A DNA stretch of 64,000 bases. Source: Terriglobia bacterium (GTDB taxonomy: Bacteria > Acidobacteriota > Terriglobia > Bryobacterales > Bryobacteraceae). The position numbers and the translations under genes are program-made. A model generated the notes under the pieces. That model ran no database searches, was not told the DNA's origin, and worked only from the letters and a program-made list of their open reading frames with translations. Within the stretch, counting starts at the first letter, position 1. The number at the start of each line of letters is the position of its first letter. Positions 1-64,000 of the stretch are shown one piece after another. The DNA is taken from positions 62,001-126,000 of the forward strand of contig JANYDS010000027.1 of assembly GCA_025363475.1 (NCBI GenBank), in the 5' to 3' direction.

Positions 1-36
1 AGCCTTCCAACTCCGTAGCCACACAAACAATCAGAT

Positions 37-1056
37 TCACCGCCAAGCCTTCATCAACCGTAACCAGAGCTGCTGGTCGAAGCCGCGATCCGGGGCCGCC
101 TGGCCCGTCCGCACCACGATCAGCTTGCGGCTGCGAACCAGATAAATCTTCCGGTCCTGTGCGCCCAGTGCCGCCACCAGTTCCGCAGGCGCAGCCGGAA
201 TCAGCGCCGTCTCCGTACGAAACCCGGCGGGGCGCAACGAGTAAGTGGAACCGTTGAGCCACCACAGCCGGCCATAAGCGGGGTTGTTCGGACTGCGCAC
301 GAACAGCGCTGCCAGTTGCGTTTCCGAAATCACCCGCTTCCCCCGCGCGCCTTTACCCCTGTCAATCACCAGTTGACCCAGCTTCGCCATATCGCGCGGC
401 GTCGTGTACAGGCCAGTCGGGTTGCCGACATCGCGCAGAGCACCCGAACGCTGACGCCAAAGCGTATCTGCCATTCCCGCAGGTTCAGTAAGCCACAGCC
501 GGGTGATTTCGTCCAGCGTCTTCCCCGAAGCCTTTTCAAGAACTGGTTTAATCACCGCGTAGGCGGGTGTATTGTAGAAAAACTTCGTCCCGGCCGGAGC
601 CTCACTTGCCAGCGATTCAGTCAGGCCGGAACTCATCTCCAACAGATTGCGGACGGTAATCAATTCCTCCTGCGCAGGCGCAGCTTTCGACCAACCCGGT
701 CCGATATAGTCCGACACCGGCTTTGAAATATCCAGCAGCTTCTTATCGCTGGCAACTCCGGCAAGGATCGCAATGAAACTTTTCTGTGCAGACGCCACAT
801 CCTCCTGCAGAGCACCATGGGAATCAGTCCCATGAGTGAAGTTCGCGGCAAAACGCGCAGCTTCCGCAGGGAGCGGCCAGTTGTGCTCATAAACCACCTT
901 GCGGTTCTCAATAATCAAAAAGCCAGTGGTCTTCTGCGACTGGACATATGTTGCCAGTTCGTCCAGCGCAGCTGCGGACCAGCCCGCCGCGGCAATGCCA
1001 CTGAACGCCACCACAATCAAGCACGCCAGCCCCGCACGAACCAGTCTCATGGACAC
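37..1056 (-). CDS. Exported serine hydrolase, class C beta-lactamase-like fold
   Basis: The 339-aa protein begins with a signal peptide (about residues 1-24). It has the S-x-x-K nucleophile motif of the class C beta-lactamase/DD-peptidase superfamily as S89-A-Q-K92. A Y161-N-T motif stands where the second catalytic motif (usually Y-x-N) is expected, which is common in the esterase-like branch. A KTG-type third motif is not obvious. Family knowledge says such proteins cleave peptides, esters or lactams in the periplasm; the substrate cannot be read from sequence. The gene stands alone, divergent from the next gene, with about 80 bp between them. Beta-lactam resistance is not implied by this branch. 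Confidence 0.8.
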   Translation of the reverse strand: MSMRLVRAGLACLIVVAFSGIAAAGWSAAALDELATYVQSQKTTGFLIIENRKVVYEHNWPLPAEAARFAANFTHGTDSHGALQEDVASAQKSFIAILAGVASDKKLLDISKPVSDYIGPGWSKAAPAQEELITVRNLLEMSSGLTESLASEAPAGTKFFYNTPAYAVIKPVLEKASGKTLDEITRLWLTEPAGMADTLWRQRSGALRDVGNPTGLYTTPRDMAKLGQLVIDRGKGARGKRVISETQLAALFVRSPNNPAYGRLWWLNGSTYSLRPAGFRTETALIPAAPAELVAALGAQDRKIYLVRSRKLIVVRTGQAAPDRGFDQQLWLRLMKAWR

Positions 1057-1135
1057 ATTCTACTGATCCAGGTTGAATTCCCCGGCCTGCTGTGACAAGA
1101 TATGGCGTCAGTACAAACATTTTTGGAGGAATCAA

Positions 1136-1711
1136 ATGCGAAATCAATTCAATCAGGCAGCCATGGGCTGTGCGGTCGCCATCATCAGTCTGGTGCATGT
1201 CGCGAGTGCGCAAACGCCGGCACCAGCTGCGGCGGCAGCCCCTCTGAGCAACGTGGTCGCCAGTCCCACGTATATTGTCATTCCCATGGAAATCAGCGTG
1301 AACCGCCCCGCTGCTGAAGTCTGGAAGCGCGTAGGCAAGTTTTGCGATATTGGCGAATGGTTCCGCATCCCCTGCACTATCACTTCCGGCAAGGACGGCG
1401 AGTTTGGCTCCGTTCGTTCAGTCGCGGGAGAGATTCTGGTAGGAAAGACGGAACTGTCTTACACCTATACCCAGGCGGTGCGCGCCGGCCGCCCGTATAA
1501 CCTGTATCACGGCACCCTGGAAGCCAGGCCCGTGACAGCAACTACCTCCAAGCTGGTTTACAATCTGGTCTTCGATAACTCAATGCTGGCCGACGACGCT
1601 GCGCGCGAAAAAGATCGTGTGCAAAAGACCGCCCAGTTCAACCAGGCGCTTGAGAACATGAAGATCCTCGCCGAAGGTGGCACACTACCGCCCGCCCCGG
1701 CCCGCAAGTAA
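1136..1711 (+). CDS. Exported SRPBCC/START-like (polyketide cyclase-type) protein
   Basis: I chose the ATG at 1136 because GGAGGA lies at 1125-1130 and the protein then opens with a good signal peptide ending near residue 24 (VASA-QTP). The 191-aa product continues with an Ala/Pro linker. From about residue 50 it has the SRPBCC pattern: a strand with paired 'vnrPaaeVWkrvgkF', a W-F stretch, and strands ending in a C-terminal helix of about 20 residues. This fold makes a deep hydrophobic pocket for lipids or aromatic ligands. The last residues (GGTLPPAPARK) look disordered. The ligand is unknown. Confidence 0.75.
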   Translation: MRNQFNQAAMGCAVAIISLVHVASAQTPAPAAAAAPLSNVVASPTYIVIPMEISVNRPAAEVWKRVGKFCDIGEWFRIPCTITSGKDGEFGSVRSVAGEILVGKTELSYTYTQAVRAGRPYNLYHGTLEARPVTATTSKLVYNLVFDNSMLADDAAREKDRVQKTAQFNQALENMKILAEGGTLPPAPARK

Positions 1712-1773
1712 CAGGAGGGTGGGTCCCCAGACCCGCGCCGGACGCGCCCCCGTCCGGCCTTCTCAGCAGTTGA

Positions 1774-3258
1774 TTAACGCAACACGCAACCGAAATTAGC
1801 GGCCTCATCCGTTGAACCCTCGCCCTTGTATCGGGCAATCGCAGGGTAAGCGCACAGAGGCCGCGTTCGGTCCGCCAATCCATTTACGCGATGCGCGGCC
1901 ATAATCTTGTCGGGAGCATCGCCCTTCTCCACCCACTGTTCCAGCGCCGACATCATATCGAAGCTGCTGGTTCCGTCGCCCCCGCCGCAATGCCCCATAC
2001 CCGGCACCATAAATAACCGGTAAGAATCCATCACCTTTGCCCGATTACCCGCGGCGTCCAGCACACGCTGATAAAAATTCGGACTGTTGCGCGGCTGCGC
2101 CTGTTGATCCGCCCAGCCGTGATACTGAATCATCTTGCCGCCGCGTTCCCAAAATGCCCGCATATCGGTATTCACGGCAGACAGAATTCCTGCGTCCACC
2201 TTAACCGCGGCAGCCAGATCGCCATCGAAATCCAGACTAAGAAAATTCCACTCCGGATTCTTAAACACCACATACTTGAAATGTTCATCCGCCAGACCAA
2301 ACGGCTTCGGCCCTGCCAGGGTAGACCATCCCATTTCGCTGCCCGGTTCAACGCCCGGGAAGATCACTTCACCGGTACGTGAATTCTTCGCGGACGAATA
2401 AATTTTCCGCGCAGCCTCCACTTGCGGTGCCGTCAAACACGATGAATCATCAGCCGCTTTGCACAACATAACCGCAGGCTCGAAATGACATCGGCCCGGG
2501 TCTTCAATCACTCCATCCTTCACGCCATCCAGCCGGTCACACGCCTCCAAAACCGCGGCATGCAATGCCGCATATTTCGCAGGAGGGATGTAGCCCGCTT
2601 CATTCCGGTGCGAGGCCTGGGCAATCCAGATGCGCCCGAACATCATATTCGTCCAGTTATTCGTGGGAGCACCGGCAACAATCCCGTCGTAGTCATTCGG
2701 ATAGCGCTGGGCTTCCATCAGCCCCTGGCGACCGCCGGACGAACACCCTGAAAAGTAGGACCGCCGCGGAGCATCGCCGTAATAAGCAGTAATCACTTCC
2801 TTCGCCCGCAAAGTCATTTCGTGGACTGACCGATAGCCGAAATCAATCAGCTTTTCCGGATGTCCCAGGGCGAACAACGCCGTGCTGCCATTGGAGTGGC
2901 CACCATCCGTGGAGGCCGTCGCATAACCGCGCCGCAGTGCCTGCGCCAGATCCGCATAAACAATCGCTCCGGCCCAGCCCGGGTTGCCCACGCCCTGATA
3001 TTTCCCGTTCCAGCCCGTTTCCGGCAACCAGACTTCAACGCGAATATCCGAATCGGCTGAAGGTTCCAGCGTCAGGCTCACTCGGCAAAATGGCGGCAAA
3101 TCAATTCGCACGCGCCCCGCTTCAAACGGACCTGCTGCTGTGGCCTTCGCCGCAGTCACCCGGGCATGATCCAAATGCAGAGACCTTATATTTTCACAGC
3201 TGTCAGCCGCATGCAGACCCGCCGCTGCAACCAGCAACGCGAAAGTAAGCCGCCTCAT
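1774..3258 (-). CDS. Tannase/feruloyl esterase family protein (exported)
   Basis: The 494-aa protein has a signal peptide (1-18) and the signature of the tannase/fungal feruloyl esterase family. The nucleophile elbow is G171-C-S173-S-G-G, and H423-C424 near the C-terminus completes the CS-D-HC pattern, in which the two cysteines next to Ser and His form a disulfide. An acidic calcium-site-like segment (DRLDGVKDGV) lies in the lid region. The family hydrolyses gallate or hydroxycinnamate esters of plant polyphenols and polysaccharides outside the cytoplasm. It is the last gene of a four-gene overlapping cassette (start overlaps the upstream stop by 4 bp). A paralog sits at 47741-49315. Exact ester specificity cannot be told. 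Confidence 0.87.
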   Translation of the reverse strand: MRRLTFALLVAAAGLHAADSCENIRSLHLDHARVTAAKATAAGPFEAGRVRIDLPPFCRVSLTLEPSADSDIRVEVWLPETGWNGKYQGVGNPGWAGAIVYADLAQALRRGYATASTDGGHSNGSTALFALGHPEKLIDFGYRSVHEMTLRAKEVITAYYGDAPRRSYFSGCSSGGRQGLMEAQRYPNDYDGIVAGAPTNNWTNMMFGRIWIAQASHRNEAGYIPPAKYAALHAAVLEACDRLDGVKDGVIEDPGRCHFEPAVMLCKAADDSSCLTAPQVEAARKIYSSAKNSRTGEVIFPGVEPGSEMGWSTLAGPKPFGLADEHFKYVVFKNPEWNFLSLDFDGDLAAAVKVDAGILSAVNTDMRAFWERGGKMIQYHGWADQQAQPRNSPNFYQRVLDAAGNRAKVMDSYRLFMVPGMGHCGGGDGTSSFDMMSALEQWVEKGDAPDKIMAAHRVNGLADRTRPLCAYPAIARYKGEGSTDEAANFGCVLR

Positions 3259-3644
3259 GGATTCGCACCAGGGGCCGAGCCGCCCAGAAATAGCTTCTTT
3301 CCATTTGGCAGCGTCAAATTCACACCCACCGCGCGGTTCGCCCCGTCCTTGGCCAGAAAGCCTTCAATCACAATTTCGGTGCCGGCAGGCAAAGAGTTCC
3401 GCGTAAAGCCCAGCCGCAGCAGCGCGTTCGGACTGCCACCTTCCACCATCCACGGCACTACCTTGCCATCCGCGTTTTTCACATCCATATGGATCCAGGA
3501 ATGAGGATTGATCAGCTCCCATTCCGTCACCGTGCCCTGCATCTTAACTGGCTTCTTCTCGTCAAACTCGGCCGCAAAGGAATGGTGCGCCCAGAGCGGT
3601 AACAAAATGCCCGCTCCCAGTGCCAGCAATAAAAAAAACCTCAC
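3255..3644 (-). CDS. Small exported DUF6152-like protein
   Basis: This 129-aa protein has a short signal peptide (about 1-19) followed directly by HHSFAAEFD, then a compact beta-rich domain with the string NPHSWIHMDV. These features resemble the DUF6152 family, small periplasmic proteins often encoded beside oxidoreductases and the 'GHPDLQGTW' exported proteins found here. The function is unknown; the histidines (HH at the mature N-terminus, NPHSWIH) suggest metal or ligand binding, which is inference. It overlaps its neighbours by 4 bp on both sides (ATGA junctions), so it is almost certainly co-translated with the tannase and with the protein at 3641-4528. Confidence 0.75.
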   Translation of the reverse strand: MRFFLLLALGAGILLPLWAHHSFAAEFDEKKPVKMQGTVTEWELINPHSWIHMDVKNADGKVVPWMVEGGSPNALLRLGFTRNSLPAGTEIVIEGFLAKDGANRAVGVNLTLPNGKKLFLGGSAPGANP

Positions 3645-4528
3645 TTCGCTTCCTCCGCACGAGCCCCGCGCAACGTATTCGCCATCCCGTAATTGCCTTC
3701 ATGGCAGGCAAACTCAAAAACCGGACCCTCGGTCTTCGCCAAAGTCAGCTCTCCTTTCCATGGCAAATCCCACGTCTGCAGGTCTTCCACGGTGAACTGA
3801 TAAAGAATCGAATCACTGCTGGTGCGAGTGAACCGCTCCACCACATGCAGGTTCTCGCTGGAGCCCCGGAAGTTCAGCTTCTCCGAATAGTTGGTGGTAT
3901 CCACAACCAGCGTCTTGCCTTCCCAGTGACCCCTCGAATCACCCATATAAGCGCGAATCCGGCCACTCGGATGAGCGCTGCCATCCAGCGGAATCACCCG
4001 CGCGTCATGGTTCATTTCTTCGATGATCACGACGAAACCAGGACCCTGCTCGATCTGAATATTGTTGTTATAAGCCTCGGGCAGCATCGGCGGACCGGCA
4101 TAGGGCCAGATAATACAGCGTTCGCTCAGCGGGCGCGTTTCCGGACCGTCATACAAGCCTTTTCCCTTCCGCAATTCTGCCCGCGCAGCCGCCCGTTGTC
4201 TGCCTGCGGCGTTGGCGGGAGGCAGACGTCCGTCCTTCGGCTCCACCACAATGGAAGTCCGCTGCGTCAGCGTCTGCTTCGACTGGTTCGGATCCAGCCC
4301 GAACTGCTCAAAGTTGTAATGTGCGCCCGTACCCGCCAGTACATCAGCCGCTCCAGGCTGCAGGGCTTTTTTCGCATTCTCCGCCAGTTCCGCCGCAGTA
4401 TAAAATTCCCGGCCGCCCAGTTCCCGCGGCCTTTCAAACGGCGTTGGCGTCGCGTTCGACCACACGCCCGTCAGATCCGCCTGAGCCCAGCCCGAGGCCG
4501 CTACCGCGATGAACAACAGACACTTCAT
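3641..4528 (-). CDS. Exported protein of the 'GHWEGxTLVV' family, copy 1
   Basis: The 295-aa protein has a signal peptide (1-16), then a region that repeats in three other genes of this window: an N-terminal 'TGVWSNATPTPFERP' block, a 'PPMLPEAYNNN' block, and a hallmark near the middle, G-H-W-E-G-K-T-L-V-V-D-T-T-N. The same marks occur at 13374-14939 and, more divergently, at 4525-5304. Proteins like this are abundant in acidobacterial and some proteobacterial genomes, and I know of no assigned activity. Predicted structure is mostly beta, lipocalin-like at best (inference). It lies within the four-gene cassette, overlapping both neighbours by 4 bp, so it probably works with the tannase. Confidence 0.7.
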   Translation of the reverse strand: MKCLLFIAVAASGWAQADLTGVWSNATPTPFERPRELGGREFYTAAELAENAKKALQPGAADVLAGTGAHYNFEQFGLDPNQSKQTLTQRTSIVVEPKDGRLPPANAAGRQRAAARAELRKGKGLYDGPETRPLSERCIIWPYAGPPMLPEAYNNNIQIEQGPGFVVIIEEMNHDARVIPLDGSAHPSGRIRAYMGDSRGHWEGKTLVVDTTNYSEKLNFRGSSENLHVVERFTRTSSDSILYQFTVEDLQTWDLPWKGELTLAKTEGPVFEFACHEGNYGMANTLRGARAEEAK

Positions 4529-5304
4529 TTCGTCACCTTTTTTTCAGTCTTGCGCAGATCCCCATACAGCATTTCTTCGGCGTACTCCACGCAGCGGAAC
4601 TCCAGCAACTGGGCATTTTTCTCCACGCGCCGATAGAGCGGCATGCTGATTTTCCAGGGGCGCGAGAAAACCTTCGGGTCGTCTATGGTTGCTTCGTACA
4701 GCAGAGTATCCGCCCCGCGCGGCGTGTAGCGCTCCACCACGTGCAACTGGTCGCTGTGGTAATTCCCGGAGCGGTCAAACCACGTCTTGTCGTTGAACCC
4801 CGTCACGTCAACCACCAGCGTATTGCCATCCCAGTTCCCTTTAGACCACCCCATCCAGCTGAGCACCGGGCTGGGTCCCGGATCGGGCACCACATCGATC
4901 ATGGGTATCGTCCGCACGGCCCCGGCAAATTGATAAACCATCGTGATGGTTTTCTCGGATTGAACAATCTGAAACGGCTGCGGCATGTAAGCAGCGCGCG
5001 GAATGCCGGGCAGATAGCATTTGATCTCGGGGTCGCCGGTCAGCCGGGTCGCAAAATTCTGTTTGCGTTTCCCGGTCGCGGCAGCAAGGTAGGGAATGGC
5101 ACCGCCTTCAACCACGCTCAGCCCCGGCGGGACAGCGCCCTCCGCCCCCAACGCGGCCAGCAGCCCGGCAGCCGAGGAATGCTCTTCCAAATCCCAGTTG
5201 GCAGTATTGTTCGACTGCCAGATGCCATTCAGGTCAGCATGCTGCGCCTGTATGCAAAGCGGCAGCGCAAGCCAAAGTATTACGAAGCCGGTTCGACGCA
5301 CCAC
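4525..5304 (-). CDS. Exported protein of the 'GHWEGxTLVV' family, copy 2
   Basis: This 259-aa protein opens with a signal peptide (1-20) and is a divergent paralog of the downstream gene. It keeps 'DLNGIWQS' at the N-terminus, the middle hallmark as G-N-W-D-G-N-T-L-V-V-D-V-T, and a C-terminal 'E-Y-A/C-x-E' stretch. It is the first gene of the cassette that ends with the tannase (1774). Its stop overlaps the next start by 4 bp. No catalytic motif is recognisable. An alternative reading as a sugar- or aromatic-binding lipoprotein is not supported, because there is no lipobox cysteine. Confidence 0.68.
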   Translation of the reverse strand: MVRRTGFVILWLALPLCIQAQHADLNGIWQSNNTANWDLEEHSSAAGLLAALGAEGAVPPGLSVVEGGAIPYLAAATGKRKQNFATRLTGDPEIKCYLPGIPRAAYMPQPFQIVQSEKTITMVYQFAGAVRTIPMIDVVPDPGPSPVLSWMGWSKGNWDGNTLVVDVTGFNDKTWFDRSGNYHSDQLHVVERYTPRGADTLLYEATIDDPKVFSRPWKISMPLYRRVEKNAQLLEFRCVEYAEEMLYGDLRKTEKKVTK

Positions 5305-5372
5305 AAGATGCTACAGACCGCCGCGGCGGGTGTCAATCGTGACAGGGATAACTGACGGGGATAGCGAGAGCC

Positions 5373-6050
5373 TTAACCCGCCGATTCAGGAACAACTAAA
5401 ATCTCAGCGGCCAGTTCGCAACTCAGCCTTAACGACGCCTCACTGCCCATACGAATCCGCAACGAAGCCGTTCGTGTTCCAGTTTCCACAGTGAGTATGG
5501 TCCCGGGCACCAGTCCCAGACGTTTCATTTCGCGAAGCGCGGCCGGGTCCCGGTCCGATACGCTGCTGATCACCGCCGTAACGCCGCATGGCCATTTCGA
5601 AAGAGCCACTTCATCGCGCGCCGGAATCGCCCCGTCTTTTTCCGGAATGATATGTCCGTGAGGGTCAACCGCGGGGTCGCCCAGTTTGGCCGCGATGCGA
5701 TCTTCCAGCCGCTCAGAAATGTAGTGCTCCAGCCGCTCTGCTTCTTCATGAACTTCATCCCACGAATAGTCCAGCACGTCATGCAGAAATCTTTCAAGCA
5801 GACGATGATGGCGAAGAATTTCGACAGCCCGCCGCTTCCCCAGCGCCGTTAGATGAACTCCGTGATGCTTCTCGTATCTAACGAACGAGGGCGTGTGACC
5901 GGCCAGCTTCTGCAGCATTCCCGTAACTGAGGCCGCGCGGATTTCCAGATGTCCGGCCAGCGCGTTACTCGTCACACGCTGGTCCTCCGGGCCACTCAGT
6001 TCGAGAATGGCCTTCAGGTAATCGTCCACCGCTTCGGTGGTTGCCGGCAT
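5373..6050 (-). CDS. MntR/DtxR-family metal-dependent repressor
   Basis: I prefer the ATG at 6050 (225 aa) over a TTG at 6086, because the longer form would code through a palindromic operator. An N-terminal winged helix (about 8-70) is followed by the dimerisation/metal domain (72-130) and a FeoA/SH3-like C-terminal domain (about 150-225). Aligned by eye to B. subtilis MntR, the metal ligands are D10, H82, E105, E108 and H109. E105 replaces the cysteine that marks iron-sensing DtxR, which favours manganese sensing. K13 stands where MntR has Glu11, so the site is not identical. It is divergent from the TonB receptor and probably represses both genes through shared palindromes. Confidence 0.85.
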   Translation of the reverse strand: MPATTEAVDDYLKAILELSGPEDQRVTSNALAGHLEIRAASVTGMLQKLAGHTPSFVRYEKHHGVHLTALGKRRAVEILRHHRLLERFLHDVLDYSWDEVHEEAERLEHYISERLEDRIAAKLGDPAVDPHGHIIPEKDGAIPARDEVALSKWPCGVTAVISSVSDRDPAALREMKRLGLVPGTILTVETGTRTASLRIRMGSEASLRLSCELAAEILVVPESAG

Positions 6051-6056
6051 CGCGTG

Positions 6057-6072
6057 TTTAGTGGTCACTAAA
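6057..6072. promoter_or_regulatory. Operator-like palindrome upstream of the MntR-like gene
   Basis: TTTAGTGGTCACTAAA has perfect 7-bp arms around a 2-bp centre. It ends 6 bp before the chosen ATG of the regulator, where it would cover the ribosome-binding region or promoter start. Its pattern matches the site at 6153-6168, which suggests autoregulation. Confidence 0.65.
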
Positions 6073-6132
6073 GGTCCTGCCCACAATATATCAGGGCCTG
6101 GCGAAACGGGATCGCGTGCACCAAAATACTGC

Positions 6133-6138
6133 TATACT
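6133..6138 (+). promoter_or_regulatory. Candidate -10 box for the TonB receptor gene
   Basis: TATACT matches the -10 consensus well. Transcription would start near 6145, placing the 6153-6168 palindrome just downstream of the start site and the leader at about 25 nt. No convincing -35 box is visible. A second AT-rich hexamer (TATAAA, 6146-6151) is an alternative. Confidence 0.35.
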
Positions 6139-6152
6139 TGCGTTTTATAAAA

Positions 6153-6168
6153 TTTAGTCTTGACTAAT
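6153..6168. promoter_or_regulatory. Operator-like palindrome abutting the TonB receptor start
   Basis: TTTAGTCTTGACTAAT has perfect 6-bp arms (TTAGTC/GACTAA) and the same frame as the regulator-side palindrome: TTTAGT, four bases, ACTAA. It ends one base before the receptor ATG at 6170, so a bound repressor would block both transcription and ribosome access. The 5-6 bases usually occupied by a Shine-Dalgarno sequence are inside the palindrome, and no other is seen. Confidence 0.65.
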
Positions 6169-6169
6169 T

Positions 6170-9100
6170 ATGAATCTGTCCCTCATCCTGCCGGTAGTTC
6201 TTGTCCTCTTTCTCTGGTCTCCAGTTTCACTGCGAGCACAGGGCGAAACCACCAGTGCCATCGTCGGGGCCATCACAGATCCCAGCGGGGCAGCAGTCGC
6301 ACGAGCGATGGTAACCGTCACCAACCGCGAAGACGGTGCCCGGCGTACGCTGACGTCTGACACCGCAGGCCGCTTCAGCTTCCCCCAGTTGAAGCCCGGC
6401 CCTTACACCGTCAAAGTCGAAGCCGGAGGATTTGAACCTCAGGAGAACAATGCTGTTTCTGCCGGTCTGGGCCAGAAACAAGACGCTGATTTTACGTTAA
6501 AACTGGCCTCCGCCCGCCAGGACCTCACCGTGACCGGGGATTCACCGCTCATTAATCTGGACAACCCAAACACCGCGACAACCATCAACCAGCAGACGCT
6601 CGCGACCATGCCCAACGCAGGCAATGATATGACGTACCCGGTTCAGTTCGCGGCGGGAGCGCTGATGAATACAGCGGGCAGCGGCAATGATTTCGTCGGC
6701 GGAACCAACGGCTATGGCAACGTTCAGTTCAACGGTCTGTCATCACTTTCCAACGGCTATATTGTTGACGGCCTGGAGACCAACGACCCGCTCACTAATC
6801 TCAATAGCGGCTTGTCCACCAACCTGGTTTTAGGCCTCAACTCGATTGCCGAAATGACCGTTAACACCCTTTCATTCGCAGTCGATCAGGGACGCTATGG
6901 CGCGTCACAAATCAACTACATTACAAAGTCCGGCACCAACCAGCTTCACGGAAATCTTTATGAAATCTGGAACGGCTCCAGGTTCAACGCAGCTAACTTT
7001 TTTACTAACGCTCTCCCGGGCAACCGGAAGCCGCGCTCCGTGGTAAACCACTTTGGAGGCAGCCTCGGCGGACCAGTCAGGAAGAACAAGCTGTTCTTCT
7101 TTATCGATGCCGAATTCGTTCGCATAGCCCTGCCCGTCATCTCCACCATCACAGTGCCCACATCTGCACTCAGAAACTATGTCCTGCAGCAACTCCCCCG
7201 CGGAGGCACAGATTCAGTCACCGGCTCGGTGTACCCGCCTTCACCGCAATCGCTGCCGTTTTACAACAAGCTTTTTGCGCTCTATGGTGAAACTTCGGGC
7301 GCGCCCCTGCCCGTACTGGGCTGCCCGTTCAACAGCAACGGAATTCCCGTCAATGGAAAACCGCCGAACGGCAACGGCTGCGCCAATCGCAGGACCATCG
7401 CACTGTCCAGTCTCAGCACAGAACGCGTCTATACCGGGCGCATTGATTACAACGCGGATCAAAATAATGTGACCTGGGTGCGCCTCCAGAGTGACGACGG
7501 ACTTCAGGCGGCTTACACGGATCCAATAAACCCTGTCTTCAACGCCCTTTCCCCCCAACCCCTCTATTCCTTCGCCGCCGGCTACACGCACATCATCTCG
7601 GCGCGGCTCGTGAACTACTTCAATCCGGCATACTCCTGGTACGAAAGTCTGTTCGGTCCCCCCGACTTTCCAAAAACGCTCGCAGCCTTTCCCGTCGTCC
7701 TGCAGGGCAGCGGTGCAAACGCGCCGTTCACAACTCTGGGCGGACTCAATGACACCTGGATTCAGGGTCGCCGCGCTGGCCGCCTCTTCATCAACGACAA
7801 TCTGGCCTGGAGCAGAGGCTCCCACGAATTCCGCTTCGGAACTAATACCCGCTTCCTGCGCCTGAACGACTATAACTTTGGCCAGGCCATCGTACCCGTC
7901 GTTGAATACACCACGCTGCCCCAGTTTATCTATGGCGTCGCGTCGACCGTTTCCCGGACTTTTCCGGTCGCGGACAATCAGCCGTACAATGTTGTCAACG
8001 CGGATTTCTACGCGCAGGATACCTGGAAAATAAGCCGCACGCTTACGTGGACTCTGGGACTCAGGGCCACCCACAACTCGAATCCGTCAAACCCGCATGG
8101 AGCGCTCGCTCGTTTGCCCGGTTCCTTCGCTTCCATCGTCCACAACGCAGACCAGCCCTTGAATCAGGCGCTTCAAACAGGGGTCACAACCGTCTTTGAA
8201 TCCACGCCCGCCTTGCAGTGGCAGCCACGCATGGCGCTCGCATGGCAGGCTTTTCCCAAAATGGTGGTGCGCGCGGGGTTTGGCATGTTTAGCGATATCC
8301 TTCCCGCTAGTGTTGTCGACCTGGTCGGAGTCAATCCTCCCTACTACCGAAGCTTTCAGGGAGGCCTGCTGGGTAACGTCGGCGGTTCCGCCATTGCGCC
8401 GGGAGTACCAGACAGCGCCGTCGACGCCACAATAAATGCCGATCGCAGCTTTTTGGCCGGATTTGCCCGGGGTGAGCTATCCTGCGCGTCGCCCCGCGCC
8501 AATCCCGTCTCATGTCTGCCACCGGTTGCAGTCACCGCAGTGCCGGATGGCACACTGCGCGCTCCCTACAATATGCAGTGGGTTCTCGCCCTTGAGCATC
8601 AGCTAGCAAGCGACCTCAACCTGCGCGCCCAGTATGTCGGCACGCGTGCGGTTAACCAGCCCTGGCAGACCCAGGAAAACGGCTACCAAACCGTCTGCGA
8701 AGGATGTTTCGCGCCCTACCCTTACGGCAAACCCGCTGACCCGCGCTTTGGGGCCGTAACCCAGCTCAACACGGGCGCCAACAGCCGTTACAACGCCTTG
8801 CAGCTGACAGCCGACAAGCGGCTCGCGCACGGCTTGCAGTTCACTGCCAACTACGCATGGAGCCGATGCACAGATTCCGTTTCCAATGGAGGTTTCCTGC
8901 CCTTTGCCGCAGGTGGAATTCTGCAACCCTTACCGGGCCGGTTGAAGCGGCAGAATGGCCCCTGTGATTACGACGTCCGCCACAATTTTACACTGCAATA
9001 TGTTTATCAGTTGCCGCTGAAAGTTCGAAATCGCGGGCTCGGATTCGTACTGAATGGCTGGCAAGTCTCCGGCTCAATTTTCCGCCGCGGCGGGCTCCCT

Positions 9101-9640
9101 TTTTCAGTGATGGGTACGTCCTATTCAGCGAACGGCAAGGGCATCGTACAAGGCGGCGGTCCCCAATTTGCCAGCGTAGTGCCCGGTGTGTCTCTGTATG
9201 AAAAGCAAAGCGTCCCCGGCACCACCCAGCCAGGCACGCTCCAATGGCTCAACCCGGATGCGTTCGTTTCCGCTGTCGATCCCGAAACCGGCTCCTGCAC
9301 AGGCGGCGACAATCCAAAAACTTGCCAGTTTGGAACCCTTGGCCGCAACACCCTGCGCGGACCTCTGTTTACGTCGGGTGATCTCTACCTCACAAAGTGG
9401 TTTCGCCTGACAGAGCACCTCCGGCTGCGGGTGGATAGTCAGTTCTTCAACGTCTTCAATCACCAGAACTTCGGTCTGCCCGTTGTGGGGCTCGCGGGCA
9501 TTCCAGGTGTGCGCTCAACACAAACCGGCTTCGGCGCCCTGACCTACACCACCGCTCCACCCACCGGGTTGTTGGGAGTGGGCCTCGGTGGCGACAGCTC
9601 TCCCCGGCTGATCGCGTTTCAGGCCCGGCTGCAGTTCTAA
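6170..9640 (+). CDS. Oar-like TonB-dependent receptor with carboxypeptidase-regulatory domain
   Basis: The 1156-aa protein has a signal peptide (about 1-24), an N-terminal CarboxypepD_reg-like beta-sandwich (about 27-110; AIVGAITDPSGAAV start), a plug-like region (about 115-260) with 'NGLSSLSNGYIVDGLETNDP', and a long outer-membrane barrel ending in an aromatic C-terminus (ARLQF). This architecture is the large Acidobacteriota 'Oar/TonB' class. Most such receptors are assigned to glycans or peptides, but here the divergent MntR-like gene and shared operators suggest metal or metallophore uptake, which is inference. A mid-barrel Cys pair (GCPFNSNG...NGNGC, residues about 380-405) may be a surface loop disulfide. 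Confidence 0.88.
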   Translation: MNLSLILPVVLVLFLWSPVSLRAQGETTSAIVGAITDPSGAAVARAMVTVTNREDGARRTLTSDTAGRFSFPQLKPGPYTVKVEAGGFEPQENNAVSAGLGQKQDADFTLKLASARQDLTVTGDSPLINLDNPNTATTINQQTLATMPNAGNDMTYPVQFAAGALMNTAGSGNDFVGGTNGYGNVQFNGLSSLSNGYIVDGLETNDPLTNLNSGLSTNLVLGLNSIAEMTVNTLSFAVDQGRYGASQINYITKSGTNQLHGNLYEIWNGSRFNAANFFTNALPGNRKPRSVVNHFGGSLGGPVRKNKLFFFIDAEFVRIALPVISTITVPTSALRNYVLQQLPRGGTDSVTGSVYPPSPQSLPFYNKLFALYGETSGAPLPVLGCPFNSNGIPVNGKPPNGNGCANRRTIALSSLSTERVYTGRIDYNADQNNVTWVRLQSDDGLQAAYTDPINPVFNALSPQPLYSFAAGYTHIISARLVNYFNPAYSWYESLFGPPDFPKTLAAFPVVLQGSGANAPFTTLGGLNDTWIQGRRAGRLFINDNLAWSRGSHEFRFGTNTRFLRLNDYNFGQAIVPVVEYTTLPQFIYGVASTVSRTFPVADNQPYNVVNADFYAQDTWKISRTLTWTLGLRATHNSNPSNPHGALARLPGSFASIVHNADQPLNQALQTGVTTVFESTPALQWQPRMALAWQAFPKMVVRAGFGMFSDILPASVVDLVGVNPPYYRSFQGGLLGNVGGSAIAPGVPDSAVDATINADRSFLAGFARGELSCASPRANPVSCLPPVAVTAVPDGTLRAPYNMQWVLALEHQLASDLNLRAQYVGTRAVNQPWQTQENGYQTVCEGCFAPYPYGKPADPRFGAVTQLNTGANSRYNALQLTADKRLAHGLQFTANYAWSRCTDSVSNGGFLPFAAGGILQPLPGRLKRQNGPCDYDVRHNFTLQYVYQLPLKVRNRGLGFVLNGWQVSGSIFRRGGLPFSVMGTSYSANGKGIVQGGGPQFASVVPGVSLYEKQSVPGTTQPGTLQWLNPDAFVSAVDPETGSCTGGDNPKTCQFGTLGRNTLRGPLFTSGDLYLTKWFRLTEHLRLRVDSQFFNVFNHQNFGLPVVGLAGIPGVRSTQTGFGALTYTTAPPTGLLGVGLGGDSSPRLIAFQARLQF

Positions 9641-9646
9641 AATCTT

Positions 9647-9690
9647 GAGCATCATCACCACACTCCGCGGCGGGATGATGCTCAGTGTGG
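9647..9690. other. Potential H-type RNA pseudoknot / nested inverted repeats
   Basis: Two perfect complementary pairs interleave. GAGCATCATC (9647-9656) pairs with GATGATGCTC (9674-9683), and CCACACT (9658-9664) pairs with AGTGTGG (9684-9690). The order stem1-stem2-stem1-stem2 is the topology of an H-type pseudoknot. It begins 7 nt after the receptor stop codon and has no T-run, so it is not a typical intrinsic terminator, though it may end or protect the receptor mRNA. Confidence 0.45.
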
Positions 9691-9765
9691 CGGGCTCGAT
9701 CTATGTATGGAACAGCCGCCCAAAAACCCCGACTCCCGAGTGCCTTGAGTGGTAATGTGAGAGGC

Positions 9766-10275
9766 ATGTTTCGAACTGCGGCTACACCTCTGCATGCCGC
9801 ATTTTTCGGCCTCTTGTTTTGCTTCGGCGCAAGCGGCGGCCTGATTCTGAATCTGCCCGCAGGCGTGAACCCGGATTCGTTGACTGTTTCGATGGTTGCA
9901 ACCGGCCTGTCTTATCCGTATTCGATGCAGATATTGGCGGATCAGTCTCTGCTCGTGGGCATCAGTACGCCCCACTCAGGAACAGATTATCTGTCTGCCA
10001 CCGGCGGCCTGATGAGACTTACAAACGCCCAGGGCACCGGGGTCACGGTATACGATGGCCTGCCTTATCCCGTGGAGAGCGTCCGGTCGATAACCAGTAG
10101 TCTGATTGCCGTGGCACAGGCGGGCGCCGGCGCCGAGGAGATCAACGTCAGAATTGCAGCCGGTGCAAAGGTGAAGCCGGGCAAGCTGATGTTTGACAAG
10201 AAACTGAAGATGGCGAAACTGTCGAAGAAGCCTGCCGTTAAGTCCTCGCCCAAGACCGCGACCGCGGTACCCTGA
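9766..10275 (+). CDS. Truncated exported beta-propeller (PQQ sugar dehydrogenase-like) protein
   Basis: I start it at the ATG at 9766 because a signal peptide follows (residues 1-23). The 169-aa product has about 90 residues resembling the first blades of glucose/sorbosone-dehydrogenase-like propellers: 'GLSYPYSMQIL', 'LLVGISTP', a 'G-L-M-R-L' strand, 'VYDGLPYPVESVR'. Intact family members are 350-450 aa. After about residue 120 the similarity ends in a Lys-rich, low-complexity tail (KLMFDKKLKMAKLSKK). It is therefore probably an N-terminal fragment fused to unrelated sequence. It ends 3 bp before the convergent matrixin gene. Confidence 0.5.
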   Translation: MFRTAATPLHAAFFGLLFCFGASGGLILNLPAGVNPDSLTVSMVATGLSYPYSMQILADQSLLVGISTPHSGTDYLSATGGLMRLTNAQGTGVTVYDGLPYPVESVRSITSSLIAVAQAGAGAEEINVRIAAGAKVKPGKLMFDKKLKMAKLSKKPAVKSSPKTATAVP

Positions 10276-10278
10276 CGC

Positions 10279-10883
10279 TTACCAGCCGCCCTTCCCCGGT
10301 CCGGGCACCCTGACACTCGCAGTGGGCAAGCCCGCTCGCAGTCTGTGCCGGTCGGCCAGTGCATCGAGGTCAGCACGGTCGAGCGACACCGTCCGGTCCA
10401 GATCGAAAAAAACATGACCGAAGCCCCGCTCGGATTATGCGCCAATCCCAGCAGGTGCCCGATTTCATGTACAGAAATTACAAACATTTCGTGCTCGGTT
10501 AAGTTCAATCCAGGATTGAACGCGATTGAGCCCTCAAAATAAGACCGGTCCGGGAACTGCGACCGCGCCGCCGTAGTAGCGGGGTCAAACAGCTCGGGCG
10601 CTCCATCCACCAGTTGAATCGAGCAGGCACGGGAGTCCTCGGGGTGCCATTCAAGATCCACCACCCCCGCCCAAAATTCCATGGCCCGAATGAACTGGCG
10701 GGCAAGTGCGGCGTTGGTTGTAGCGATTCTCACGCCCAAGTCAAGGTGACCCCGGTTCAATAAATCGGGATGCCCCTCACACGGCGTGTACTGCCCCGTC
10801 CAGTTTGTCGGAGCTGTCTGCGCCATGCTGAAACTCGTGGTTAGAAGCAGCAGCACGAGAGCCTTGCCCATGAATATCTTCAT
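10279..10883 (-). pseudogene. Matrixin-like zinc metalloprotease with a frameshift
   Basis: From the ATG at 10883 the product has a signal peptide (1-22) and the metzincin zinc motif H139-E-I-G-H143-L-L-G-L-A-H149, with a Met-turn SVM157 just after it. Directly after the Met-turn the frame breaks at a seven-base homopolymer (T7 on the coding strand, 10406-10412). Adding one T restores 'FDLDRTVSLDRADLDALADRH', the usual C-terminal helix of matrixins, and a natural stop at 10279, giving about 201 aa. Left unrepaired, the frame runs on to 10065 through sequence antisense to the neighbouring gene. A sequencing error, a recent pseudogene or slippage-corrected expression are all possible. Confidence 0.75.
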
Positions 10884-11132
10884 CTCGTATGTCAGCCTCC
10901 ACACGATCTTTCAATTCGCACCGGGAAGCCGCTGATCCTGCCTGGGCAATTGAATACGCAATTATGCTGAGTCCGCTTCAGCATTGCCAACAGGTGCAGG
11001 TACCTGACAATTTCGAATCACGAATCCCGAAACTCATGCGAAGGAAATCTGGACTTCAGCGCTGCGCTGCGTAAGCATCTGCCGGCGGACATGATATCCT
11101 TGCCGCTAGTTCAACTTGAAGGAAATAACACG

Positions 11133-11720
11133 ATGAAAAAACTGGCTCTTGGTCTCGCACTTTCATGCCTGCTGGCCTTTACGACGACGGCTGCGCTTAA
11201 ACCCGCCGATCAGGCCCCCGATTTTTCGGCCCGCGCTTCGCTTGCGGGCAAGGAATTCGGTTTTACCCTGCAGGACGCGTTGAAAAAAGGTCCGGTCGTC
11301 GTTTATTTCTACCCGTCCGCCTACACCCAGGGCTGCGATATTGAAGCCCATGCCTTCGCCCAGGATAAAGAGAAATTCGACGCCGCCGGCGCCACCATCA
11401 TCGGTGTCTCGGCCGACAGCATTGCACGCCTGAACCAGTTCTCGGCCGACCCGGATTATTGCGCGGGAAAATTCCCTGTGGCCTCAGACCCGGAACACAA
11501 AATTTCGACCTCCTACAGTCTCAACGCATCCGCTGCAAGAGCTGGCATGAAGGATGTGCGCGGCGTCGAGATCGACCACGATTTCGTCGAGCGCACGACT
11601 TTTGTCATCGGCAAGGACCACAAGGTCGTCGCCACCCTTTCGTCAGTGGACGACAAAATTACGCCCGCGCAGCACGTGCAGAAAGCTCTGGAAATCGTGC
11701 GGAAACTGGCCGCTAAGTAG
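11133..11720 (+). CDS. Exported peroxiredoxin (AhpC/TSA, Bcp-like)
   Basis: The ATG at 11133 follows AAGGA (11119-11123) and gives 195 aa with a signal peptide (1-20). The thioredoxin-fold peroxiredoxin motif is P61-S-A-Y-T65-Q-G-C68 with E71, where C68 is the peroxidatic cysteine. A second cysteine, C110 in 'DPDYC', could be the resolving one. Peroxiredoxins of this kind reduce hydrogen peroxide and organic peroxides with thiol donors; here the site is the periplasm. A c-type cytochrome gene follows after 28 nt on the same strand, so the two are probably co-transcribed. Confidence 0.87.
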   Translation: MKKLALGLALSCLLAFTTTAALKPADQAPDFSARASLAGKEFGFTLQDALKKGPVVVYFYPSAYTQGCDIEAHAFAQDKEKFDAAGATIIGVSADSIARLNQFSADPDYCAGKFPVASDPEHKISTSYSLNASAARAGMKDVRGVEIDHDFVERTTFVIGKDHKVVATLSSVDDKITPAQHVQKALEIVRKLAAK

Positions 11721-11748
11721 TCCGCATCCCTATATACACAGTGCGCAA

Positions 11749-12267
11749 ATGAATCACCTGCGTTATTTTCTTTCGGCGGCTCTGGCGGTCGCGCTGACGT
11801 TCGCATCGGCAGCGCCCGCTCAGGATGAAAAGCCGCCAGATCCGGCCGATATCGCCGAGGGTATGCGGCTCTTTGAACAGAAAGGCAACTGCCAGGCTTG
11901 TCATGGCTGGTCCGGGGACGGTCGCAAGACTGACAATCAGATGCCTGATGGACCGAACCTGCGCGACTCCAAACTCAACCGCGCTGGCCTGATCATGGCG
12001 ATCAAGTGCGGACGCCTCAATTCGCAAATGCCCGCTTTCGACAAGTTCGCCTACAGCGACGGGCGTTGCTACGGCAAGAAGACCGCCGATCTGAAGACCT
12101 ACGCCACCCGCATGCCGGACGCGCCCGCGACATTCCAGCCGCGCGAAATTGAACTGCTGGCCGACTTTCTGATGGCAAAGGTAGTACGCCAGGGACCCAT
12201 GAATCACGCCAAATGTGTCGAGTTCTGGGGACCCGGCGGCGGAGACTGTAACGAGTTCCCCAAGTAG
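11749..12267 (+). CDS. Exported monohaem c-type cytochrome
   Basis: I use the ATG at 11749 (172 aa), which gives a clean signal peptide ending at AP-AQ (about 25). The haem site is C48-Q-A-C51-H52, and 'NSQMPAFDKFAY' offers the distal Met ligand. A second cysteine pair (C in GRCYG and CVEF..GDC at the C-terminus) lacks a CxxCH motif. The class I cytochrome fold suits periplasmic electron transfer. It follows the peroxiredoxin gene, so it could feed electrons to peroxide defence or simply share its operon. Confidence 0.85.
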   Translation: MNHLRYFLSAALAVALTFASAAPAQDEKPPDPADIAEGMRLFEQKGNCQACHGWSGDGRKTDNQMPDGPNLRDSKLNRAGLIMAIKCGRLNSQMPAFDKFAYSDGRCYGKKTADLKTYATRMPDAPATFQPREIELLADFLMAKVVRQGPMNHAKCVEFWGPGGGDCNEFPK

Positions 12268-12289
12268 AGTCTGATCATTATCCTGCGAG

Positions 12290-12405
12290 AAAGCGAAGCC
12301 GTGCCATCACCGCAAGCGGACCCCGGCCGCGCGATTCCCGCAGGGCAGGTATTTGCAACCATTTCGCGCCCCGCATGCCGATCAACTGAAGAAGAAGCGG
12401 CGTGA
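12290..12405 (+). pseudogene. C-terminal fragment of a ParD-like antitoxin
   Basis: In the frame ending with TGA at 12403-12405 the text 'DPGRAIPAGQVFATISR' resembles the C-terminal toxin-binding tail of short ParD/RHH antitoxins (G-x-x-I-P-A-x-x-V-F-A). No N-terminal DNA-binding part or start codon is found upstream. The ParE-like fragment begins right after its stop codon in the same frame, the normal antitoxin-toxin order. Confidence 0.5.
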
Positions 12406-12642
12406 GCCAAAATTGCCTTCAGCCCTGAGGCACTCCGAGACCTGATCGATCTCTATGATTACATCGCCGTGCGCGATGACGCGTAACGCGCAATTGTTTA
12501 CATCTACACGATGGACAGAAGGCTGCGCGTCAACCACCACTTCCGCAGCCTGGTCAATCCGCGGCTTGAGCCGCTTGTGTCCCGGCCCCTTCAATTCAAG
12601 ACGACGGTAACGATTGAAGAGGTATCGAGCACCAAGCCCTAA
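12406..12642 (+). pseudogene. ParE/RelE-like toxin remnant with in-frame stop
   Basis: The translation starts 'AKIAFSPEALRDLIDLYDYI', a near-typical ParE N-terminus. It meets a TAA at 12484-12486 and continues in frame as 'RAIVYIYTMDRRL', the next helix of the fold. The rest to 12642 keeps only 'TTVTIEEV', which may match the last strands. No start codon remains. The 3' part overlaps VapC-like sequence on the other strand, so a deletion probably joined two modules. Confidence 0.6.
12591..12632 (-). pseudogene. VapC (PIN-domain) toxin N-terminal stub
   Basis: Seven bases after the end of the VapB-like frame a GTG opens 'VLDTSSIVTVVLN' and then a TGA. This is the standard first strand of VapC PIN toxins, with the first catalytic Asp (V-L-D-T-S). 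Only 13 codons survive; no further PIN sequence is seen downstream. Confidence 0.55.
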
Positions 12643-12899
12643 TACCCGTCGGGGCCGTAGCCGAGGAGGAGATCTTCTTTTTCCCGTGTGACTGTCGTTC
12701 CCGGGACATCGGCAGGGATGTGTGGCCAGACCTGTTGTTAAAGGAACTGCATCATGGGCAACCGGCGGGAACCAGTGAGCAGACATTCGCGGCGTTCCTC
12801 AAGAGACCGACGTACTGCCTCGGTCTTGGTTTCGTGCGTTTGCATTGCTGCTTCCTCGGCCAGAATATCGACTTCGTCGCTGTTCGGATTTAAACCCAC
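12639..12899 (-). pseudogene. VapB-like antitoxin with nonsense codon
   Basis: From the GTG at 12899 the frame reads a typical VapB: 'GLNPNSDEVDILAEEAA', then 'HETKTEAVRRSLEERRE', then 'MMQFL'. A TAA at 12738-12740 interrupts it. Reading through gives 'QQVWPHIPADVPGTTVTRE' and 'LLLGYGPDGY', the conserved VapB tail, with a stop at 12639. A single G-to-T change (GAA to TAA) would explain the break. The VapC stub follows at once. Confidence 0.65.
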
Positions 12900-13029
12900 A
12901 GAGTAATTTTCCCACGATTTCAGCCATTGCACCATCGCCTTCCGGCCGAGTATTCGAACGGCAGTTAGCACGCCTGTCCAGGTTCGATATGCTTGCCCCA
13001 GAGTAAAAAACAGATCAGCGGCATATGCG

Positions 13030-13297
13030 ATGCACGAAGCGAAATGGTGGTCCGGCACCGAGGGTCGCACGTTCCTGAAGCGGCAATCGTCGGCGCGAAC
13101 TGCGGTCGTACCGGACGGTTCGAAGCTGGTGGCAAAACTGGCCCGAGCCGGCAGCGTACTGATCGCGCTGAGGCTGCCCGCGCCGGATCTTGCCAGGGCA
13201 AGGATGATCGCAGAACGGAAAGGCATCGGGCTACCAGACCCTGTTGAATATGCTCGTACATGAGGCCTTGCAGCGCGCGGAAACCCAACGTGAGTAA
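13030..13297 (+). pseudogene. RHH (CopG/BrnA-like) antitoxin with +1 frameshift
   Basis: The frame from 13030 carries 'VLIALRLPAPDLARARMIA' and 'ERKGIG'. Without the extra C at 13231 it would continue 'YQTLLNMLVHEALQRAETQ' and stop at 13295-13297, exactly the end of ribbon-helix-helix antitoxins of the CopG/BrnA type. With the extra C it stops early at 13261-13263. No partner toxin is recognisable upstream (12900-13029), so the module is decayed. Confidence 0.6.
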
Positions 13298-13373
13298 CGA
13301 GTTTCTGAAGCGCAATAGAAAGTGGCACGTCCAGAACCCGCACGAAGATCGGAACTCTCCCTGATGCAGACCC

Positions 13374-14939
13374 CTATGGCAGAGGAGGTTTTACTCCCGG
13401 TGGCAACTGCATATCGAACGTCTTGAGCAGCGCAGCCGTCGCCGCATAAGAGCCCATCAGGGATACAAGGTTCACCAGACCCTGCCTGCCAAAGGCGTTC
13501 AGCGCCAGGGAAAACGTTTCCTGCGTGACCCGTTGTCCCTCAAAAATCTCGCGGCTTAGCTGAATCACGGCTCGCTGCTCCTCCGTAAGCCCCGCCAAAC
13601 TCCCGTGGACTCTTACTGCCTCGATCACCTCATTGCCCAGCCCTTCTCTTCGCGCCAAAGGCTCGTGGGCGGCCCATTCAAACTGGTTGTCCGCAGCCCG
13701 CGCGGCTGCCAGGATGGCGAGTTCGCGGACCCGCCCGCTCAGCCCGCTCTCAGAACGGAGGAAGAGATTCAAGTCGCGTTGCAATTGTCCGAGCTTCGGA
13801 CTGTATAGTCTGATTCCGTTCGGACCGCGGAGACCTGCAATATTGCGCGGATCTTCACTTGCCACTTCGTCGTAAAACTTCCTGCCTTGAGCATCCAGTT
13901 CATCGCGCTTTGCCAAAGGTAAACGGAATCCCGAATCCGGCACAACCGCCCCAGGGGCCTCCAGCCTTTCCTGCGCGCGCGCACCGGAGAGTACACCAGC
14001 CAAACCGTAGTTCCCCTCATGGCAAGCGTATTCATAAAGAGGACCCTCCGCCCGCTCCAGAGCAACCTCGAAGGTCCAGGCCCGTGTATAAACACCAGGA
14101 TCGCTGATCATGGCCCGATAGATGATGAAATTCTCCCCGCCCCGCGTGAATCGCTCAGTAATGCGCAGCTTATCGTCGGTAAGCCCACCCTCATACTGAA
14201 CCCCAAACCGGCTTCGTTCATTGAAGCGGAAATTCGTAGTTTCCACGACAAGCGTGTCGCCTTCCCAGTGTCCATGCGAATCGCCGGTCCATTGCGCGAC
14301 AGCCCCTGGCAGAGGCGCGCGGCCATCCACCGACATCACGCGTGCCTGGTTGCCCATCTCGGCCAGAATCACAAGGGCATTTCCCGCCTGCACGATCTGA
14401 TAGTTGTTGTTGTAATTGCCGGGAATCATCGGCGGGCCGGATTGGGAGAACATCAGGCAACGGTCTGCCAGTGGCCTGTCCTCGGGTCCATCGGCCGGAT
14501 GCACGCGGAAATACGCATCCCTCGCGTGCAACCTGGCCTGGCCTTCGGCTGTCATGGGCGGGATTCTTCCGTTGGCTGGATCTACGATCAGGGACGTGCG
14601 CCGTCCGCGCGCCAGCTTAATGCCGCGGTCATAAAACAGTTCGTTATACGAACGGCCCACGTCGGCTTCAGCAGGACCATCGCGGCGGTCACGGTTGGCG
14701 TCGTCAAGGCGCTTTTTTTCGTAGGCTGCTGCTTCGGCTTCGGTATAGAACTCTTTACTACCCAGTGCCGCCGGACGTTCGAGCGGTGTCAGGCTGGCCG
14801 AATTCCAGATGCCTTCGAGAAGCGGGTGGCCGTCCGGCCCACGCGGTGGAGTCCAGGCACCGGGGCGGGGCGTTTGCGCGAACGCCACCGCAGCCAGAGT
14901 GAGCGTGAACAGCGGCAGACGAAATCGTTGGCGACTCAT
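13374..14939 (-). CDS. Fusion of a 'GHWEGxTLVV' exported domain with an AhpD/CMD-like domain
   Basis: The 521-aa protein has a signal peptide (1-21). Residues about 25-340 form another copy of the exported family seen at 3641-5304: 'GPDGHPLLEGIWNSASLTP', 'PPMIPGNYNNNYQ', and the hallmark G-H-W-E-G-D-T-L-V-V-E-T-T-N-F. Residues about 345-521 are helical and match the carboxymuconolactone decarboxylase/AhpD fold ('RVRELAILAAAR..' helix, 'EWAAHEPLARREGL'). The usual CxxC of AhpD is absent; E and H in EWAAHE may form the active site as in CMD-type enzymes. The fusion suggests that the exported domain works on, or binds, the lactone or aromatic substrate of the second domain (inference). Confidence 0.78.
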   Translation of the reverse strand: MSRQRFRLPLFTLTLAAVAFAQTPRPGAWTPPRGPDGHPLLEGIWNSASLTPLERPAALGSKEFYTEAEAAAYEKKRLDDANRDRRDGPAEADVGRSYNELFYDRGIKLARGRRTSLIVDPANGRIPPMTAEGQARLHARDAYFRVHPADGPEDRPLADRCLMFSQSGPPMIPGNYNNNYQIVQAGNALVILAEMGNQARVMSVDGRAPLPGAVAQWTGDSHGHWEGDTLVVETTNFRFNERSRFGVQYEGGLTDDKLRITERFTRGGENFIIYRAMISDPGVYTRAWTFEVALERAEGPLYEYACHEGNYGLAGVLSGARAQERLEAPGAVVPDSGFRLPLAKRDELDAQGRKFYDEVASEDPRNIAGLRGPNGIRLYSPKLGQLQRDLNLFLRSESGLSGRVRELAILAAARAADNQFEWAAHEPLARREGLGNEVIEAVRVHGSLAGLTEEQRAVIQLSREIFEGQRVTQETFSLALNAFGRQGLVNLVSLMGSYAATAALLKTFDMQLPPGVKPPLP

Positions 14940-14968
14940 GGGCCTCCTTCTAGCGGGCCGATTCTCGA

Positions 14969-16720
14969 CTAATTCAGCGCAAAGACAAACAGATAACTGG
15001 AATTCTCCAGGTTATCGAACTTCACCGGATGCAGGTGCCGCCCGCTGGTCTGCACCGCCACATATTGTTTGGTCCCCACCGCATACGTCACGGGCGCGCC
15101 CTTAAGCGGTGTACCCAGATTGAACCGCCACAATTCTTCCAGCGTCTCGTCGTTATATGCCACCAGCCAGCCATCCTGGAGCGCAGTGAACACCAGTCCG
15201 CCCGCCGTAGCCGTCGCACCTGACCGAATCTCGATATCCGTCACTGCCTTCGCTTTCACCTTGTGGGTGATCGTGTCGAACGCGGTGATGGAACCGTAGT
15301 AAAGGTCGCTGTTGTAAGTGCGCTTCTGGCTGCCCTTGAGGTCGAGGCCGCCGTCGGGCGAAAGGAACTTGGACTCGGCTCCATTCTGCGAGAAACACCC
15401 TTCAATTCCCACCCCATAGGCAATGTGTTTCACGGGGTTATAGGCCGTGGGCTGGTGCGCGATCCCGCCGTGCCAGGTCGGACAAGTTCGCTTCTGCGGA
15501 TCGCCGCGCAGCGACCGGGCTAACGGATTGTAAATCTGCACATCCAGCTTCGGACTATATTCCACCGGCTTGCCGGTCTCAGGATTCAAACCCTTCGTCC
15601 AGTTGAGATCGTTTACATATTTCTCGGCCTTGATGAAACCGCCGTTAACCCGGTCGAGTGAATAGAAAAAGCCGTTGCGTCCGAAATGGCTGACCACTTT
15701 GCGCGGCCTGCCGTTGATCGTCTCGTCGTACAACATGTGCACGCCCACCTCGTCGTAATCCCAGGAATCATTAGGCGTGTACTGGTAATACCAGGCCAGT
15801 TTGCCGGTATCGATATTCAGCGCCACCACACTGTCGGTATAGAGATTGTCGCCGGGGCGGGACTGCGGGTCGTACGACGGAACGGGATTGCCCGTGCCCC
15901 AGTAGGTGAGCCTGGTGACCGGGTCATAAGAACCGGTCTGCCAGATGCCGCCACCACCTGTTTTCCAGGCGTTGTTCTTGTCCTTCCAGGTTTCACTGCC
16001 GGGATCGCCCGGCTTGGGTACAACGTACCAGCGCCAAACCTCCTTGCCGGTGCGGGCATCCAGCGCCGCGATCCAGCCGCGTGTGCCGGCATCCCCGTTT
16101 CCGTTCGCCACCAGAACTTTATCTTCGATGGTGATGGGTGCCGTGAAAAATCTTTCGCGTGTACCGAATTCGTTGGTCGCGGCCACCATCTTGTCCCAGA
16201 TAATTTCGCCGTTGTCGCGCTTGATGGCGATCACGCGGCCATCGGGGAGATTGGCGAAGACCAGGTCTTCCCAGAGGGCTATGCCGCGCGTTCTGGGTAC
16301 GTTGCCCTGGTGCTTCACGCCGGGGTCAGTCACCCAGACGAACTGGCCGCGGCCGGGGTCGCGGACGTCAATTTTATAGACCGTCCCCCAGCCGTCCGTC
16401 GTGTACATGAAGCCGTTGTCGATGAGCGGATTGACCTCATTTTCAGGTCCGTTCTGCCCCACATCCTGCATGCCGCCGAGCGCCATCGCCCAGACCATAC
16501 GCATATTTTTCACAGTGTCGCGGTTGATTTGCGACAGCTTGGAGTAACGCGTGGCGCCGAAATCGCCGTTCATCATGAGCCAGTTCTGCGGCTCGTTGGT
16601 GGCGTTGATCAGACGGTCTTTATTGACCGTCATGTTGTACTGGGCAAACGCCGTGCCTGCACTCAGCAGCACGCTGACAAGCGCTACAGTTCTCAAGACC
16701 TTGCGGACACCACTTTGCAT
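14969..16720 (-). CDS. PQQ-dependent alcohol dehydrogenase-like quinoprotein (DYD type)
   Basis: The 583-aa protein has a signal peptide (1-26) and eight-blade propeller W-motifs. 'GGGIWQTGSYDP' and 'TYWGTGNPVPSYDPQSRPGD' are hallmarks of the methanol/ethanol dehydrogenase branch. The catalytic Asp is D321 in W-D321-Y-D323; an Asp two residues on is the mark of lanthanide-dependent XoxF/ExaF-type enzymes. The Asn ligand N278 is present. The usual Glu ligand position (GAELG in MxaF) reads NGDAG, so Asp 210 replaces it. The adjacent-cysteine disulfide of classic enzymes is missing. It oxidises an alcohol in the periplasm and passes electrons to a cytochrome; 16770-17273 may encode one. Confidence 0.85.
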   Translation of the reverse strand: MQSGVRKVLRTVALVSVLLSAGTAFAQYNMTVNKDRLINATNEPQNWLMMNGDFGATRYSKLSQINRDTVKNMRMVWAMALGGMQDVGQNGPENEVNPLIDNGFMYTTDGWGTVYKIDVRDPGRGQFVWVTDPGVKHQGNVPRTRGIALWEDLVFANLPDGRVIAIKRDNGEIIWDKMVAATNEFGTRERFFTAPITIEDKVLVANGNGDAGTRGWIAALDARTGKEVWRWYVVPKPGDPGSETWKDKNNAWKTGGGGIWQTGSYDPVTRLTYWGTGNPVPSYDPQSRPGDNLYTDSVVALNIDTGKLAWYYQYTPNDSWDYDEVGVHMLYDETINGRPRKVVSHFGRNGFFYSLDRVNGGFIKAEKYVNDLNWTKGLNPETGKPVEYSPKLDVQIYNPLARSLRGDPQKRTCPTWHGGIAHQPTAYNPVKHIAYGVGIEGCFSQNGAESKFLSPDGGLDLKGSQKRTYNSDLYYGSITAFDTITHKVKAKAVTDIEIRSGATATAGGLVFTALQDGWLVAYNDETLEELWRFNLGTPLKGAPVTYAVGTKQYVAVQTSGRHLHPVKFDNLENSSYLFVFALN

Positions 16721-16769
16721 AGCAGGCGACTCTCCTGAGTAGAGAGTATATTCCAGGTTCAGGTCAGAA

Positions 16770-17273
16770 CTATTTTTTACAGCGCGGGTCGGCAGCCTGG
16801 ATCGCGGCTATCTGCTCATCGGTAACAGGAATGGGCGCACAGCCATGCCCCTTTTCGCAGACGTAATCGAATTTCACGGCGGGCGAGTGGCAATCGAGAC
16901 AGGGCTTCTTCAAAGACGTATTGAGAACTTTATCTCCCCGGTCCATAATCGTTGTGCCGACCGGCGTGACCTTCAAGGCAAATAATTCCCAGCCGTTCGT
17001 GTTGGGAAAAGCCGCGCGGTCATGCTTAACCATTGCTTCCGTCGGGACCAGCTGCAGCACGGTGCCTTTGGGATATTCCTTATCGGGCAAACTGTCCGTG
17101 AAGATCCGGATGGCTTCCTTCAGCTTTTCCGGGTCGGGGTTCTGGATCCGCGTGTTTCTGACCTTCGGCAGGTCGAGCAGACAGCTGAAGCTTTTCTCCG
17201 TGATCACAAGATCATCGGCCGAGAGCGTTACGGCCAGATAGAAACACAAAAACAGACAGGCGATGTAGCGCAT
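16770..17273 (-). CDS. Exported cytochrome P460-like haem protein
   Basis: I choose the ATG at 17273 (167 aa), which yields a signal peptide 'MRYIACLFLCFYLAVTLSA' and leaves a 4-bp gap after the DinB-like gene. The middle matches the P460/cytochrome-c' beta fold ('YPKGTVLQLVPTEAMVKH', 'NGWELFALKV'), and the haem site C-L-D-C-H lies in 'KPCLDCHSPA'. The C-terminus carries extra Cys (CEKGHGC, DPRCKK). P460-like proteins bind haem with a Lys cross-link and act in N-oxide or hydroxylamine chemistry, but many are simple electron carriers. It is downstream of the DinB-like gene and upstream of the quinoprotein, on the same strand. Confidence 0.7.
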   Translation of the reverse strand: MRYIACLFLCFYLAVTLSADDLVITEKSFSCLLDLPKVRNTRIQNPDPEKLKEAIRIFTDSLPDKEYPKGTVLQLVPTEAMVKHDRAAFPNTNGWELFALKVTPVGTTIMDRGDKVLNTSLKKPCLDCHSPAVKFDYVCEKGHGCAPIPVTDEQIAAIQAADPRCKK

Positions 17274-17277
17274 CGTC

Positions 17278-17799
17278 CTACTTCGACCACGGCGGAACCA
17301 CGCCGTTGACCCGCGCATACGCGATCAACTGGCCCAGGTGCTCATGCTGATCATTGAGCAGCATCAGGATCGCGCCACGTTTCGTCGTATCTCTGCCGAA
17401 CATCTTTACACTGGCGTTCAGGTCGCTTTCAGAAAGCCCCTCAATCACCTTCTTCAGATTGGCGTAGGAACTCTTGAGAGCATCCTGCATCTTCGCCGCC
17501 TCTGTCACCGGGGCCGGACGAGCGCCTGGTGCTGCGCCAGCCACCACAGCCGCGAGCATACCGTTCTCCATCACGATCATGTTCAGTACTTCCCCGGTCG
17601 CGCGCACGCTGGGACCCGGTTTGTAGTCATACTTCCCGTCCAGCACCCTGGCCAGCCCGGTGAACTTGTCGGAAAGCGTCCCCACATCGCTCCCGAATGA
17701 TGCTTGCAGGCCCGTCGGCTGCTGGGCATACAAGCCCGGAGCAATCAAACCGACTACCAATATCAGTAAACCCGCCGCGCGTTGAGTCATTTTTTTCAT
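17278..17799 (-). CDS. Exported DinB-like four-helix protein
   Basis: The 173-aa protein has a signal peptide (about 1-25) and a four-helix DinB/YfiT-type domain: 'FTGLARVLDGKYDYKPGPSVRATGEVLNMIV', a long helix with 'ALKSSYANLKKVIEGL', and a C-terminal 'LLNDQHEHLGQLIAYARVNGVVPPWS', the usual end of the family. In DinB proteins three histidines bind a metal; here H152 and H154 in DQHEH are clear but the N-terminal His is not. Function is unknown; some relatives are thiol-dependent transferases. ATG at 17799 and 17790 are both possible starts. Confidence 0.72.
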   Translation of the reverse strand: MKKMTQRAAGLLILVVGLIAPGLYAQQPTGLQASFGSDVGTLSDKFTGLARVLDGKYDYKPGPSVRATGEVLNMIVMENGMLAAVVAGAAPGARPAPVTEAAKMQDALKSSYANLKKVIEGLSESDLNASVKMFGRDTTKRGAILMLLNDQHEHLGQLIAYARVNGVVPPWSK

Positions 17800-17917
17800 G
17801 TTTTTTTCGGTTCCTTGACCTGTGTACTGGCATGATAGCGCGACGAACTGCCGGTTCAGATATGCTTATGGTGAACACGAGCTCCCACGCCGTGTGTCCC
17901 GTGAAGGAGATCATCGT

Positions 17918-18466
17918 ATGAAAACCATCTCATTCGCACGTATCGCCATGCTGACTCTGCTGGCCAGTGCGGCTCATCTGTATGCACAGGCACCCCTTGC
18001 CGTGCCAGGCGGACCCGTCGCGCGCGACGTTCCCGGCGCGAAGGAATTGCCGGACCCCAACACAACTTATAAGGTCGTGTTTTCCATCGGCAAGCCGGCT
18101 CCGGAGCCAGGCAAGGCCAATCCTGCCCTCGCCTCCATTGCCAACTACGTGAACACTCTGGCGAAGTACGGCGTGCCACCCGAGCATCGCAAGATCGTTG
18201 TCATGATCCACCATCGTGGCGATGGCTGGCAGATGATGCTGAAGAACGATGCTTACCACCGCGCCACTGAAGGCCTCGACAACCCCAGCCTCGAAATGAT
18301 CCAGAAGCTGCAGAAGGCAGGCGTCGAGTTCCGCGTCTGCGGCCAGCTGGTAGTCGGTCGCAAAATCAACCCGGAGGACATTCTGCCCGGATTCCAGACG
18401 GATCTGTGGGCCTTGACCAGCCTTGTCGATCTGCAAATGGCTGGCTACGTTCACGTCGCCATGTAA
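17918..18466 (+). CDS. Exported DsrE-family protein
   Basis: The ATG at 17918 follows AAGGAGA (17904-17910) and gives 182 aa with a signal peptide (1-24). From about residue 50 it reads 'TYKVVFSIGK', 'ALASIANYVNTLAKYGVPPE', 'IVVMIHHRGDGWQMML', 'EMIQKLQKAGVEFRVCGQ', the alternating beta-alpha pattern of DsrE/YchN-like intracellular sulfur-transfer domains. C157 in FRVCGQ is the typical conserved cysteine. A periplasmic DsrE relative probably handles sulfur species or a thiol ligand (inference). The next 16 codons after its stop lie in the same frame as a decayed gene fragment. Confidence 0.8.
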   Translation: MKTISFARIAMLTLLASAAHLYAQAPLAVPGGPVARDVPGAKELPDPNTTYKVVFSIGKPAPEPGKANPALASIANYVNTLAKYGVPPEHRKIVVMIHHRGDGWQMMLKNDAYHRATEGLDNPSLEMIQKLQKAGVEFRVCGQLVVGRKINPEDILPGFQTDLWALTSLVDLQMAGYVHVAM

Positions 18467-18481
18467 GACCCGCCGCCTGCT

Positions 18482-18640
18482 GCGATTTCCCGTTTTTACC
18501 TCACCATCGCGGCGTTGGCTTTGCTGCTTGCCGCTTCATCCCCCGACGCCCTGTCGCAATCGCTGTCGAAGCCAACCCGGCCAGCGGTGACGCGCACACC
18601 TGACGGGCATCCCGACCTGCAGGGGACCTGGGCCGGGGCT
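18482..18640 (+). pseudogene. N-terminal fragment of a fourth 'GHPDLQGTW' exported protein
   Basis: The frame shows a hydrophobic signal-like stretch ('FYLTIAALALLLAASS') followed by 'RTPDGHPDLQGTW', the N-terminal hallmark of the exported family at 3641-5304 and 13374-14939. No ATG or GTG is available upstream, only a TTG at 18515. The coding text changes at 18641 into RhuM sequence, so the gene was cut by insertion or recombination. Confidence 0.6.
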
Positions 18641-18928
18641 ATGAACGAGAACCAGCCCAAATCGGAGATCATCCTCTACCAGACCGAGGACGGAGTAACG
18701 CGAGTGGAAGTTCGGCTCCAGGACGAGACCGTCTGGTTGACCGTCGCGCAGATGGCCGAGCTGTTTCAGCGCGACAGAACAAGTGTTTTCAAGCATATAC
18801 AGAACATCTTTGACGAAGGGGAGCTTTCTCCTGAACGAACTGTTGCAAATTTTGCAACAGTTCAAACTGAGGGGGGCCGCGAGGTTTCGCGAGACGTAGA
18901 TCACTTCAACCTGGACGTGATCATCTCC
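18641..18928 (+). pseudogene. RhuM-family N-terminal fragment
   Basis: An ATG at 18641 opens 'NENQPKSEIILYQTEDG', then 'VWLTVAQMAELFQRDRTSV', 'HIQNIFDEGELSPE' and 'FNLDVIIS', the well conserved first 95 residues of the RhuM (virulence protein/DNA-binding) family, which in intact form is about 330 aa. The match stops in mid-motif ('NLDVIISVGYR' is usual) and continues in frame into a restriction-enzyme fragment. RhuM genes often travel with restriction-modification and other defence islands. Confidence 0.75.
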
Positions 18929-19454
18929 GATAGGCTCGGAGAGTTCTTCGTCAACCCGCAGCGATTCATGGACGCCATTGCCGCGATCCTGAAGCATGAA
19001 CTTCATCGGCTGCTTATCGACGGCATCAAATACGAGCGCATCCCAGGCTCCGGGTCCGAAGCCGAGTGGAAGATGATGAAGTTTGAAGAGAAGGAACTCA
19101 TCAACTATCTCACCGCCTTGCAGGTGGACAAGTCCGTCTACGAGTACATCGTTTACGATTCCGAGATTGAGCGCGAATTCGCACGACGGCTCAACGAACG
19201 CATCGACATCAAACTCTTTGTGAAGCTTCCTAACTAATTGGTTCAAGGTGGATACGCCCATCGGGACATACAATCCAGATTGGGCGATTGTGAAACACAA
19301 CGACGAGACACTTTACTTGGTTCGGGAGACGAAGGGGACTAAAGACTTCTTGAAACTCCGAAACAGCGAGGCCGACAAAGTAAGGTGCGGACAGAAGCAC
19401 TTCGAGGCACTTGGAGTCTCGTTTGCCGTTGTCGTAACGGCTGACGAAGTATAG
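18929..19454 (+). pseudogene. C-terminal fragment of a type III restriction (Res) subunit
   Basis: The sequence resembles the end of type III Res endonuclease subunits: 'ELHRLLIDGIKYERIPG', 'VYEYIVYDSEIEREFA', 'NERIDIKLFVKLPN'. A TAA follows at 19235-19237. After four extra bases the text resumes in another frame with 'VDTPIGTYNPDWAI', 'LYLVRETKGTKDF', 'FEALGVSFAVVV' to a stop at 19452-19454. PD...E-T-K is the nuclease motif of these enzymes. The helicase part (more than 600 residues) and the Mod subunit are absent. Confidence 0.78.
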
Positions 19455-19517
19455 GAGGAGCTTTCACTTGGATCTTCCGGCGCGTGTCAACGTGTTTGAG
19501 ACACCTCGAAGCATAAT

Positions 19518-19700
19518 TTACTGAGTTTTATTTTCTGGAGTTGGTTGTGGTTTGTTGATCCAGACCTCCTTCGGCGCGGGCAATGGTTGGGGCGGCTTGC
19601 GGACGAAGCGCTCGGGATGAGCGCTGTAGGCGGCGTTGAGAACAGCGCGACGCCGTTCAATCGTTTCCGGAGCCAGACCATAATGAACCACAGCCGGAGA
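19518..19700 (-). mobile_element. IS3-family transposase (OrfB) C-terminal remnant
   Basis: In the frame ending with TAA at 19518-19520 the minus strand reads 'VVHYGLAPETIERRRAVL', 'AYSAHPERFVRK', 'PPQPLPAPKEVWINKP'. This is the usual C-terminus of IS3-type integrase-core transposases. Only 60 codons remain; no DDE residues or terminal inverted repeats are seen. Confidence 0.7.
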
Positions 19701-20173
19701 ACTTCGGATAACGGTTGAGATCAGCGCGGACTTTCCGTCGGGTGCCTCCGATCAGATCAGACGCGCGGTGTCAGAGAACGCCAAGAGCCTTGGATTCAAG
19801 AACTGCGCCTGGGAGTGAGGACCACAGATACAACTCTCTTGCCTGGTCCCGGTCACAAATCGCCAAAAATTTCTATACTGTTGCAAAGCAACGCTGAAGG
19901 CCCCGCATCCAAGCCCACTCCGCCCATTTTGTTTGGCGAGTCATGGTATCGTCCAGCCAGAACTCGCCAGCTCCACCGGTGGTTTGCAGCCGTCCCTGAA
20001 AAGGCGCTCCGGCAGCGTGATCTTTGAAAATTGAATATTCAACGCTGGACAACCCTGGCAAAACAGGGTCAGAGGAAACAAAAAACACTAAATTCACCAT
20101 TTGATCCTAATTTCCACAGGCCGGAAAACCCTCTACCACTATGATTTAAAACCAGTTATCGTCCGTAAACAGC
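19701..20173. other. Gene-free remnant stretch with short palindromes
   Basis: I find no credible gene here. It contains a perfect 12-bp palindrome TTGAATATTCAA (20031-20042), an inverted repeat ACCCTG/CAGGGT (20052-20057 and 20064-20069) and a first isolated GATCCTAA (20103-20110). Short open frames have no family features. It looks like decayed element sequence between the IS3 tail and the phased array. Confidence 0.45.
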
Positions 20174-20256
20174 AAAGTAGGATCGCCAGAAACGATCCTA
20201 CTTTATCCTAATTTGATCCTAAAACGATCCTAAAATATCCTGCTTGGATCCTAAAA
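20174..20256. repeat. 12-bp inverted repeat plus helically phased ATCCTA array
   Basis: AAAGTAGGATCG (20174-20185) is perfectly complementary to CGATCCTACTTT (20193-20204) across a 7-nt loop. From 20194 three 21-bp units follow, each with two ATCCTA/ATCCTG half-sites. The half-sites start at 20195, 20205, 20216, 20227, 20237 and 20248, so spacing is 10, 11, 11, 10 and 11 bp, one helical turn. The array stops 23 bp short of the tRNA-Val 3' end. It may be a multi-site binding region of a lost integrative element (integrase/excisionase arms, iterons or a repressor). Confidence 0.6.
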
Positions 20257-20278
20257 AAGGGACACTCCAGATGGGGTT

Positions 20279-20355
20279 TGGTGGGCGCTCACGGGATCGA
20301 ACCGTGGACCTCCTGCTTGTAAAGCAGGCGCTCTAACCGGCTGAGCTAAGCGCCC
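20279..20355 (-). tRNA. tRNA-Val (UAC)
   Basis: The minus strand folds into a complete cloverleaf of 77 nt including an encoded CCA. The acceptor stem is GGGCGCT/AGCGCCC, the D-arm is TAGCTCAGCCGGTTAGAGC, the anticodon stem is CCTGC/GCAGG with loop TTTACAA (anticodon TAC at loop positions 3-5), and the T-arm has GGTTCGATCC. Its 3' end faces the decayed island, the usual orientation for integration next to a tRNA gene. Confidence 0.95.
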
Positions 20356-20377
20356 CTCAACCTCCAGATTACCAGAG

Positions 20378-22054
20378 TTACCTCAGTTTCCTGTAGTACA
20401 GATAACCGGAATCCGCCGCCCGCAACTTCAACGCCTCACCGCCAACCATCCACTGGCTCACATCCGCCCCCGGAGGCACCTCATCCGCCAGTGCCCATTG
20501 TGCCCCCGCCTCCCGAAAAGCGGTCAACACTGCCTCCTGCTTTTTCACGCCGCTCTGCCAGAACCGGTCCGTCTTTACAAACGACTCTCCAATCGGTCGC
20601 CCCAATTCCGTATCACTGTGATAAATGCGTGCCGGAACCATGGCCACAATCTGCGCTTCATTCAGCGCCAGCCACGTCGCGTCTAAAGTATCCCCGATAA
20701 ACCCCACCCGGTCCCCTGGCTTCAGACCTTTCCGTTTCATCGCCTCAGCCAGTTCAACATTTACGCGGAACGGCGAACCGCCCAGTGACATCACTTCGCC
20801 GGCAAGATAAAACGGCACCGTGATCATGGCCCTCCACATGCCGATTCCAAACAGCAGCGCCACACTCAGAACCGCCGCCCGCTGAACCCGCAGACTCAGC
20901 GTTGTATGCCAGGCACCCGCCAGCAGAATGAATCCGATCAAAGCCAGGGGTCCGGCCACATAGCGCGCATGAACCACCACCAGCCAATACGTCGCCAGCG
21001 CACCGAAAGCGAGCAGACCCAAAAACCAGAGCTGCCCCACCGCAGGCCACAACCTCCTTGAGAACAGAAACAAACCAACAGACGGGATCGACAGAATCAG
21101 TACCCCCGTAAACGCAATTCCGCCACGAATCGCCGCCACCTGGCGTGTCAGATTGAGCAACACCGGATACCCGCGATACCACCAGGCGGGGTCATTGTGA
21201 AGCGGCAGCGTTCCCGTCGTATGTTCCGCAAATCCCAAAACTCGCGGGTCATTCAGCAACACCCGCGGCGCGTGCGGCAACCCGGCGGGCGGAGGCAGCA
21301 CACTGTCCTTGTAACCCTCCGCGCTCAGGCCGCTCACGACCAGCGAATAGTTGATGGGTCCCGTGTCGCCAATGGTGAACCGATGTTTGGCAACGGACAG
21401 CACAATCACGAAAGGCCCGATAACGATCAGCGTGGCAAGCGCTGTAATACCCAAACGCTTATCCATCACCGAACGGAGCATGATCGCCAGCAACACGAAA
21501 CTCACCGGCACCATCACCATCGTCGCCGCCTTGGCCAGAAACGCCGTTCCCAAAACCAGCCCGATTACAACGAAGTCCGCCGTAACCGCCGACCCGCGAC
21601 GCACACGCACCAGCCGCGCCGCCAGCAACAGCGTCAGCGCCAGCACAAAAATATCGGCCGAATCAAAGGCCAGGTCCACCAGATGCAGCCCCGCCCAGCA
21701 GACGGTGGCATAGCCCGCGAAATTGACCAGCCCCCGGTGAGCCGGCGGGCCCTGCCATTCCTCCCACTCTTTGACCAGTTGCTCCCACGCCCACAACGTG
21801 AAGGCAAACCCCGCGAAGTTAATCGCGTGCATCGATAAATACTGCCAGCGAAGGCCCGGTCTGAAGATCGCAAACACCACCGCCACCAGCCACGAATACA
21901 GTGGACTCCAGTAGCTGCTCAGGCCCTCATTCCAGTCGCCACGCAACAGAGCCCGTGCGATGTCGAGGTATGCGATGCCGTCCGGGTTTACCGCGTAGCG
22001 CGAGGTCCATATCTGGCCCAGCGCAAACAATAGCGCGGCGGTCCTTAAGCCCAT
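20378..22054 (-). CDS. Multi-pass GT-C-type membrane glycosyltransferase-like protein
   Basis: The 558-aa protein has about 10-12 hydrophobic segments through residue 420 and a soluble C-terminal domain of about 130 residues. Near the N-terminus, after the first membrane segment, 'NPDGIAYLDIARALLRGDW' matches the acidic loop motif of PMT/ArnT-like (GT39-related) enzymes, where an Asp binds the polyprenyl-phosphate sugar donor. Such proteins transfer sugars at the outer face of the inner membrane. The acceptor is unknown. It is on the same strand as a similar gene 97 bp upstream (22152-23612), so the two probably form an operon. Confidence 0.7.
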   Translation of the reverse strand: MGLRTAALLFALGQIWTSRYAVNPDGIAYLDIARALLRGDWNEGLSSYWSPLYSWLVAVVFAIFRPGLRWQYLSMHAINFAGFAFTLWAWEQLVKEWEEWQGPPAHRGLVNFAGYATVCWAGLHLVDLAFDSADIFVLALTLLLAARLVRVRRGSAVTADFVVIGLVLGTAFLAKAATMVMVPVSFVLLAIMLRSVMDKRLGITALATLIVIGPFVIVLSVAKHRFTIGDTGPINYSLVVSGLSAEGYKDSVLPPPAGLPHAPRVLLNDPRVLGFAEHTTGTLPLHNDPAWWYRGYPVLLNLTRQVAAIRGGIAFTGVLILSIPSVGLFLFSRRLWPAVGQLWFLGLLAFGALATYWLVVVHARYVAGPLALIGFILLAGAWHTTLSLRVQRAAVLSVALLFGIGMWRAMITVPFYLAGEVMSLGGSPFRVNVELAEAMKRKGLKPGDRVGFIGDTLDATWLALNEAQIVAMVPARIYHSDTELGRPIGESFVKTDRFWQSGVKKQEAVLTAFREAGAQWALADEVPPGADVSQWMVGGEALKLRAADSGYLYYRKLR

Positions 22055-22128
22055 AGCTGCCCGTCAGAATAGACCTCCCGCCGCGCATTCGGGTAGCTCC
22101 CAATGGTTGAACACCAGCTGTTATCTAT

Positions 22129-22146
22129 GGTTAACGAGGTTAACGA
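22129..22146. repeat. Tandem 9-bp repeat
   Basis: GGTTAACGA occurs twice head to tail, each copy holding the palindrome GTTAAC. It lies between the two GT-C-like genes, about 75 bp upstream of the second gene's start. It could be a binding site for a regulator of the downstream gene or a small slippage duplication. Confidence 0.4.
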
Positions 22147-22151
22147 GAGGA

Positions 22152-23612
22152 CTACCGGGAAACTTGCAGCAACCTGTATTCGGGCGATATACCAGCGATG
22201 GCCACAGGCTGCAATACGCCGCCGCGCTCCAGCGCCTCCACTGAACTGTGGAACGAAGGAGACTCAGCAAAATCACGATCCGGTGTCAGTACTACGTAAT
22301 TGACCTGCGAGCGGCGAATGGAATTGGAAAGCTGATCCGGAGTGACGCCCGCCAGGGTCGCGGCATAGAACAGACCAAACCCGTTCGGAGCAAATCCCCG
22401 CACCGTCTTCCGGCCCGTATTCAAGTACAAAAGCGGGTCCAGATTGGCGAGCAATATGCTGTCCTGCGGAGTGTTCGCCTTGATGAAGCCGAACATCTTC
22501 TGCATCTCCGCCCAGCTGTTGCCGGTCTGGCCACCTGCCGCCGGAATCTGGCGGATATCCGCCCACAGCGCCAGCGAAACCACGATGATTACCGTTGCGG
22601 CAAGCGCCTCGCGGTATCTGGTACGGCTAACCACCCGCCACAGCAGCCACAGCACCAGCGGCAAAATCGGTGCCACAAAACGTTCCGGCGGCCAGGCCCA
22701 ACCCAGCAGCATTAGACAGTAGAGAGCCAGAAACAGATCCGGCACCAGTTGCCGCCGCATGATGATGCACCATAACCCCACCGCCAGCGTACTGCCCACC
22801 GCGTAGAGGTTATTTAAACCAAAGAGCAGCGAAAGCGGGCTTGCCAGCAGCAGCAGAGCATTCCGCACCACCACAATCGCCTTTTCATTCGCCGCCAGGC
22901 CGGTCACAATATTCGAAGCAATGTAATTGTTCGTCCCGTAGTAAGGGTCATGCGGCACATGGGCCAGTGACCAGCCCAGCCAGGGCGCGACAAGAAGCAT
23001 CGAAACAGCGGAAAAGATAACCGCACTGCGGAAGCGCCGCCGTGCCACCAGCGTGATAATGCAGGCAGCAATCAAAGGCCCGCCCGCCGTCCGGGTCAGC
23101 ACTGCAAGCCCCGCGAGGATTCCCGCCGCCAGCGCATGGTCCTCAATCAACATCAGCAGCGTGGCCGTAATGAGCAGCGCGAACAGAGTTTCTGAAAGCA
23201 GATTGGTGCTCAGAAACAAGACCATCGGCGAAGCGGCCGTCAGCCCCACCAGCAACAAGCCCCCGGCGCGCGAAGCTCCCATCCGCAGCAGCAGCCGGTA
23301 AGTCACCGCAAGCCATGCCCCCGTGCAGGCAAGCGGCAGTAGTTTCAGCCACCAGGGCTGGCTCGAAACCAGCGTAAACAGGGCGAGAAGGGCCGGAAAC
23401 AGAGGCGGGTATTTGGTCTGCCGAATCGGCTCTGGCAGACTGTCAATCATATAGCCATGGCCCGCGGCGATGGCTTTGGCAGTGACCAGATAGACAGCAT
23501 CGTCGTGAAACAGGCCCATCGCCGGTGACATCCAGGCAATTGTGTACAAGACTGCCAGTACGGCGAAAAAAGCCCCGGCAACCGCACGCTGACCGGCTTT
23601 GTTTAATGTCAT
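22152..23612 (-). CDS. GT39/ArnT-like membrane glycosyltransferase
   Basis: The 486-aa protein has a first membrane segment (about 10-30) followed by the loop 'FHDDAVYLVTAKAIAAGHGY', the DD motif of GT-C enzymes (PMT/ArnT/GT39). 'RQTKYPPLFPALLALF' and eight to ten further hydrophobic helices follow, then a small C-terminal domain that keeps 'LANLDPLLYLNTGRKTVRG', common in these proteins. It should add a sugar from a polyprenyl-phosphate donor to lipid or protein at the periplasmic face. It precedes the second GT-C-like gene on the same strand. Confidence 0.78.
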   Translation of the reverse strand: MTLNKAGQRAVAGAFFAVLAVLYTIAWMSPAMGLFHDDAVYLVTAKAIAAGHGYMIDSLPEPIRQTKYPPLFPALLALFTLVSSQPWWLKLLPLACTGAWLAVTYRLLLRMGASRAGGLLLVGLTAASPMVLFLSTNLLSETLFALLITATLLMLIEDHALAAGILAGLAVLTRTAGGPLIAACIITLVARRRFRSAVIFSAVSMLLVAPWLGWSLAHVPHDPYYGTNNYIASNIVTGLAANEKAIVVVRNALLLLASPLSLLFGLNNLYAVGSTLAVGLWCIIMRRQLVPDLFLALYCLMLLGWAWPPERFVAPILPLVLWLLWRVVSRTRYREALAATVIIVVSLALWADIRQIPAAGGQTGNSWAEMQKMFGFIKANTPQDSILLANLDPLLYLNTGRKTVRGFAPNGFGLFYAATLAGVTPDQLSNSIRRSQVNYVVLTPDRDFAESPSFHSSVEALERGGVLQPVAIAGISPEYRLLQVSR

Positions 23613-23636
23613 GAGTTCAGAGAAAAACAGCCGCGT

Positions 23637-24494
23637 TTAATTGGCAGCTCCGTGTTCTTCCAGCCAGTGACGATGCCCGCCAGGCCATTCCAAATGCAGA
23701 TCCCGTGAAACTTCTTCCAGCATCTCCATCGTCGCCACATGGCTTTCCATAGCGAAGGCGGTCAGCATCAGGTTGTCGCAAACGGAATTGATCAGCCGCG
23801 GAATACCCAGCGTCCGCCGGTGAATTTCGGTCAGTAGTTCCAGCGAGAAAACGGTCTGGTTCATCATCCCGGCCCGCGTCAGCCGCGAGCCAACGTAATT
23901 CGCCGCTTCCAGCGGATCAAACGGCTTTAGCTTACATCGCAATGCAATGCGTTGTTTCAACTGCCGGTACTCCGGCTCTTCAAGTCTTTTGCCCAGCTCA
24001 GGCTGGCCCGAAAGAATAATCTGCAGCATCTTGCCACGCCGGTTTTCAAGGTTGCCCAGCAGCCGGATTTCTTCAAGTACCGCCCAGTCCAGATTCTGCG
24101 CCTCATCCACAATCAGTACCGTCGTCTGGTTGTTGTTCGCCCGTTCAATTAACAGGGCGTTGAGGGTTTGCAGCACTTCCGTCTTTGACCTGCGATCGCA
24201 CTGCAGATCAAAGTCATAGGCCAGCATCTCGAAAAACTGATCGGGCGTCAGCCGCGAATTGAACAGAAAAGCGAAGGGGGTCTTATGCGCCGTCAGATGG
24301 TCCCGCAGGCATTCCAGCATCGTCGTTTTACCTGTGCCCACTTCACCGGTGAGCACGATAAAGCCCTTGCGACTCTGCACGCCATAGATCAGGCTCGACA
24401 GAGCTTCCCCATGCTGCTCGCTGCGGTAAAAAAATGAAGGATCAGGACTGAGGTTGAACGGACTGCTGTTCAGGCCGAAAAATGCCTTATACAT
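23637..24494 (-). CDS. ExeA/GspA-like AAA ATPase
   Basis: This 285-aa protein has the typical opening 'YKAFFGLNSSPFNLSPDPSFFY' region of ExeA/XrtA-associated ATPases. Walker A is G50-E-V-G-T-G-K-T57, Walker B is LIVD130-E131-A-Q-N-L, and 'ILSGQPELGKRL' plus 'RIALRCKLKPFD' are sensor/arginine-finger regions. ExeA proteins assist assembly of type II secretion or exopolysaccharide machinery at the cell wall. The usual peptidoglycan-binding C-terminal domain is absent, as in the exosortase/EPS branch. It lies 24 bp upstream of the GT-C genes, same strand, and may serve the same envelope process. The divergent trpEG gene begins 73 bp away. Confidence 0.83.
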   Translation of the reverse strand: MYKAFFGLNSSPFNLSPDPSFFYRSEQHGEALSSLIYGVQSRKGFIVLTGEVGTGKTTMLECLRDHLTAHKTPFAFLFNSRLTPDQFFEMLAYDFDLQCDRRSKTEVLQTLNALLIERANNNQTTVLIVDEAQNLDWAVLEEIRLLGNLENRRGKMLQIILSGQPELGKRLEEPEYRQLKQRIALRCKLKPFDPLEAANYVGSRLTRAGMMNQTVFSLELLTEIHRRTLGIPRLINSVCDNLMLTAFAMESHVATMEMLEEVSRDLHLEWPGGHRHWLEEHGAAN

Positions 24495-24567
24495 TGCGCC
24501 AGTCCAAGCGTATCACGTACCAGGAAAACATAAAGGATCGGCGATACTGGTTCTTCAGCCCATTACC

Positions 24568-26712
24568 ATGAAGGAAGTCAGTTACAAAACACCGCACGGC
24601 ATCCGTGTCTCCCGCTCTTCCTCCACCCTTCCGTATGAGGAAGGCTTCGGCCATTTTCTGAGCGAACTCGACCAGTACCGGGGCATCTACTTGTCGTCCG
24701 GATACGAATATCCCGGCCGGTACTCCCGCTGGGATATCGTCTCGGTTCGCCCCCCTTTGGAACTGGTCAGCTTCCAGCGCGACGTTACGTTTCGCCCGCT
24801 CAACGAACGCGGCGTGGCCATCAATCGCATGCTCGCCACCGTTCTGAAACACCATCCCCACTGGGACGATTTCCGCGAAGAGAACGGTTTCCTCCATGGC
24901 AGGCTCAAACCGATGCCCGCCCTGTTTCCTGAGGAGCAGCGCAGCAAACAGCCGTCAGTGTTCTCCGTGCTCCGCGCTCTTACGCAGGAATTTCGCACCG
25001 AACTGGATGACAAACTCGCCTTCACCGGAGCGTTTGGTTATGACCTGCTCTTTCAGTTCGAACCCATCCCGCTGAGGCTCCCTCGCGACGGCCGGAAAGA
25101 CCTCCAGCTGTTCCTCTGCGACGACATTATTTACATGGATCGCAAGCGCGAACAGATCGAACGCTTCAGCTATGACTTTGATCTCGATTCCCTGACAACG
25201 CGCGGCTTGGAACGGACGGGCGAACGAATCGCTCCGCCGCCACACCGCGAACCCGGTCCTATTACCAGCAACCACACCAAACCCGAATACATGGCGAACG
25301 TGGAAACCGTGCGCGAAGGCATGCGCCGGGGGGATTATTACGAGGTTGTCCTCGCCCAGACCTTCCAGACGCCCTACTCAGGCAAGGCCTCCGACTTGTT
25401 CCAGCGGATGCAGAAGGCCAACCCCAGCCCCTACGAATTTCTGCTCCAGTTCGCCGGTGAGCAGTTGGTGGGCGCCTCTCCCGAAATGTTCGTACGCGTG
25501 GAAGGCAATCGTGTGGAGACCTGCCCCATCGCGGGTACGGCCCGCCGCACGGGCGACCCTTTGCAGGATGAAAAGAACATCCGCGAACTCCTTGCCTCAG
25601 CCAAGGAAGAGTCCGAACTCACCATGTGTACGGACGTGGACCGCAACGATAAAAGTCGCGTCTGCCAGCCAGGCTCCGTCAAAGTGATTGGCCGGCGTCT
25701 CATCGAAAAATACGCCGGGCTGTTTCACACGGTCGATCACGTGGAAGGGTACCTCGAAAAAGGTTTCGATTCGCTCGATGCGTTCCTCAGTCATATGTGG
25801 GCCGTGACGCTGATCGGTGCACCAAAGAAAGCCGCGTCCCTCGCCATTGAGGCGCTGGAAAAGACCGCGCGCGGCTGGTACGGTGGAGCTGTTGGGATGC
25901 TGTCGCTGAGTGGCGATATTAATACCGGCATCCTCATCCGCACTACCTACCTGCGCGATGGTTACGCAACCTATCCGGCGGGTGCCACGCTGCTATTCGA
26001 TTCAGACCCGGCTGCGGAAGAAGAGGAAACGCGCCTCAAAGCCACTGGATTTTTCAGATTGCTGGGTCCCCCCGAAGCTGCTGCTGAAGCCTCCCAGGCC
26101 GAGGAACCCATTCGGATGAAACTGCTGCTCGTCGATAACGACGACTGCTTCATTCAAACCCTGGCCAACTACGCGCGCCAGGCTGGCGCTGAAGTGGTCA
26201 CCTACCGCGCCGGCGTGCCGTTTGAAGTGCTCGATGCCGTTAAGCCCGACATGATCCTGATTTCCCCGGGGCCGGGACGGCCGGGTGATTTTGGCGTACC
26301 CCAACTTGTTCTTCATGCGGCTGAAGCCGGCATTCCCGTGTTCGGTGTCTGCCTCGGGCTTCAGGGAATTGTGGAAGCGTTTGGTGGTGAACTCGGCATT
26401 CTGCCTTATCCGATGCATGGCAAGCCCTCGAAAGTGCGGACGCGCGGCATTGGTGTTTTCGAAGGTCTGCCGGAGGAAATTGAAGTCGGCCGCTACCATT
26501 CGCTTTACGCGATTCCTGGGCACCTTCCCGATGTGCTGGAAGTAACAGCGGAATCGGACGACGGCACTATCATGGGTGTCCGCCACCGCACACTACCCAT
26601 TGAAGCCGTACAGTTCCATCCGGAATCCATCCTCACCGCAGCCGGAGCCACGGGCCTCAAGCTCATCCGCAACGCCATGCGGATCGCGAAGGCGGCAGGA
26701 AATCGGTCATGA
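24568..26712 (+). CDS. trpE(G): Fused anthranilate synthase (TrpE-TrpG)
   Basis: From the ATG at 24568 the protein has 714 aa. Residues 1-505 are the chorismate-binding TrpE part, with 'CPIAGTARRTGDPLQDE', 'ELTMCTDVDRND', 'LIGAPKKAAS', 'RGWYGGAVG'. Residues 517-714 are a class I glutamine amidotransferase with C595 in GVCLGLQG and H684-P-E686. It makes anthranilate from chorismate and glutamine, first step of tryptophan synthesis, in the cytoplasm. This fused form is typical of alpha-proteobacteria and scattered in other phyla. PabB/phenazine-type (PhzE) activity is less likely. No clear Shine-Dalgarno or leader peptide is seen. The next start overlaps its stop (ATGA). Confidence 0.9.
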   Translation: MKEVSYKTPHGIRVSRSSSTLPYEEGFGHFLSELDQYRGIYLSSGYEYPGRYSRWDIVSVRPPLELVSFQRDVTFRPLNERGVAINRMLATVLKHHPHWDDFREENGFLHGRLKPMPALFPEEQRSKQPSVFSVLRALTQEFRTELDDKLAFTGAFGYDLLFQFEPIPLRLPRDGRKDLQLFLCDDIIYMDRKREQIERFSYDFDLDSLTTRGLERTGERIAPPPHREPGPITSNHTKPEYMANVETVREGMRRGDYYEVVLAQTFQTPYSGKASDLFQRMQKANPSPYEFLLQFAGEQLVGASPEMFVRVEGNRVETCPIAGTARRTGDPLQDEKNIRELLASAKEESELTMCTDVDRNDKSRVCQPGSVKVIGRRLIEKYAGLFHTVDHVEGYLEKGFDSLDAFLSHMWAVTLIGAPKKAASLAIEALEKTARGWYGGAVGMLSLSGDINTGILIRTTYLRDGYATYPAGATLLFDSDPAAEEEETRLKATGFFRLLGPPEAAAEASQAEEPIRMKLLLVDNDDCFIQTLANYARQAGAEVVTYRAGVPFEVLDAVKPDMILISPGPGRPGDFGVPQLVLHAAEAGIPVFGVCLGLQGIVEAFGGELGILPYPMHGKPSKVRTRGIGVFEGLPEEIEVGRYHSLYAIPGHLPDVLEVTAESDDGTIMGVRHRTLPIEAVQFHPESILTAAGATGLKLIRNAMRIAKAAGNRS

Positions 26713-28001
26713 AATTTACAACGTTAGCGTTAATGTTCTGTGGTTGCCTGACCGCACAAACTTCCTCGCAGCCAATCGTTCTGCATGCCGCGCGTTTACT
26801 CGACATGGAAGCCGGGCAAATCATCGAACCGGGCGAAGTTCTGGTTCAGGGTGAACGCATCATCGCGGCGGGCCGTTCAGTCAACCATCCCGCCGGTGTT
26901 CAGGTAATTGACCTCGGCAACCGCACCCTGATGCCCGGTCTGATCGACGTCCACGTCCACCTTTTTCTTCATCCCGGCGCGGAAGATTTACAGACCGTTC
27001 AGGAGTCCGTTCCGCAGCGCACCATCAACGCGGTGCTGGCCGCCAAAGAAGACCTGATGGCAGGCTTTACAGCAGAGCGCGATATGGGAACAGAAGGTGC
27101 AGGCGCAGCCGATACGGCCGTTCGCAACGCCATCAACAAAGGCCAAATACCAGGCCCGCGTCTGCGCATCAGCGGTAATGCCATCAGTGTTACCGGCGGC
27201 CATGAAGACGCAATCAACTACAACCCCGAACAGCATGTTCTCCCGAATGCTACCCTCGCCAACAGCACTGCGGAGTTAATCGCGGCGATGCGCCAGCAGT
27301 TCCGCGACGGTGCCGATTTCATCAAGATCTACGAGACCGGCAGGGACGCGCTGCGGGACGGCAAATTCACCAGCATCTGGCAGTATTCCGAAGCGGACTT
27401 GAGCGCAGCCGTGCAGGAAGCGGCGCGTATGGGCAAGCTGGTCGCCGTTCATGCAGGCGGGGAACCGGGCACAGGCTTCGCCGTGAAGGCCGGAGTTTCA
27501 TCCGTTGATCATGCGGACTTTCTCAACGACGCCACCATGAAAACGATGAGTGAAAAAGGCATCCCGGCAGTCCCTGCTTTTGCCATCTCGGAATACTTCG
27601 CCGATGAATCAAACTCACCGGCCAGGCGTGAGATGCTCGAATTTCATATCAGAGAATTCCGCCGCCAGCTCGCCGCGGGAGTTCCCATGGCGGCAGGGTC
27701 CGACGTCGGGCCGTTTCCGCATGGCACGCAGGTCCGTGAGTACGAATCGCTGGTCAAGTACGGCATGTCACCGCTCGCGGCGCTTCAAGCGGGACTGATC
27801 AACGGAGCCAAACTCCTCGGCTGGTCAGACCAGATCGGCAAACTCAAGGCTGGTTACTACGCCGATATCATCGCAGTCCCCGGCGATCCGCTGAAAGGCA
27901 TCACTGTGTTGAAGAAGGTTGAGTTCGTCATGAAGAACGGAACAACCTACCTCAATAGTCCGGCCTTACCCCAGGCGTCAAGTTTCGTAGCCCGACCCTG
28001 A
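26709..28001 (+). CDS. Exported amidohydrolase (imidazolonepropionase/prolidase-like)
   Basis: The 430-aa protein has a short signal peptide (1-16), a beta-sandwich, then 'MPGLIDVHVHLFLHPG' with H82-x-H84, the first metal ligands of the amidohydrolase barrel. 'VHAGGEPG' (third His), 'SVDHADFL' (fourth His) and 'GSDVGPFPHG' (catalytic Asp) are in order. Exported members act on peptides, often Xaa-Pro dipeptides, or on carboxamides. It is translationally coupled to trpE(G) by ATGA, though a functional link is not evident. Its 3' end overlaps the convergent phosphoesterase gene by 55 bp. Confidence 0.85.
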   Translation: MKFTTLALMFCGCLTAQTSSQPIVLHAARLLDMEAGQIIEPGEVLVQGERIIAAGRSVNHPAGVQVIDLGNRTLMPGLIDVHVHLFLHPGAEDLQTVQESVPQRTINAVLAAKEDLMAGFTAERDMGTEGAGAADTAVRNAINKGQIPGPRLRISGNAISVTGGHEDAINYNPEQHVLPNATLANSTAELIAAMRQQFRDGADFIKIYETGRDALRDGKFTSIWQYSEADLSAAVQEAARMGKLVAVHAGGEPGTGFAVKAGVSSVDHADFLNDATMKTMSEKGIPAVPAFAISEYFADESNSPARREMLEFHIREFRRQLAAGVPMAAGSDVGPFPHGTQVREYESLVKYGMSPLAALQAGLINGAKLLGWSDQIGKLKAGYYADIIAVPGDPLKGITVLKKVEFVMKNGTTYLNSPALPQASSFVARP

Positions 28002-28786
28002 CCGTACGGCGCATGTAATTCGCGGATTCCGAATGTGACGCCCTTGTCGGTGACATCAACAACCGTGTACCCGAAGAACCACCCGTCTTCATACTTGCGG
28101 GTTGCCCGCAGATCTCCGCCTGCGCTCGGCAGTGAAATGTATTCGACTCCATCAAGCGAAGCGTGAAGCAACTCGTGAATATGCCCCGCCATCACGTAGC
28201 GAACGCCATATTTCTTCGCCAGCACATGCCCGGCGAACTGCGTGCTGCCCATCATTACGTCCAGCGCCCATGACGGCCGGTGCGCCATCACGAACTTAAG
28301 CGGCTGTGCGGCGTGGGCCTTCAGATCATCCTCGAGAAACGCAAGCTCACCAGCCGAAAGTGTATCTCCCCGGCTGTTGTCGAGAATCGTGAAATGTGCC
28401 GGGCCGAAGTCGAAGCTGTAATGGAGCGGATGCCCCGCGAACCGGCGGAACAGCGACTCTGAAAACGGTGACCAGATGTCATGGTTTCCCGCCGCCAGAT
28501 AGACCGGAATTTGCTTGTAAGGGCTGACCAGCGCCTGCCATTCTGCCCACTCTTTGGCTGCGGTGCCGTCACGCAAGCCTTCAATCGTGTCGCCCGCGCT
28601 CAGTACAAACGCCGGCTTCTCTGCAGCAACTTCCTGCAAAACGCGTTCGTAAACACCGGGCTGCGCAAACCCCGTCCGGTCCCCTGTCACCACGAACCGG
28701 AACGGGTCTGCCGCCAGAGCCGTGAGCGGCACCAGCAGTGCTGCGAGCCAAAGTTGTCTAACCGTAGAAATTGCGATCCCACGCAT
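27947..28786 (-). CDS. Exported calcineurin-like metallophosphoesterase
   Basis: I prefer the ATG at 28786 (279 aa) because it starts a signal peptide ending at TALA-ADP (about residue 25). The dimetal motifs are in order: 'VVTGDRTG', 'SAGDTIEGL', 'AAGNHDIW' (GNHD), 'VMAHRPSW' and 'MAGHIHELLH' (GHxH). The enzyme should hydrolyse phosphate esters in the periplasm; the substrate is unknown. The start lies 29 bp inside the 3' end of the aldo/keto reductase gene, which suggests co-translation. The 3' end overlaps the amidohydrolase gene on the other strand. Confidence 0.87.
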   Translation of the reverse strand: MRGIAISTVRQLWLAALLVPLTALAADPFRFVVTGDRTGFAQPGVYERVLQEVAAEKPAFVLSAGDTIEGLRDGTAAKEWAEWQALVSPYKQIPVYLAAGNHDIWSPFSESLFRRFAGHPLHYSFDFGPAHFTILDNSRGDTLSAGELAFLEDDLKAHAAQPLKFVMAHRPSWALDVMMGSTQFAGHVLAKKYGVRYVMAGHIHELLHASLDGVEYISLPSAGGDLRATRKYEDGWFFGYTVVDVTDKGVTFGIRELHAPYGQGRATKLDAWGKAGLLR

Positions 28787-29729
28787 GTTTGCGCAACGTC
28801 TCCAGCTGAGCGGCATCAAGCGGCCCGTTATCTGAAGCCCGGACATTGCCATCGACGCTGCTCATTGACCGCATCCCCGGAATCACCGTTGAGACCGCCG
28901 CTTCAGACAGGCAATAGCGCATTGCGAGATTGGCCACGTCAGTAACGCTCGCGAGGCCTGTATCCGCTGCAATCGCTTTAACGCGTTCCTCAACCTGCTT
29001 CTTCCGGTCATCACGGAAATAGTGATTACGGAAATCGCCTTCCGGGAAGACCGTTGCTTCCGTAATGCGCCCGGTCAACGCGCCTTCGTCAAAAGGCACA
29101 CGCACAATCACGCCGACTCCGTGCTTGACGCACGCAGGAAACAGGCTGGAAGCGGGAGTCTGATCGAAGATGTTGTAGATCACCTGGACCGTATCAATCA
29201 ACCCGGTTTCGATAATTCCCAGCGCCGAATCCGGCTGGTGATCATTGATCGAAATTCCCACCGCCTTCACCTTGCCCGAAGTCTTAAGATCTTCCAGCGC
29301 ACGTCGCCATTCATCGGATGCCAGCCACTCAGGATTCCAGACATGCAACTGCTGCACGTCGATCTGTTCCACTCCCAGATTCCGCAAACTGGTTTCGGTC
29401 GATTCCACCACGTAGTCGCGGGGAAAAGCCTCTTCGATACCGATCCCCGGACGTGCCGGCCAGCGCTTGTTTTTCGGCGGTACTTTGGTCGCGATATAGA
29501 CGCGCTTGCCTGACGCGCGAACCGCCTCACCCACCAGCTTTTCGCTGTGTCCATCACCATACGCGAGAGCAGTGTCGATAAAGTTCAGACCCAGATCAAT
29601 CGCATGACGCAGCGCAGCCAAAGACTCTGAGTCCGAAGCGCCAATCCACATCGTCTTGCCGATACCCCACGCCCCGAAACCGATCTCGCTGACATCCAGC
29701 CCGGTCTTTCCCAGCTTTCGATAATTCAT
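28758..29729 (-). CDS. Aldo/keto reductase
   Basis: The 323-aa protein shows the AKR catalytic tetrad as D52, Y57, K82 and H129 ('FIDTALAYGDGHSE', 'IATKVPP', 'VQQLHVWNP'), and an NADP-binding end ('VIPGMRSMSSVDGN'). It is an NAD(P)H-dependent reductase of aldehydes or ketones with a TIM barrel, cytoplasmic. The 'GRKLG..VSEIGFGAWGIG' N-terminus is of the YghZ/AKR11-13 type. It shares a transcript with the downstream phosphoesterase. Confidence 0.88.
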   Translation of the reverse strand: MNYRKLGKTGLDVSEIGFGAWGIGKTMWIGASDSESLAALRHAIDLGLNFIDTALAYGDGHSEKLVGEAVRASGKRVYIATKVPPKNKRWPARPGIGIEEAFPRDYVVESTETSLRNLGVEQIDVQQLHVWNPEWLASDEWRRALEDLKTSGKVKAVGISINDHQPDSALGIIETGLIDTVQVIYNIFDQTPASSLFPACVKHGVGVIVRVPFDEGALTGRITEATVFPEGDFRNHYFRDDRKKQVEERVKAIAADTGLASVTDVANLAMRYCLSEAAVSTVIPGMRSMSSVDGNVRASDNGPLDAAQLETLRKHAWDRNFYG

Positions 29730-29779
29730 CTGCCTTCATTATCGCTTTCTATCCCGTTAAACTTATGTCAGGCAACAAT

Positions 29780-30547
29780 ATGCGCAAGCTGCTCACCATC
29801 GCTCTTCTCTTTACTGCCAGCCTGGCCGCTGCTAATTCAAAACTTTATTTGAAGGATGGTGATTTCCAGCTCGTCCGCGAGTATCAGGTTGAGGGCGAAA
29901 ACGTGCACTACTACAGCGTGGAACGCAGCGAATGGGAAGACATTCCTGCCGCCCTGGTTGATCTGAAGCGGACTGAAGCCGAAGCGGGGGAACACAAGGC
30001 CGTCCTCGACAAACAGACGCAGGACGCGGCCGACGAAGAAGCCGCCGTACGCGAACTCCGCGCCGAAACCCGCAAGATCCCGCAAGACCCCGGCGTCTAC
30101 CGGCTCGAAAATAACGAACTGCGCATCATCAACCAGGTTGAAGCCGTGGTGCACAACGAAAAAGGGATGAACGCCCTCAAGAAGTTCGCTCCCATCCCCA
30201 CCTTTGCCGGCAAGGCAACCCTGGAAATCCCGGCGGAACACTCAGCGAACTCCATCCGCGAAACCCGCCCTGAGTTCTACTTCCAGCTGGCAGAATTTGA
30301 AGCCTTTGGCATCGTGAAACTCACTCCACAAAAGGGCGTGAGAGTGGTGGAAAAGCTGACCATAGCGCCGATGACGAAGGAACTGGGGGAAGAACGGACG
30401 TCCGTTGCGATCTTCCAGAAGCAGCTTTCCGAAAACGGCTTGTACAAGATCTGGCCGCAGGAATCGATGGTTGCGGGCGAATACGCAGTGATTGAATATA
30501 CCGAAGGCAAACTCAACCACCGTGTCTTCGATTTCCGCATCGAATGA
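29780..30547 (+). CDS. Exported protein of unknown function
   Basis: I use the ATG at 29780 (255 aa), which gives the signal peptide 'RKLLTIALLFTASLAAA'; an upstream ATG at 29765 adds five residues. After 'KLYLKDGDFQLVREYQVEGENVHYYS' (a small beta unit, like a SHOCT/DUF-type 'skLYLKDGtyqlV' module seen in acidobacterial proteins) comes a charged helix (residues about 65-105) and a beta-rich C-terminal half. No enzyme motif is visible. It is 14 bp upstream of the deoxyhypusine-synthase-like gene, same strand. Confidence 0.65.
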   Translation: MRKLLTIALLFTASLAAANSKLYLKDGDFQLVREYQVEGENVHYYSVERSEWEDIPAALVDLKRTEAEAGEHKAVLDKQTQDAADEEAAVRELRAETRKIPQDPGVYRLENNELRIINQVEAVVHNEKGMNALKKFAPIPTFAGKATLEIPAEHSANSIRETRPEFYFQLAEFEAFGIVKLTPQKGVRVVEKLTIAPMTKELGEERTSVAIFQKQLSENGLYKIWPQESMVAGEYAVIEYTEGKLNHRVFDFRIE

Positions 30548-30561
30548 GAAACTTGTAGAGA

Positions 30562-31716
30562 ATGAGTTCCGACCAGCGTAAACCCGTCCGCGTCCGCCGC
30601 ATCGACCAAACCAATTCTGTCCACGAAATTTTTGAGCATTGCCTGCCCGCGTTTGGCGGAGCTATTCTGCGCCGCGTGTACACCATTCTCGACCGCGCCA
30701 TCGCCGCCGGTTGCCCGCTCACCATCTCCATCGCGGGGCCAATCACAGTCTCTGGTCAGCATCAGGCGTGGCTCATTCCACTGCTCGAAACGGGCTGGGT
30801 GGCTTACCTCAGCACCACCGATGCGGTTTGTTATCACGACGGCCACCGCAGCCTCAACGCCCACACGAAAGACCCCATTTACGAAGTGCCGATTTTTGGC
30901 GATGACGGCAAGCTGCGTGACGAAGGCGTGATTCGCGTCACCGATATGGGCTTCGCGGAAGAAGTACTCCTCGACCAGGATAAATTCCTCTCTGCGGTTC
31001 TCAGCCGTCCTGAATTTCAAAAGAAGATGACCGGCACTGAACTGCGTTACCGTCTGGGTGCCTATTACGCGCAGCAGGAAGTGCGCAACCAGGTGGAGCC
31101 GGGCCTGCTCGCCACGTGCAACCGGCTGGGCCTCCCTGTTTTTGTGGGAGCGCCTTCCGACGGCAGCGTTTTTCTGAATTCCATGAAGCTGTGGGCCATG
31201 AAAAATGCCGGGCTGATCCCCGAATACGCCTTCGATCTCGACCTGCATGCCGAAGTATTTGAAGCCTGCGCGTACCACCATTGGGGCCTGTTTGAAAGCG
31301 ATGCCAAGTCCATGGCGACGCTGATTCTTGGTGGCGGCGTACCCAAGAATTACAACCTGCAGCCAGAGCCTGCGCTGGGTCAGGTTTTGGGGCTTCCCGA
31401 TGTTCGCGGTTACGAATTTGACGTCCAGATCACCACCGCGCCAGTGACTGACGGTTCTCTGTCTTCCTGCCCGCCGTCAGAGGCTGTTACCTGGGGCAAG
31501 GTTGACAAGGAAACATACCTGCAGTCCACTGAAAGTATGCCGGGTGACTACTCGACCATGATGCCGTTCATAGTTAAGGCGCTGATGGAGAAGCACGGAG
31601 CGCGTGCGCCTTATCGGTTGTATGAAAAACGCGACCGGCTGGTTGAAAATCTGAACGAAGCCGTGCGCAAGAACGGCACCTGGCTGATGGACTCCATCAA
31701 CTACCCGGCGTCTTAG
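30562..31716 (+). CDS. Deoxyhypusine synthase-like protein
   Basis: The 384-aa protein matches the deoxyhypusine synthase superfamily: 'TISIAGPITVSG' and 'VAYLSTTDAVCYHDGHR' near the N-terminus, 'LGGGVPKNYNLQ', 'VQITTAPVTDGSLSSC' and 'EAVTWGKV' with K313 in the place of the catalytic lysine. Bacteria lack eIF5A, so bacterial members do other aminobutyl-transfer chemistry with NAD and spermidine-like polyamines, for example homospermidine formation. It is cytoplasmic. The stop codon overlaps that of the convergent mqnC by 4 bp (TTAG). Confidence 0.85.
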   Translation: MSSDQRKPVRVRRIDQTNSVHEIFEHCLPAFGGAILRRVYTILDRAIAAGCPLTISIAGPITVSGQHQAWLIPLLETGWVAYLSTTDAVCYHDGHRSLNAHTKDPIYEVPIFGDDGKLRDEGVIRVTDMGFAEEVLLDQDKFLSAVLSRPEFQKKMTGTELRYRLGAYYAQQEVRNQVEPGLLATCNRLGLPVFVGAPSDGSVFLNSMKLWAMKNAGLIPEYAFDLDLHAEVFEACAYHHWGLFESDAKSMATLILGGGVPKNYNLQPEPALGQVLGLPDVRGYEFDVQITTAPVTDGSLSSCPPSEAVTWGKVDKETYLQSTESMPGDYSTMMPFIVKALMEKHGARAPYRLYEKRDRLVENLNEAVRKNGTWLMDSINYPAS

Positions 31717-32744
31717 TTGAGGAAGTAAGTCCGGTAAAGCGTATCGCGCTGTTTCGGAACAAAACCGGCGTCACGAATCATGTGCCGCAGATCTTCTTCG
31801 GTGGCCTGATGGTGGGTGCCTGCCGCCGAAACCACGTTTTCCTCAATCATCACGCTGCCCACGTCATTGCCTCCAAAGCGCAGTCCCAGCTGACAGGTCT
31901 TCAAACCTGGTGTAACCCAGGAGCTTTGAATATTCAGAATGTTGTCGAGGTAAATCCGCGAAATCGCCAGGGTCTTGAGGTATTCAACGGCCGTCGCTTC
32001 TTCCTTGATGAACCGGCCGAGAGACGTCAGTTCGCGCTGAAAGCTCCAGGGGATAAACGCTGTAAAACCGCCTGTGTCTTCCTGGATCTGGCGCACGACA
32101 TCGAAGTGATTCATACGCTGCTCGATCGTTTCGCCGCAGCCGAACATCATGGTCGCGGTGGTCCGCATGCCGAGCGAATGTGCGGTGCGGTGGACGTCGA
32201 TCCATTCATCAGTTCCACACTTCAATCGGCTGATGCGATGGCGGACGGCTTCATCCAGAATTTCCGCGCCACCACCCGGAATTGAATCGAGGCCCGCATC
32301 GCGAAGACGTGCAATCGTATCCCGAATAGAGATGCCGCTGATCTCGGCGATATTCGTAATCTCGGGAGCTGAAAAGCAGTGGCACCAGATATCGAACCTG
32401 GCTTTGATGCCGCGCAGCAGATCTTCATACCACTCGATCTTGAGGTCAGGGTGCAGGCCGCCCTGGAACAAAATCCCGGTGCCACCCAGATCGAGCGTTT
32501 CCTGAATCTTGTCGTAGATGACTTCACGCGGAAGCACGTAGCCTTCTTTATGTCCCATGGGCCGGTAGAACGCGCAGAAGCTGCAGTATTCCGTGCAGAA
32601 GTTGGTGTAGTTGATGTTGCGGTCGATGATGTACGACACCACGCCTTCCGGGTGCAGTCGCCGCCGGATGGCATCTGCTTCCATACCGATTCCGATGAGG
32701 TCGTCAGAGTTGAACAGGTCGATAGCTTCAGCGCGGGAAATCAT
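31713..32744 (-). CDS. mqnC: Cyclic dehypoxanthinyl futalosine synthase MqnC
   Basis: This 343-aa radical SAM enzyme has the cluster motif C50-T-E-Y-C54-S-F-C57, then 'LFQGGLHPDLKIEWYEDLL', 'FSAPEITNIAE', 'IPGGGAEIL' and 'TTATMMFGCGET', all typical of MqnC. It converts dehypoxanthinyl futalosine to the cyclic form in the futalosine route to menaquinone. MqnE and CofH share the fold, but the 'GMEADAIRRRLHPEGVVSYIIDRNINYTN' start fits MqnC best. No other mqn gene is in the window. Confidence 0.92.
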   Translation of the reverse strand: MISRAEAIDLFNSDDLIGIGMEADAIRRRLHPEGVVSYIIDRNINYTNFCTEYCSFCAFYRPMGHKEGYVLPREVIYDKIQETLDLGGTGILFQGGLHPDLKIEWYEDLLRGIKARFDIWCHCFSAPEITNIAEISGISIRDTIARLRDAGLDSIPGGGAEILDEAVRHRISRLKCGTDEWIDVHRTAHSLGMRTTATMMFGCGETIEQRMNHFDVVRQIQEDTGGFTAFIPWSFQRELTSLGRFIKEEATAVEYLKTLAISRIYLDNILNIQSSWVTPGLKTCQLGLRFGGNDVGSVMIEENVVSAAGTHHQATEEDLRHMIRDAGFVPKQRDTLYRTYFLN

Positions 32745-32783
32745 AGGGAACTTTTATTCTAAGCTGTTCATCTTCACGAATTA

Positions 32784-34097
32784 CTACAACTTCATCCGTT
32801 CCAGTTTTCGATAAAGCGTCTTGCGCTCAATCCCCAGAATCGTCGCAGCCCGACTCTTATTCCCCCCGGTTGCAGCCAGCACCCTCCGGATCTGATCCGC
32901 TTCAGTCTCCGCCAGCGTCTCACTCGCCACACCGCCCGGTTCCATTGCCGAGATTGCGTCATGCACGGCCTCAGCATCGATACGGTCATTCGGGGCCAAA
33001 ATGGTCAGCCGCTCAATCAGATGCTGGAGCTGCCGCACATTCCCCGGCCAGGTGAAATCTTTGAGCGCCTTCAAGCCGGATTCCGTCAGTTTCACATCGC
33101 GTTCATAACGGCTGTTGTACTTGCTCAAAAAATATTGCGTCAACAGGGGCACATCCACCCGCCGTTCCCGCAGCGGCGGCATCGTCAGGCGCACCACATT
33201 CAAGCGAAACCAAAGATCCTCACGGAACTTCCCGTCTTCCACCATCTTCTGCAAGTCGCGATTGGTGGCGGCCACAACCCGCACATCCACCTTCTTTTCC
33301 CGCGCCGAACCTACCGGGCGGATCTCCCGTTCCTGCAAAAACCGCAGCAGTTTCACCTGGAACGCCGGATCAATATCCCCAATCTCATCCAGAAAAACGG
33401 TGCCCTTGTTGGCCGCTTCGAACACACCGATCCGGTCCCTCTCAGCGCCGGTGAACGCGCCCTTCATGGAACCAAAAAGCTCGCTTTCCAGCAGGGCAGC
33501 CGGAATAGCGGAACAATCCACCGGAACAAAAGGCTGCAAAGCCCGGTTGCTGAACCGGTGCACCATCCGGGCAATCAGTTCCTTGCCCGTCCCGGTTTCG
33601 CCTTCGATAATTACCGTCGCATCCGTCGGAGCTACGCGCGAAACCGTTTTATAGATTTCGATCATCCCCGCCGAACTGCCTACCATTTCGCTCTCCGGCA
33701 GTTCCTCCTGTTCAGCCTCGTCATCTCCGGGGATCTTCGATGCCAGCGCCCGCCGCACGGCCTCCAGCAGCGTATCGAGTTCAAATGGTTTCGCCAGGTA
33801 ATCGAACGCACCATTGCGGGTCGCCGCCATCACCGTTTCCATGGTGCCGCGTGCCGACATCAGAATCACCGAACTATCCGGGTCCTGGTGTTTCGCCGCC
33901 ATCAGGACATCAATGCCTGTTTTGTCGTCGATATAAATATCGGAAATGATCAGCGGATAGCCGCGCTCAGCCAGCCGGTTCATCGCATCGCGTGTATTCG
34001 ACACGGCGTCGATACGAAACCCTTCCAGCTCCAGAAACGTGACAATGGTTGACCGCACACTGGCGTCGTCTTCAACCAGCAAAATCTCTTCGTTCAA
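32784..34097 (-). CDS. NtrC-family sigma-54-dependent response regulator
   Basis: The 437-aa protein has a receiver domain (1-120) with phospho-acceptor D53 and K103. An AAA+ sigma-54 activator domain follows (about 138-375) with Walker A G166-E-T-G-T-G-K172 and the sigma-54 contact loop G213-A-F-T-G-A218. A Fis-type helix-turn-helix ends it ('NKSRAATILGIERKTLYRKL', 412-433). It drives sigma-54 promoters when phosphorylated. Its start overlaps the stop of the upstream histidine kinase by 4 bp, so the kinase is its partner. Target genes cannot be assigned here. Confidence 0.93.
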   Translation of the reverse strand: MNEEILLVEDDASVRSTIVTFLELEGFRIDAVSNTRDAMNRLAERGYPLIISDIYIDDKTGIDVLMAAKHQDPDSSVILMSARGTMETVMAATRNGAFDYLAKPFELDTLLEAVRRALASKIPGDDEAEQEELPESEMVGSSAGMIEIYKTVSRVAPTDATVIIEGETGTGKELIARMVHRFSNRALQPFVPVDCSAIPAALLESELFGSMKGAFTGAERDRIGVFEAANKGTVFLDEIGDIDPAFQVKLLRFLQEREIRPVGSAREKKVDVRVVAATNRDLQKMVEDGKFREDLWFRLNVVRLTMPPLRERRVDVPLLTQYFLSKYNSRYERDVKLTESGLKALKDFTWPGNVRQLQHLIERLTILAPNDRIDAEAVHDAISAMEPGGVASETLAETEADQIRRVLAATGGNKSRAATILGIERKTLYRKLERMKL

Positions 34098-35941
34098 GAT
34101 ACCCTCAGCGTCAGCGTAAACACTGATCCTATACCCGGTTCCGATTCCACTTCAATCGAGCCGCCATGCCGCGTCACAATCTGTTCCACAATTGACAATC
34201 CGATTCCCGTGCCGGTCTCGCCAGACAACTCAGCCCGTTTCGTCCTGTAAAACTTGTCAAATACCCGCGCAGCCTCTTTTTTATCCATGCCGATCCCCTG
34301 ATCCCGAATCGACAGACGCACCCGGTCGCCTTTATTATCGTCTCCGTACACAGAGATCCGTGTGCCGGAAGGCGAATACTTCACAGCATTGGTGAGCACG
34401 TTATAGACCGCGTATTCCATCAGCTCGCGGTCTCCCGTCAATTCAACTGCCGGAATTTCTCCCGTCGCAATCTCAATCTGTTTGTTTTCAGCGAGGACAC
34501 CCGCCCGCGCCACACAACTTTCCACCAGGCCATGTAGACTAAAGCGCTCCTGCTTCAACTCCATGTCACCGTCTGAAAGCCGCTCCACGCTCAGGAAAGT
34601 TGAGATCATGCGCGCCAGCCGTTTCGATTCAGCGTTAATCATCTCCGCCATCTGTTTGCGCTTTGCCTCAGGCATGGAACCATACCGGCTGATCAGTTCG
34701 CTCGACCCCTGAATCGCCGTCAGCGGGGTCCGCATTTCATGTGTCACGAACTGCATCACGGATTGGTAGCGCGTCTTCTCATGTTCCGCATTCACCAGGT
34801 CCCGGCGCACCAGCAAATGCCGCCACGCCGCTGCGGATGCGGTGGCAAACAGCACTGCCAGTGTTCCTGGAAACCAGGGCCACACCACTGAGCGTGAAAA
34901 CGTGAAGGCGGGCAGCAACTGGGACGTGGCCAGGATGGCCAGGGTCAGCATATTGGCCACCCAGCCAGCCGCCAGCGCGTAGGCCAGGCCCGCGCTGAGT
35001 GCCAGCAGAAAACAGCCCGCCACCACGCTTACCAGCGAGGCATCCGAAATGAACAACTGTTGCGCCAGCGTCTCATAGGCGTTGGCATTCATCTCGATAC
35101 CGGGCATAATCACGCCATTTGAATAGGGCGTCATCCAGCGGTCACGTACTGCGGTTTGCGCGGTCACCCCTACGAACACAACCTTGCCGGTGAATCGGGT
35201 GGCCAGCGCCGGATTCCGGTCCAGTTCGGCGATGGAAACCACCGGGATGAGACCTTGCGGCGCGTAGCGGATACGCATCAACCGGCCATCGGCAATCCGC
35301 GACGGGATGCGCGTCATGCCAACTGATAAGTCGTCCGGAGTTTCTACAATTTCGGCACCGCGCGCTACGCGGAACGCCTCCAGTGACAAAGCCCAGCGGC
35401 GTTCCCGGCCCGCAACTTTTTCCAGCGGCAAAGACCTGCTGACTGCATCGTATTTATCCAGATCAGCGTGAACTTGCCCCACCGCCTCCGCATGTTTCTT
35501 GAAACGCCCGATGGGTTCTTCCCAGCTGCTGCCATCGGGCCGCATGTCTGCGGCGAGTACCAGATGGCGGGTTGCGCCAAATGCGGCTTCCAAATGGTCA
35601 TCAGCCAGTGGGTTGCCCGGTTCCGCCAGAATCATATCGACTGCCACCGCCGCCGGACTGGCTGGAGCGATGGTTGTAAGGCCCGCAGCCATGGCAGCCC
35701 GCATGCCGATCAGGCCTCCATATTTCGAGAGCGTTTCCTCGTCAATGGCCAGCACGATGGATGATGGCTGCCAGGGTTCGGGCGGTTCCAGGCGGAACAG
35801 AAAATCGTAAGCGTACTGGTCTAATTGCCGCCCGAAGGCGGTCCAGCCGAGCCTCAGGCTGGCGAGCGCTGAACCCAGCGCCAGCACCGCCAGCAGCAGA
35901 CTGGCGCTAATTCCTCTGCGCCAGCGCACGTTCAATTTCAT
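34094..35941 (-). CDS. CHASE2-domain sensor histidine kinase
   Basis: The 615-aa protein has an N-terminal membrane helix (10-30) and a large extracytoplasmic CHASE2 domain (about 38-300). Three or so further helices follow (about 303-375), then the HisKA domain with H401 in 'FVTHEMRTPLTAIQGS' and an HATPase_c domain ('NVLTNAVKYSP' N box, 'DQGIGM' G1, 'GTGIGLSIV' G2). It senses an unknown external signal and phosphorylates the NtrC-type regulator encoded directly downstream. Its 5' end overlaps the pepP-like gene by 35 bp. Confidence 0.92.
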   Translation of the reverse strand: MKLNVRWRRGISASLLLAVLALGSALASLRLGWTAFGRQLDQYAYDFLFRLEPPEPWQPSSIVLAIDEETLSKYGGLIGMRAAMAAGLTTIAPASPAAVAVDMILAEPGNPLADDHLEAAFGATRHLVLAADMRPDGSSWEEPIGRFKKHAEAVGQVHADLDKYDAVSRSLPLEKVAGRERRWALSLEAFRVARGAEIVETPDDLSVGMTRIPSRIADGRLMRIRYAPQGLIPVVSIAELDRNPALATRFTGKVVFVGVTAQTAVRDRWMTPYSNGVIMPGIEMNANAYETLAQQLFISDASLVSVVAGCFLLALSAGLAYALAAGWVANMLTLAILATSQLLPAFTFSRSVVWPWFPGTLAVLFATASAAAWRHLLVRRDLVNAEHEKTRYQSVMQFVTHEMRTPLTAIQGSSELISRYGSMPEAKRKQMAEMINAESKRLARMISTFLSVERLSDGDMELKQERFSLHGLVESCVARAGVLAENKQIEIATGEIPAVELTGDRELMEYAVYNVLTNAVKYSPSGTRISVYGDDNKGDRVRLSIRDQGIGMDKKEAARVFDKFYRTKRAELSGETGTGIGLSIVEQIVTRHGGSIEVESEPGIGSVFTLTLRVS

Positions 35942-37181
35942 CCGGATCTGCGGGCAGCGCGCCGCTCAGAACCCTGGCCCCGTCTTCTGTTACCAGGAGC
36001 GTATCTTCAATCCGAATGCCGATATTCTCTTCGGGGATATAGAGGCCTGGCTCGATGGTAATCACCATCCCGGCCTTGAGCGGAGCATTGTCGTCGGCGG
36101 CATCATGGACGTCGAGGCCAACGTGGTGTGAGAGTCCGTGTATAAAGTATTTGCCCAGAGGCTCACCGTGCAGATCTTTCCCGTGTGTGTTGAGGTAATC
36201 GAAAGCCACTTTCCGCAGACCGGTTCGAATCAAAACTCCCAGTTTCACGGCTGCAATTGCCGCGCGCTGCGCACCCAGAACGATCTCGTAAATCTCCCGC
36301 TGCCGGGCCGTGAATTTTCCGTTTACGGGGACGGTTCGGGTGATATCGCTTGCGTAGTTGCCGCATTCCGCCGCAACATCCATAACCGCAACCTCTCCGC
36401 CATCCATCTGGCGCGAATTGCGGGAGTAATGCAGCGTGGTGGAGTTTGGGCCTGACCCGACAATGGGAGCGTAGGCGCTGCGCCTGCAGCCTTCAGCCAT
36501 ATAGCTGCCCACCATCGCCGCCGCTGCCTGATACTCAAATACACCGGGTTTCATGATGCGCCACGCGGCGCGGTGGGCGGCGATGGAGGCATCAGTCGTC
36601 CTTTGAATGGCGGCAATCTCGGCCGGGGATTTCACCATGCGCAGGGATGCTATTTCAGCTTTTGAATCCTTCACCGTTTTTGACGGCGCGATCTTGTTCA
36701 GCGGCTCATTTGTGATCGCAGCAAGGTACGGATATTCGTCGAGCAGCGCACGCAATTCCCGTTCGAACTGCTCAGCGGGGAGTACTGACTGGAAGCCAGT
36801 AAAGTTGCGCGCGTCGGGGTCGTCCGGGCCGAGTTTACGCCCTGTCCATTTCTCCTGCCCGGGGATTCGCTGCGGCAGGAAGAGGATTTCGCGGGGAAGT
36901 TTGATCCGGCGGTCATATCCAGGAGTCCCGGGTTCCGGCGCCGGGGTCACAATCAGGATGGCCCCCGGTTCTTCCCAGCCGGAAAAGTAGTAGAAATCGG
37001 TCTGCTGGAAGAAGGGGTCGTGAAGGTCCTGGCTTTCTTTGCTGCCGAAGAGAACCAACACACTGTCCGGGACCAGCTTGCCCAGTTTTGCCCGCCGTTC
37101 TGCAAACTCGGGCGAAATCGCGGCACCCAATTGAGGCAGCAGCGTGACTAGTCCCGCAAAACACCAGATCAGACGGCGCAC
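35907..37181 (-). CDS. Exported aminopeptidase P (Xaa-Pro aminopeptidase, M24B)
   Basis: The 424-aa protein starts with a signal-like segment ('RRLIWCFAGLVTLLPQLGAA') and an aminopeptidase P N-terminal domain ('EFAERRAKLGKLVPDSVLVLFG', 'YYFSGWEEPGAILI'). The pita-bread domain has the five metal ligands in order: D in VMDVAAECGNYASD (two Asp), H in 'GLSHHVGLDVHD', E in 'ITIEPGLY', E in 'IRIEDTLLV'. It removes N-terminal residues before proline. A signal peptide on this enzyme is common in Acidobacteriota. It heads an overlapping three-gene run with the kinase and regulator. Confidence 0.9.
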   Translation of the reverse strand: MRRLIWCFAGLVTLLPQLGAAISPEFAERRAKLGKLVPDSVLVLFGSKESQDLHDPFFQQTDFYYFSGWEEPGAILIVTPAPEPGTPGYDRRIKLPREILFLPQRIPGQEKWTGRKLGPDDPDARNFTGFQSVLPAEQFERELRALLDEYPYLAAITNEPLNKIAPSKTVKDSKAEIASLRMVKSPAEIAAIQRTTDASIAAHRAAWRIMKPGVFEYQAAAAMVGSYMAEGCRRSAYAPIVGSGPNSTTLHYSRNSRQMDGGEVAVMDVAAECGNYASDITRTVPVNGKFTARQREIYEIVLGAQRAAIAAVKLGVLIRTGLRKVAFDYLNTHGKDLHGEPLGKYFIHGLSHHVGLDVHDAADDNAPLKAGMVITIEPGLYIPEENIGIRIEDTLLVTEDGARVLSGALPADPDEIERALAQRN

Positions 37182-37261
37182 GCCTTGAGTATAACTGTGC
37201 GAACCGGGGAATCCATAAGAGGCGTTGCTGAATCAGATGAACGTAGAAATTAAGCTGAACC

Positions 37262-37334
37262 GTAACATTGAGGCAATTGTTACAGTCCTCATATCAGAAG
37301 CAGTTTAATAAGGCCGTTTACGTAACCTTATTAA
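37262..37334. promoter_or_regulatory. Two dyad elements upstream of the copper monooxygenase-like gene
   Basis: TTAATAAGG (37305-37313) and CCTTATTAA (37326-37334) form a perfect 9-bp inverted repeat around a 12-nt AT-rich centre that itself contains TTACGTAA. Another partial dyad, GTAACA...TGTTAC, covers 37262-37283. Both lie 90-160 bp upstream of the strong promoter at 37424, the range of activator sites. The rest of the 316-bp gap (37182-37497) shows nothing but the promoter. Confidence 0.45.
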
Positions 37335-37423
37335 TGCAGGTTGCGGCTGAAACAAAACCGTATCAACTTGTTTAAATGTTTAACGGTAACTTTGATCGTG
37401 TGACAAAGTTGTAAACGGGGCCA

Positions 37424-37452
37424 TTGACACCGGCATCCGGAGCAAGTAGACT
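37424..37452 (+). promoter_or_regulatory. Strong sigma-70-type promoter
   Basis: TTGACA (37424-37429) and TAGACT (37447-37452) are separated by exactly 17 bp. The -35 box is perfect and the -10 has 4 of 6 consensus bases. Transcription would start near 37459, giving a leader of about 40 nt that includes an AGGGAGA ribosome-binding site (about 37481-37487) before the ATG at 37498. Confidence 0.75.
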
Positions 37453-37497
37453 AACTTACGCTGACAGTGCTCTGTCAGACAGGGAGAACAGGTTTTA

Positions 37498-38829
37498 ATG
37501 ATTAACACCAAGTTCCGTTCAAGCGCGGTGGCACTGAGTGCCTTCCTGACGCTTTCGGGCGCATCGTTTGCCGCCACCACGGCTGATCAGCAGGTGACGT
37601 TCGCGAAGGACGTTGCACCGATTTTCCAGGAAAAATGCGAGACTTGTCATCGGGCTGGCCAAGGCGCCCCGATGAATCTCCAGACTTACGAAGAAGCTCG
37701 TCCGTGGGCGCGCTCGATCAAACAGCGTGTCGCCACCAAGAATATGCCCCCGTGGCATATCGATCAGACGACTGGTATTCAGCAGTTCGCGAATGACCGT
37801 TCGCTGTCTGAAAAGCAGATCGCGACGATCGTGAAGTGGGTGGATGCCGGCGCACCGCTGGGCGACAAGAAAGATCTGCCTTTGGCGAAAGTCTGGCCTG
37901 ATGAATCCGGCTGGCAGTACGCCAAGGTCATCGGACAGGAACCCGATTTTGTTGTGAAATCTGATCCCTACACGGTAAAGGCGATCGGTCAGGACGAGTG
38001 GTGGAAACCGCTCTCCGACGTTCCCGTGACCGAAGAACGCTGGGTTCGCGCTGTTGAAATGCGCCCCGGTACCGTTGCTGGCCGCAGAATCACCCATCAT
38101 GCACTCGCGCAACTGGAGCAGGTTGAACCCGCCTCTGCCGGTGACATTGGTGGCGGTGGTCCAGGCCTCCTGATGGAATGGGCTATTGGCAAGAACTACG
38201 ACTCCTACCGCGAAAACTCGGGCAAGCTCATCCTGCCTGGTTCGAAGATTCGATGGGATATCCACTATCACTCAGTCGGCGAAGCAATTCGCGACCACGT
38301 TGAACTGGCCGTCTACCTGTACCCGAAAGGTTACAAGCCGGAACATCGCACACGTCTGAATATCCTCTCGGCCTACTCGACGAATGCCAACCTTGACATC
38401 GCGCCGAACTCGATCGCACAGACACAGGCTTTCCATGTGATGCGCTCGGCTGGCCGACTCGAAAACTTCCAGCCCCACATGCACCTCCGCGGCAAGGCGA
38501 TGTCGATGGAAGCCATCCTCCCCGATGGTCAGGTCCAGATGATCAGCTACGCTGACAAGTTCAACTTTAACTGGATGAACACCTACATCTACACCGATGA
38601 ATCCGCGCCGGTTTTGCCGAAAGGCACCATCCTCCGGATCACCGCTTATTACGACAACACGACGGCCAACAAAGACAACCCGGATCCGAACCAGTGGGTT
38701 GGTTATGGTGATCGCACGATTGACGAAATGGGCCATGCCTGGGTGAACGTTACCAACATCAGCGATGCCGAATACGCCGACTGGGCAGCGAAGCACAAAA
38801 CTGCCACCAGAACGGCTCGGGGTCAGTAA
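37498..38829 (+). CDS. Cytochrome c fused to a copper type II (PHM-like) monooxygenase domain
   Basis: The 443-aa exported protein (signal peptide 1-26) has a cytochrome c domain (about 33-125) with C47-E-T-C50-H51 and a nearby 'NMPPWH' as likely Met ligand. It then has a two-part domain with ligand patterns of peptidylglycine/dopamine monooxygenases: H200-H201 and H258 ('IHYHSVG') for the first copper, and H327-M-H329 ('PHMHLRG') and M411 ('DEMGHAW') for the second. In the animal enzymes ascorbate supplies electrons; here the fused haem domain could do so. Substrate unknown. The strong promoter and terminator mark it as highly expressed and monocistronic. Confidence 0.8.
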   Translation: MINTKFRSSAVALSAFLTLSGASFAATTADQQVTFAKDVAPIFQEKCETCHRAGQGAPMNLQTYEEARPWARSIKQRVATKNMPPWHIDQTTGIQQFANDRSLSEKQIATIVKWVDAGAPLGDKKDLPLAKVWPDESGWQYAKVIGQEPDFVVKSDPYTVKAIGQDEWWKPLSDVPVTEERWVRAVEMRPGTVAGRRITHHALAQLEQVEPASAGDIGGGGPGLLMEWAIGKNYDSYRENSGKLILPGSKIRWDIHYHSVGEAIRDHVELAVYLYPKGYKPEHRTRLNILSAYSTNANLDIAPNSIAQTQAFHVMRSAGRLENFQPHMHLRGKAMSMEAILPDGQVQMISYADKFNFNWMNTYIYTDESAPVLPKGTILRITAYYDNTTANKDNPDPNQWVGYGDRTIDEMGHAWVNVTNISDAEYADWAAKHKTATRTARGQ

Positions 38830-38851
38830 TTAAGGGCCATTGAAACTGGCA

Positions 38852-38890
38852 GGGAGCAGCGGCGCGAAAGCGTCGCTGCTCCCTTTTTTT
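38852..38890 (+). terminator. Intrinsic terminator
   Basis: GGGAGCAGCGGCG (38852-38864) pairs with CGTCGCTGCTCCC (38871-38883) over a 6-nt loop with one G-T wobble, followed by seven Ts (38884-38890). It ends the copper monooxygenase-like transcript 23 nt after the stop. Confidence 0.9.
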
Positions 38891-38968
38891 GCGCCTGCTT
38901 TTTTTGAAATGCGCTGCCTTCTTTCTAGTTCCAAAACCTCATTTTTAACCTAAGGAGATTTACCCAAG

Positions 38969-40027
38969 ATGTACAAGCAAGGTTCCACAGTCGCTCGCCT
39001 GCGTACCGCGATGATTGTCGCCAGCGTGGCGATTGTGTCCGCGGCACTGCCGGCCTCAGCGCAGTATAAGCAGCTGCCCATGGAGCCTCTCCATGAATCC
39101 GGCCAGTCCGTGACGCCATCCTATGAAGGCTGGTGGCAAAGTGCCAACGGCACCTACAACCTGATGTTCGGATACTTCAACCGCAACACGAAGGAAGTGG
39201 TCAGCGTTCCGGTCGGCCCCAACAACAAGGTTGAACCCGGCCCGGTGGATCAGGGTCAGCCCACCTCGTTTGTCCCGCGGCGCCAGTGGGGGGTTTTTAC
39301 GGTTACTCTACCGAAAACCACCACGCCAGACCAGAAATTCACCTGGACTATTATTGCCAACGGAATCACCATGTCAGTTCCCGGCAGCATCAAACCGGGG
39401 TGGAACATCGATCCGATGACCGAAGCCGGAATTGGCAATACGCCTCCCACCATCGCATTCGAAGAGAAGGGTCCGTCAATCGCAGGCCCGAAGGCAATCA
39501 TCGCACAGCGGACAGCCACTGTTGGTACGCCTCTCGAACTTACGGTTTACGCCGCTGACGACGCCAAAAGCACCCGGCCCGCACCGCCGCCCGGCGCAGG
39601 ACGTGGTGGACGTGGCGGAGCTCCGGCCGCAGCCGCAGCGGCAACCCCTCCTGACGCAGGCGGCGCTGCACCCGCAGCCGCTGCACCTGATGCGGACGCC
39701 CAGTTGCTCACCGCCGCGGTCGCTGCCGGAATTGATGCCGACACAATCGCGCAATTCATGAACCGCGCAGCTATCACTCTGACATGGCAGAAATTCCGCG
39801 GCCCCGGCGACGTCAAATTCGCCAATGCTTCACCGCGCGTCACTCCAGTTCCCAACGGCGACTTCCCTGCAAAGAAGGCATTTGTCGGCAAAGCAACCAC
39901 GACGGCAACTTTCAGCGAACCTGGCGACTATATTCTGCGCCTGATCGCCAACGATTCTTCCGGCCCTGGTGGCGGCGGCTTTCTCTGCTGCTGGACCAAC
40001 GGCGAAGTTAACGTTAGCGTCAAATAG
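38969..40027 (+). CDS. Exported protein with Gly/Ala/Pro-rich insert
   Basis: The ATG at 38969 follows AAGGAGA (about 38952). The 352-aa protein has a long signal peptide (1-30, ending SAQ). Residues about 30-200 are beta-rich ('SYEGWWQSANGTYNLMFGYFNRN'), a sandwich-like domain with strong conservation in Acidobacteriota. An insert follows (about 208-248) of the type GAGRGGRGGAPAAAAAA, which is low-complexity. The C-terminal part ('AAITLTWQKFRGPGDVKF', 'TTTATFSEPGDYILRLIAND') resembles an Ig-like/PKD strand set. No catalytic motif. It lies between two exported redox genes and has its own terminator; a binding or scaffold role is an inference. Confidence 0.75.
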   Translation: MYKQGSTVARLRTAMIVASVAIVSAALPASAQYKQLPMEPLHESGQSVTPSYEGWWQSANGTYNLMFGYFNRNTKEVVSVPVGPNNKVEPGPVDQGQPTSFVPRRQWGVFTVTLPKTTTPDQKFTWTIIANGITMSVPGSIKPGWNIDPMTEAGIGNTPPTIAFEEKGPSIAGPKAIIAQRTATVGTPLELTVYAADDAKSTRPAPPPGAGRGGRGGAPAAAAAATPPDAGGAAPAAAAPDADAQLLTAAVAAGIDADTIAQFMNRAAITLTWQKFRGPGDVKFANASPRVTPVPNGDFPAKKAFVGKATTTATFSEPGDYILRLIANDSSGPGGGGFLCCWTNGEVNVSVK

Positions 40028-40074
40028 GTTGTCTCTTGTAAGGTGTTTTTGAGTAACGTTTTTAACCAAGAGGG

Positions 40075-40101
40075 GGCGGCCAGTTAGTGGCCGCCTTTCT
40101 T
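40075..40101 (+). terminator. Intrinsic terminator
   Basis: GGCGGCCA (40075-40082) and TGGCCGCC (40088-40095) form a perfect 8-bp stem with a 5-nt loop, followed by TTTCTT. It ends the transcript of the Gly/Ala-rich exported protein. Confidence 0.8.
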
Positions 40102-40138
40102 GTATCTGACTAAAAATTAGGAAAAGGGAGGAGACGTG

Positions 40139-42142
40139 ATGCGAACGCTCTCTCAATGGACCGTGCGAACGGTCCCGGCAACACTATGTGTACTGGCGGC
40201 AGCAATGCCCGCCATGGCGCAATACGGAACGAAGAACGGCGAATGGCAGAATTACGGTGGCGATCAGGGCAGCACGCGCTATGCCCCTCTCGACCAGATC
40301 AACGCCTCTAACTTCAACAAGCTTGAAGTTGCCTGGCGTTTCAAAACCGATTATCTTGGTCCCCGTCGCGAATTCCAGCTGGAAGCCACACCGCTGATGA
40401 TGAAGGGCGTTCTTTACACGACCGCCGGAACCCGCAGGGCTGCCATCGCGCTCGATGCCGCAACCGGCGAATTGATCTGGAGCCACAGCGAGAACGAGGG
40501 CCCCCGCGGTTCGGCCGCACCCCGGCAACTCTCCGGCCACGGCCTTTCCTACTGGACCGATGGCAAGGAAGAACGCATCCTCTACGTCACGCCTGGCTAC
40601 CGCCTGGTTGCACTCAACGCGAAGACCGGACAAATTATTCCCACCTTCGGCAAGAACGGCATCGTCGATCTGAAGGAACAGGACGATCAGGAAATTGACC
40701 CTGTCACCGGTGAAATCGGGCTGCATTCCACGCCGCTTGTCGCGAAGAACGTAATCATTGTCGGCGCGGCACATCTGGCTGGCGGCAACATCAAGAGCAA
40801 AACACACATCAAAGGCTACGTCCGTGGCTTTGACGTCAAAACCGGCAAGCGCCTCTGGATTTTTCACACCATTCCCCTGGCTGGCGAATTCGGTGCCGAC
40901 ACCTGGGAAAAAGACTCTGCTTCCTACACCGGCAATGCCGGTGTCTGGGCGCAGATGTCAGTGGATGAAACGCTCGGCCTGGTTTACCTGCCGGTCGAAC
41001 TTCCCACCGGCGATTACTACGGCGGCCATCGTCCTGGCAACGGCCTGTTCGGTGAGAGCCTGGTCGCGGTGGATCTGCAGACCGGCAAACGCAAATGGCA
41101 TTACCAGTTCGTCCACCACGGCGTCTGGGATATGGATATTCCCTGTGCCCCCATCCTCGCCGACATCAACGTAAATGGCAAGATCGTCAAAGCCGTAGCC
41201 CAGCCGACCAAACAGTCGTGGCTTTACGTGTTCAACCGCGAAACGGGCGAACCCATCTGGCCCATCGTCGAAAAGCCGGTTCCGCAAGGTAACGTTCCCG
41301 GAGAATGGTATTCACCCACCCAGCCGTTCCCCACCAAACCCCCGGCCTATGACCGCCAGGGCACGCTTGAAGAAAATCTCATCGACTTCACACCGGCCCT
41401 GCATCAGGAAGCCCTGAAGCTGATCGAAAAATACGTTCACGGCCCGGTCTTTACGCCGCCTTCTGTCAGTAACGCGACTGGCACCATCGGGACTCTGGTC
41501 TCGCCTGGGCCGCTCGGTGGCTCCAACTGGCCCGGCGGTTCGTATGACCCCGAAACCCATAACGTGTATGTCTTTTCACAGAGCATCATTTCTTCTTTCG
41601 GCCTTGTGCCGCCGCGCCCAGGACAGTCTGATATGAACTTCGTCCAGGGCAATGCTCAGGCTGCCGCTGGTGGGGGACGCGGCGGTGGTGGTGAAGGTGG
41701 TACCGCGCTCAGTGTTCAGGGCTTGCCCATCGTGAAGCCGCCCTATGGCCGCATCAGCGCCATCAATCTGGACAAGGGTGACATTGTGTGGCAGGTCGCT
41801 CATGGTGACACGCCGGACAATATCAAGAACAGCCCGGCGCTCAAAGGGCTTACCATCCCCCGCACCGGTCGGTCCGGCATCATCGGCGTTCTTGCTACGA
41901 AATCGCTCGTCATTGCTGGCGAAGCAGGCTACGCGACCAGCGAAAGCGGTATTCGGGGCGCCAAGCTTCGCGCTTATGACAAGCTGACGGGCAAAGATGC
42001 TGGCGAGGTCTATATTCCTGCTCCGCAGAGCGGTTCGCCGATGACCTATATGGTTGGCGGCAAACAGTACATCGTTCTGGCTATCAGCGGTGCCAACTAT
42101 GGCGGCGAATTTGTAGCCTTCAGACTGCCCGACAACAACTAA
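40139..42142 (+). CDS. PQQ-dependent dehydrogenase (quinoprotein glucose dehydrogenase-like)
   Basis: The ATG at 40139 has GGGAGGAG 6 bp upstream (the in-frame GTG at 40136 is closer). The 667-aa protein has a signal peptide ('TLCVLAAAMPAMAQYG'). It has the propeller and active-site strings of membrane-type or soluble glucose/quinate dehydrogenases: 'GDQGSTRYAPLDQI', 'IGLHSTPLVAKNVIIVGA', 'FHTIPLAGEFGADTW', 'HHGVWDMDIPCAPIL', 'GGSNWPGGSYDPE'. It oxidises sugars or polyols in the periplasm with PQQ. A loop at about residues 505-520 (GGGRGGGGEGG) is low-complexity. It has no N-terminal membrane helices, so it is soluble or cytochrome-coupled. Confidence 0.87.
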   Translation: MRTLSQWTVRTVPATLCVLAAAMPAMAQYGTKNGEWQNYGGDQGSTRYAPLDQINASNFNKLEVAWRFKTDYLGPRREFQLEATPLMMKGVLYTTAGTRRAAIALDAATGELIWSHSENEGPRGSAAPRQLSGHGLSYWTDGKEERILYVTPGYRLVALNAKTGQIIPTFGKNGIVDLKEQDDQEIDPVTGEIGLHSTPLVAKNVIIVGAAHLAGGNIKSKTHIKGYVRGFDVKTGKRLWIFHTIPLAGEFGADTWEKDSASYTGNAGVWAQMSVDETLGLVYLPVELPTGDYYGGHRPGNGLFGESLVAVDLQTGKRKWHYQFVHHGVWDMDIPCAPILADINVNGKIVKAVAQPTKQSWLYVFNRETGEPIWPIVEKPVPQGNVPGEWYSPTQPFPTKPPAYDRQGTLEENLIDFTPALHQEALKLIEKYVHGPVFTPPSVSNATGTIGTLVSPGPLGGSNWPGGSYDPETHNVYVFSQSIISSFGLVPPRPGQSDMNFVQGNAQAAAGGGRGGGGEGGTALSVQGLPIVKPPYGRISAINLDKGDIVWQVAHGDTPDNIKNSPALKGLTIPRTGRSGIIGVLATKSLVIAGEAGYATSESGIRGAKLRAYDKLTGKDAGEVYIPAPQSGSPMTYMVGGKQYIVLAISGANYGGEFVAFRLPDNN

Positions 42143-42163
42143 ACTAAACCCACATGCAACAAG

Positions 42164-42198
42164 CGGCCTGCCCGGAATCTCTCATTTAGGGCAGGCCG
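42164..42198 (+). terminator. Long hairpin after the quinoprotein gene
   Basis: CGGCCTGCCC (42164-42173) and GGGCAGGCCG (42189-42198) are perfectly complementary with a 15-nt loop. No T-run follows (TTGCAAT), so it may be a Rho-independent terminator of weak type, or an mRNA 3' stabiliser. Confidence 0.6.
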
Positions 42199-42252
42199 TT
42201 GCAATATCCCCCACAGTGGCCCTTGCCGTGCTTATGCACCGGCAGGATACCC

Positions 42253-42513
42253 ATGAAACTTTTCTCCCCCATCACATTCACAGCTCTGGTACTCGCCGTT
42301 GCAGGGGTTGCCCTGGCGCAGACGAGTGCCAAACAAGATATTAAAGACGCAGGCCACGAAACCAAAGAAGCGGCGAAAGACACCGGTCACGCCGTAGTAA
42401 AAGGGACCAAACAGACAGGGCATGCCATCAAACGCGGCAGCAAGAAGGTTGTAAACAAGACGGCTTCAGGCACCGAAAAGGGCGCAGAAAAAATCAAAGA
42501 AAAGACGCAATAG
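42253..42513 (+). CDS. Small exported Lys/Gly/Thr-rich helical protein
   Basis: From the ATG at 42253 the product is 86 aa with a signal peptide ending ALA-QTS (about 22). The mature 64 residues have 11-residue-like repeats (DIKDAGHETKEAAKDTGH, KGTKQTGHAIKRGSKK), charged and free of aromatic residues after the signal. This resembles LEA-like or YtxH-type amphipathic coils and not an enzyme. It could protect membranes or proteins during drying (inference). No convincing Shine-Dalgarno is visible, only GGCAGGATACCC before the ATG. Confidence 0.65.
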   Translation: MKLFSPITFTALVLAVAGVALAQTSAKQDIKDAGHETKEAAKDTGHAVVKGTKQTGHAIKRGSKKVVNKTASGTEKGAEKIKEKTQ

Positions 42514-42584
42514 CGGGGCGGGTAATTGTCTTGGGAGCGCTGCGGATGAGGAATCCACAGCGCCCCGAGAAGCGTTACTCAGAT

Positions 42585-43580
42585 TTACTTAACTTCGACC
42601 AGTTCCAGAGCTTCCTTGCTGGGGCCTTCCACCATGAACGCCCGTGTGCTGTCCAGCTTGTAGGGTTCCATCAGAATTTTCACGCCTTCACCCTTGAGCT
42701 TGGCGTACCAGGCATCAAGATTTCCCACGCTGAGCGCAATGTGATCGCCGAAATGTCCCCGTGTGCTTACCAGCGGAGTGTCAGTTTGCCGAACGTACCA
42801 GTTCATCGAAATGTCGTCGAAACTGACGCCACCCTGAGGAGCGCGGAACATGCCGCCCTTCTCAAGCGCAGGCCAGGTCGACAGGCCATGCGGAACCTTG
42901 CATGAGGCTTCAGTAATCACCGGGGCCGGTGCACCGCCGCGGCCCGGACGCGGTTTCACGTTCAGATGGGTCTGATACCAGAGCACCGCGCACTGCGGGT
43001 CATCCTGGAACATATGCACGTGGTTGAAGCGCTCGGGTACGCCAGGAAAATTACCGGCAACTTCGATCGGATAACCGTCGGGTCCCTTGAGATAGGCAAA
43101 ACCGGCCCCGCCCGCCGGTTTAATCGCCTGAGCTTTGGCCTCCGCGATCTGCTCCTTCGTGCGTCCGAGCGTGCCACCTGTGCCGGGCCATGAATCCGAA
43201 TTGATCTGCACGGAACCGTCGCCATCGCCGGTCCAGAGGGGCAGAAGTTCCGTCTTCATTTCGTTGTAATGAGCAATGTACGCGCGTTCGTCGGGTACAT
43301 TCCAGCCCCAGTGCCAGATGGCAGTAGTCGGCGTGGAGGCGAGCGGCGGCGTATTGACTTTGGTAAAGAGCAGGAAGATCTTCCCGGTCTTAATGGCAGG
43401 TTTGCCGTCGAACGTCGTTTTGGTCGCGCTTGTGAATTGTTTTGTGTAGTAGTCGACGGCCGCATCCGGGTTCATCGAATTGATGTGCAGGTGATGGAAG
43501 CCGGGAACCGGAAGGGCGTCCGGCGTTTGCGCGAACATCGTTCCCAGACAGGTAGTCAGGAGCAGGGCTGTAATTTTCAT
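42585..43580 (-). CDS. Exported VOC-family (glyoxalase-like) protein
   Basis: I start at the ATG at 43580, which gives 331 aa with a signal peptide ('KITALLLTTCLGTMFA'). It has paired vicinal-oxygen-chelate modules: the first begins 'PGFHHLHINSMNPDAAVDYY', the second 'ERFNHVHMFQDDPQCAVLWY', and a last strand 'ALELVEV' supplies the usual Glu. H and E residues at the module edges are the metal ligands of the family. A loop 'PRPGRGGAPAP' is Gly/Pro-rich. Substrate unknown (glyoxalase, dioxygenase or binding protein). It has a palindrome 7 bp upstream and follows the OYE gene on the same strand. Confidence 0.75.
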   Translation of the reverse strand: MKITALLLTTCLGTMFAQTPDALPVPGFHHLHINSMNPDAAVDYYTKQFTSATKTTFDGKPAIKTGKIFLLFTKVNTPPLASTPTTAIWHWGWNVPDERAYIAHYNEMKTELLPLWTGDGDGSVQINSDSWPGTGGTLGRTKEQIAEAKAQAIKPAGGAGFAYLKGPDGYPIEVAGNFPGVPERFNHVHMFQDDPQCAVLWYQTHLNVKPRPGRGGAPAPVITEASCKVPHGLSTWPALEKGGMFRAPQGGVSFDDISMNWYVRQTDTPLVSTRGHFGDHIALSVGNLDAWYAKLKGEGVKILMEPYKLDSTRAFMVEGPSKEALELVEVK

Positions 43581-43586
43581 AGAAGA

Positions 43587-43598
43587 TACCGTACGGTA
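43587..43598. promoter_or_regulatory. Perfect 12-bp palindrome TACCGTACGGTA
   Basis: It lies 7-18 bp upstream of the VOC gene ATG and 19 bp beyond the end of the OYE-like gene, in the only gap between them. ACCGTACGGT palindromes are typical of TetR-type repressor operators; no such regulator is in the window, so it would be encoded elsewhere. Confidence 0.5.
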
Positions 43599-43617
43599 AG
43601 AAATGATATCACCCGAT

Positions 43618-44697
43618 TTACGCGGGCCAGTCCGTATAGCCCGCCGCTCCGCCGCCATACCAGGTCTCGCGTGGGGCATCAAGCAGCGGCTCTCCCGTGC
43701 GCAACTTCTCTACCAGATTTGGATTGCCGATAAACGGCCGCCCAAAGCAGATCAGGTCGGCCAGGTTTTCGCGGCGCGCTTTCAGAGCCAGTTCCAGATC
43801 ATAGCCGTTGTTCGCCATGTAGACACCCTCAAACTGACTTCTCAGTTTCACAAAGAAGCCTTCTGGAATGTCGCGCGGGCCTATCGTCTGGCCCTCAACG
43901 CAATGCAGATACGCCAGCTTGAACTGATTGAGTTGTTCCACCACGTAAGAGAACGTGCCCCACGGGTCGCTGTCCGAAATATCGTTCGCGGCACTCACCG
44001 GAGCGAGGCGGATGCCAACCCGGTCGCTTCCCAACACGTCGCATACCGCAGCCATCACTTCCAGACAGAAGCGAGAGCGATTTTCGAGACTGCCGCCGTA
44101 GCGGTCTGTCCGTTTATTGGTTTGGTCCCGCAGGAACTGGTCGAGCAGATAGCCGTTAGCCGAGTGAACTTCCACTCCATCGAACCCGGCAGTTTTCGCG
44201 CACCGGGCGGCGTGAGCGTAGTCCGCCACGATTCCGGCAATCTCATCCGTTTCGAGCGCCCGTGGAGTCACGAACGGAACGAAGCCAGTTTCCGTGAAAG
44301 CCTTGCCTTGCGGAGCGATGGCGGATGCCGAGACTGGAAGTTTTTCGTTTTCCTGAAGCGAAGGATGTGATATCCGTCCCACATGCCACAACTGCGCGTA
44401 GATCAGCCCGCCCGCTTTGTGGACAGCATCAGTGGACAGTTTCCAGCCGGCGACTTGTTCATCGGTATAGATGCCGGGTGTCCAGGCGTAACCTTTACCT
44501 TGTTGCGAGATCTGGGTGGCTTCGCTGAGGATCAAGCCGGCTGACGCGCGCTGTGCGTAATACTCCGCGTTCAGCGGTCCTTGCACGTCGCCTTTCCCGG
44601 CACGGGCACGCGTAAGCGGCCCCATGATGATGCGGTTGGCGAGTTCGAGAGGTCCGAGCCGGAAGGGCTGGAAGAGGTCAGTGATTGGGAGGGACAT
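43618..44697 (-). CDS. Old-yellow-enzyme alkene reductase (NemA-like)
   Basis: I use the ATG at 44697 (359 aa; 'SLPITDLFQPFRLGPLELANRI'). FMN and substrate residues are in the usual strings: 'IIMGPLTRARA', 'GLIYAQLWHVGR', 'FDGVEVHSANGYLLDQFLRD' (H and N that bind the carbonyl), 'TDRYGGSLENRSRF', 'LICFGRPFIGNP'. NADPH-dependent members reduce activated C=C bonds, N-ethylmaleimide and nitro esters. It precedes the VOC gene by 37 bp on the same strand; both may detoxify reactive carbonyls. Confidence 0.92.
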   Translation of the reverse strand: MSLPITDLFQPFRLGPLELANRIIMGPLTRARAGKGDVQGPLNAEYYAQRASAGLILSEATQISQQGKGYAWTPGIYTDEQVAGWKLSTDAVHKAGGLIYAQLWHVGRISHPSLQENEKLPVSASAIAPQGKAFTETGFVPFVTPRALETDEIAGIVADYAHAARCAKTAGFDGVEVHSANGYLLDQFLRDQTNKRTDRYGGSLENRSRFCLEVMAAVCDVLGSDRVGIRLAPVSAANDISDSDPWGTFSYVVEQLNQFKLAYLHCVEGQTIGPRDIPEGFFVKLRSQFEGVYMANNGYDLELALKARRENLADLICFGRPFIGNPNLVEKLRTGEPLLDAPRETWYGGGAAGYTDWPA

Positions 44698-44823
44698 TAG
44701 ATTCTTGGATGTGCAGCGGTCCTTCAGCGATGCGAGGTTCACTGGCCGGGGCGGTGGAGCGGCGATCAGGGTGAAAGAATACTGGTTCGCTTTTCGGTGT
44801 ATTATGCAATCGAGGCGGGATAC

Positions 44824-45300
44824 ATGCGATTCGAGACGAAATTCGATTGGGGAAACAAGATCGCGATAGTCTTCGCCGCAATCCTGTTTCCTGTCGCGCT
44901 GGTGAGCGTGTATTTAAGGCACAGTCATCATCGCGATAGTTTTCCTGACTACTGCTTCATCTTCGTCACTCTCGGGATTGTCGGGCGCGTCTTCTTACTT
45001 CCCTGGAGCCTGCCGCAATACTACGAGGTCCGCGACGACGGTCTTTTTATTCGGCAAGGTGTGAACAAGACGCTGATTCCGTATGCGTCTCTGGTGACTA
45101 TCCATCCGGCGCAAACAGCACGCCCATTGCGCGTATTCTCGATGGACAGGCTCCTGATTGCCACGAAAAACGGTGAACGTTTCGTGATCGCAGTTGCGGA
45201 GCCGGAGCGTTTCCTGGCGGAAGTAGCCAAACATTGCCCGGAAATGAAATTGCGCCATTCCCGCCTGGAAGTACCATTCACCTTACTGCTCACTGCATAA
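44824..45300 (+). CDS. Membrane protein with PH-like domain (copy 1, intact)
   Basis: The ATG at 44824 (158 aa) follows GAGGCGGG. Two membrane helices (about 11-30 and 40-60) are followed by a bacterial PH-like domain: 'YYEVRDDGLFIRQGVNKTLIPYASLVTI', 'RLLIATKNGERFVIAVAEPERFLAEVAKHCPEM'. This matches the bPH (YdbS/DUF304-type) or SHOCT-linked PH modules of unknown function. A frameshifted copy lies 1.38 kb away at 46202-46674, with about 70% identity by eye. The pair brackets the ECF sigma gene. Confidence 0.72.
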   Translation: MRFETKFDWGNKIAIVFAAILFPVALVSVYLRHSHHRDSFPDYCFIFVTLGIVGRVFLLPWSLPQYYEVRDDGLFIRQGVNKTLIPYASLVTIHPAQTARPLRVFSMDRLLIATKNGERFVIAVAEPERFLAEVAKHCPEMKLRHSRLEVPFTLLLTA

Positions 45301-45316
45301 GGCAAAAATACCTGCA

Positions 45317-45481
45317 CTAACGAACGGCATAAAGCTGCGCAAGTCGGCGTAGTTCGGGCTGCAAGCTTCGATCATTATTGAACGGCAGCAGATCGCGGTG
45401 GCTTTCCCCCGGTAACAGTTGCGCTTCGTCGACGGCGGCATAGAACAGGTGTTGGAGTCTGTTCCAGCGTGAGGGAGTCAT
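45317..45481 (-). pseudogene. Stub of a serine/threonine protein kinase gene
   Basis: In Acidobacteriota, ECF sigma genes of this type are often followed by a kinase whose N-terminus reads 'MTPxRWxRLxxLFxAAxE'. Here an ATG at 45481, overlapping the sigma stop by 4 bp, opens 'TPSRWNRLQHLFYAAVDE' and continues 'LQPELRRLAQLYAVR' before a stop, 54 codons in all. The kinase catalytic domain is absent. The stub seems to be what is left after a deletion fused its start to noncoding sequence. Confidence 0.6.
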
Positions 45482-46047
45482 TCCCCGGAATTTCCCAGCT
45501 CTCTGCGAAGCCATGCCTTTGCCATCTTCAGTTCGCGATGAACAGTTACTGGTGAGACTCCTTCGGCCTCGGCCGTTTCCTCATAAGTGAGGCCTCCGAA
45601 ATAGAGCATTTCGAGGATGCGGCTCTTTCTGGCATCCACCGCACTGAGGCGCGTGAGCGCTTCATCCAGATTCAGCACTTCGCCGGCGAGTTCTGAAGAA
45701 ACCACGAGCGCGTCATCCAAAGAAATTTTGGACGCCCCGCGACCCTGCTTGTCACTGCTGTTGGCCCGTGCGTGGTCCACCAGAATCCGGCGCATAACAC
45801 GCGCCGCGATCGCCAGAAAATGGGCACGGTCTTCCCACCCGGCGTCAGCATCCACCAGCCGGATAAAGGCTTCGTGGACGACTTCGGTTGCGCCCAGCGT
45901 GTGCCCCGGGTTTTCCGCCCGCAGGTAGAGTTCGGCAATGGAACGCATCTGATCGTAAACCACAGGCATCAGCGCGTTGAGGGCGTTTTGATCATCATTG
46001 CGCCAGGCCTGGAGCAGTTGGGTGACAGGTTGCGCTGGGGAGGCCAT
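45478..46047 (-). CDS. ECF-type RNA polymerase sigma factor (acidobacterial TIGR02999-like)
   Basis: The 189-aa protein has sigma-70 region 2 ('NALMPVVYDQMRSIAELYLRAE', 'VVHEAFIRLVDAD', 'RAHFLAIAARVMRRILVDHAR') and region 4 ('LEMLYFGGLTYEETAEAEGVSPVTVHRELKMAKAWL'). No anti-sigma gene follows; the next gene is a truncated kinase stub. This ECF group usually works with a kinase rather than an anti-sigma factor. It is divergent from the PH-like pseudogene, with a 12-bp inverted repeat between. Confidence 0.88.
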   Translation of the reverse strand: MASPAQPVTQLLQAWRNDDQNALNALMPVVYDQMRSIAELYLRAENPGHTLGATEVVHEAFIRLVDADAGWEDRAHFLAIAARVMRRILVDHARANSSDKQGRGASKISLDDALVVSSELAGEVLNLDEALTRLSAVDARKSRILEMLYFGGLTYEETAEAEGVSPVTVHRELKMAKAWLRRELGNSGE

Positions 46048-46144
46048 ATTTGTTCAGTTTAGTCGTCCGCGAATTCTTTTTTGACCGATTCGGATTTGCA
46101 TGAAGGGATTCCCGCAATTTTCTTGCGAGCAGCGGTGTTGTTTT

Positions 46145-46190
46145 TCCATTGAATAATAGCCCTGCTTTTTTCGTTGTTTTATTCAATGGA
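46145..46190. repeat. 12-bp inverted repeat in the ECF/PH divergent gap
   Basis: TCCATTGAATAA (46145-46156) and TTATTCAATGGA (46179-46190) are perfect complements with a 22-nt spacer. It ends 11 bp before the GTG of the PH-like pseudogene and lies about 100 bp upstream of the sigma gene start. It may be an operator or a terminator-like hairpin. Confidence 0.55.
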
Positions 46191-46201
46191 GGGCGGGAAA
46201 C

Positions 46202-46674
46202 GTGCGATTCGAGACGAAATTCGATTGGGGAAACAAGCCTGGGATAGTGATAGCCGCAATAGTGTTTATTGTTGCGCTGGTTAGCCTGTCTTTCAAGCAT
46301 GGCAGTATTCGCGACAGCTTTTCCACCAGCGTCTTCATTTTCAACGCAGGAATCGCGGGACGCGTCCTGTTTCTTCCCTGGAGCCTGCCCCAGTATTACG
46401 AAGTACGCGCCGACGGACTCTTCATTCGGCAAGGTGTGAACAAGACCCTGGTTCATATTCGTCTCTGGTGACTATCCGTCACGAACTAACAGCCCGCCCG
46501 TTTTGGGTATTCTCCATGGACAGGCTTCTTGTTGCCACGGAAAGCGGCGAACGTTTTGTGATCGCGGTCGCAGAGCAGGAGCATTTTCTGGCTGAGGTTC
46601 TAAAGCACTGTCCGCAATTGGAAGCGAAACATTCCAGCCTGGAAATGCCGTTCGCACCCATGTTCCTCACATAA
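46202..46674 (+). pseudogene. PH-like membrane protein, frameshifted copy 2
   Basis: From GTG at 46202 the frame follows copy 1 closely: 'RFETKFDWGNK', then 'LPWSLPQYYEVRADGLFIRQ' and 'GVNKTL'. Near 46454 one base is missing (copy 1 has one more base in the 'TLIPYASL' segment), so the frame ends at 46469-46471. The rest of the domain continues in the next frame ('FWVFSMDRLLVATESGERF', 'HFLAEVLKHCPQLEAKH') to a stop at 46672-46674. The similarity extends about 20 bp upstream of the start, so the duplication included the ribosome-binding site. Confidence 0.75.
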
Positions 46675-46730
46675 AAAAGTGGGCAGGGAAGCTCAGCCTC
46701 CCCGCTCCCGCCTTTTTACTTCCGTTGTGC

Positions 46731-47640
46731 TTATTTGCCGAGTGTCTGGCTGGCGTCCGGATGCAACGTCAGTTTGTTCACGCGCCAGTTGAGGATTTCA
46801 CCCACCAGCAGATGACCTTCGAGCGACATCTTGTAAATGCGGCCTGGACAGGCATCCGCACTGTACAGATACCGCCTGGGTTACTGCCTGCGCGGCGGTC
46901 GGGGTACGCCCCATTCATGGCTGGGTATTCGCGACAACCGGAACATCAATATGGATCACGCGAAGCAATTTTCCGTCCGGATCGAAAGCCTCGATCCGGC
47001 GGTTGCCGCGATCACCGACGTAAATGTTGCCTTCGGCATCGTTCGCAATCGTATGCGGCGTGTTGAATTCGCCTTCCTTCGTACCGCGCTCGCCCCACTG
47101 CTTGATCCAGTGGCCGTTTTTGTCGTACTTGGCGACGCGGGAGTTGATGTAGCCGTCGCTGATGAACAGGTCGCCTTCATCATTCCGGAGTTGGGGAAAG
47201 CCAATCCCTACGGGATCTACGACATCGCCCACAACACAGGCTGGGTCAGCGTGCGCTTTATCCCAGGCAACGCCGGTGGGCTGGCGGAACTGACCGTCAA
47301 CCGCGGGAAGCGGCGGGCTCGGATGCTTGTCCGGCTTGGCGCCTTCGTCAGTCGCTTCTTTCTTGCGGCCGAAGACCATGGTTACGCGGCCCTGGGGGTT
47401 GAACTTGACGATCATGTTCGGACCCTTGTCCACCAGCCAGATGTTGTCATCTTTATTCACACTCACCGTGTGAGCGAACGACCATGCATAGAGATTGTGG
47501 CCAATCTCACGGATCTATTTGCCGGCAGCATCGAATTCCAGCACCTGCGACGCTGCTGCGCCGCAAGCCGGGCCGCTAACGCCAGCGGGCTGAGTTGTGC
47601 GGCAAAGCCAGGTACCAGCTTTTTCACTAACAATCTCCTG
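46731..47640 (-). pseudogene. NHL-repeat protein (PAL-like) pseudogene
   Basis: The minus strand spells an NHL beta-propeller protein in pieces. 'SQVLEFDAAGK' is followed by a TAG (47512-47514) and then 'IREIGHNLYAWSFAHTVSV', 'KDDNIWLVDKGPNMIVKF', 'YINSRVAKYDKNGHWIKQWG' and 'NIYVGDRGNRRIEAFDPDG' up to a TGA at 46915-46917. The end, 'GRIYKMSLEGHLLVGEILNW' and 'RVNKLTLHPDASQ', lies in another frame and stops at 46731-46733. Homologs are exported proteins near amidating lyases. At least one nonsense and one frameshift mutation are needed. Confidence 0.75.
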
Positions 47641-47740
47641 TTTCGCCGGAGCGCGAATTTCTTATGATTCGCCGCCTGGTTTATCGCAGTCACCGCATAT
47701 ACAATAGGTTCCGGATTCAGTTTTACAAGGAGCTATACCC

Positions 47741-49315
47741 ATGGACCGCCGTTTCGCGAAAATTTCTCTTCTGGCCCTGCTGGCCGTTCCTGCTGCTTTT
47801 GGCGCGACCTGCGAAAGCCTCACCACCCTCAAGCTTGCCGACACCACCATTACGGCAGCCAGGGAGATCCCCGCCGGTTCCTTCAAGCCGGGCACCGGCG
47901 CGGCTATCAATAATCTGCCGGCATTCTGCCAGGTTCATGGCGTCATCAAGCCCACTCCGGTTTCTGCCGTCAATTTTGAAGTCTGGATGCCCGCCGCCGG
48001 GTGGAACGGCAAGCTGCAGACAGTCGGCAACGGCGGTCTCGCCGGCACCATCAGTTTCCCGGCCATGGCTGTTGCCCTGCGCGCCGGTTACGCCACTACC
48101 AGCACGGATACCGGGCACACGACCGAAGAATCCCGCGAGTGGCTGCAGAACCGTGAGAGGCTCATCGATTACAGCTATCGCGGACTCCACCTGACCACCG
48201 TGGATGCGAAGGCAGTCGCGGATGCGTTCTATGGCAAGGCCCCGGCGCAGGCTTACTACTCCGGCTGCTCTACGGGCGGCAAGCAGGGTTTGATGGAAGC
48301 ACAGCGCTATCCCGCCGATTTCGACGGTATCGTTGCGGGGGACGCAGCCAACTACTGGACCCGGCAGATGACCAGCGAAGTATGGAACGGCGTGGTCACG
48401 GGCAGCCCTGAAACTGTACTTCCGGTTGAAAAGCTCCAACTCATACAGAACGCTGTTCTGGAACAGTGTGACGCGCTTGATGGCGTTAAGGACGGCCTGA
48501 TCAATGACAGCCGCCGCTGTAAATTTGAGCCGAAGAAACTACTTTGCAAGGGCGCAGACGGAGCCGGTTGTCTCACGGCCGCGCAGGTGGGCGCGGTGGA
48601 AAAAATCTATAGCGGACCGGTCAATCCGCGTACCGGGCAGAAAATTTATGAAGGCATGTACCCGGGCAATGAAATGGGTTGGGGTAAGGCGGGCGGACAG
48701 ATGGTGATTAACCGTCCGGGCGCATCGTCCGGTGTCAGCTCTTTCGACTTTATGCGCTATACCCTTTTCGACAAACCAGCCTGGGACTTCCACACCTTTG
48801 ACTTCGATAAGGACCTGCAGGCGCTTGAAGCGAAGTTCGCGTCAGTCACCAACGCGACTGACGCGAATCTTGAACAGTTCCGCAAGCTGGGCCATAAGCT
48901 GCTCTATTACCACGGTGCGGCCGATCCGCTGATTCCCGCCCAGAACGGCATCGACTACTACGAAAGCGTTCTGGCGGCGCAGGGTAAGGACGAAGCAAAG
49001 ACCCAGGCTTTCTTCCGTGCGTTTTTGGTGCCAGGCCTTTACCACTGCAGCGGCGGTCCTGGTGCGTATGGCTTCGGCGGATCCAGCCCTGCACCTGAAA
49101 ATCAGCGCGATGCCGATCATGATGTAGTGAGTGCCGTCGCCCGCTGGGCTGAAAAGGGTGTAGCCCCGGAAAAGATCATTGCAACGAAGTATGTGGACAA
49201 CAACCCTGCGAAGGGCGTGGCCATGCAGCGGCCTCTCTGCCCGTGGCCCCTGGCATCGAAGTACAACGGCAAAGGCGACACTAACGATGCGGGAAGCTTC
49301 TCCTGCGTCCGCTAG
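47741..49315 (+). CDS. Tannase/feruloyl esterase family protein, second copy
   Basis: The 524-aa protein starts at an ATG preceded by AAGGAG (47728-47733) and has a signal peptide (1-21). Nucleophile G175-C-S177-T-G-G and H435-C436 are conserved, as is the lid segment 'CDALDGVKDGLINDSRRCKF'. It is roughly 40% identical by eye to the 1774-3258 protein, so the two are old paralogs with likely different ester specificity. It has no overlap with neighbours and is probably monocistronic. An exported esterase cleaving plant phenolic esters is the family role. Confidence 0.88.
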   Translation: MDRRFAKISLLALLAVPAAFGATCESLTTLKLADTTITAAREIPAGSFKPGTGAAINNLPAFCQVHGVIKPTPVSAVNFEVWMPAAGWNGKLQTVGNGGLAGTISFPAMAVALRAGYATTSTDTGHTTEESREWLQNRERLIDYSYRGLHLTTVDAKAVADAFYGKAPAQAYYSGCSTGGKQGLMEAQRYPADFDGIVAGDAANYWTRQMTSEVWNGVVTGSPETVLPVEKLQLIQNAVLEQCDALDGVKDGLINDSRRCKFEPKKLLCKGADGAGCLTAAQVGAVEKIYSGPVNPRTGQKIYEGMYPGNEMGWGKAGGQMVINRPGASSGVSSFDFMRYTLFDKPAWDFHTFDFDKDLQALEAKFASVTNATDANLEQFRKLGHKLLYYHGAADPLIPAQNGIDYYESVLAAQGKDEAKTQAFFRAFLVPGLYHCSGGPGAYGFGGSSPAPENQRDADHDVVSAVARWAEKGVAPEKIIATKYVDNNPAKGVAMQRPLCPWPLASKYNGKGDTNDAGSFSCVR

Positions 49316-49327
49316 TGTAACGCGACG

Positions 49328-50218
49328 TTATTGCGGCGGGGGCTCTTTGTATTCTTTGAAGTTCCGGTAGTCGTGTGCGAACTGCTCTTCGTCTTTCTCC
49401 TGCTTCAGTTCGCGGTACAGGCGCTCTTCGGCACGGGCGACAGCGCGGCGGAAGCCATCCGGGTCTACAAACCGGTCCGGATTGTAGGTATCTCCGCGAT
49501 GGTATTTGGATTCCAAGCCGTAGGCCGTGGTGTGGGATGAGAGGAAAATATCGCAGGGCAGAGCTTTCAGGACCTCAATTCCCTTGATGTAATCTTCCAC
49601 AATGTTTGGGTACTTGTCGTTGTGGATGAGGTTGACGCCTTCATTCATATTGGGCAGGTTGGCGATCAGCACGTGGTAGATTTTGCCGTTTTCGGTTATC
49701 TCCAGCGAATAGCTGGTACTGCCTTTCGTATGGCCCGGGGTCCAGTGGGGAGTAATGACGGTGCCGCCCAGTTCGATTGGTTCCAGATCTTTAAATGTAC
49801 GATCCACTTTGACGGGGGCGAACCAGCCCGCCCAGCCAAACAGATAATCGGTCTTGCCGCCGGTACTGAGAAGTTCTGATTCCTGTTCCAGCGCCCACAT
49901 TTTGGCACCGGTTTGTTTGCGCACCGCTGCCAGGCCGCCGGCGTGATCGCTGTGGGCATGTGTGACCAGCAGAATTTTCGTGTCTTCGAAACGGAAACCC
50001 AGCATTTTCACGCTTTCCCTGATCACAGGGACCGAAAATTCAAACCCGGTATTGATCAGGATGTTGCCCTTTGGCGTCACGATCAGGAAAGATGCCAGGT
50101 CGTCCTGGCCGACGTAGTAGACGTTGCCGATGATCCGGTGTGGACGTGCCGCCTCTGCCGGCCTCGCAGCGGTCAGGGCAAGGATTAGCAGAGGGGCAAT
50201 CAGGGCGAACAAGCGCAT
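49328..50218 (-). CDS. Exported metallo-beta-lactamase, subclass B3-like
   Basis: I choose the ATG at 50218 (296 aa; signal peptide ends AEA-ARP, about 24). Zinc ligands are H87-x-H89-x-D91-H92, H163 (TPGH163TKGS) and H229 (LSSH229T), the full set of B3 enzymes including Asp-His of the second site. 'GQDDLASFLIVTPKGNILINTG' matches the B3 start. It could hydrolyse beta-lactams in the periplasm, but many environmental B3 homologs are weak or act on other lactones. It is convergent with the tannase gene. Confidence 0.85.
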   Translation of the reverse strand: MRLFALIAPLLILALTAARPAEAARPHRIIGNVYYVGQDDLASFLIVTPKGNILINTGFEFSVPVIRESVKMLGFRFEDTKILLVTHAHSDHAGGLAAVRKQTGAKMWALEQESELLSTGGKTDYLFGWAGWFAPVKVDRTFKDLEPIELGGTVITPHWTPGHTKGSTSYSLEITENGKIYHVLIANLPNMNEGVNLIHNDKYPNIVEDYIKGIEVLKALPCDIFLSSHTTAYGLESKYHRGDTYNPDRFVDPDGFRRAVARAEERLYRELKQEKDEEQFAHDYRNFKEYKEPPPQ

Positions 50219-50351
50219 GTTCGACAGTTTACAGGAGGATTCACCCACCGGTACTAAAACCCCTTGTCAGGTTGCTCTGTAACAAATTGCGGCGGCGCGT
50301 ACCGGTACAAAGGACATAGTACTTTTTGGCTAGAGTTGGCAAACTGGTTTT

Positions 50352-51038
50352 GTGACACAGCAGATCGCAAAACTCGCAACCCTGATTCTGGCGCTCGGCT
50401 CTCTTGCCGCAGCCTCCACAATCCAGTATGTTGGCGAACCGACGGGCGTCAACGACGGCCGCTATTACGTCATGCCTTATCAGGTAACCATTGAGGGTGC
50501 GTCGCAGATTGTAACCTGTATAGATTTCCTTGATGACGTTCGCCACGGCGACGTTTGGCAAGCGGACATCCTTAACCCTGGTCAGGCTGCTGCTTCGGGC
50601 TTCTTCGGTGTTTCTTCTTCGCTGGAGAAATACGAGAGGGCGGCGTGGTTGTCAGTGCAGTCTTACTCGAATACGGACCAGCAGATTGGCTTGCAGTATG
50701 CCATTTGGAATATCTTCAGTTCGGTTTCTTCCACGCCAGCCAGTTTGTCTTATGAAGCACAGGTGGATGCCGCAGCCAGCACTGGCTATGCCAATTTTGA
50801 TTTCAACGGCTTTCGCTTTATTCAGCAGGCTGGTGCCGTTTCGGGCACCGCAGGCACGCAACAAGCGTTCGTTTTCCAGACGACATCAAGTCTTTCCCGG
50901 ACAAGTTCCGGGTCATCCGCGTCATCCGCAACTCCGGAACCGGGGACGCTGGTTTTGATCGGCACAGGGCTTGTGTTGATCGCCTTCGGCCGCCGCAAAA
51001 TTAAACTTCTCCGCCCTGTCCCCGCTGATCGCAACTAA
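50352..51038 (+). CDS. PEP-CTERM sorting-domain exported protein
   Basis: A GTG start (50352) gives 228 aa with signal peptide ('TLILALGSLAAAS'). The mature part is beta-rich and Ser/Gln-rich, with no enzyme motif. The C-terminus is a typical PEP-CTERM: 'ATPEPGTLVLIGTGLVLIAFGRRK' region, that is P-E-P, a hydrophobic helix and basic residues. Exosortase (EpsH-type) cleaves such tails and the protein joins the exopolysaccharide matrix. The exosortase is not in the window. The body resembles 'thioester/Ig-like' surface domains only loosely. Weak Shine-Dalgarno. It sits at the border of the exopolysaccharide locus. Confidence 0.8.
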   Translation: MTQQIAKLATLILALGSLAAASTIQYVGEPTGVNDGRYYVMPYQVTIEGASQIVTCIDFLDDVRHGDVWQADILNPGQAAASGFFGVSSSLEKYERAAWLSVQSYSNTDQQIGLQYAIWNIFSSVSSTPASLSYEAQVDAAASTGYANFDFNGFRFIQQAGAVSGTAGTQQAFVFQTTSSLSRTSSGSSASSATPEPGTLVLIGTGLVLIAFGRRKIKLLRPVPADRN

Positions 51039-51059
51039 TTTCGTATTCTATTAGGTAGA

Positions 51060-51836
51060 GTGGTCGATATTCACAGTCACGTGCTGTGGGGAATGGACGA
51101 TGGTTCACCCACACCTGAGGTCAGCCTTGAAATGCTGCGCATGGCTGCGGCATCGGGTACCACGGATATTGTGGGTACGCCACACTCCAACGGCGAGTTT
51201 ACTTTTCAGCCGGATCTGATAACCGAAAGAATTGAATACCTTCGGCAGCACACCAACGGAATTCCGCGCATCCACCGCGGCTGCGACTTTCATTTGAGCT
51301 TCGACAATGTTGTGTCGGCGCTTGAAAATCCGAAAAAATACTCGATCAACGGCGGGCGCTATTTGCTGGTTGAATTCTCGGATTTCAATATCGCCCCATC
51401 GATGGACAACATTCTTGACCAGTTGCTGGGTGTTGATTTGATCCCCATCATCACCCACCCGGAGCGCAATCCCATTCTGCGCAAAGAGGTGGAGAAGATC
51501 TACAAATGGGTTAATATGGGCTGTCTGGTGCAGGTGACTGCGGGGTCTGTGCTGGGCGGGTTCGGCAAAAGTGCACAGGCTACCGCCCGCAAGCTGCTCT
51601 CAAAAGGTGTGGTTCACGTGATCGCCAGCGATGCGCATGACCCGGTACACCGCCATCCCCGTCTGGACGAGGCTTTCGATCTGATTACGACGGAATACGG
51701 CGACGAGACTGCGGATTTGCTGTTTAACGGCAATCCGACCCGCGTGATTCGCGGTGAATATATTTCCGACGCACCTTTGCCGGTGTCAGAACCGAAAAAA
51801 TGGTGGCAATTCTGGTCGGATTCGGGCAGGGGATGA
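51060..51836 (+). CDS. CpsB/YwqE-like PHP-domain tyrosine phosphatase
   Basis: The 258-aa protein from GTG at 51060 has metal ligands of the PHP phosphatases CpsB/YwqE: 'DIHSHVLWGMDDGS' (H-x-H ... D-D-G), 'GTPHSN', 'RGCDFHLS', 'ITHPERN', 'IASDAHD'. This family uses Mn to dephosphorylate the tyrosine kinase that controls capsule or EPS chain length. No partner tyrosine kinase is in the window. It is followed 5 bp later by the zinc-ribbon gene. A C-terminal tail ('PKKWWQFWSDSGRG') is basic/aromatic, perhaps membrane-binding. Confidence 0.85.
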   Translation: MVDIHSHVLWGMDDGSPTPEVSLEMLRMAAASGTTDIVGTPHSNGEFTFQPDLITERIEYLRQHTNGIPRIHRGCDFHLSFDNVVSALENPKKYSINGGRYLLVEFSDFNIAPSMDNILDQLLGVDLIPIITHPERNPILRKEVEKIYKWVNMGCLVQVTAGSVLGGFGKSAQATARKLLSKGVVHVIASDAHDPVHRHPRLDEAFDLITTEYGDETADLLFNGNPTRVIRGEYISDAPLPVSEPKKWWQFWSDSGRG

Positions 51837-51840
51837 GACT

Positions 51841-52155
51841 GTGACGTGTCCCAGATGCAGTGAACCGAAAGCTCACCGTTCGCACAGCAAAGGCTTCAAT
51901 GACTGGATGCAGGGCGTATTGAGACGCACTCCGTACCGCTGCCACGGATGTAAGGTGCGTTTTTACGTTTACAGGCAGGGTGAGACGTCATCCAACCTGC
52001 GGACGCCGGAGGAACGCAGGATCATGAAGATCCGGCGGAAATACAAGTGGCAACAGTCGAAGCGGCAGCTGCTGGCTTATGGCATCTGCGTCATTGTGCT
52101 GGTGGGAGTGCTGTACCTGCTGATGCAGCAGCGCATCCCGGCAGATTCTCAGTAA
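51841..52155 (+). CDS. Small zinc-ribbon membrane protein
   Basis: I start at GTG 51841 (104 aa), 4 nt after the phosphatase stop, because it directly precedes 'TCPRCSEPKAHRSH'. A four-cysteine ribbon (C3-x2-C6 and C34-x2-C37 in 'YRCHGCKVRFYV') is followed by a basic segment and one membrane helix ('LAYGICVIVLVGVLYLLM'). Topology suggests a cytosolic ribbon tethered to the membrane. Function unknown. Tight spacing with the CpsB-like gene suggests a shared transcript. It overlaps the convergent WbaP-like gene by 7 bp. Confidence 0.7.
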   Translation: MTCPRCSEPKAHRSHSKGFNDWMQGVLRRTPYRCHGCKVRFYVYRQGETSSNLRTPEERRIMKIRRKYKWQQSKRQLLAYGICVIVLVGVLYLLMQQRIPADSQ

Positions 52156-53588
52156 GCGCCTTCGCCGGTGAGAACTACTCTTACTGTGCGCATCAGTATG
52201 TACAGATCCAGCCAGAGTGACCAGTTGTTGATGTAGTAGCTGTCGAGTGCCACCTGTACATCCAGATCTCCGTCACTGCGTGCGGAAACCTGCCACATGC
52301 CCGTGAGGCCGGGTCTGACTTTAGTGCGGAGTGATCGAAACTCGCTGTCAAACCGTTCGTTGTGATAAACGGGGAAGGGGCGGGGCCCTACCAGACTCAT
52401 TTCACCTTTGAGGATGTTCCAGAGCTGCGGGATTTCATCCATGCTGGTTTTGCGGAGCAGAAATCCGATACCAGGCAGGATACGGGGATCGTTCTTCAGC
52501 TTGCAGAACTGATCCCACTCCAGCCGTGCCGCCGGGTTGGCGGCGAGATGCTGTTCGAGGGTTTGTTCCGCATCTGTGTACATGGTCCGGAGTTTCAAAA
52601 TGCGGAGCGGCCGGGCCCCTTCTCCTTCGCGCTCCTGCACGAAGAAGGCCCGGCCAGAGTTCGCGATTCTAATCCACACTGCGGCGAGCAGGATGAGTGG
52701 CGAAAGCACGATCAGCAACAGCGATGCGACTACGATATCCACAGTCCGTTTTATCCACCGGTTGACTGGTTTGAGCAGATTATGGCGAATTTCGAGGCCC
52801 AGGATACCGCCGAGGTCGCGCGGTTCGGTCCAGAGGCTGGCAACGCCGAACAAGTCGGGAATAATCACGATATGGGGAAAGACTGAGGACCAGGTTCGCA
52901 GCAGGCGCGTTAGTTGCATCCGCGGCATGCCGGGCATGGCAACGATTGCATATTGGATTTTGTACTTTGCGGCGAGCAGGGTGGCGTCCTCAAGACCGCC
53001 GGCGACAGGGATGCCCTCACAATGTTCCTGTTTGTCAGGATCATCATCGAGACAGATTACTGCGCGGTAGCCGAGGACGCGGTTTGCGGCCAGATTCCGA
53101 ATGACCCGGCGCGCGGTTTCGCCTGCGCCGAGGATCATTACGGGCGCCCCCCACCAGGACCTTCGGCCAAAGAGCATACTGCAAATCCAGCGCGCTGCCG
53201 GTGCTAAAGCCAGGGCAAAGACCCAAGCGAGCAGGAAACCGCCGCGGGAATCAGCCCAGCGGTCTTTCGCCATAAACATGGCGGCCGTGAGCAACAGATA
53301 GACCAGGGTGATACCACGGAAGACCCGGCGAATGTGCTCAACGGCGCCCATGCCGAAACCGGGGTAGAGGTTCTCAAAGGCAAGAATAGTGACGCAGAAA
53401 GCCGGTGCCAGCGCCATTACGGGCTGAAGCGGGGGGATGGCCGGGTTCAGCATCGACCAGGCCCCAAAACCGAGGATGACCGCCAGCGCGGTCGCGATGA
53501 TATCGGCTATGGCGAGAGTCGCAGCCATAAGCCATGGGCGCGATACGCCGCCGACCCTCTGTCCGATTTTAGAGGTGGCTGGAGACAT
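52149..53588 (-). CDS. WbaP-like polyprenyl glycosylphosphotransferase
   Basis: The 479-aa protein has four to five N-terminal membrane helices (about 15-140), a CoA-binding-like Rossmann region ('[18 protein letters not shown]'), and the C-terminal catalytic domain of WbaP/WcaJ enzymes. Motifs there are '[18 protein letters not shown]', '[20 protein letters not shown]', '[20 protein letters not shown]' and '[13 protein letters not shown]', ending '[18 protein letters not shown]'. It transfers a sugar-1-phosphate onto undecaprenyl phosphate to start an exopolysaccharide repeat unit at the inner membrane. It overlaps the following glycosyltransferase gene by 20 bp. Confidence 0.92.
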
Positions 53589-54357
53589 GGTTGGAGAATC
53601 TTTTAACCCTCAGCAATTGGAGTGCAAACAGCACAACGAATCGCGGATTGTCTCTGAGGTAACGCTTCCACAGCCGACGTGGTTCAGTAATGAGCCGGAA
53701 GAACCACTCCATGCCGATTCTCATCATCCAGCGCGGCGCCTGAGGTTTGGTTCCCGCCAGAAAGTCGAACGCAGCTCCCACTCCCAGCATGACTGCCTGA
53801 ACTTTGCCCCGGTGGCTAGCCATCCAGTAGTCCTGTTTCGGCGTGCCCAGCCCGACGAAAAGGATGCGCGCTCCGGAGGCGTTAATGAGTGCCACAGCCC
53901 CCGCATCTTCCACTGACGTGTGCTCGCTGAAGGGCGGAGCGTGCCCGTAAGCGACATGCAAATGAGGGAATCGTTCCGGCAGTACCGTCCGGATCTTTGC
54001 CAGTACGTCGGGTGTGGAACCGTAGAAGCCAACCGGAATGCCTGCATCGGCAGCCATTTGGAGCACAATAAGTGTCAGATCAGGCCCGTAAACCCGGGTT
54101 GCTGAGGGGTAGCCCAGGTGTTTCAGGCCCCAGACCAGAGGCATTCCGTCCGGGGTTACCAAGTCGGCATCATTCGTGATCCGCCGGAAAGCTGCGGAAT
54201 CGTAAGCCTGCATGACGTTGTACACATTGGGAAAGCAGACATAGCGGGAGGCACCCTCGCTTGCCCAGTCAATGATCATGCGGGAGGCTTCGGCGTAGCT
54301 GGTGGGGTCAACTCTCATGCCAAGTATGAAGGGCTGGTTGCCCGGAGCGTTGATCAC
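53569..54357 (-). CDS. WecG/TagA/CpsF family glycosyltransferase
   Basis: The 262-aa protein has the GT26 strings 'RYVCFPNVYNVMQAYDSAAF', 'DADLVTPDGMPLVWGLKHLG', 'VGFYGSTPDVL', 'GLGTPKQDYWM' and 'VGAAFDFLAGTKPQAPRWM', all typical of WecG/TagA enzymes. It adds the second sugar to a lipid-linked intermediate. C-terminal 'RYLRDNPRFVVLFALQLL' is probably membrane-associating. It lies between WbaP-like and GT4 genes with overlaps on both sides, so the three are co-translated. Confidence 0.9.
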   Translation of the reverse strand: MINAPGNQPFILGMRVDPTSYAEASRMIIDWASEGASRYVCFPNVYNVMQAYDSAAFRRITNDADLVTPDGMPLVWGLKHLGYPSATRVYGPDLTLIVLQMAADAGIPVGFYGSTPDVLAKIRTVLPERFPHLHVAYGHAPPFSEHTSVEDAGAVALINASGARILFVGLGTPKQDYWMASHRGKVQAVMLGVGAAFDFLAGTKPQAPRWMMRIGMEWFFRLITEPRRLWKRYLRDNPRFVVLFALQLLRVKRFSNHVSSHL

Positions 54358-55523
54358 GCCGGGGCCTTTAGGGCGCGCTGGTAGGCAGCCATGATGATTT
54401 GATAACCGCGTTCGGGCGTGTAGCGAGCCTCATAGCCGTCACGTGCGGCGGCTCGCATTAACGTGATGCCAGCGGGGTCAGAATCAACAGAATCGAGGAC
54501 GCGGGCCAGATCGCGGGGGTCACCGGAATGGAAGTGAAGGCCGGTTTTGTTGTTGGTAACAATTTCGGTTACGGCGCCGAGGTCGGGGCAAATCACGGGA
54601 GTGCCACAGGCAAATGCCTCTGCGGCGGCCCGGCCAAAAGTTTCATAGCACTCTGACGGCACGACGACTGCGCGGGCAGATGCCATCAACCCCATGACAT
54701 CTGTCAGGGGCAGTCGGCCGTCAAACCGAATACGGGGATCATGCAGGGCGGCCTCGCGAACCTCAGCTTCGAGTGGCCCATCTCCGACAATCCGAAATAT
54801 GGCTTTGGGCGAACGCGCAAGAGCGATGGCTTTCAGTAGTGTCCGAATGCCTTTTTCAGGGGAGAGGCGGCCGGCATAAAGAACGTCATCCCCGCCCGGG
54901 CCTGGGCCGCCCGGATCGACAATGAAGTTGGGCTTTACGACGAGCCGGGATTGGGGGAGGCCGCCTTCAATGAATTTCTTTTTGGCAAACTCCGAGAGTA
55001 CGAAAAAGATGGAGACCATGCGCGACCAGGTTCGCAGCAGGCGATGAACGGAGATCATGAGTGCGACGGCGGAGGTTTGCAGGGCACTCCCGCGGTAACA
55101 CTTGTGGGTGATTCCGGGCCAGGGAATGACATGCGAAGTGCAGTCTTCACAGACCTTTCCCTCGCGATAAAAATTAGCGCCAGGGCAGAGAATCCGGTAG
55201 TTATGAAGGGTCTGGACCACCGGTACCCGGCGTCTGCGGGCCGCGTAATAGACCGAGGGCGAGACCAGCGGGAAGAAGTTGTGTACGTCGAGGATGTCCG
55301 GTCTCCAGTCTTCGACGTAGTCACGGATTCGGACATAGGCGTTTTGGGACCAGCTGGCCTGAAGGCCGACCAGGATGGCATTGCGGGAATTGATCCGGGC
55401 GTTGTCGAAAACGACTTGACGGACCTCGTTGCCACGAGCGGCGAGAAGGTTGTCTTCGGCTTCGCGCGATTCATCTTCGCCTCCCCGGAATTTATAACGA
55501 TTGTGGACGGTGAGGATCTTCAC
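54354..55523 (-). CDS. GT4-family glycosyltransferase
   Basis: The 389-aa protein has an N-terminal GT-B part ('HNRYKFRGGEDESREAEDNLL') and the C-terminal GT4 motifs 'YAGRLSPEKGIRTLLKAI', 'RIVGDGPLEAEV' and 'EAFACGTPVICPDLGAVTEIV'. It transfers a sugar from a nucleotide donor to the growing lipid-linked glycan in the cytoplasm. A stretch of cysteines ('CPGANF...CEDCTSHVIPWPGITHKCYRG') resembles the zinc-like loop of some GT4 proteins. It overlaps the WecG-like gene by 4 bp. An open frame upstream (55520-55834) also overlaps it by 4 bp but is dubious. Confidence 0.9.
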   Translation of the reverse strand: MKILTVHNRYKFRGGEDESREAEDNLLAARGNEVRQVVFDNARINSRNAILVGLQASWSQNAYVRIRDYVEDWRPDILDVHNFFPLVSPSVYYAARRRRVPVVQTLHNYRILCPGANFYREGKVCEDCTSHVIPWPGITHKCYRGSALQTSAVALMISVHRLLRTWSRMVSIFFVLSEFAKKKFIEGGLPQSRLVVKPNFIVDPGGPGPGGDDVLYAGRLSPEKGIRTLLKAIALARSPKAIFRIVGDGPLEAEVREAALHDPRIRFDGRLPLTDVMGLMASARAVVVPSECYETFGRAAAEAFACGTPVICPDLGAVTEIVTNNKTGLHFHSGDPRDLARVLDSVDSDPAGITLMRAAARDGYEARYTPERGYQIIMAAYQRALKAPA

Positions 55524-55834
55524 GGGGTGGTGTCAGGCTTGGATTGGAGGGGGGAAAGTCGGGTTGAGTCGGGTTTTTCCCGGGTTTTATCGGGTTTTTC
55601 CTGGGTTTCCTTGGGTTCTCGCCGGGTTCGGTTATCGTCGCAAGTCATTGATTCTATGGACATAGCCGCATTGGGTCTGTGCAATAACTTGTTTTCTTGG
55701 GTTTGGGTTGATTCGGTCAGCAAGGATTGGAACACGCCCACATTGTACGGTGTCCAGTAAGAGTCGGATGCAAGCATTGCTCCTAACTCTCTATTTTTCA
55801 GCCAAAAATATTTCGAGGTGTGACTGGTTCTCAC
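55520..55834 (-). CDS. Doubtful 104-codon open frame carrying the 21-bp repeat
   Basis: This frame ends in an ATGA overlap with the GT4 start, like true junctions in this operon. It has no recognisable domain, is very charged, and its last third is three seven-residue repeats (KETQ, EKPDKTR, EKPDSTR) produced by the DNA repeat at 55561-55628. No Shine-Dalgarno is seen. It may be a chance frame through a regulatory region. The remaining sequence of the 326-bp gap shows nothing else. Confidence 0.2.
   Translation of the reverse strand: MRTSHTSKYFWLKNRELGAMLASDSYWTPYNVGVFQSLLTESTQTQENKLLHRPNAAMSIESMTCDDNRTRREPKETQEKPDKTREKPDSTRLSPLQSKPDTTP
55561..55628. repeat. Three 21-bp units with GGGTT half-sites phased at 10-11 bp
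   Basis: GGGTT starts at 55561, 55571, 55582, 55592, 55603, 55613 and 55624, so spacing alternates 10 and 11 bp. The period matches the DNA helix, so all half-sites face the same side. On the GT4 coding strand this gives phased AACCC with A-tracts, which should bend DNA. It lies 38-105 bp upstream of the GT4 start, in the promoter position for the glycosyltransferase operon. Confidence 0.65.
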
Positions 55835-55849
55835 TGACCTGCATGATCA

Positions 55850-56830
55850 TCAATCCCTGCCGATATTTGTTTGAGCTACAGCCCGAACTTTGCGATACCA
55901 CTCGCAGGTGTCGGATACTCCTGCTTCGAGCGAAATCGAAGAACGCCACCCGAGCCGGGCGAGTTTGCCGACATCCAGAAGCTTGCGAGGCGTGCCGTCG
56001 GGCCGGGTGGAATCAAAGACGACGTTCCCTTCAAACCCGGTAACACGGCGGACAATATCCACCAGTTCCCGAATGGAAACGTCGACGCCGGTGCCGACGT
56101 TGACGATGTCGGGGTCGTTGTAGTGACGCATCAGGAAAACAGCAGCGTCGGCCAAGTCATCCACGTGCAGAAATTCCCGGAGGGCAGTGCCGGTTCCCCA
56201 GACGGTGACTTCGGGCGCGAGCGCATCCCGGGCCTCCGCAAATTTACGCAGCAGCGCGGGGAGCACATGCGAGTTCTGCAGGTCGAAGTTATCGCCCGGT
56301 CCGTAAAGGTTGGTCGGCATTGCGCTGATGGCATTGAAACCATATTGCAGCCGATATGCCTGGGCCAGTTTGATGCCCGCAATCTTGGCCACCGCATACC
56401 ATTCATTGGTGGTTTCGAGCGCACTGGTCAGCAGGCTCGCTTCCTGGATTGGCTGAGGGGCGAATTTAGGATAGACGCATGAAGAACCGAGGAACAGAAG
56501 TTTTGCCGCACCGTACTTCCAGGCGGCATGGATGACATTGGTCTGGATGGCGAGATTATCGTAGATGAACTCGGCCGGGTAAGTGCTGTTGGCGAGAATG
56601 CCGCCGACCTTTGCTGCCGCAAGAAACACAAATTCGGGGCGCTCCTGTTGGAAGAATGAGTCCACAGCCTGCTGGTTTCTGAGGTCCACTTCGGCGTGGG
56701 TGCGGAGGATCAGACTGGTCAAACCCTCTGTAGCGAGACGGCGGCAAATGGCTGAGCCGACGAGGCCGCGGTGTCCAGCCACGAATATGCGGCTGGACTG
56801 GTGCATTCCCTGATCACCTGACTGCGGCAT
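55850..56830 (-). CDS. fcl: GDP-L-fucose synthase
   Basis: The 326-aa short-chain-dehydrogenase-type protein has 'FVAGHRGLVGSAI' (NADP-binding GxxGxxG), 'SSCVYPKFAPQPI', catalytic Y-A-V-A-K in 'NEWYAVAKIAGIK' and 'NLYGPGDNFD'. It epimerises and reduces GDP-4-keto-6-deoxy-mannose to GDP-L-fucose. The start codon follows the Gmd stop by 1 nt (TAG-C-ATG), so translation is coupled. The sugar is probably used by the glycosyltransferases of this locus. Confidence 0.94.
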   Translation of the reverse strand: MPQSGDQGMHQSSRIFVAGHRGLVGSAICRRLATEGLTSLILRTHAEVDLRNQQAVDSFFQQERPEFVFLAAAKVGGILANSTYPAEFIYDNLAIQTNVIHAAWKYGAAKLLFLGSSCVYPKFAPQPIQEASLLTSALETTNEWYAVAKIAGIKLAQAYRLQYGFNAISAMPTNLYGPGDNFDLQNSHVLPALLRKFAEARDALAPEVTVWGTGTALREFLHVDDLADAAVFLMRHYNDPDIVNVGTGVDVSIRELVDIVRRVTGFEGNVVFDSTRPDGTPRKLLDVGKLARLGWRSSISLEAGVSDTCEWYRKVRAVAQTNIGRD

Positions 56831-56831
56831 G

Positions 56832-57869
56832 CTAGCGGCCCCTTCCCGCTATGGTGTGCCCAGCCTTGATCAGGGTGTTTTCCTGCCGTGCCAGTTCCAG
56901 ATCACTATCCATCATGAGCTGCACCAGCTGTTTGAAACCGACTTTTGGTGCCCAGCCGAGCTCAGTGCGGGCTTTATCCGCATCGCCCAGAAGGTAATCG
57001 ACCTCGGTGGGTCTGAAGTAACGCGGGTCGATCTCAACATGCTTTTCCCAGTTCAGGCCGCAATGTTCGGCAGCGGTATCGAGAAACTCCCGGACGGAGT
57101 GGGATTCCCCCGTGGCGATTACATAATCGCCGGCGGTTTCCTGGGCGAGCATGAGCCACATTGCTTCCACATAGTCGGCGGCATGACCCCAATCGCGTTT
57201 GGAATCGAGATTCCCCAAAAACAATTTTTCCTGGAGTCCGAGTTTGATACGAGCGAGGGCGCGGGTTATTTTTCGGGTGACAAAGGTTTCGCCTCTGCGC
57301 GGCGACTCATGGTTGAAGAGAATGCCGTTGCAGATAAAGAGGCCGTAAGCCTCACGGTAATTCACGGCATACCAGTGGGCTGCCACCTTACTGACTGCGT
57401 AGGGGCTGCGCGGATAGAATGCGGTGTTCTCATTCTGCGGGGGGGAGGCGGCTCCGAACATTTCCGAAGAACCGGCCTGATAGATGCGGACTTGTTTGCC
57501 GGAAACCGAGATGTGGTCTCTCACGGCCTCAAGCAGCCTCAGAGTACCGGTGGCGACGGCGTCGGCGGTATATTCGGGCTGATCGAAGCTCACTCTGACG
57601 TGAGATTGTGCGGCGAGGTTATAGATCTCGTCGGGGGAGACCTTTTCGAGTATACGGCGAAGTCCGGTGCCATCTGTCAGGTCGCCATAGTGCAAGTGAA
57701 GGCGGGCGCTGTAGTTATGCGGATCGATGTAGATACCGTCGAGACGGCCAGTATTGAAGCTTGAGGCGCGACGAACGATGCCGTGGACCTGGTAGTTTTT
57801 GGAGAGAAGGAACTCGGCAAGGTAAGATCCGTCCTGGCCGGTGATTCCTGTGATTAGTGCACATTTCAT
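56832..57869 (-). CDS. gmd: GDP-mannose 4,6-dehydratase
   Basis: The 345-aa protein opens with '[18 protein letters not shown]', has '[20 protein letters not shown]', the catalytic '[14 protein letters not shown]' (Y-x3-K) and '[16 protein letters not shown]', all standard for Gmd. It dehydrates GDP-D-mannose to GDP-4-keto-6-deoxymannose, the substrate of Fcl encoded 1 nt downstream. It is cytoplasmic and NADP-dependent. Confidence 0.95.
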
Positions 57870-57923
57870 AGGTTTTGGGAATTACTCTTCACTGGCTCAT
57901 TGCCGGGGCGCGGGTTCGTCACA

Positions 57924-58409
57924 TTAACCGCCTGGCCCCAGCCGCCAAAATTCTTTGAGCGCCGCAAAACTCCGGGCGACCAGGCGGCCCTTTGATGTAA
58001 CTCGATATCTGTCTTGCTCTTCAATGAGGTAGCCGTTGCTCACCATTGTCTTAAGCCGCCCTGCGACAATCGCATCTGAGGCGAAATGCTGTCTCAATTC
58101 GGTTATGCGCAAGGATTGCCCGACCGCGTCTCTCAGCAGTATCAAGGTCTGTATGGAGAGGGAGGCGACCGTGATGTAGTAAAACGGCATATAAAGAATG
58201 AAGAGGCAGGCCATTGCGACGAGCCCATACATGGCTGGAATCGCCCCGCGTGTCACTTGGATCGTGACAGCGTGACCGGTGAGGCAACCGAGGAACACGC
58301 GCATAATCAGCGGGAAGGAATTCTGTATATGTTTTCTATGGAACAGGGCGATATGCACGATCAGGAAGAGTACGAACCAGACAACCCCGGAAATCAACCC
58401 TTGAATCAT
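57924..58409 (-). CDS. Membrane-anchored winged-helix protein B
   Basis: The 161-aa protein has three membrane helices (about 4-24, 30-52, 60-84) and a cytosolic winged-helix-like domain (about 95-150) reading 'SLRITELRQHFASDAIVAGRLKTMVSNGYLIEEQDRYRVTSKG' in outline, with the helix-turn-helix and wing strand plainly visible. It overlaps gene A (58406-58957) by 4 bp. I cannot name a family. The similar build of gene A suggests the two work as a pair, perhaps a membrane-bound regulator or dimerisation module for the neighbouring GT-C protein (inference). Confidence 0.72.
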   Translation of the reverse strand: MIQGLISGVVWFVLFLIVHIALFHRKHIQNSFPLIMRVFLGCLTGHAVTIQVTRGAIPAMYGLVAMACLFILYMPFYYITVASLSIQTLILLRDAVGQSLRITELRQHFASDAIVAGRLKTMVSNGYLIEEQDRYRVTSKGRLVARSFAALKEFWRLGPGG

Positions 58410-58957
58410 TCCCGGTGCGGGCCTGTCGCCTCAACCCTGATGAAATTGCGAAGCCAGGAAAAGCGCGCTGCTACCTGCAGTCCCTCAGGAGTAGCTGTCA
58501 CCCGGTCGTCTTCGATTTCCACAAGTTTTAGTTCGACGAGGTCGTCAATTCTTTTCTGGTACATCCAGTTGATGCCTTTGCCATCGCTGTAGGACTGAAT
58601 TACGTCGGTTACTGTCATGCCGTCAACATGCGACTGCGAAATGTCGATTGCGATTCGCAGGGAAAACCCACGGTCCGCGAGATTGTAGAGCTGTAACACC
58701 CCGCCCAGGAAGGAACTGGAGTACAAGAACACGAGCAGGGCCAGTTCAACCTCAGGATTTTCCACGAGCGCTGGCGGGATAAAGCCGAGATCTGGTGGGG
58801 TTAAAAGATGAAGGGTAACGAGTATTGGCAGAGTACCCAGAAACAGGAGAGTCATGAGGCGGGCCCGCTTTGCGCCGGAAGCAGCCAGTCGGAATGCAAC
58901 AGTGACGAGGGCGAGATAGACCAGGCACATCGCGGAAGCCAGAAAGATGGCTTTCAT
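58406..58957 (-). CDS. Membrane-anchored winged-helix protein A
   Basis: From the ATG at 58957 the product has 183 aa, with three to four membrane helices (about 2-25, 32-52, 72-92) and a C-terminal winged-helix-like domain ('MTVTDVIQSYSDGKGINWMY', 'RIDDLVELKLVEIEDDRVTA'). An upstream in-frame ATG (59023) would overlap the GT-C gene and lacks a hydrophobic start, so I prefer 58957. Its pair, protein B, is directly downstream with an ATGA overlap. Both lie between the GT-C-like gene and gmd. DNA binding is possible but unproven; such domains also mediate protein contacts. Confidence 0.72.
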   Translation of the reverse strand: MKAIFLASAMCLVYLALVTVAFRLAASGAKRARLMTLLFLGTLPILVTLHLLTPPDLGFIPPALVENPEVELALLVFLYSSSFLGGVLQLYNLADRGFSLRIAIDISQSHVDGMTVTDVIQSYSDGKGINWMYQKRIDDLVELKLVEIEDDRVTATPEGLQVAARFSWLRNFIRVEATGPHRE

Positions 58958-58982
58958 GACCTGCGCTCTCTGGTGCTTGAAT

Positions 58983-60632
58983 TCAATTTCCCTCCCTGCT
59001 GAACCCCGACCGGAATCCCTCATTCGGTCGCGTTACCGTAAGTTTGTCGGTGTCAGGGAGGTAACCGCAGGGTAATGGGGCATCAAAGCACTGATCGCCG
59101 AGTTGCGGCATCCATATCGTCACGGAGCCATGCTGACGGGGTTCCAGCTGAAGTGTTGTCCAGGCACTAATCCCCCTTTGATTGATGGTATGTATCGGAT
59201 CGCCGTTTGCGTGCGCCATCCTCAGGGGAAGCACGAGGCTGTTGGCTGGGGCTGTTCTCACGGCATAGGCCACAATGCAGGTTGCGACAAGTGGAGCAAT
59301 CACGACAAATACCGAAACGCCCTGACGAGGACTTGTCCCCAAGGGGGCGGTTTCAGAGTGGTGCCAGCGATTCCAGGCCCACTCGAAGACGCAGGCTCCG
59401 GCGAGGGCTACGGGTAAAACGAAATACCCGATGGCATAGCGGGGCATTCCCTCCAGGGCGACAATCACAAAAATTATCCCGACCCAGGAGAGGGCGAGCC
59501 CGTGGCGGATAACCGGATTTACGCGGCGAAAGCAGGCCACTACCAGAGTCGCGGCGACTGAGAGCGCCAGCGCAAAATACATTTGATCACGCCGACCGGC
59601 AAGTGCATGGGCATGCAACATCGAATTCATGGAATTTGCAAAATCACGACCGACGGACCAATCCGAAGAGATGCAGCCAATAGACGAAGGAAACGCCGGG
59701 CATCCCGACGCCATTATATTCGCATAGAGCAGCAACACAATTACGCTGGCAGAGGCCGCAAACCAGGCAATCAGCTTGCCGCGTTCGACGCTGGTTTTTC
59801 TGAACTGAATCAGGGCGAGCGCTGTGCAGTACATCAGGACGGGAACCGAGGTAGGTTTGACGGTGCATGCCAGCGCGGCTATGAGCGAGGACTGGCCAAT
59901 CCGGGTGGCATCGCTTGAGCCTTTATTGGTGAGGATTGTCAGGATGACGGCAGACAGGAGCCAGGTCATCATGTCCGGGCCCACAGATCTCTCGATATGC
60001 CAGGCCAGGCAGATCAACGCCAGTGCGGAGCCAAAGACAACCCAAAAAACCGAGCGAAAGCCGGGCGTCCCTTTCCATGAGATGTTACGAAAAAATAACA
60101 GGGCCGGTAAGAGCATCAGGGCGAACGCCAGACCGCCTACAATGCCCGCTTCTCTGCCCGTTAACTCGCCGTGATTGAACGGAGCCGCGAAGGAAAACCA
60201 GGACGACAACCAGGCAAAGCGGAATGAGATGAGGGCGACCCCTTTTACGATGCCGTATTCCGACATCCATTTGATGGCCTGATGGTGGTACAAGGCCGTA
60301 TCGTAATAATCCACGTAGCGTGTGGTTACCCAGGCTGAGACGGGCACCATGAGCAGCCCGAATACCAGCAACACGACGCGATTATTCTTCTTGATGCGAT
60401 CAGCAACGCCAAGAACAAACCCGGGAATCAAGACAATGCAACCTGACCACCAGCTCAGGTTGACGAACAGGGCAATTGCAAACAGCAATATGCTCATCAA
60501 TAAAAGGCCGGTATACATACGGGCGATTACGGATTCGGTGTCGGATTCGAAGTCTTCCCCGGCGAGGACCAGTTTTCCGTATCCCCAGGCTGCCGGAATC
60601 ACTCCCAGCCATAACAAGAGCGTGATCAACAT
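58983..60632 (-). CDS. Multi-pass membrane protein, GT-C-like
   Basis: The 549-aa protein has about 11-12 membrane helices. After the fourth helix a loop 'VTTRYVDYYDTALYHHQAIKW' carries an Asp and a YH pair at the place of the GT-C acidic motif. Other strings ('FRFAWLSSWFSFAAPFNHGEL', 'GMPRYAIGYFVLPVALAG') fit uncharacterised GT39/O-antigen-type membrane enzymes. The C-terminal 70 residues are soluble. It is the first of three genes ending with the winged-helix pair, 25 bp before protein A, and may add or polymerise sugar on the lipid-linked glycan. Confidence 0.65.
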   Translation of the reverse strand: MLITLLLWLGVIPAAWGYGKLVLAGEDFESDTESVIARMYTGLLLMSILLFAIALFVNLSWWSGCIVLIPGFVLGVADRIKKNNRVVLLVFGLLMVPVSAWVTTRYVDYYDTALYHHQAIKWMSEYGIVKGVALISFRFAWLSSWFSFAAPFNHGELTGREAGIVGGLAFALMLLPALLFFRNISWKGTPGFRSVFWVVFGSALALICLAWHIERSVGPDMMTWLLSAVILTILTNKGSSDATRIGQSSLIAALACTVKPTSVPVLMYCTALALIQFRKTSVERGKLIAWFAASASVIVLLLYANIMASGCPAFPSSIGCISSDWSVGRDFANSMNSMLHAHALAGRRDQMYFALALSVAATLVVACFRRVNPVIRHGLALSWVGIIFVIVALEGMPRYAIGYFVLPVALAGACVFEWAWNRWHHSETAPLGTSPRQGVSVFVVIAPLVATCIVAYAVRTAPANSLVLPLRMAHANGDPIHTINQRGISAWTTLQLEPRQHGSVTIWMPQLGDQCFDAPLPCGYLPDTDKLTVTRPNEGFRSGFSREGN

Positions 60633-60704
60633 TGTTTGATCAACACAGGGTTGAAGCGTCGCCGCGGGAACTCTCGCACGCAGGAATCACAGGCGTCATC
60701 ATTT

Positions 60705-61331
60705 TTAACTTTCCAATTCGGCTGTCGTTCGCATTTTTCCGTAGAGCATCTCTTCGACAAGTTCGCAAATGATGTGGCCGACAGCGATGTGCGACTCCTG
60801 AATATGCTGGGTTGATTCGCTGGGGACGATAATCGGCAGATCGACCATTTCAGCCAGAATACCGCCCGAGCCACCGAGGAATCCGACCGTGAAAATCCCT
60901 TTCTCTTTTGCACGCGAGATGGCACGAACGATGTTTCGCGACGATCCGCTCGTGCTGATACCGATCAGGACATCACCAGGGCGACCTAGTCCGTCAACAA
61001 GTCGCTCGAACACTCCGTCGAAGCCGCAATCATTTGCGCGTGACGTGAGAAACGAAGTGTCCGTAGTCAAGGCCAGCGCCGGTATTCCAGGCCGTTCCAT
61101 CGACGTGCGGAGGCGGCCCGTAAATTCGGCAGCAATGTGCTGCGAATCGGCGGCGCTTCCGCCATTTCCGCACAACATGATTTTTCCGCCGGCGGCGACG
61201 GACCGGGCCAGATGGCGAGCAGCTTCGATGATCGCGGCGCTTGCGGCGGAGTCAGCGAGGCGAATTTTCACTGCCGCGCTTTCAGTGAGGTGGTTCCGGA
61301 CTAACTGTAGGGGCGACATTATTACTTTCAT
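60705..61331 (-). CDS. gmhA: SIS-domain phosphoheptose isomerase (GmhA-like)
   Basis: The 208-aa protein matches GmhA: 'MLCGNGGSAADSQHIAAEFTGRL', 'ALALTTDTSFLTSRANDCGFDGVFERLVDGLGRPGDVLIGISTSGSSRNIV' in broken form, and 'HIQESHIAVGHIICELVE' with the conserved His. It isomerises sedoheptulose-7-phosphate to glycero-manno-heptose-7-phosphate, start of the heptose route to LPS or capsule. Other heptose genes (hldE, gmhB) are not in the window. Start at 61331; ATG at 61319 (MSPLQLV) is an alternative. Confidence 0.9.
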   Translation of the reverse strand: MKVIMSPLQLVRNHLTESAAVKIRLADSAASAAIIEAARHLARSVAAGGKIMLCGNGGSAADSQHIAAEFTGRLRTSMERPGIPALALTTDTSFLTSRANDCGFDGVFERLVDGLGRPGDVLIGISTSGSSRNIVRAISRAKEKGIFTVGFLGGSGGILAEMVDLPIIVPSESTQHIQESHIAVGHIICELVEEMLYGKMRTTAELES

Positions 61332-61355
61332 CAGACCGATATGCAGATTTATCCG

Positions 61356-62141
61356 TTAATGAAGTTCTGGCAAATTCTTGAGATGCCATGCTCCGAGAAT
61401 GCGGCCCGGAGAGACTCCGTCATCCGGGATGCTGAGTTCCGGTGGTGGAAATCGAAAGGGCGGTTTTGTCAGGTTCAGCAGACGGAAATCGCCAGACACG
61501 ATATCTGAGTTGAAACCTGTGGCGACATCGTTCGTGGCGATCAGACTGGAGACCCCATTCGCATGCAGATTTTGAATCAGGGAACGAATGTCTCTGAAAG
61601 ACAGATGAAATAAAACTTCGCGGCACAGGACCGTGTCGACTGGCGGGAGTGGATCCTTTGTCGCATCGAGAACCAGGAAAGTCCGGTTCGCGCTGCCATA
61701 CCGTTCAGTATTCTGATCAATCACCTGTTGAGCCACATCCACGCCGAAATATTGGCAATTCAGACTGACACACTGCATCCAGTTAAAATCACCACAACCT
61801 ATGTCCAGCAATGTTTTTGTGTGGAGGCTACCCAGCAGTTCCGGCAGATGCAGCCGAATAGACTTCGTATTTTCCAGCTCCGATCCGAACCCGGAAAGAG
61901 AGCCATCCGCGCGACCGTTCAGCCAGATTCGGTTTTGATAGATACTTGAAAACTTTTCACTCAGCGTTCTTGCATGCAAATGCTCGACATTTTCTCCCTT
62001 TACAGCTCGCAATGCCCGATAGACACGATTCAGCCCGCTTTTCAGGATGGCGTGCCGCAGTACTTCTCTTGTACTACGCTTTATGGTCATCTTGTCCTCA
62101 AAGGCCGATGCCGTTCCACCCTGTGTTTCGGTGGTGTTCAT
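61356..62141 (-). CDS. Class I SAM-dependent methyltransferase
   Basis: The 261-aa protein has motif I 'TLLDIGCGDFNWM', an acidic 'FGVDVAQQVI' (end of strand 2) and 'VDTVLCREVLFHLSFRDI' (motif IV/post-IV). About 75 residues precede the core. It probably methylates a sugar, lipid or small acceptor in the polysaccharide locus. It lies 9 bp downstream of the FkbM-type gene and 24 bp upstream of gmhA, all on the same strand, so it is in an operon with them. Substrate cannot be read. Confidence 0.82.
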   Translation of the reverse strand: MNTTETQGGTASAFEDKMTIKRSTREVLRHAILKSGLNRVYRALRAVKGENVEHLHARTLSEKFSSIYQNRIWLNGRADGSLSGFGSELENTKSIRLHLPELLGSLHTKTLLDIGCGDFNWMQCVSLNCQYFGVDVAQQVIDQNTERYGSANRTFLVLDATKDPLPPVDTVLCREVLFHLSFRDIRSLIQNLHANGVSSLIATNDVATGFNSDIVSGDFRLLNLTKPPFRFPPPELSIPDDGVSPGRILGAWHLKNLPELH

Positions 62142-62150
62142 GATACAGTC

Positions 62151-62873
62151 TTACCGTCCAATTGGATCACGAATAAAGACCGAATCGGCCTGGAGCATCT
62201 CGCCTGTTTCTCGGTCTGTAGCGTTGACAATCATTCCGCCGGAGCGGAAACCGCGGTTGCGCAATAAGCGGTAGATGTCGTCATATAGTGGCTGGCCTTG
62301 ATACAGCGGCGCGAAGCTGGTCTCTGCAATGACGACGGCAGCCTTTGAGAGAGTTTCCGAAGCGCCCAGAATGACCTGGTCCTCATAACCCTGAACGTCC
62401 ATTTTGATCAGCAGATTCGGTTCAAGGATGTGATCCCTGGCCCACAGGTCGAGGGTGGAAACAGGTACCTTCGTCCTGCTGGTCTGTGCTGCGTGAGGAT
62501 AGTTTTTCCGGTGCTTGTCGTTTACGGGAAGAAAGGATGACGACGGACTGAATGCGTTGGATTCAAACTCGGCATCACCTGGTATTGAACCCAGCGCAAG
62601 CGGAACCGCCTCAAAGTTTAAATCGGTGGAGAACGCATTTTCGAGTTTTGAGAAAGGAACGGGAAGTGGTTCAAACGAGTAGATTTTAGCGTGCGGCAAC
62701 AGATCTCGAATGTTCCGCGCAAATTGACCTTCGTTTGCCCCAACGTCGATGACAGTTCGGATATTCATACGCGCCAGAAATCGCAGCGGATCCTTCCGGA
62801 CGTGAATCTCGAGGCCCAAGCGCATGAAGGCCGCCCAGACCGCTGCTTTTGTAGCTCGAGCAAGTCTTCTCAT
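62151..62873 (-). CDS. FkbM-family methyltransferase
   Basis: The 240-aa protein shows FkbM marks: 'TVIDVGANEGQFARNIRDLLP' (motif I), 'IYSFEPLPVPF', 'STLDLWARDH' and 'LIKMDVQGYEDQVILGA' (D-V-Q-G-Y-E in place of D-V-E-G-x-E). FkbM enzymes O-methylate sugars or polyketides. The context suggests modification of the exopolysaccharide or LPS sugar chain. It lies 25 bp after the acyltransferase gene, same strand. Confidence 0.9.
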   Translation of the reverse strand: MRRLARATKAAVWAAFMRLGLEIHVRKDPLRFLARMNIRTVIDVGANEGQFARNIRDLLPHAKIYSFEPLPVPFSKLENAFSTDLNFEAVPLALGSIPGDAEFESNAFSPSSSFLPVNDKHRKNYPHAAQTSRTKVPVSTLDLWARDHILEPNLLIKMDVQGYEDQVILGASETLSKAAVVIAETSFAPLYQGQPLYDDIYRLLRNRGFRSGGMIVNATDRETGEMLQADSVFIRDPIGR

Positions 62874-62898
62874 GGAAATTAGTAAGTCGGCACTTCAA

Positions 62899-64000
62899 TC
62901 AATAAGTCGGAATTTTAGGATACGCTATCACGCGACCGGCGTGACGACGGGCAAGGCCGATTGCGGGAAGTTCGACCCACCGGTAAGCCGCCGCTGAAAC
63001 CACCAGTGTGACGGGAAGGGCAAGGACAACAGACCAGACCGGCTGCATCACATCACTAAAAGCATATATCAGGCTCAGCATGACTGGCGCATGGTACAGG
63101 TACAAGCTGTAGGATACGCGCCCCAGCCATACCGTGGATGAGTGCCTGAGGATTTGCGGGAACGCGCCGCCGGACAAGGCCGCGACGATTAAGAGCGCAG
63201 ATCCCACCGCAATAAACCAGTCATTGATGTGTGGCAGATGAAGAGCCAGAACGCGAGGAAAAAACCAGTAAGAATAGGTATACACACACACGCCTGCGCC
63301 AAAGACCAGCGGACCAGAAGGCAGGGCGGTCCGGATGCGTGACATATTGGCGGCCAAAAGATAGCCGATCACAAAAAACGCTGCGTAATGGATTGTGTGC
63401 CAGCCGTCAGTAGACAGCGCCGGGTGCGTAATTTTACGGATGGCACCAGCAGCCAGCGATAGGAAGAAAGCTCCGGCTAGAACGTGTTTCCACGATCTCA
63501 GCCCGACTGCCAGCATGATCAACGGGAATGCCAGCGAGATTCTCATTTCGTGAACGAGCGACCATGTAGCGAGGTCAAAGATCTCTGCCCCGAAATAACC
63601 GACGAGACTAGCAATATTCATCAATTTTGTTGCGGTTAAATGGCCGGTCCACGCGTTATAGAAGAACGAACTCATGCCCGGCAGGTGTTTCGTGTAGAGA
63701 GTGGCGCGTAATGACAGGGCGGCGATAGCAGCGACGATATATGGAATCCAGATCCGGCAGATGCGTTTATACGCGAACGCCGTATAGTTGACCGGTTCGC
63801 CCCGCAGCCACGGGAGCGACAATACGAAACCGCTGAGCACGAAGAAAAGAATAACGGCCTCGTGGCCTCCCCAGAATGCGTGCAGCGGACTGTGAACCAC
63901 CAGAAATACGAGCGGATTGTTCCGAAAAGCAGTGTCAGTATTTTCGATTCCCAGACAGCCGCTCGCATGCTCGAAAAAGACAGCCATCGCGGCAAGGCCG
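62899..64000 (-). CDS. Membrane acyltransferase (OafA/acyltransferase 3), 5' end cut
   Basis: The reading frame runs off the window edge. Upstream of the first ATG (63985-63987) the codons read 'GLAA-MAVFFEHASG', the normal continuation of the 'LRGLAAxxVxxxH' start of acyltransferase-3 proteins, so the real start is beyond 64000. The remaining 362 codons show about 10 membrane helices, 'FFVLSGFVLSLPWLRGE' and 'RICRIWIPYIVAAI', typical for OafA/YrhL. The conserved His in 'FFEH' is the catalytic one. It acetylates glycan or lipid-linked sugar in the inner membrane. Confidence 0.88.
   Translation of the reverse strand, partial: GLAAMAVFFEHASGCLGIENTDTAFRNNPLVFLVVHSPLHAFWGGHEAVILFFVLSGFVLSLPWLRGEPVNYTAFAYKRICRIWIPYIVAAIAALSLRATLYTKHLPGMSSFFYNAWTGHLTATKLMNIASLVGYFGAEIFDLATWSLVHEMRISLAFPLIMLAVGLRSWKHVLAGAFFLSLAAGAIRKITHPALSTDGWHTIHYAAFFVIGYLLAANMSRIRTALPSGPLVFGAGVCVYTYSYWFFPRVLALHLPHINDWFIAVGSALLIVAALSGGAFPQILRHSSTVWLGRVSYSLYLYHAPVMLSLIYAFSDVMQPVWSVVLALPVTLVVSAAAYRWVELPAIGLARRHAGRVIAYPKIPTY

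Follow-up and report, generated by a model that had tools for sequence, protein, structure and literature searches.

A helically phased GGGTT array upstream of a glycosyltransferase gene as the probable 3' module of a dispersed, mobile-element-like repeat family

Genomic context and pattern of the array

In the window, by which we mean the whole 64,000-nucleotide stretch of DNA that was analysed, most of the gap between an NAD-dependent epimerase gene, presumably fcl-like judging from its sequence likeness, and a GT4 glycosyltransferase gene is occupied by a gene-less element that ends in a helically phased array. The locus comprises the following features:

54354..55523, minus strand: GT4 glycosyltransferase gene adjoining the array (Pfam Glycos_transf_1, Glyco_transf_4)
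55520..55834, minus strand: doubtful 104-codon frame spanning the element, not supported as a gene (no Pfam match; stops in all six frames of 8 other elements checked)
55561..55824, minus strand: whole gene-less element, 264 bp, 5' end at 55824 and 3' array end at 55561 (left-end motif and array; related non-coding copies elsewhere in the genome)
55561..55628, plus strand: helically phased array of seven GGGTT (AACCC on the element's own strand), spacing 10/11 bp
55629..55692, minus strand: core, from the middle to the array, TTATTGCACAGACCCA..., weakly like the TTTTTTGCAC..TCGAACCC core of other copies (by eye and alignment)
55638..55655, minus strand: AGAATCAATGACTTGCGA, like the right end of gene-bearing units in the congener G018
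55806..55824, minus strand: left-end motif GTCACACCTCGAAATATTT (other solitary elements have a similar motif at their left end, and genes of the protein family described below have one upstream)
55850..56830, minus strand: NAD-dependent epimerase gene on the other side of the element (Pfam Epimerase)

Both genes belong to a same-strand run that also includes GDP-mannose dehydratase, WecG-type and sugar-transferase genes. A preliminary description had placed the array upstream of a glycosyltransferase operon, which is right in that it lies 5' of the GT4 gene, but it sits within the same-strand run that leads from the epimerase gene to GT4. Its distance of 38–105 bp from the GT4 start, at 55523, was confirmed, and so was the alternating pattern that had been reported for it: the seven GGGTT starts fall at 55561, 55571, 55582, 55592, 55603, 55613 and 55624, with spacings of 10, 11, 10, 11, 10 and 11 bp, the array ends at 55628, and a period of 21 was reported there independently by Tandem Repeats Finder. 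This is the longest 10/11-bp chain among all 5-mers of the 64-kb window. No chain exceeded 3 in 20 third-order Markov simulations, a length reached in 8 of them, and a sample of 288,886 unmasked bases of this genome, from which one record was left out, contained no 5-mer chain of at least four at 10/11/21 bp.

The AA/TT steps of the window array peak at 10.4 bp, in agreement with the earlier claim of in-phase A-tracts, which are thus present, though only four of the seven GGGTT motifs end a run of AAA or longer. From these features, curvature of the array DNA is a plausible prediction. The phased A-tracts and the closeness to the GT4 start are also what favours the proposal that the array is a promoter architecture element of GT4, or was exapted as such. 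We consider this very improbable, since a sigma-70-type search of 55480–55900 found no sigma-70-like site, the array is missing from the GT4 homologues of congeners, and the same element is found beside unrelated genes. The homologues in question (42–49% identical) carry an upstream array in none of the four congeners having one, by a strict chain test of exact 5-mer chains of at least four, which weak arrays such as those of C43 and C32 fail. Upstream of homologues of the 1103-aa gene that follows another copy of the element, C51, arrays were likewise found at 0 of 11 congener loci with upstream sequence, a count that leaves out L129 (2 bp upstream) and L132 and L133 (partial matches without the start). 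Because no array was found at the compared congener homologues, the element is probably a lineage-specific addition at both the GT4 and the C51 loci.

A structured RNA was considered and set aside: the window element folds hardly better than its shuffles (z-score −1.30, with 21 of 200 shuffles equally good), and no Rfam covariance-model match at E ≤ 1 was obtained in the five loci scanned. Terminal inverted repeats are absent from 55540–55860 of the window copy, the only one scanned for inverted repeats over its full length, where the single 10-nt inverted pair lies away from the ends; this counts against a mobile-element origin.

Distribution of the arrays

When the own genome was searched with the DNA of the array region, three more arrays were retrieved. 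GGGTT-type arrays are present at seven places of this genome, namely C32, C40, C43, C50, C51, C52 (the window) and C71, those of C32 and C43 being weak; a one-mismatch match at C41 resembles coding sequence and was excluded from the count. AGGAT-type arrays are also present at seven places (C21, C42, C45, C47, C52 twice, and C96), one of which is the window array at 20194. The one-mismatch AGGAT search gave 10 matches and its reversed control as many as 7, but the arrays themselves satisfy the reversed pattern, TAGGA. Of 61 genomes, four contain exact GGGTT triplets at helical spacing, namely the own genome, its congeners G001 and G009, and G022, a genome of the same family with a single match.

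The arrays are roughly phased to the helix. Among 58 motif spacings drawn from 13 arrays (C32 omitted), 44 are of 10 or 11 bp, and 12 of the other 14 are of 12 or 20–22 bp. Of 24 arrays, 20 have their AA/TT period peak between 10.2 and 11.0 bp, versus 231 of 2400 shuffles, the exceptions being C71 (9.0), L066 and L067 (9.9) and the G015 array (11.4). A chance tandem duplication confined to the GT4 locus would fit the absence of the array at the compared loci in relatives, and the preliminary description had taken such absence as its mark. That rule fails here, because arrays absent at those loci are found elsewhere in the own genome and in G001 and G009. With multiple separate arrays in the genome, no chain in 289 kb of it sampled, and a longest simulated chain of 3, this explanation retains scarcely any probability.

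The neighbours of the arrays bear on another reading, in which they are operators of a host transcription factor that binds head-to-tail half-sites and controls a scattered regulon. OmpR/PhoB-type response regulators bind head-to-tail half-sites about 11 bp apart, and the present direct half-sites fit this spacing; in addition, the C40, C50, C51, C47, C71 and window arrays lie shortly upstream of a co-oriented gene. However, the C42, C45 and C96 arrays face convergent genes, two motifs coexist in one genome, the array is absent at the compared loci, and it is accompanied by homologous non-coding sequence up to a left end, so that we regard the operator reading as improbable.

Organisation of the element family

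Nine of the 14 array copies represent one element of 256–411 bp, with a GTCAC(A) or ATCACA left end, a non-coding middle and a terminal array. The left end is usually followed by AAATATTT or a similar sequence, on the strand opposite to GGGTT. The remaining five copies are three gene-associated ones (C52a, C71 and, weakly, C32), C45 and C96. A sister of the GT4-adjacent element lies within the window itself:

19851..20256, plus strand: sister element with an ATCCT (AGGAT) array, left end GGTCACAAATCG at 19851
20021..20037, plus strand: element-specific internal motif TCTTTGAAAATTGAATA, one of five genome-wide matches
20174..20204, no strand assigned: 12-bp perfect inverted repeat opening the ATCCT array

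The internal pattern TCTTTGANAAYTGAATA, with at most one mismatch, has five matches in the genome, all five inside array elements (four with AGGAT and one with GGGTT arrays), and none was obtained with the reversed pattern as a control. Since this motif is common to both array types, the array motif is exchangeable within one family: GGGTT and AGGAT arrays belong to the same element family, in which the phase of about 10.5 bp is kept. The two window arrays had been described as having the same format and different motifs, which is correct and is accounted for by this kinship. The GT4-adjacent copy is without the internal motif (best 11/17), which weighs against the mobile-element reading, and its core is weak. 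A candidate boxA antitermination site, CTTTGACAATTGAATA, which we at first took to be boxA-like, was dropped, as a genome-wide search found the motif only in array elements.

The homology of two copy pairs is bounded. From the left end to the array, C47 and C52b are 81% identical over 399 bp, and C40 and C50 are 72% identical over 374 bp; the ungapped match falls to 28% in both pairs in the 40 bp outside the left end, against 53% and 82%, respectively, in the 40 bp inside. A left-end regular expression matched upstream of 11 of 20 solitary arrays, downstream of none, antisense at one, and in 5 of 546 background windows; this expression, as well as the heptamer and right-end expressions used below, was composed after viewing some of the same sequences. 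It failed on nine of the 20 solitary arrays (2 of 11 in G000 and 7 of 9 in G001/G009), a point against the mobile-element reading, and the match at C96 is far out and doubtful. On inspection by eye, C51 and parts of some G001/G009 copies contain sequence similar to the left end.

The preliminary description had considered that the array might encode heptapeptide repeats. In favour of this, the 21-bp period corresponds to seven codons, the 104-codon frame across the window copy is open, and in other DNA certain DUF6291-related phage genes have AACCC arrays that code for repeats (see below). For the present element this is hardly credible. The window copy, with its one open frame, is the exception among nine elements, the other eight being interrupted by stops in every one of the six frames; nine of 11 gaps in the alignments of the two copy pairs are not multiples of three; substitutions by codon position in the two pairs number 29/27/19 and 33/35/36; and in the arrays of C51 and C42 most steps are of 11 bp, by which the frame is lost.

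In three of the seven AGGAT copies a perfect hairpin of 11–12 bp stands at the start of the array (window 20174–20204; L060:4022–4051; L062:982–1011). The base changes between these hairpins, AAAGTAGGATCG, AAAGCAGGATCG and AAATTAGGATC, are compensated and pairing is kept, a further hint of selection on DNA structure. We also noticed in congeners, near L066, L067, L070, L073, L097 and L148, phrases like CCGTGTTCATCTGTGGC, with variants, that look like another dispersed repeat.

An uncharacterised protein family beside the arrays

The C52a, C71 and, weakly, C32 arrays lie at or after the 3' end of genes from one uncharacterised protein family. Searches of Pfam, NCBIfam, PHROGs, PADLOC and PDB sequences gave no family match better than E 0.015, which is chance level (for NCBIfam, PHROGs and PADLOC, three family members each were used), and no Y1 or other transposase Pfam match was obtained at E ≤ 0.1 for 14 members. 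No transposase, nuclease or DNA-binding domain was thus recognised in the family protein, which counts against the mobile-element reading. The predicted structure of one member is helical, with a pLDDT of 62.

The family has 15 matches in the own genome and is present in 23 of 41 genomes searched (own included), among them every one of the 19 genomes of the genus; three congeners have 49, 24 and 21 matches. A search of the phylum gave at least 4 of 297 genomes, own included, with at most 12 candidates scored per genome, so that members may be missed. A phage or plasmid origin was considered and rejected (no phage records, four distant plasmid matches, and no viral-contig relative for two proteins). 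Distant relatives of the N-terminal region are found on Picosynechococcus plasmids (L180, L181) and a Planctomyces plasmid (L182); on L180 and L181, which are small cyanobacterial plasmids, the relative adjoins a PriCT-2-domain or helicase gene.

Several features tie these genes to the solitary elements. The left-end heptamer is found 60–260 bp upstream of the match start at 37 of 60 gene loci (those of 70 with 270 bp upstream), versus 49 of 732 equal control windows. Phased chains occur in 6 of 66 gene 3' flanks, 0 of 60 5' flanks and 1 of 1320 shuffles, the flanks being those of 70 loci with at least 300 bp. The motifs of the six 3' chains are AACCC (three), ATCCT, CCCCC and CCACC, with weak support for two of them, that of L148, which is 21-bp spaced and in frame, and the CCACC chain of L114, which lies beyond its ACCCGG array. 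Some arrays extend across the stop codon or are located in coding tails (C52a, L098, L117 and L148). The solitary G001 elements L067 and L068 start GGTCACAACGATTTT and AGTCACAACGATTTT, followed by AATAGAATCAACA, like the left ends of gene units such as L098 and L117. In G009, a gene remnant about 54 bp before the array L071 matches the family profile over its C-terminal 43 positions (i-Evalue 2e-12).

Gene units of the congener G018 allow both ends to be compared. Seven of them align with sharp ends in unrelated flanks, the match at the left end being 0.36 outside and 0.80 inside; at the right end it is 0.61 inside versus 0.29 outside, where the inside value includes the anchor and is inflated. 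The right-end expression for AGAATCAATGACTTGCGA, composed after viewing both the window and the G018 sequences, has no match in 577,772 strand-bases of a genome sample and a single one in the window, at 55638..55655. A stricter right-end expression matches at only 4 of 66 gene loci versus 1 of 313 control windows. With their common left end, the 3' arrays and the remnant before one array, the gene-less elements give the impression of being relatives of the gene units, either non-autonomous or deleted.

The C52a and C71 proteins, with AGGAT and GGGTT arrays respectively, are 31% identical, the motif thus differing with the gene; two pairs are too few for proof of protein–array co-divergence. 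Other observations count against the mobile-element reading: 60 of 66 family-gene 3' flanks are without a strict chain, which in the own genome is present at only 2 of 15 family genes (C52a and C71, the third, C32, having a weak array), and some gene copies have common neighbours between congeners, which suggests that these are old, vertically inherited residents. An all-against-all comparison of gene loci found common neighbours and no clear empty site, with no alignable empty site or target duplication among the compared loci.

Two observations concern the sequences that follow some family genes. At L113, L118 and L081 there is a leader-like stretch, CATCACCACC...GTCCTG...AACGATTTT, which we take to resemble an attenuator leader; in L118 and L081 it has a GC-rich inverted repeat that is terminator-like. 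At L091 (G015) and L110 (G016) one and the same conserved sequence (82% over 1177 bp) comes after different family members, a possible repeated insertion site.

Proposed origin and role of the array

The reading that agrees best with these findings, and to which we give roughly two chances in three, is that a gene-less member of a dispersed, mobile-element-like repeat family lies here, with the array as its 3' module and putative protein-binding platform. Gene-less copies would have arisen from gene-bearing units through gene loss and spread in trans, and one of them would have landed in the epimerase–GT4 gap, any effect on GT4 being a by-product. Because the half-sites are repeated on one face of DNA that is probably curved, we propose that the array offers multiple docking sites to a protein that binds cooperatively. 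As the array can follow a family gene and its motif differs with the gene, the first and most likely candidate for this binder is the family's own protein, which would mark the array end of the element.

The strongest competitor, although an unlikely one, is that the arrays are a decay product without function, formed as minisatellites grew at the 3' ends of genes in a large family undergoing decay, with the solitary arrays as leftovers of dead genes. The array that follows a gene remnant agrees with this, as do the C71 gene beside its GGGTT array, which has a stop inside the aligned stretch, the arrays that cross a stop codon or sit in coding tails, and the family genes without a strict array. 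Decay does not explain why a phase of about 10.5 bp is kept across unrelated motifs, or why the homology of the copy pairs is bounded. No gene trace was found at any of the 11 solitary arrays in G000, while five elements have a common internal motif, which is at odds with leftovers of dead genes; the missing gene trace is also a point against the mobile-element reading.

Returning to the mobile-element-like family, its members are best seen as dispersed miniature elements, and there is a real chance that they form a new class. A more specific form of this idea, which we put forward tentatively and hold to be possible rather than probable, is a new class of bacterial mobile element in which a small helical protein without a known nuclease fold would recognise, or assemble a filament on, a phased array 3' of its own gene, the motif being swapped as protein and array co-diverge (GGGTT, AGGAT, CCCCC), and gene-less two-ended copies spreading in trans. 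In either case, an odd pattern is tied to a genetic unit, a multi-copy gene family without domain assignment and its gene-less relatives, and a constant 10.5-bp phase with a changing motif offers an uncommon natural experiment on the reading of periodic DNA by proteins. Should the protein prove to bind its array, a family so far unannotated would gain a function, and element ends of a new type would be known.

Comparison with known systems

Iterons of plasmid and phage origins and ParR/parC centromeres consist of direct repeats near the helical repeat, on which a cooperative protein docks on one face, often beside its own gene. The present arrays may be likened to them in having several direct repeats near the helical repeat, a putative one-face docking and a gene alongside; they differ in being chromosomal and scattered, and no replication or partition gene was recognised.

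Arrays with the same pentamer are also found in viral contigs, which were searched with AACCC; an identical pentamer is no evidence of kinship. AACCC recurs at 10/11 bp within viral-contig genes matching DUF6291 (L248:3705–4472, L246:3056–3739 and L249:581–1270), two of these matches lying above and one below the Pfam cut-off. In these DUF6291-related phage genes the arrays are in frame and coding (TQENPT-like repeats), and there is no TGAAAAYAA core. As the same element, the AACCC arrays of 24 viral-contig stretches were rejected, the TGAAAAYAA core being present in 0 of 24 and the bare left-end heptamer within 500 bp in 3 of 24. Each of these viral genes possibly contains an origin-like array within the gene of its binder.

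In the open-licence literature, most subscription journals lying outside this scope, nothing describing the element or the protein family was found. Many short repeats are reported for the Solibacter usitatus genome, and the available parts of that report do not mention a phased-array pattern (PMC3174227). BrickBuilt, a MITE of Porphyromonas gingivalis with 19 copies in one strain, is described as a short intergenic element consisting of a leader, a tandem 23-nt array and a tail (PMC4596501). The present element resembles it in being short, intergenic and multi-copy with a tandem array of a short repeat. BrickBuilt has small inverted-repeat ends and head-to-tail 23-nt units, whereas the present element shows no terminal inverted repeats in the copy scanned, has half-sites at 10/11 bp and an exchangeable motif, and belongs to a family in which gene-bearing relatives exist. 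Compared with MITEs in general, it is likewise short, non-coding, multi-copy and dispersed but, in the window copy, without terminal inverted repeats, and in the place of an autonomous partner there are gene-bearing units with common end motifs, whose gene is without a recognised transposase domain.

REPs and REPINs are gene-less repeats scattered in intergenic space, associated with RAYT transposases (PMC3116915; PMC8266576). Scattered gene-less intergenic repeats, with related repeats beside a multi-copy gene family, are common to the REP/RAYT system and the present one. REPs are palindromes and RAYTs are tyrosine transposases, in contrast to the direct, phased array units and the protein without a recognised domain described here, for which no Y1 (HUH) transposase match was obtained in 14 members. 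BrickBuilt and the REPINs appear to be the systems nearest in kind to the present element family.
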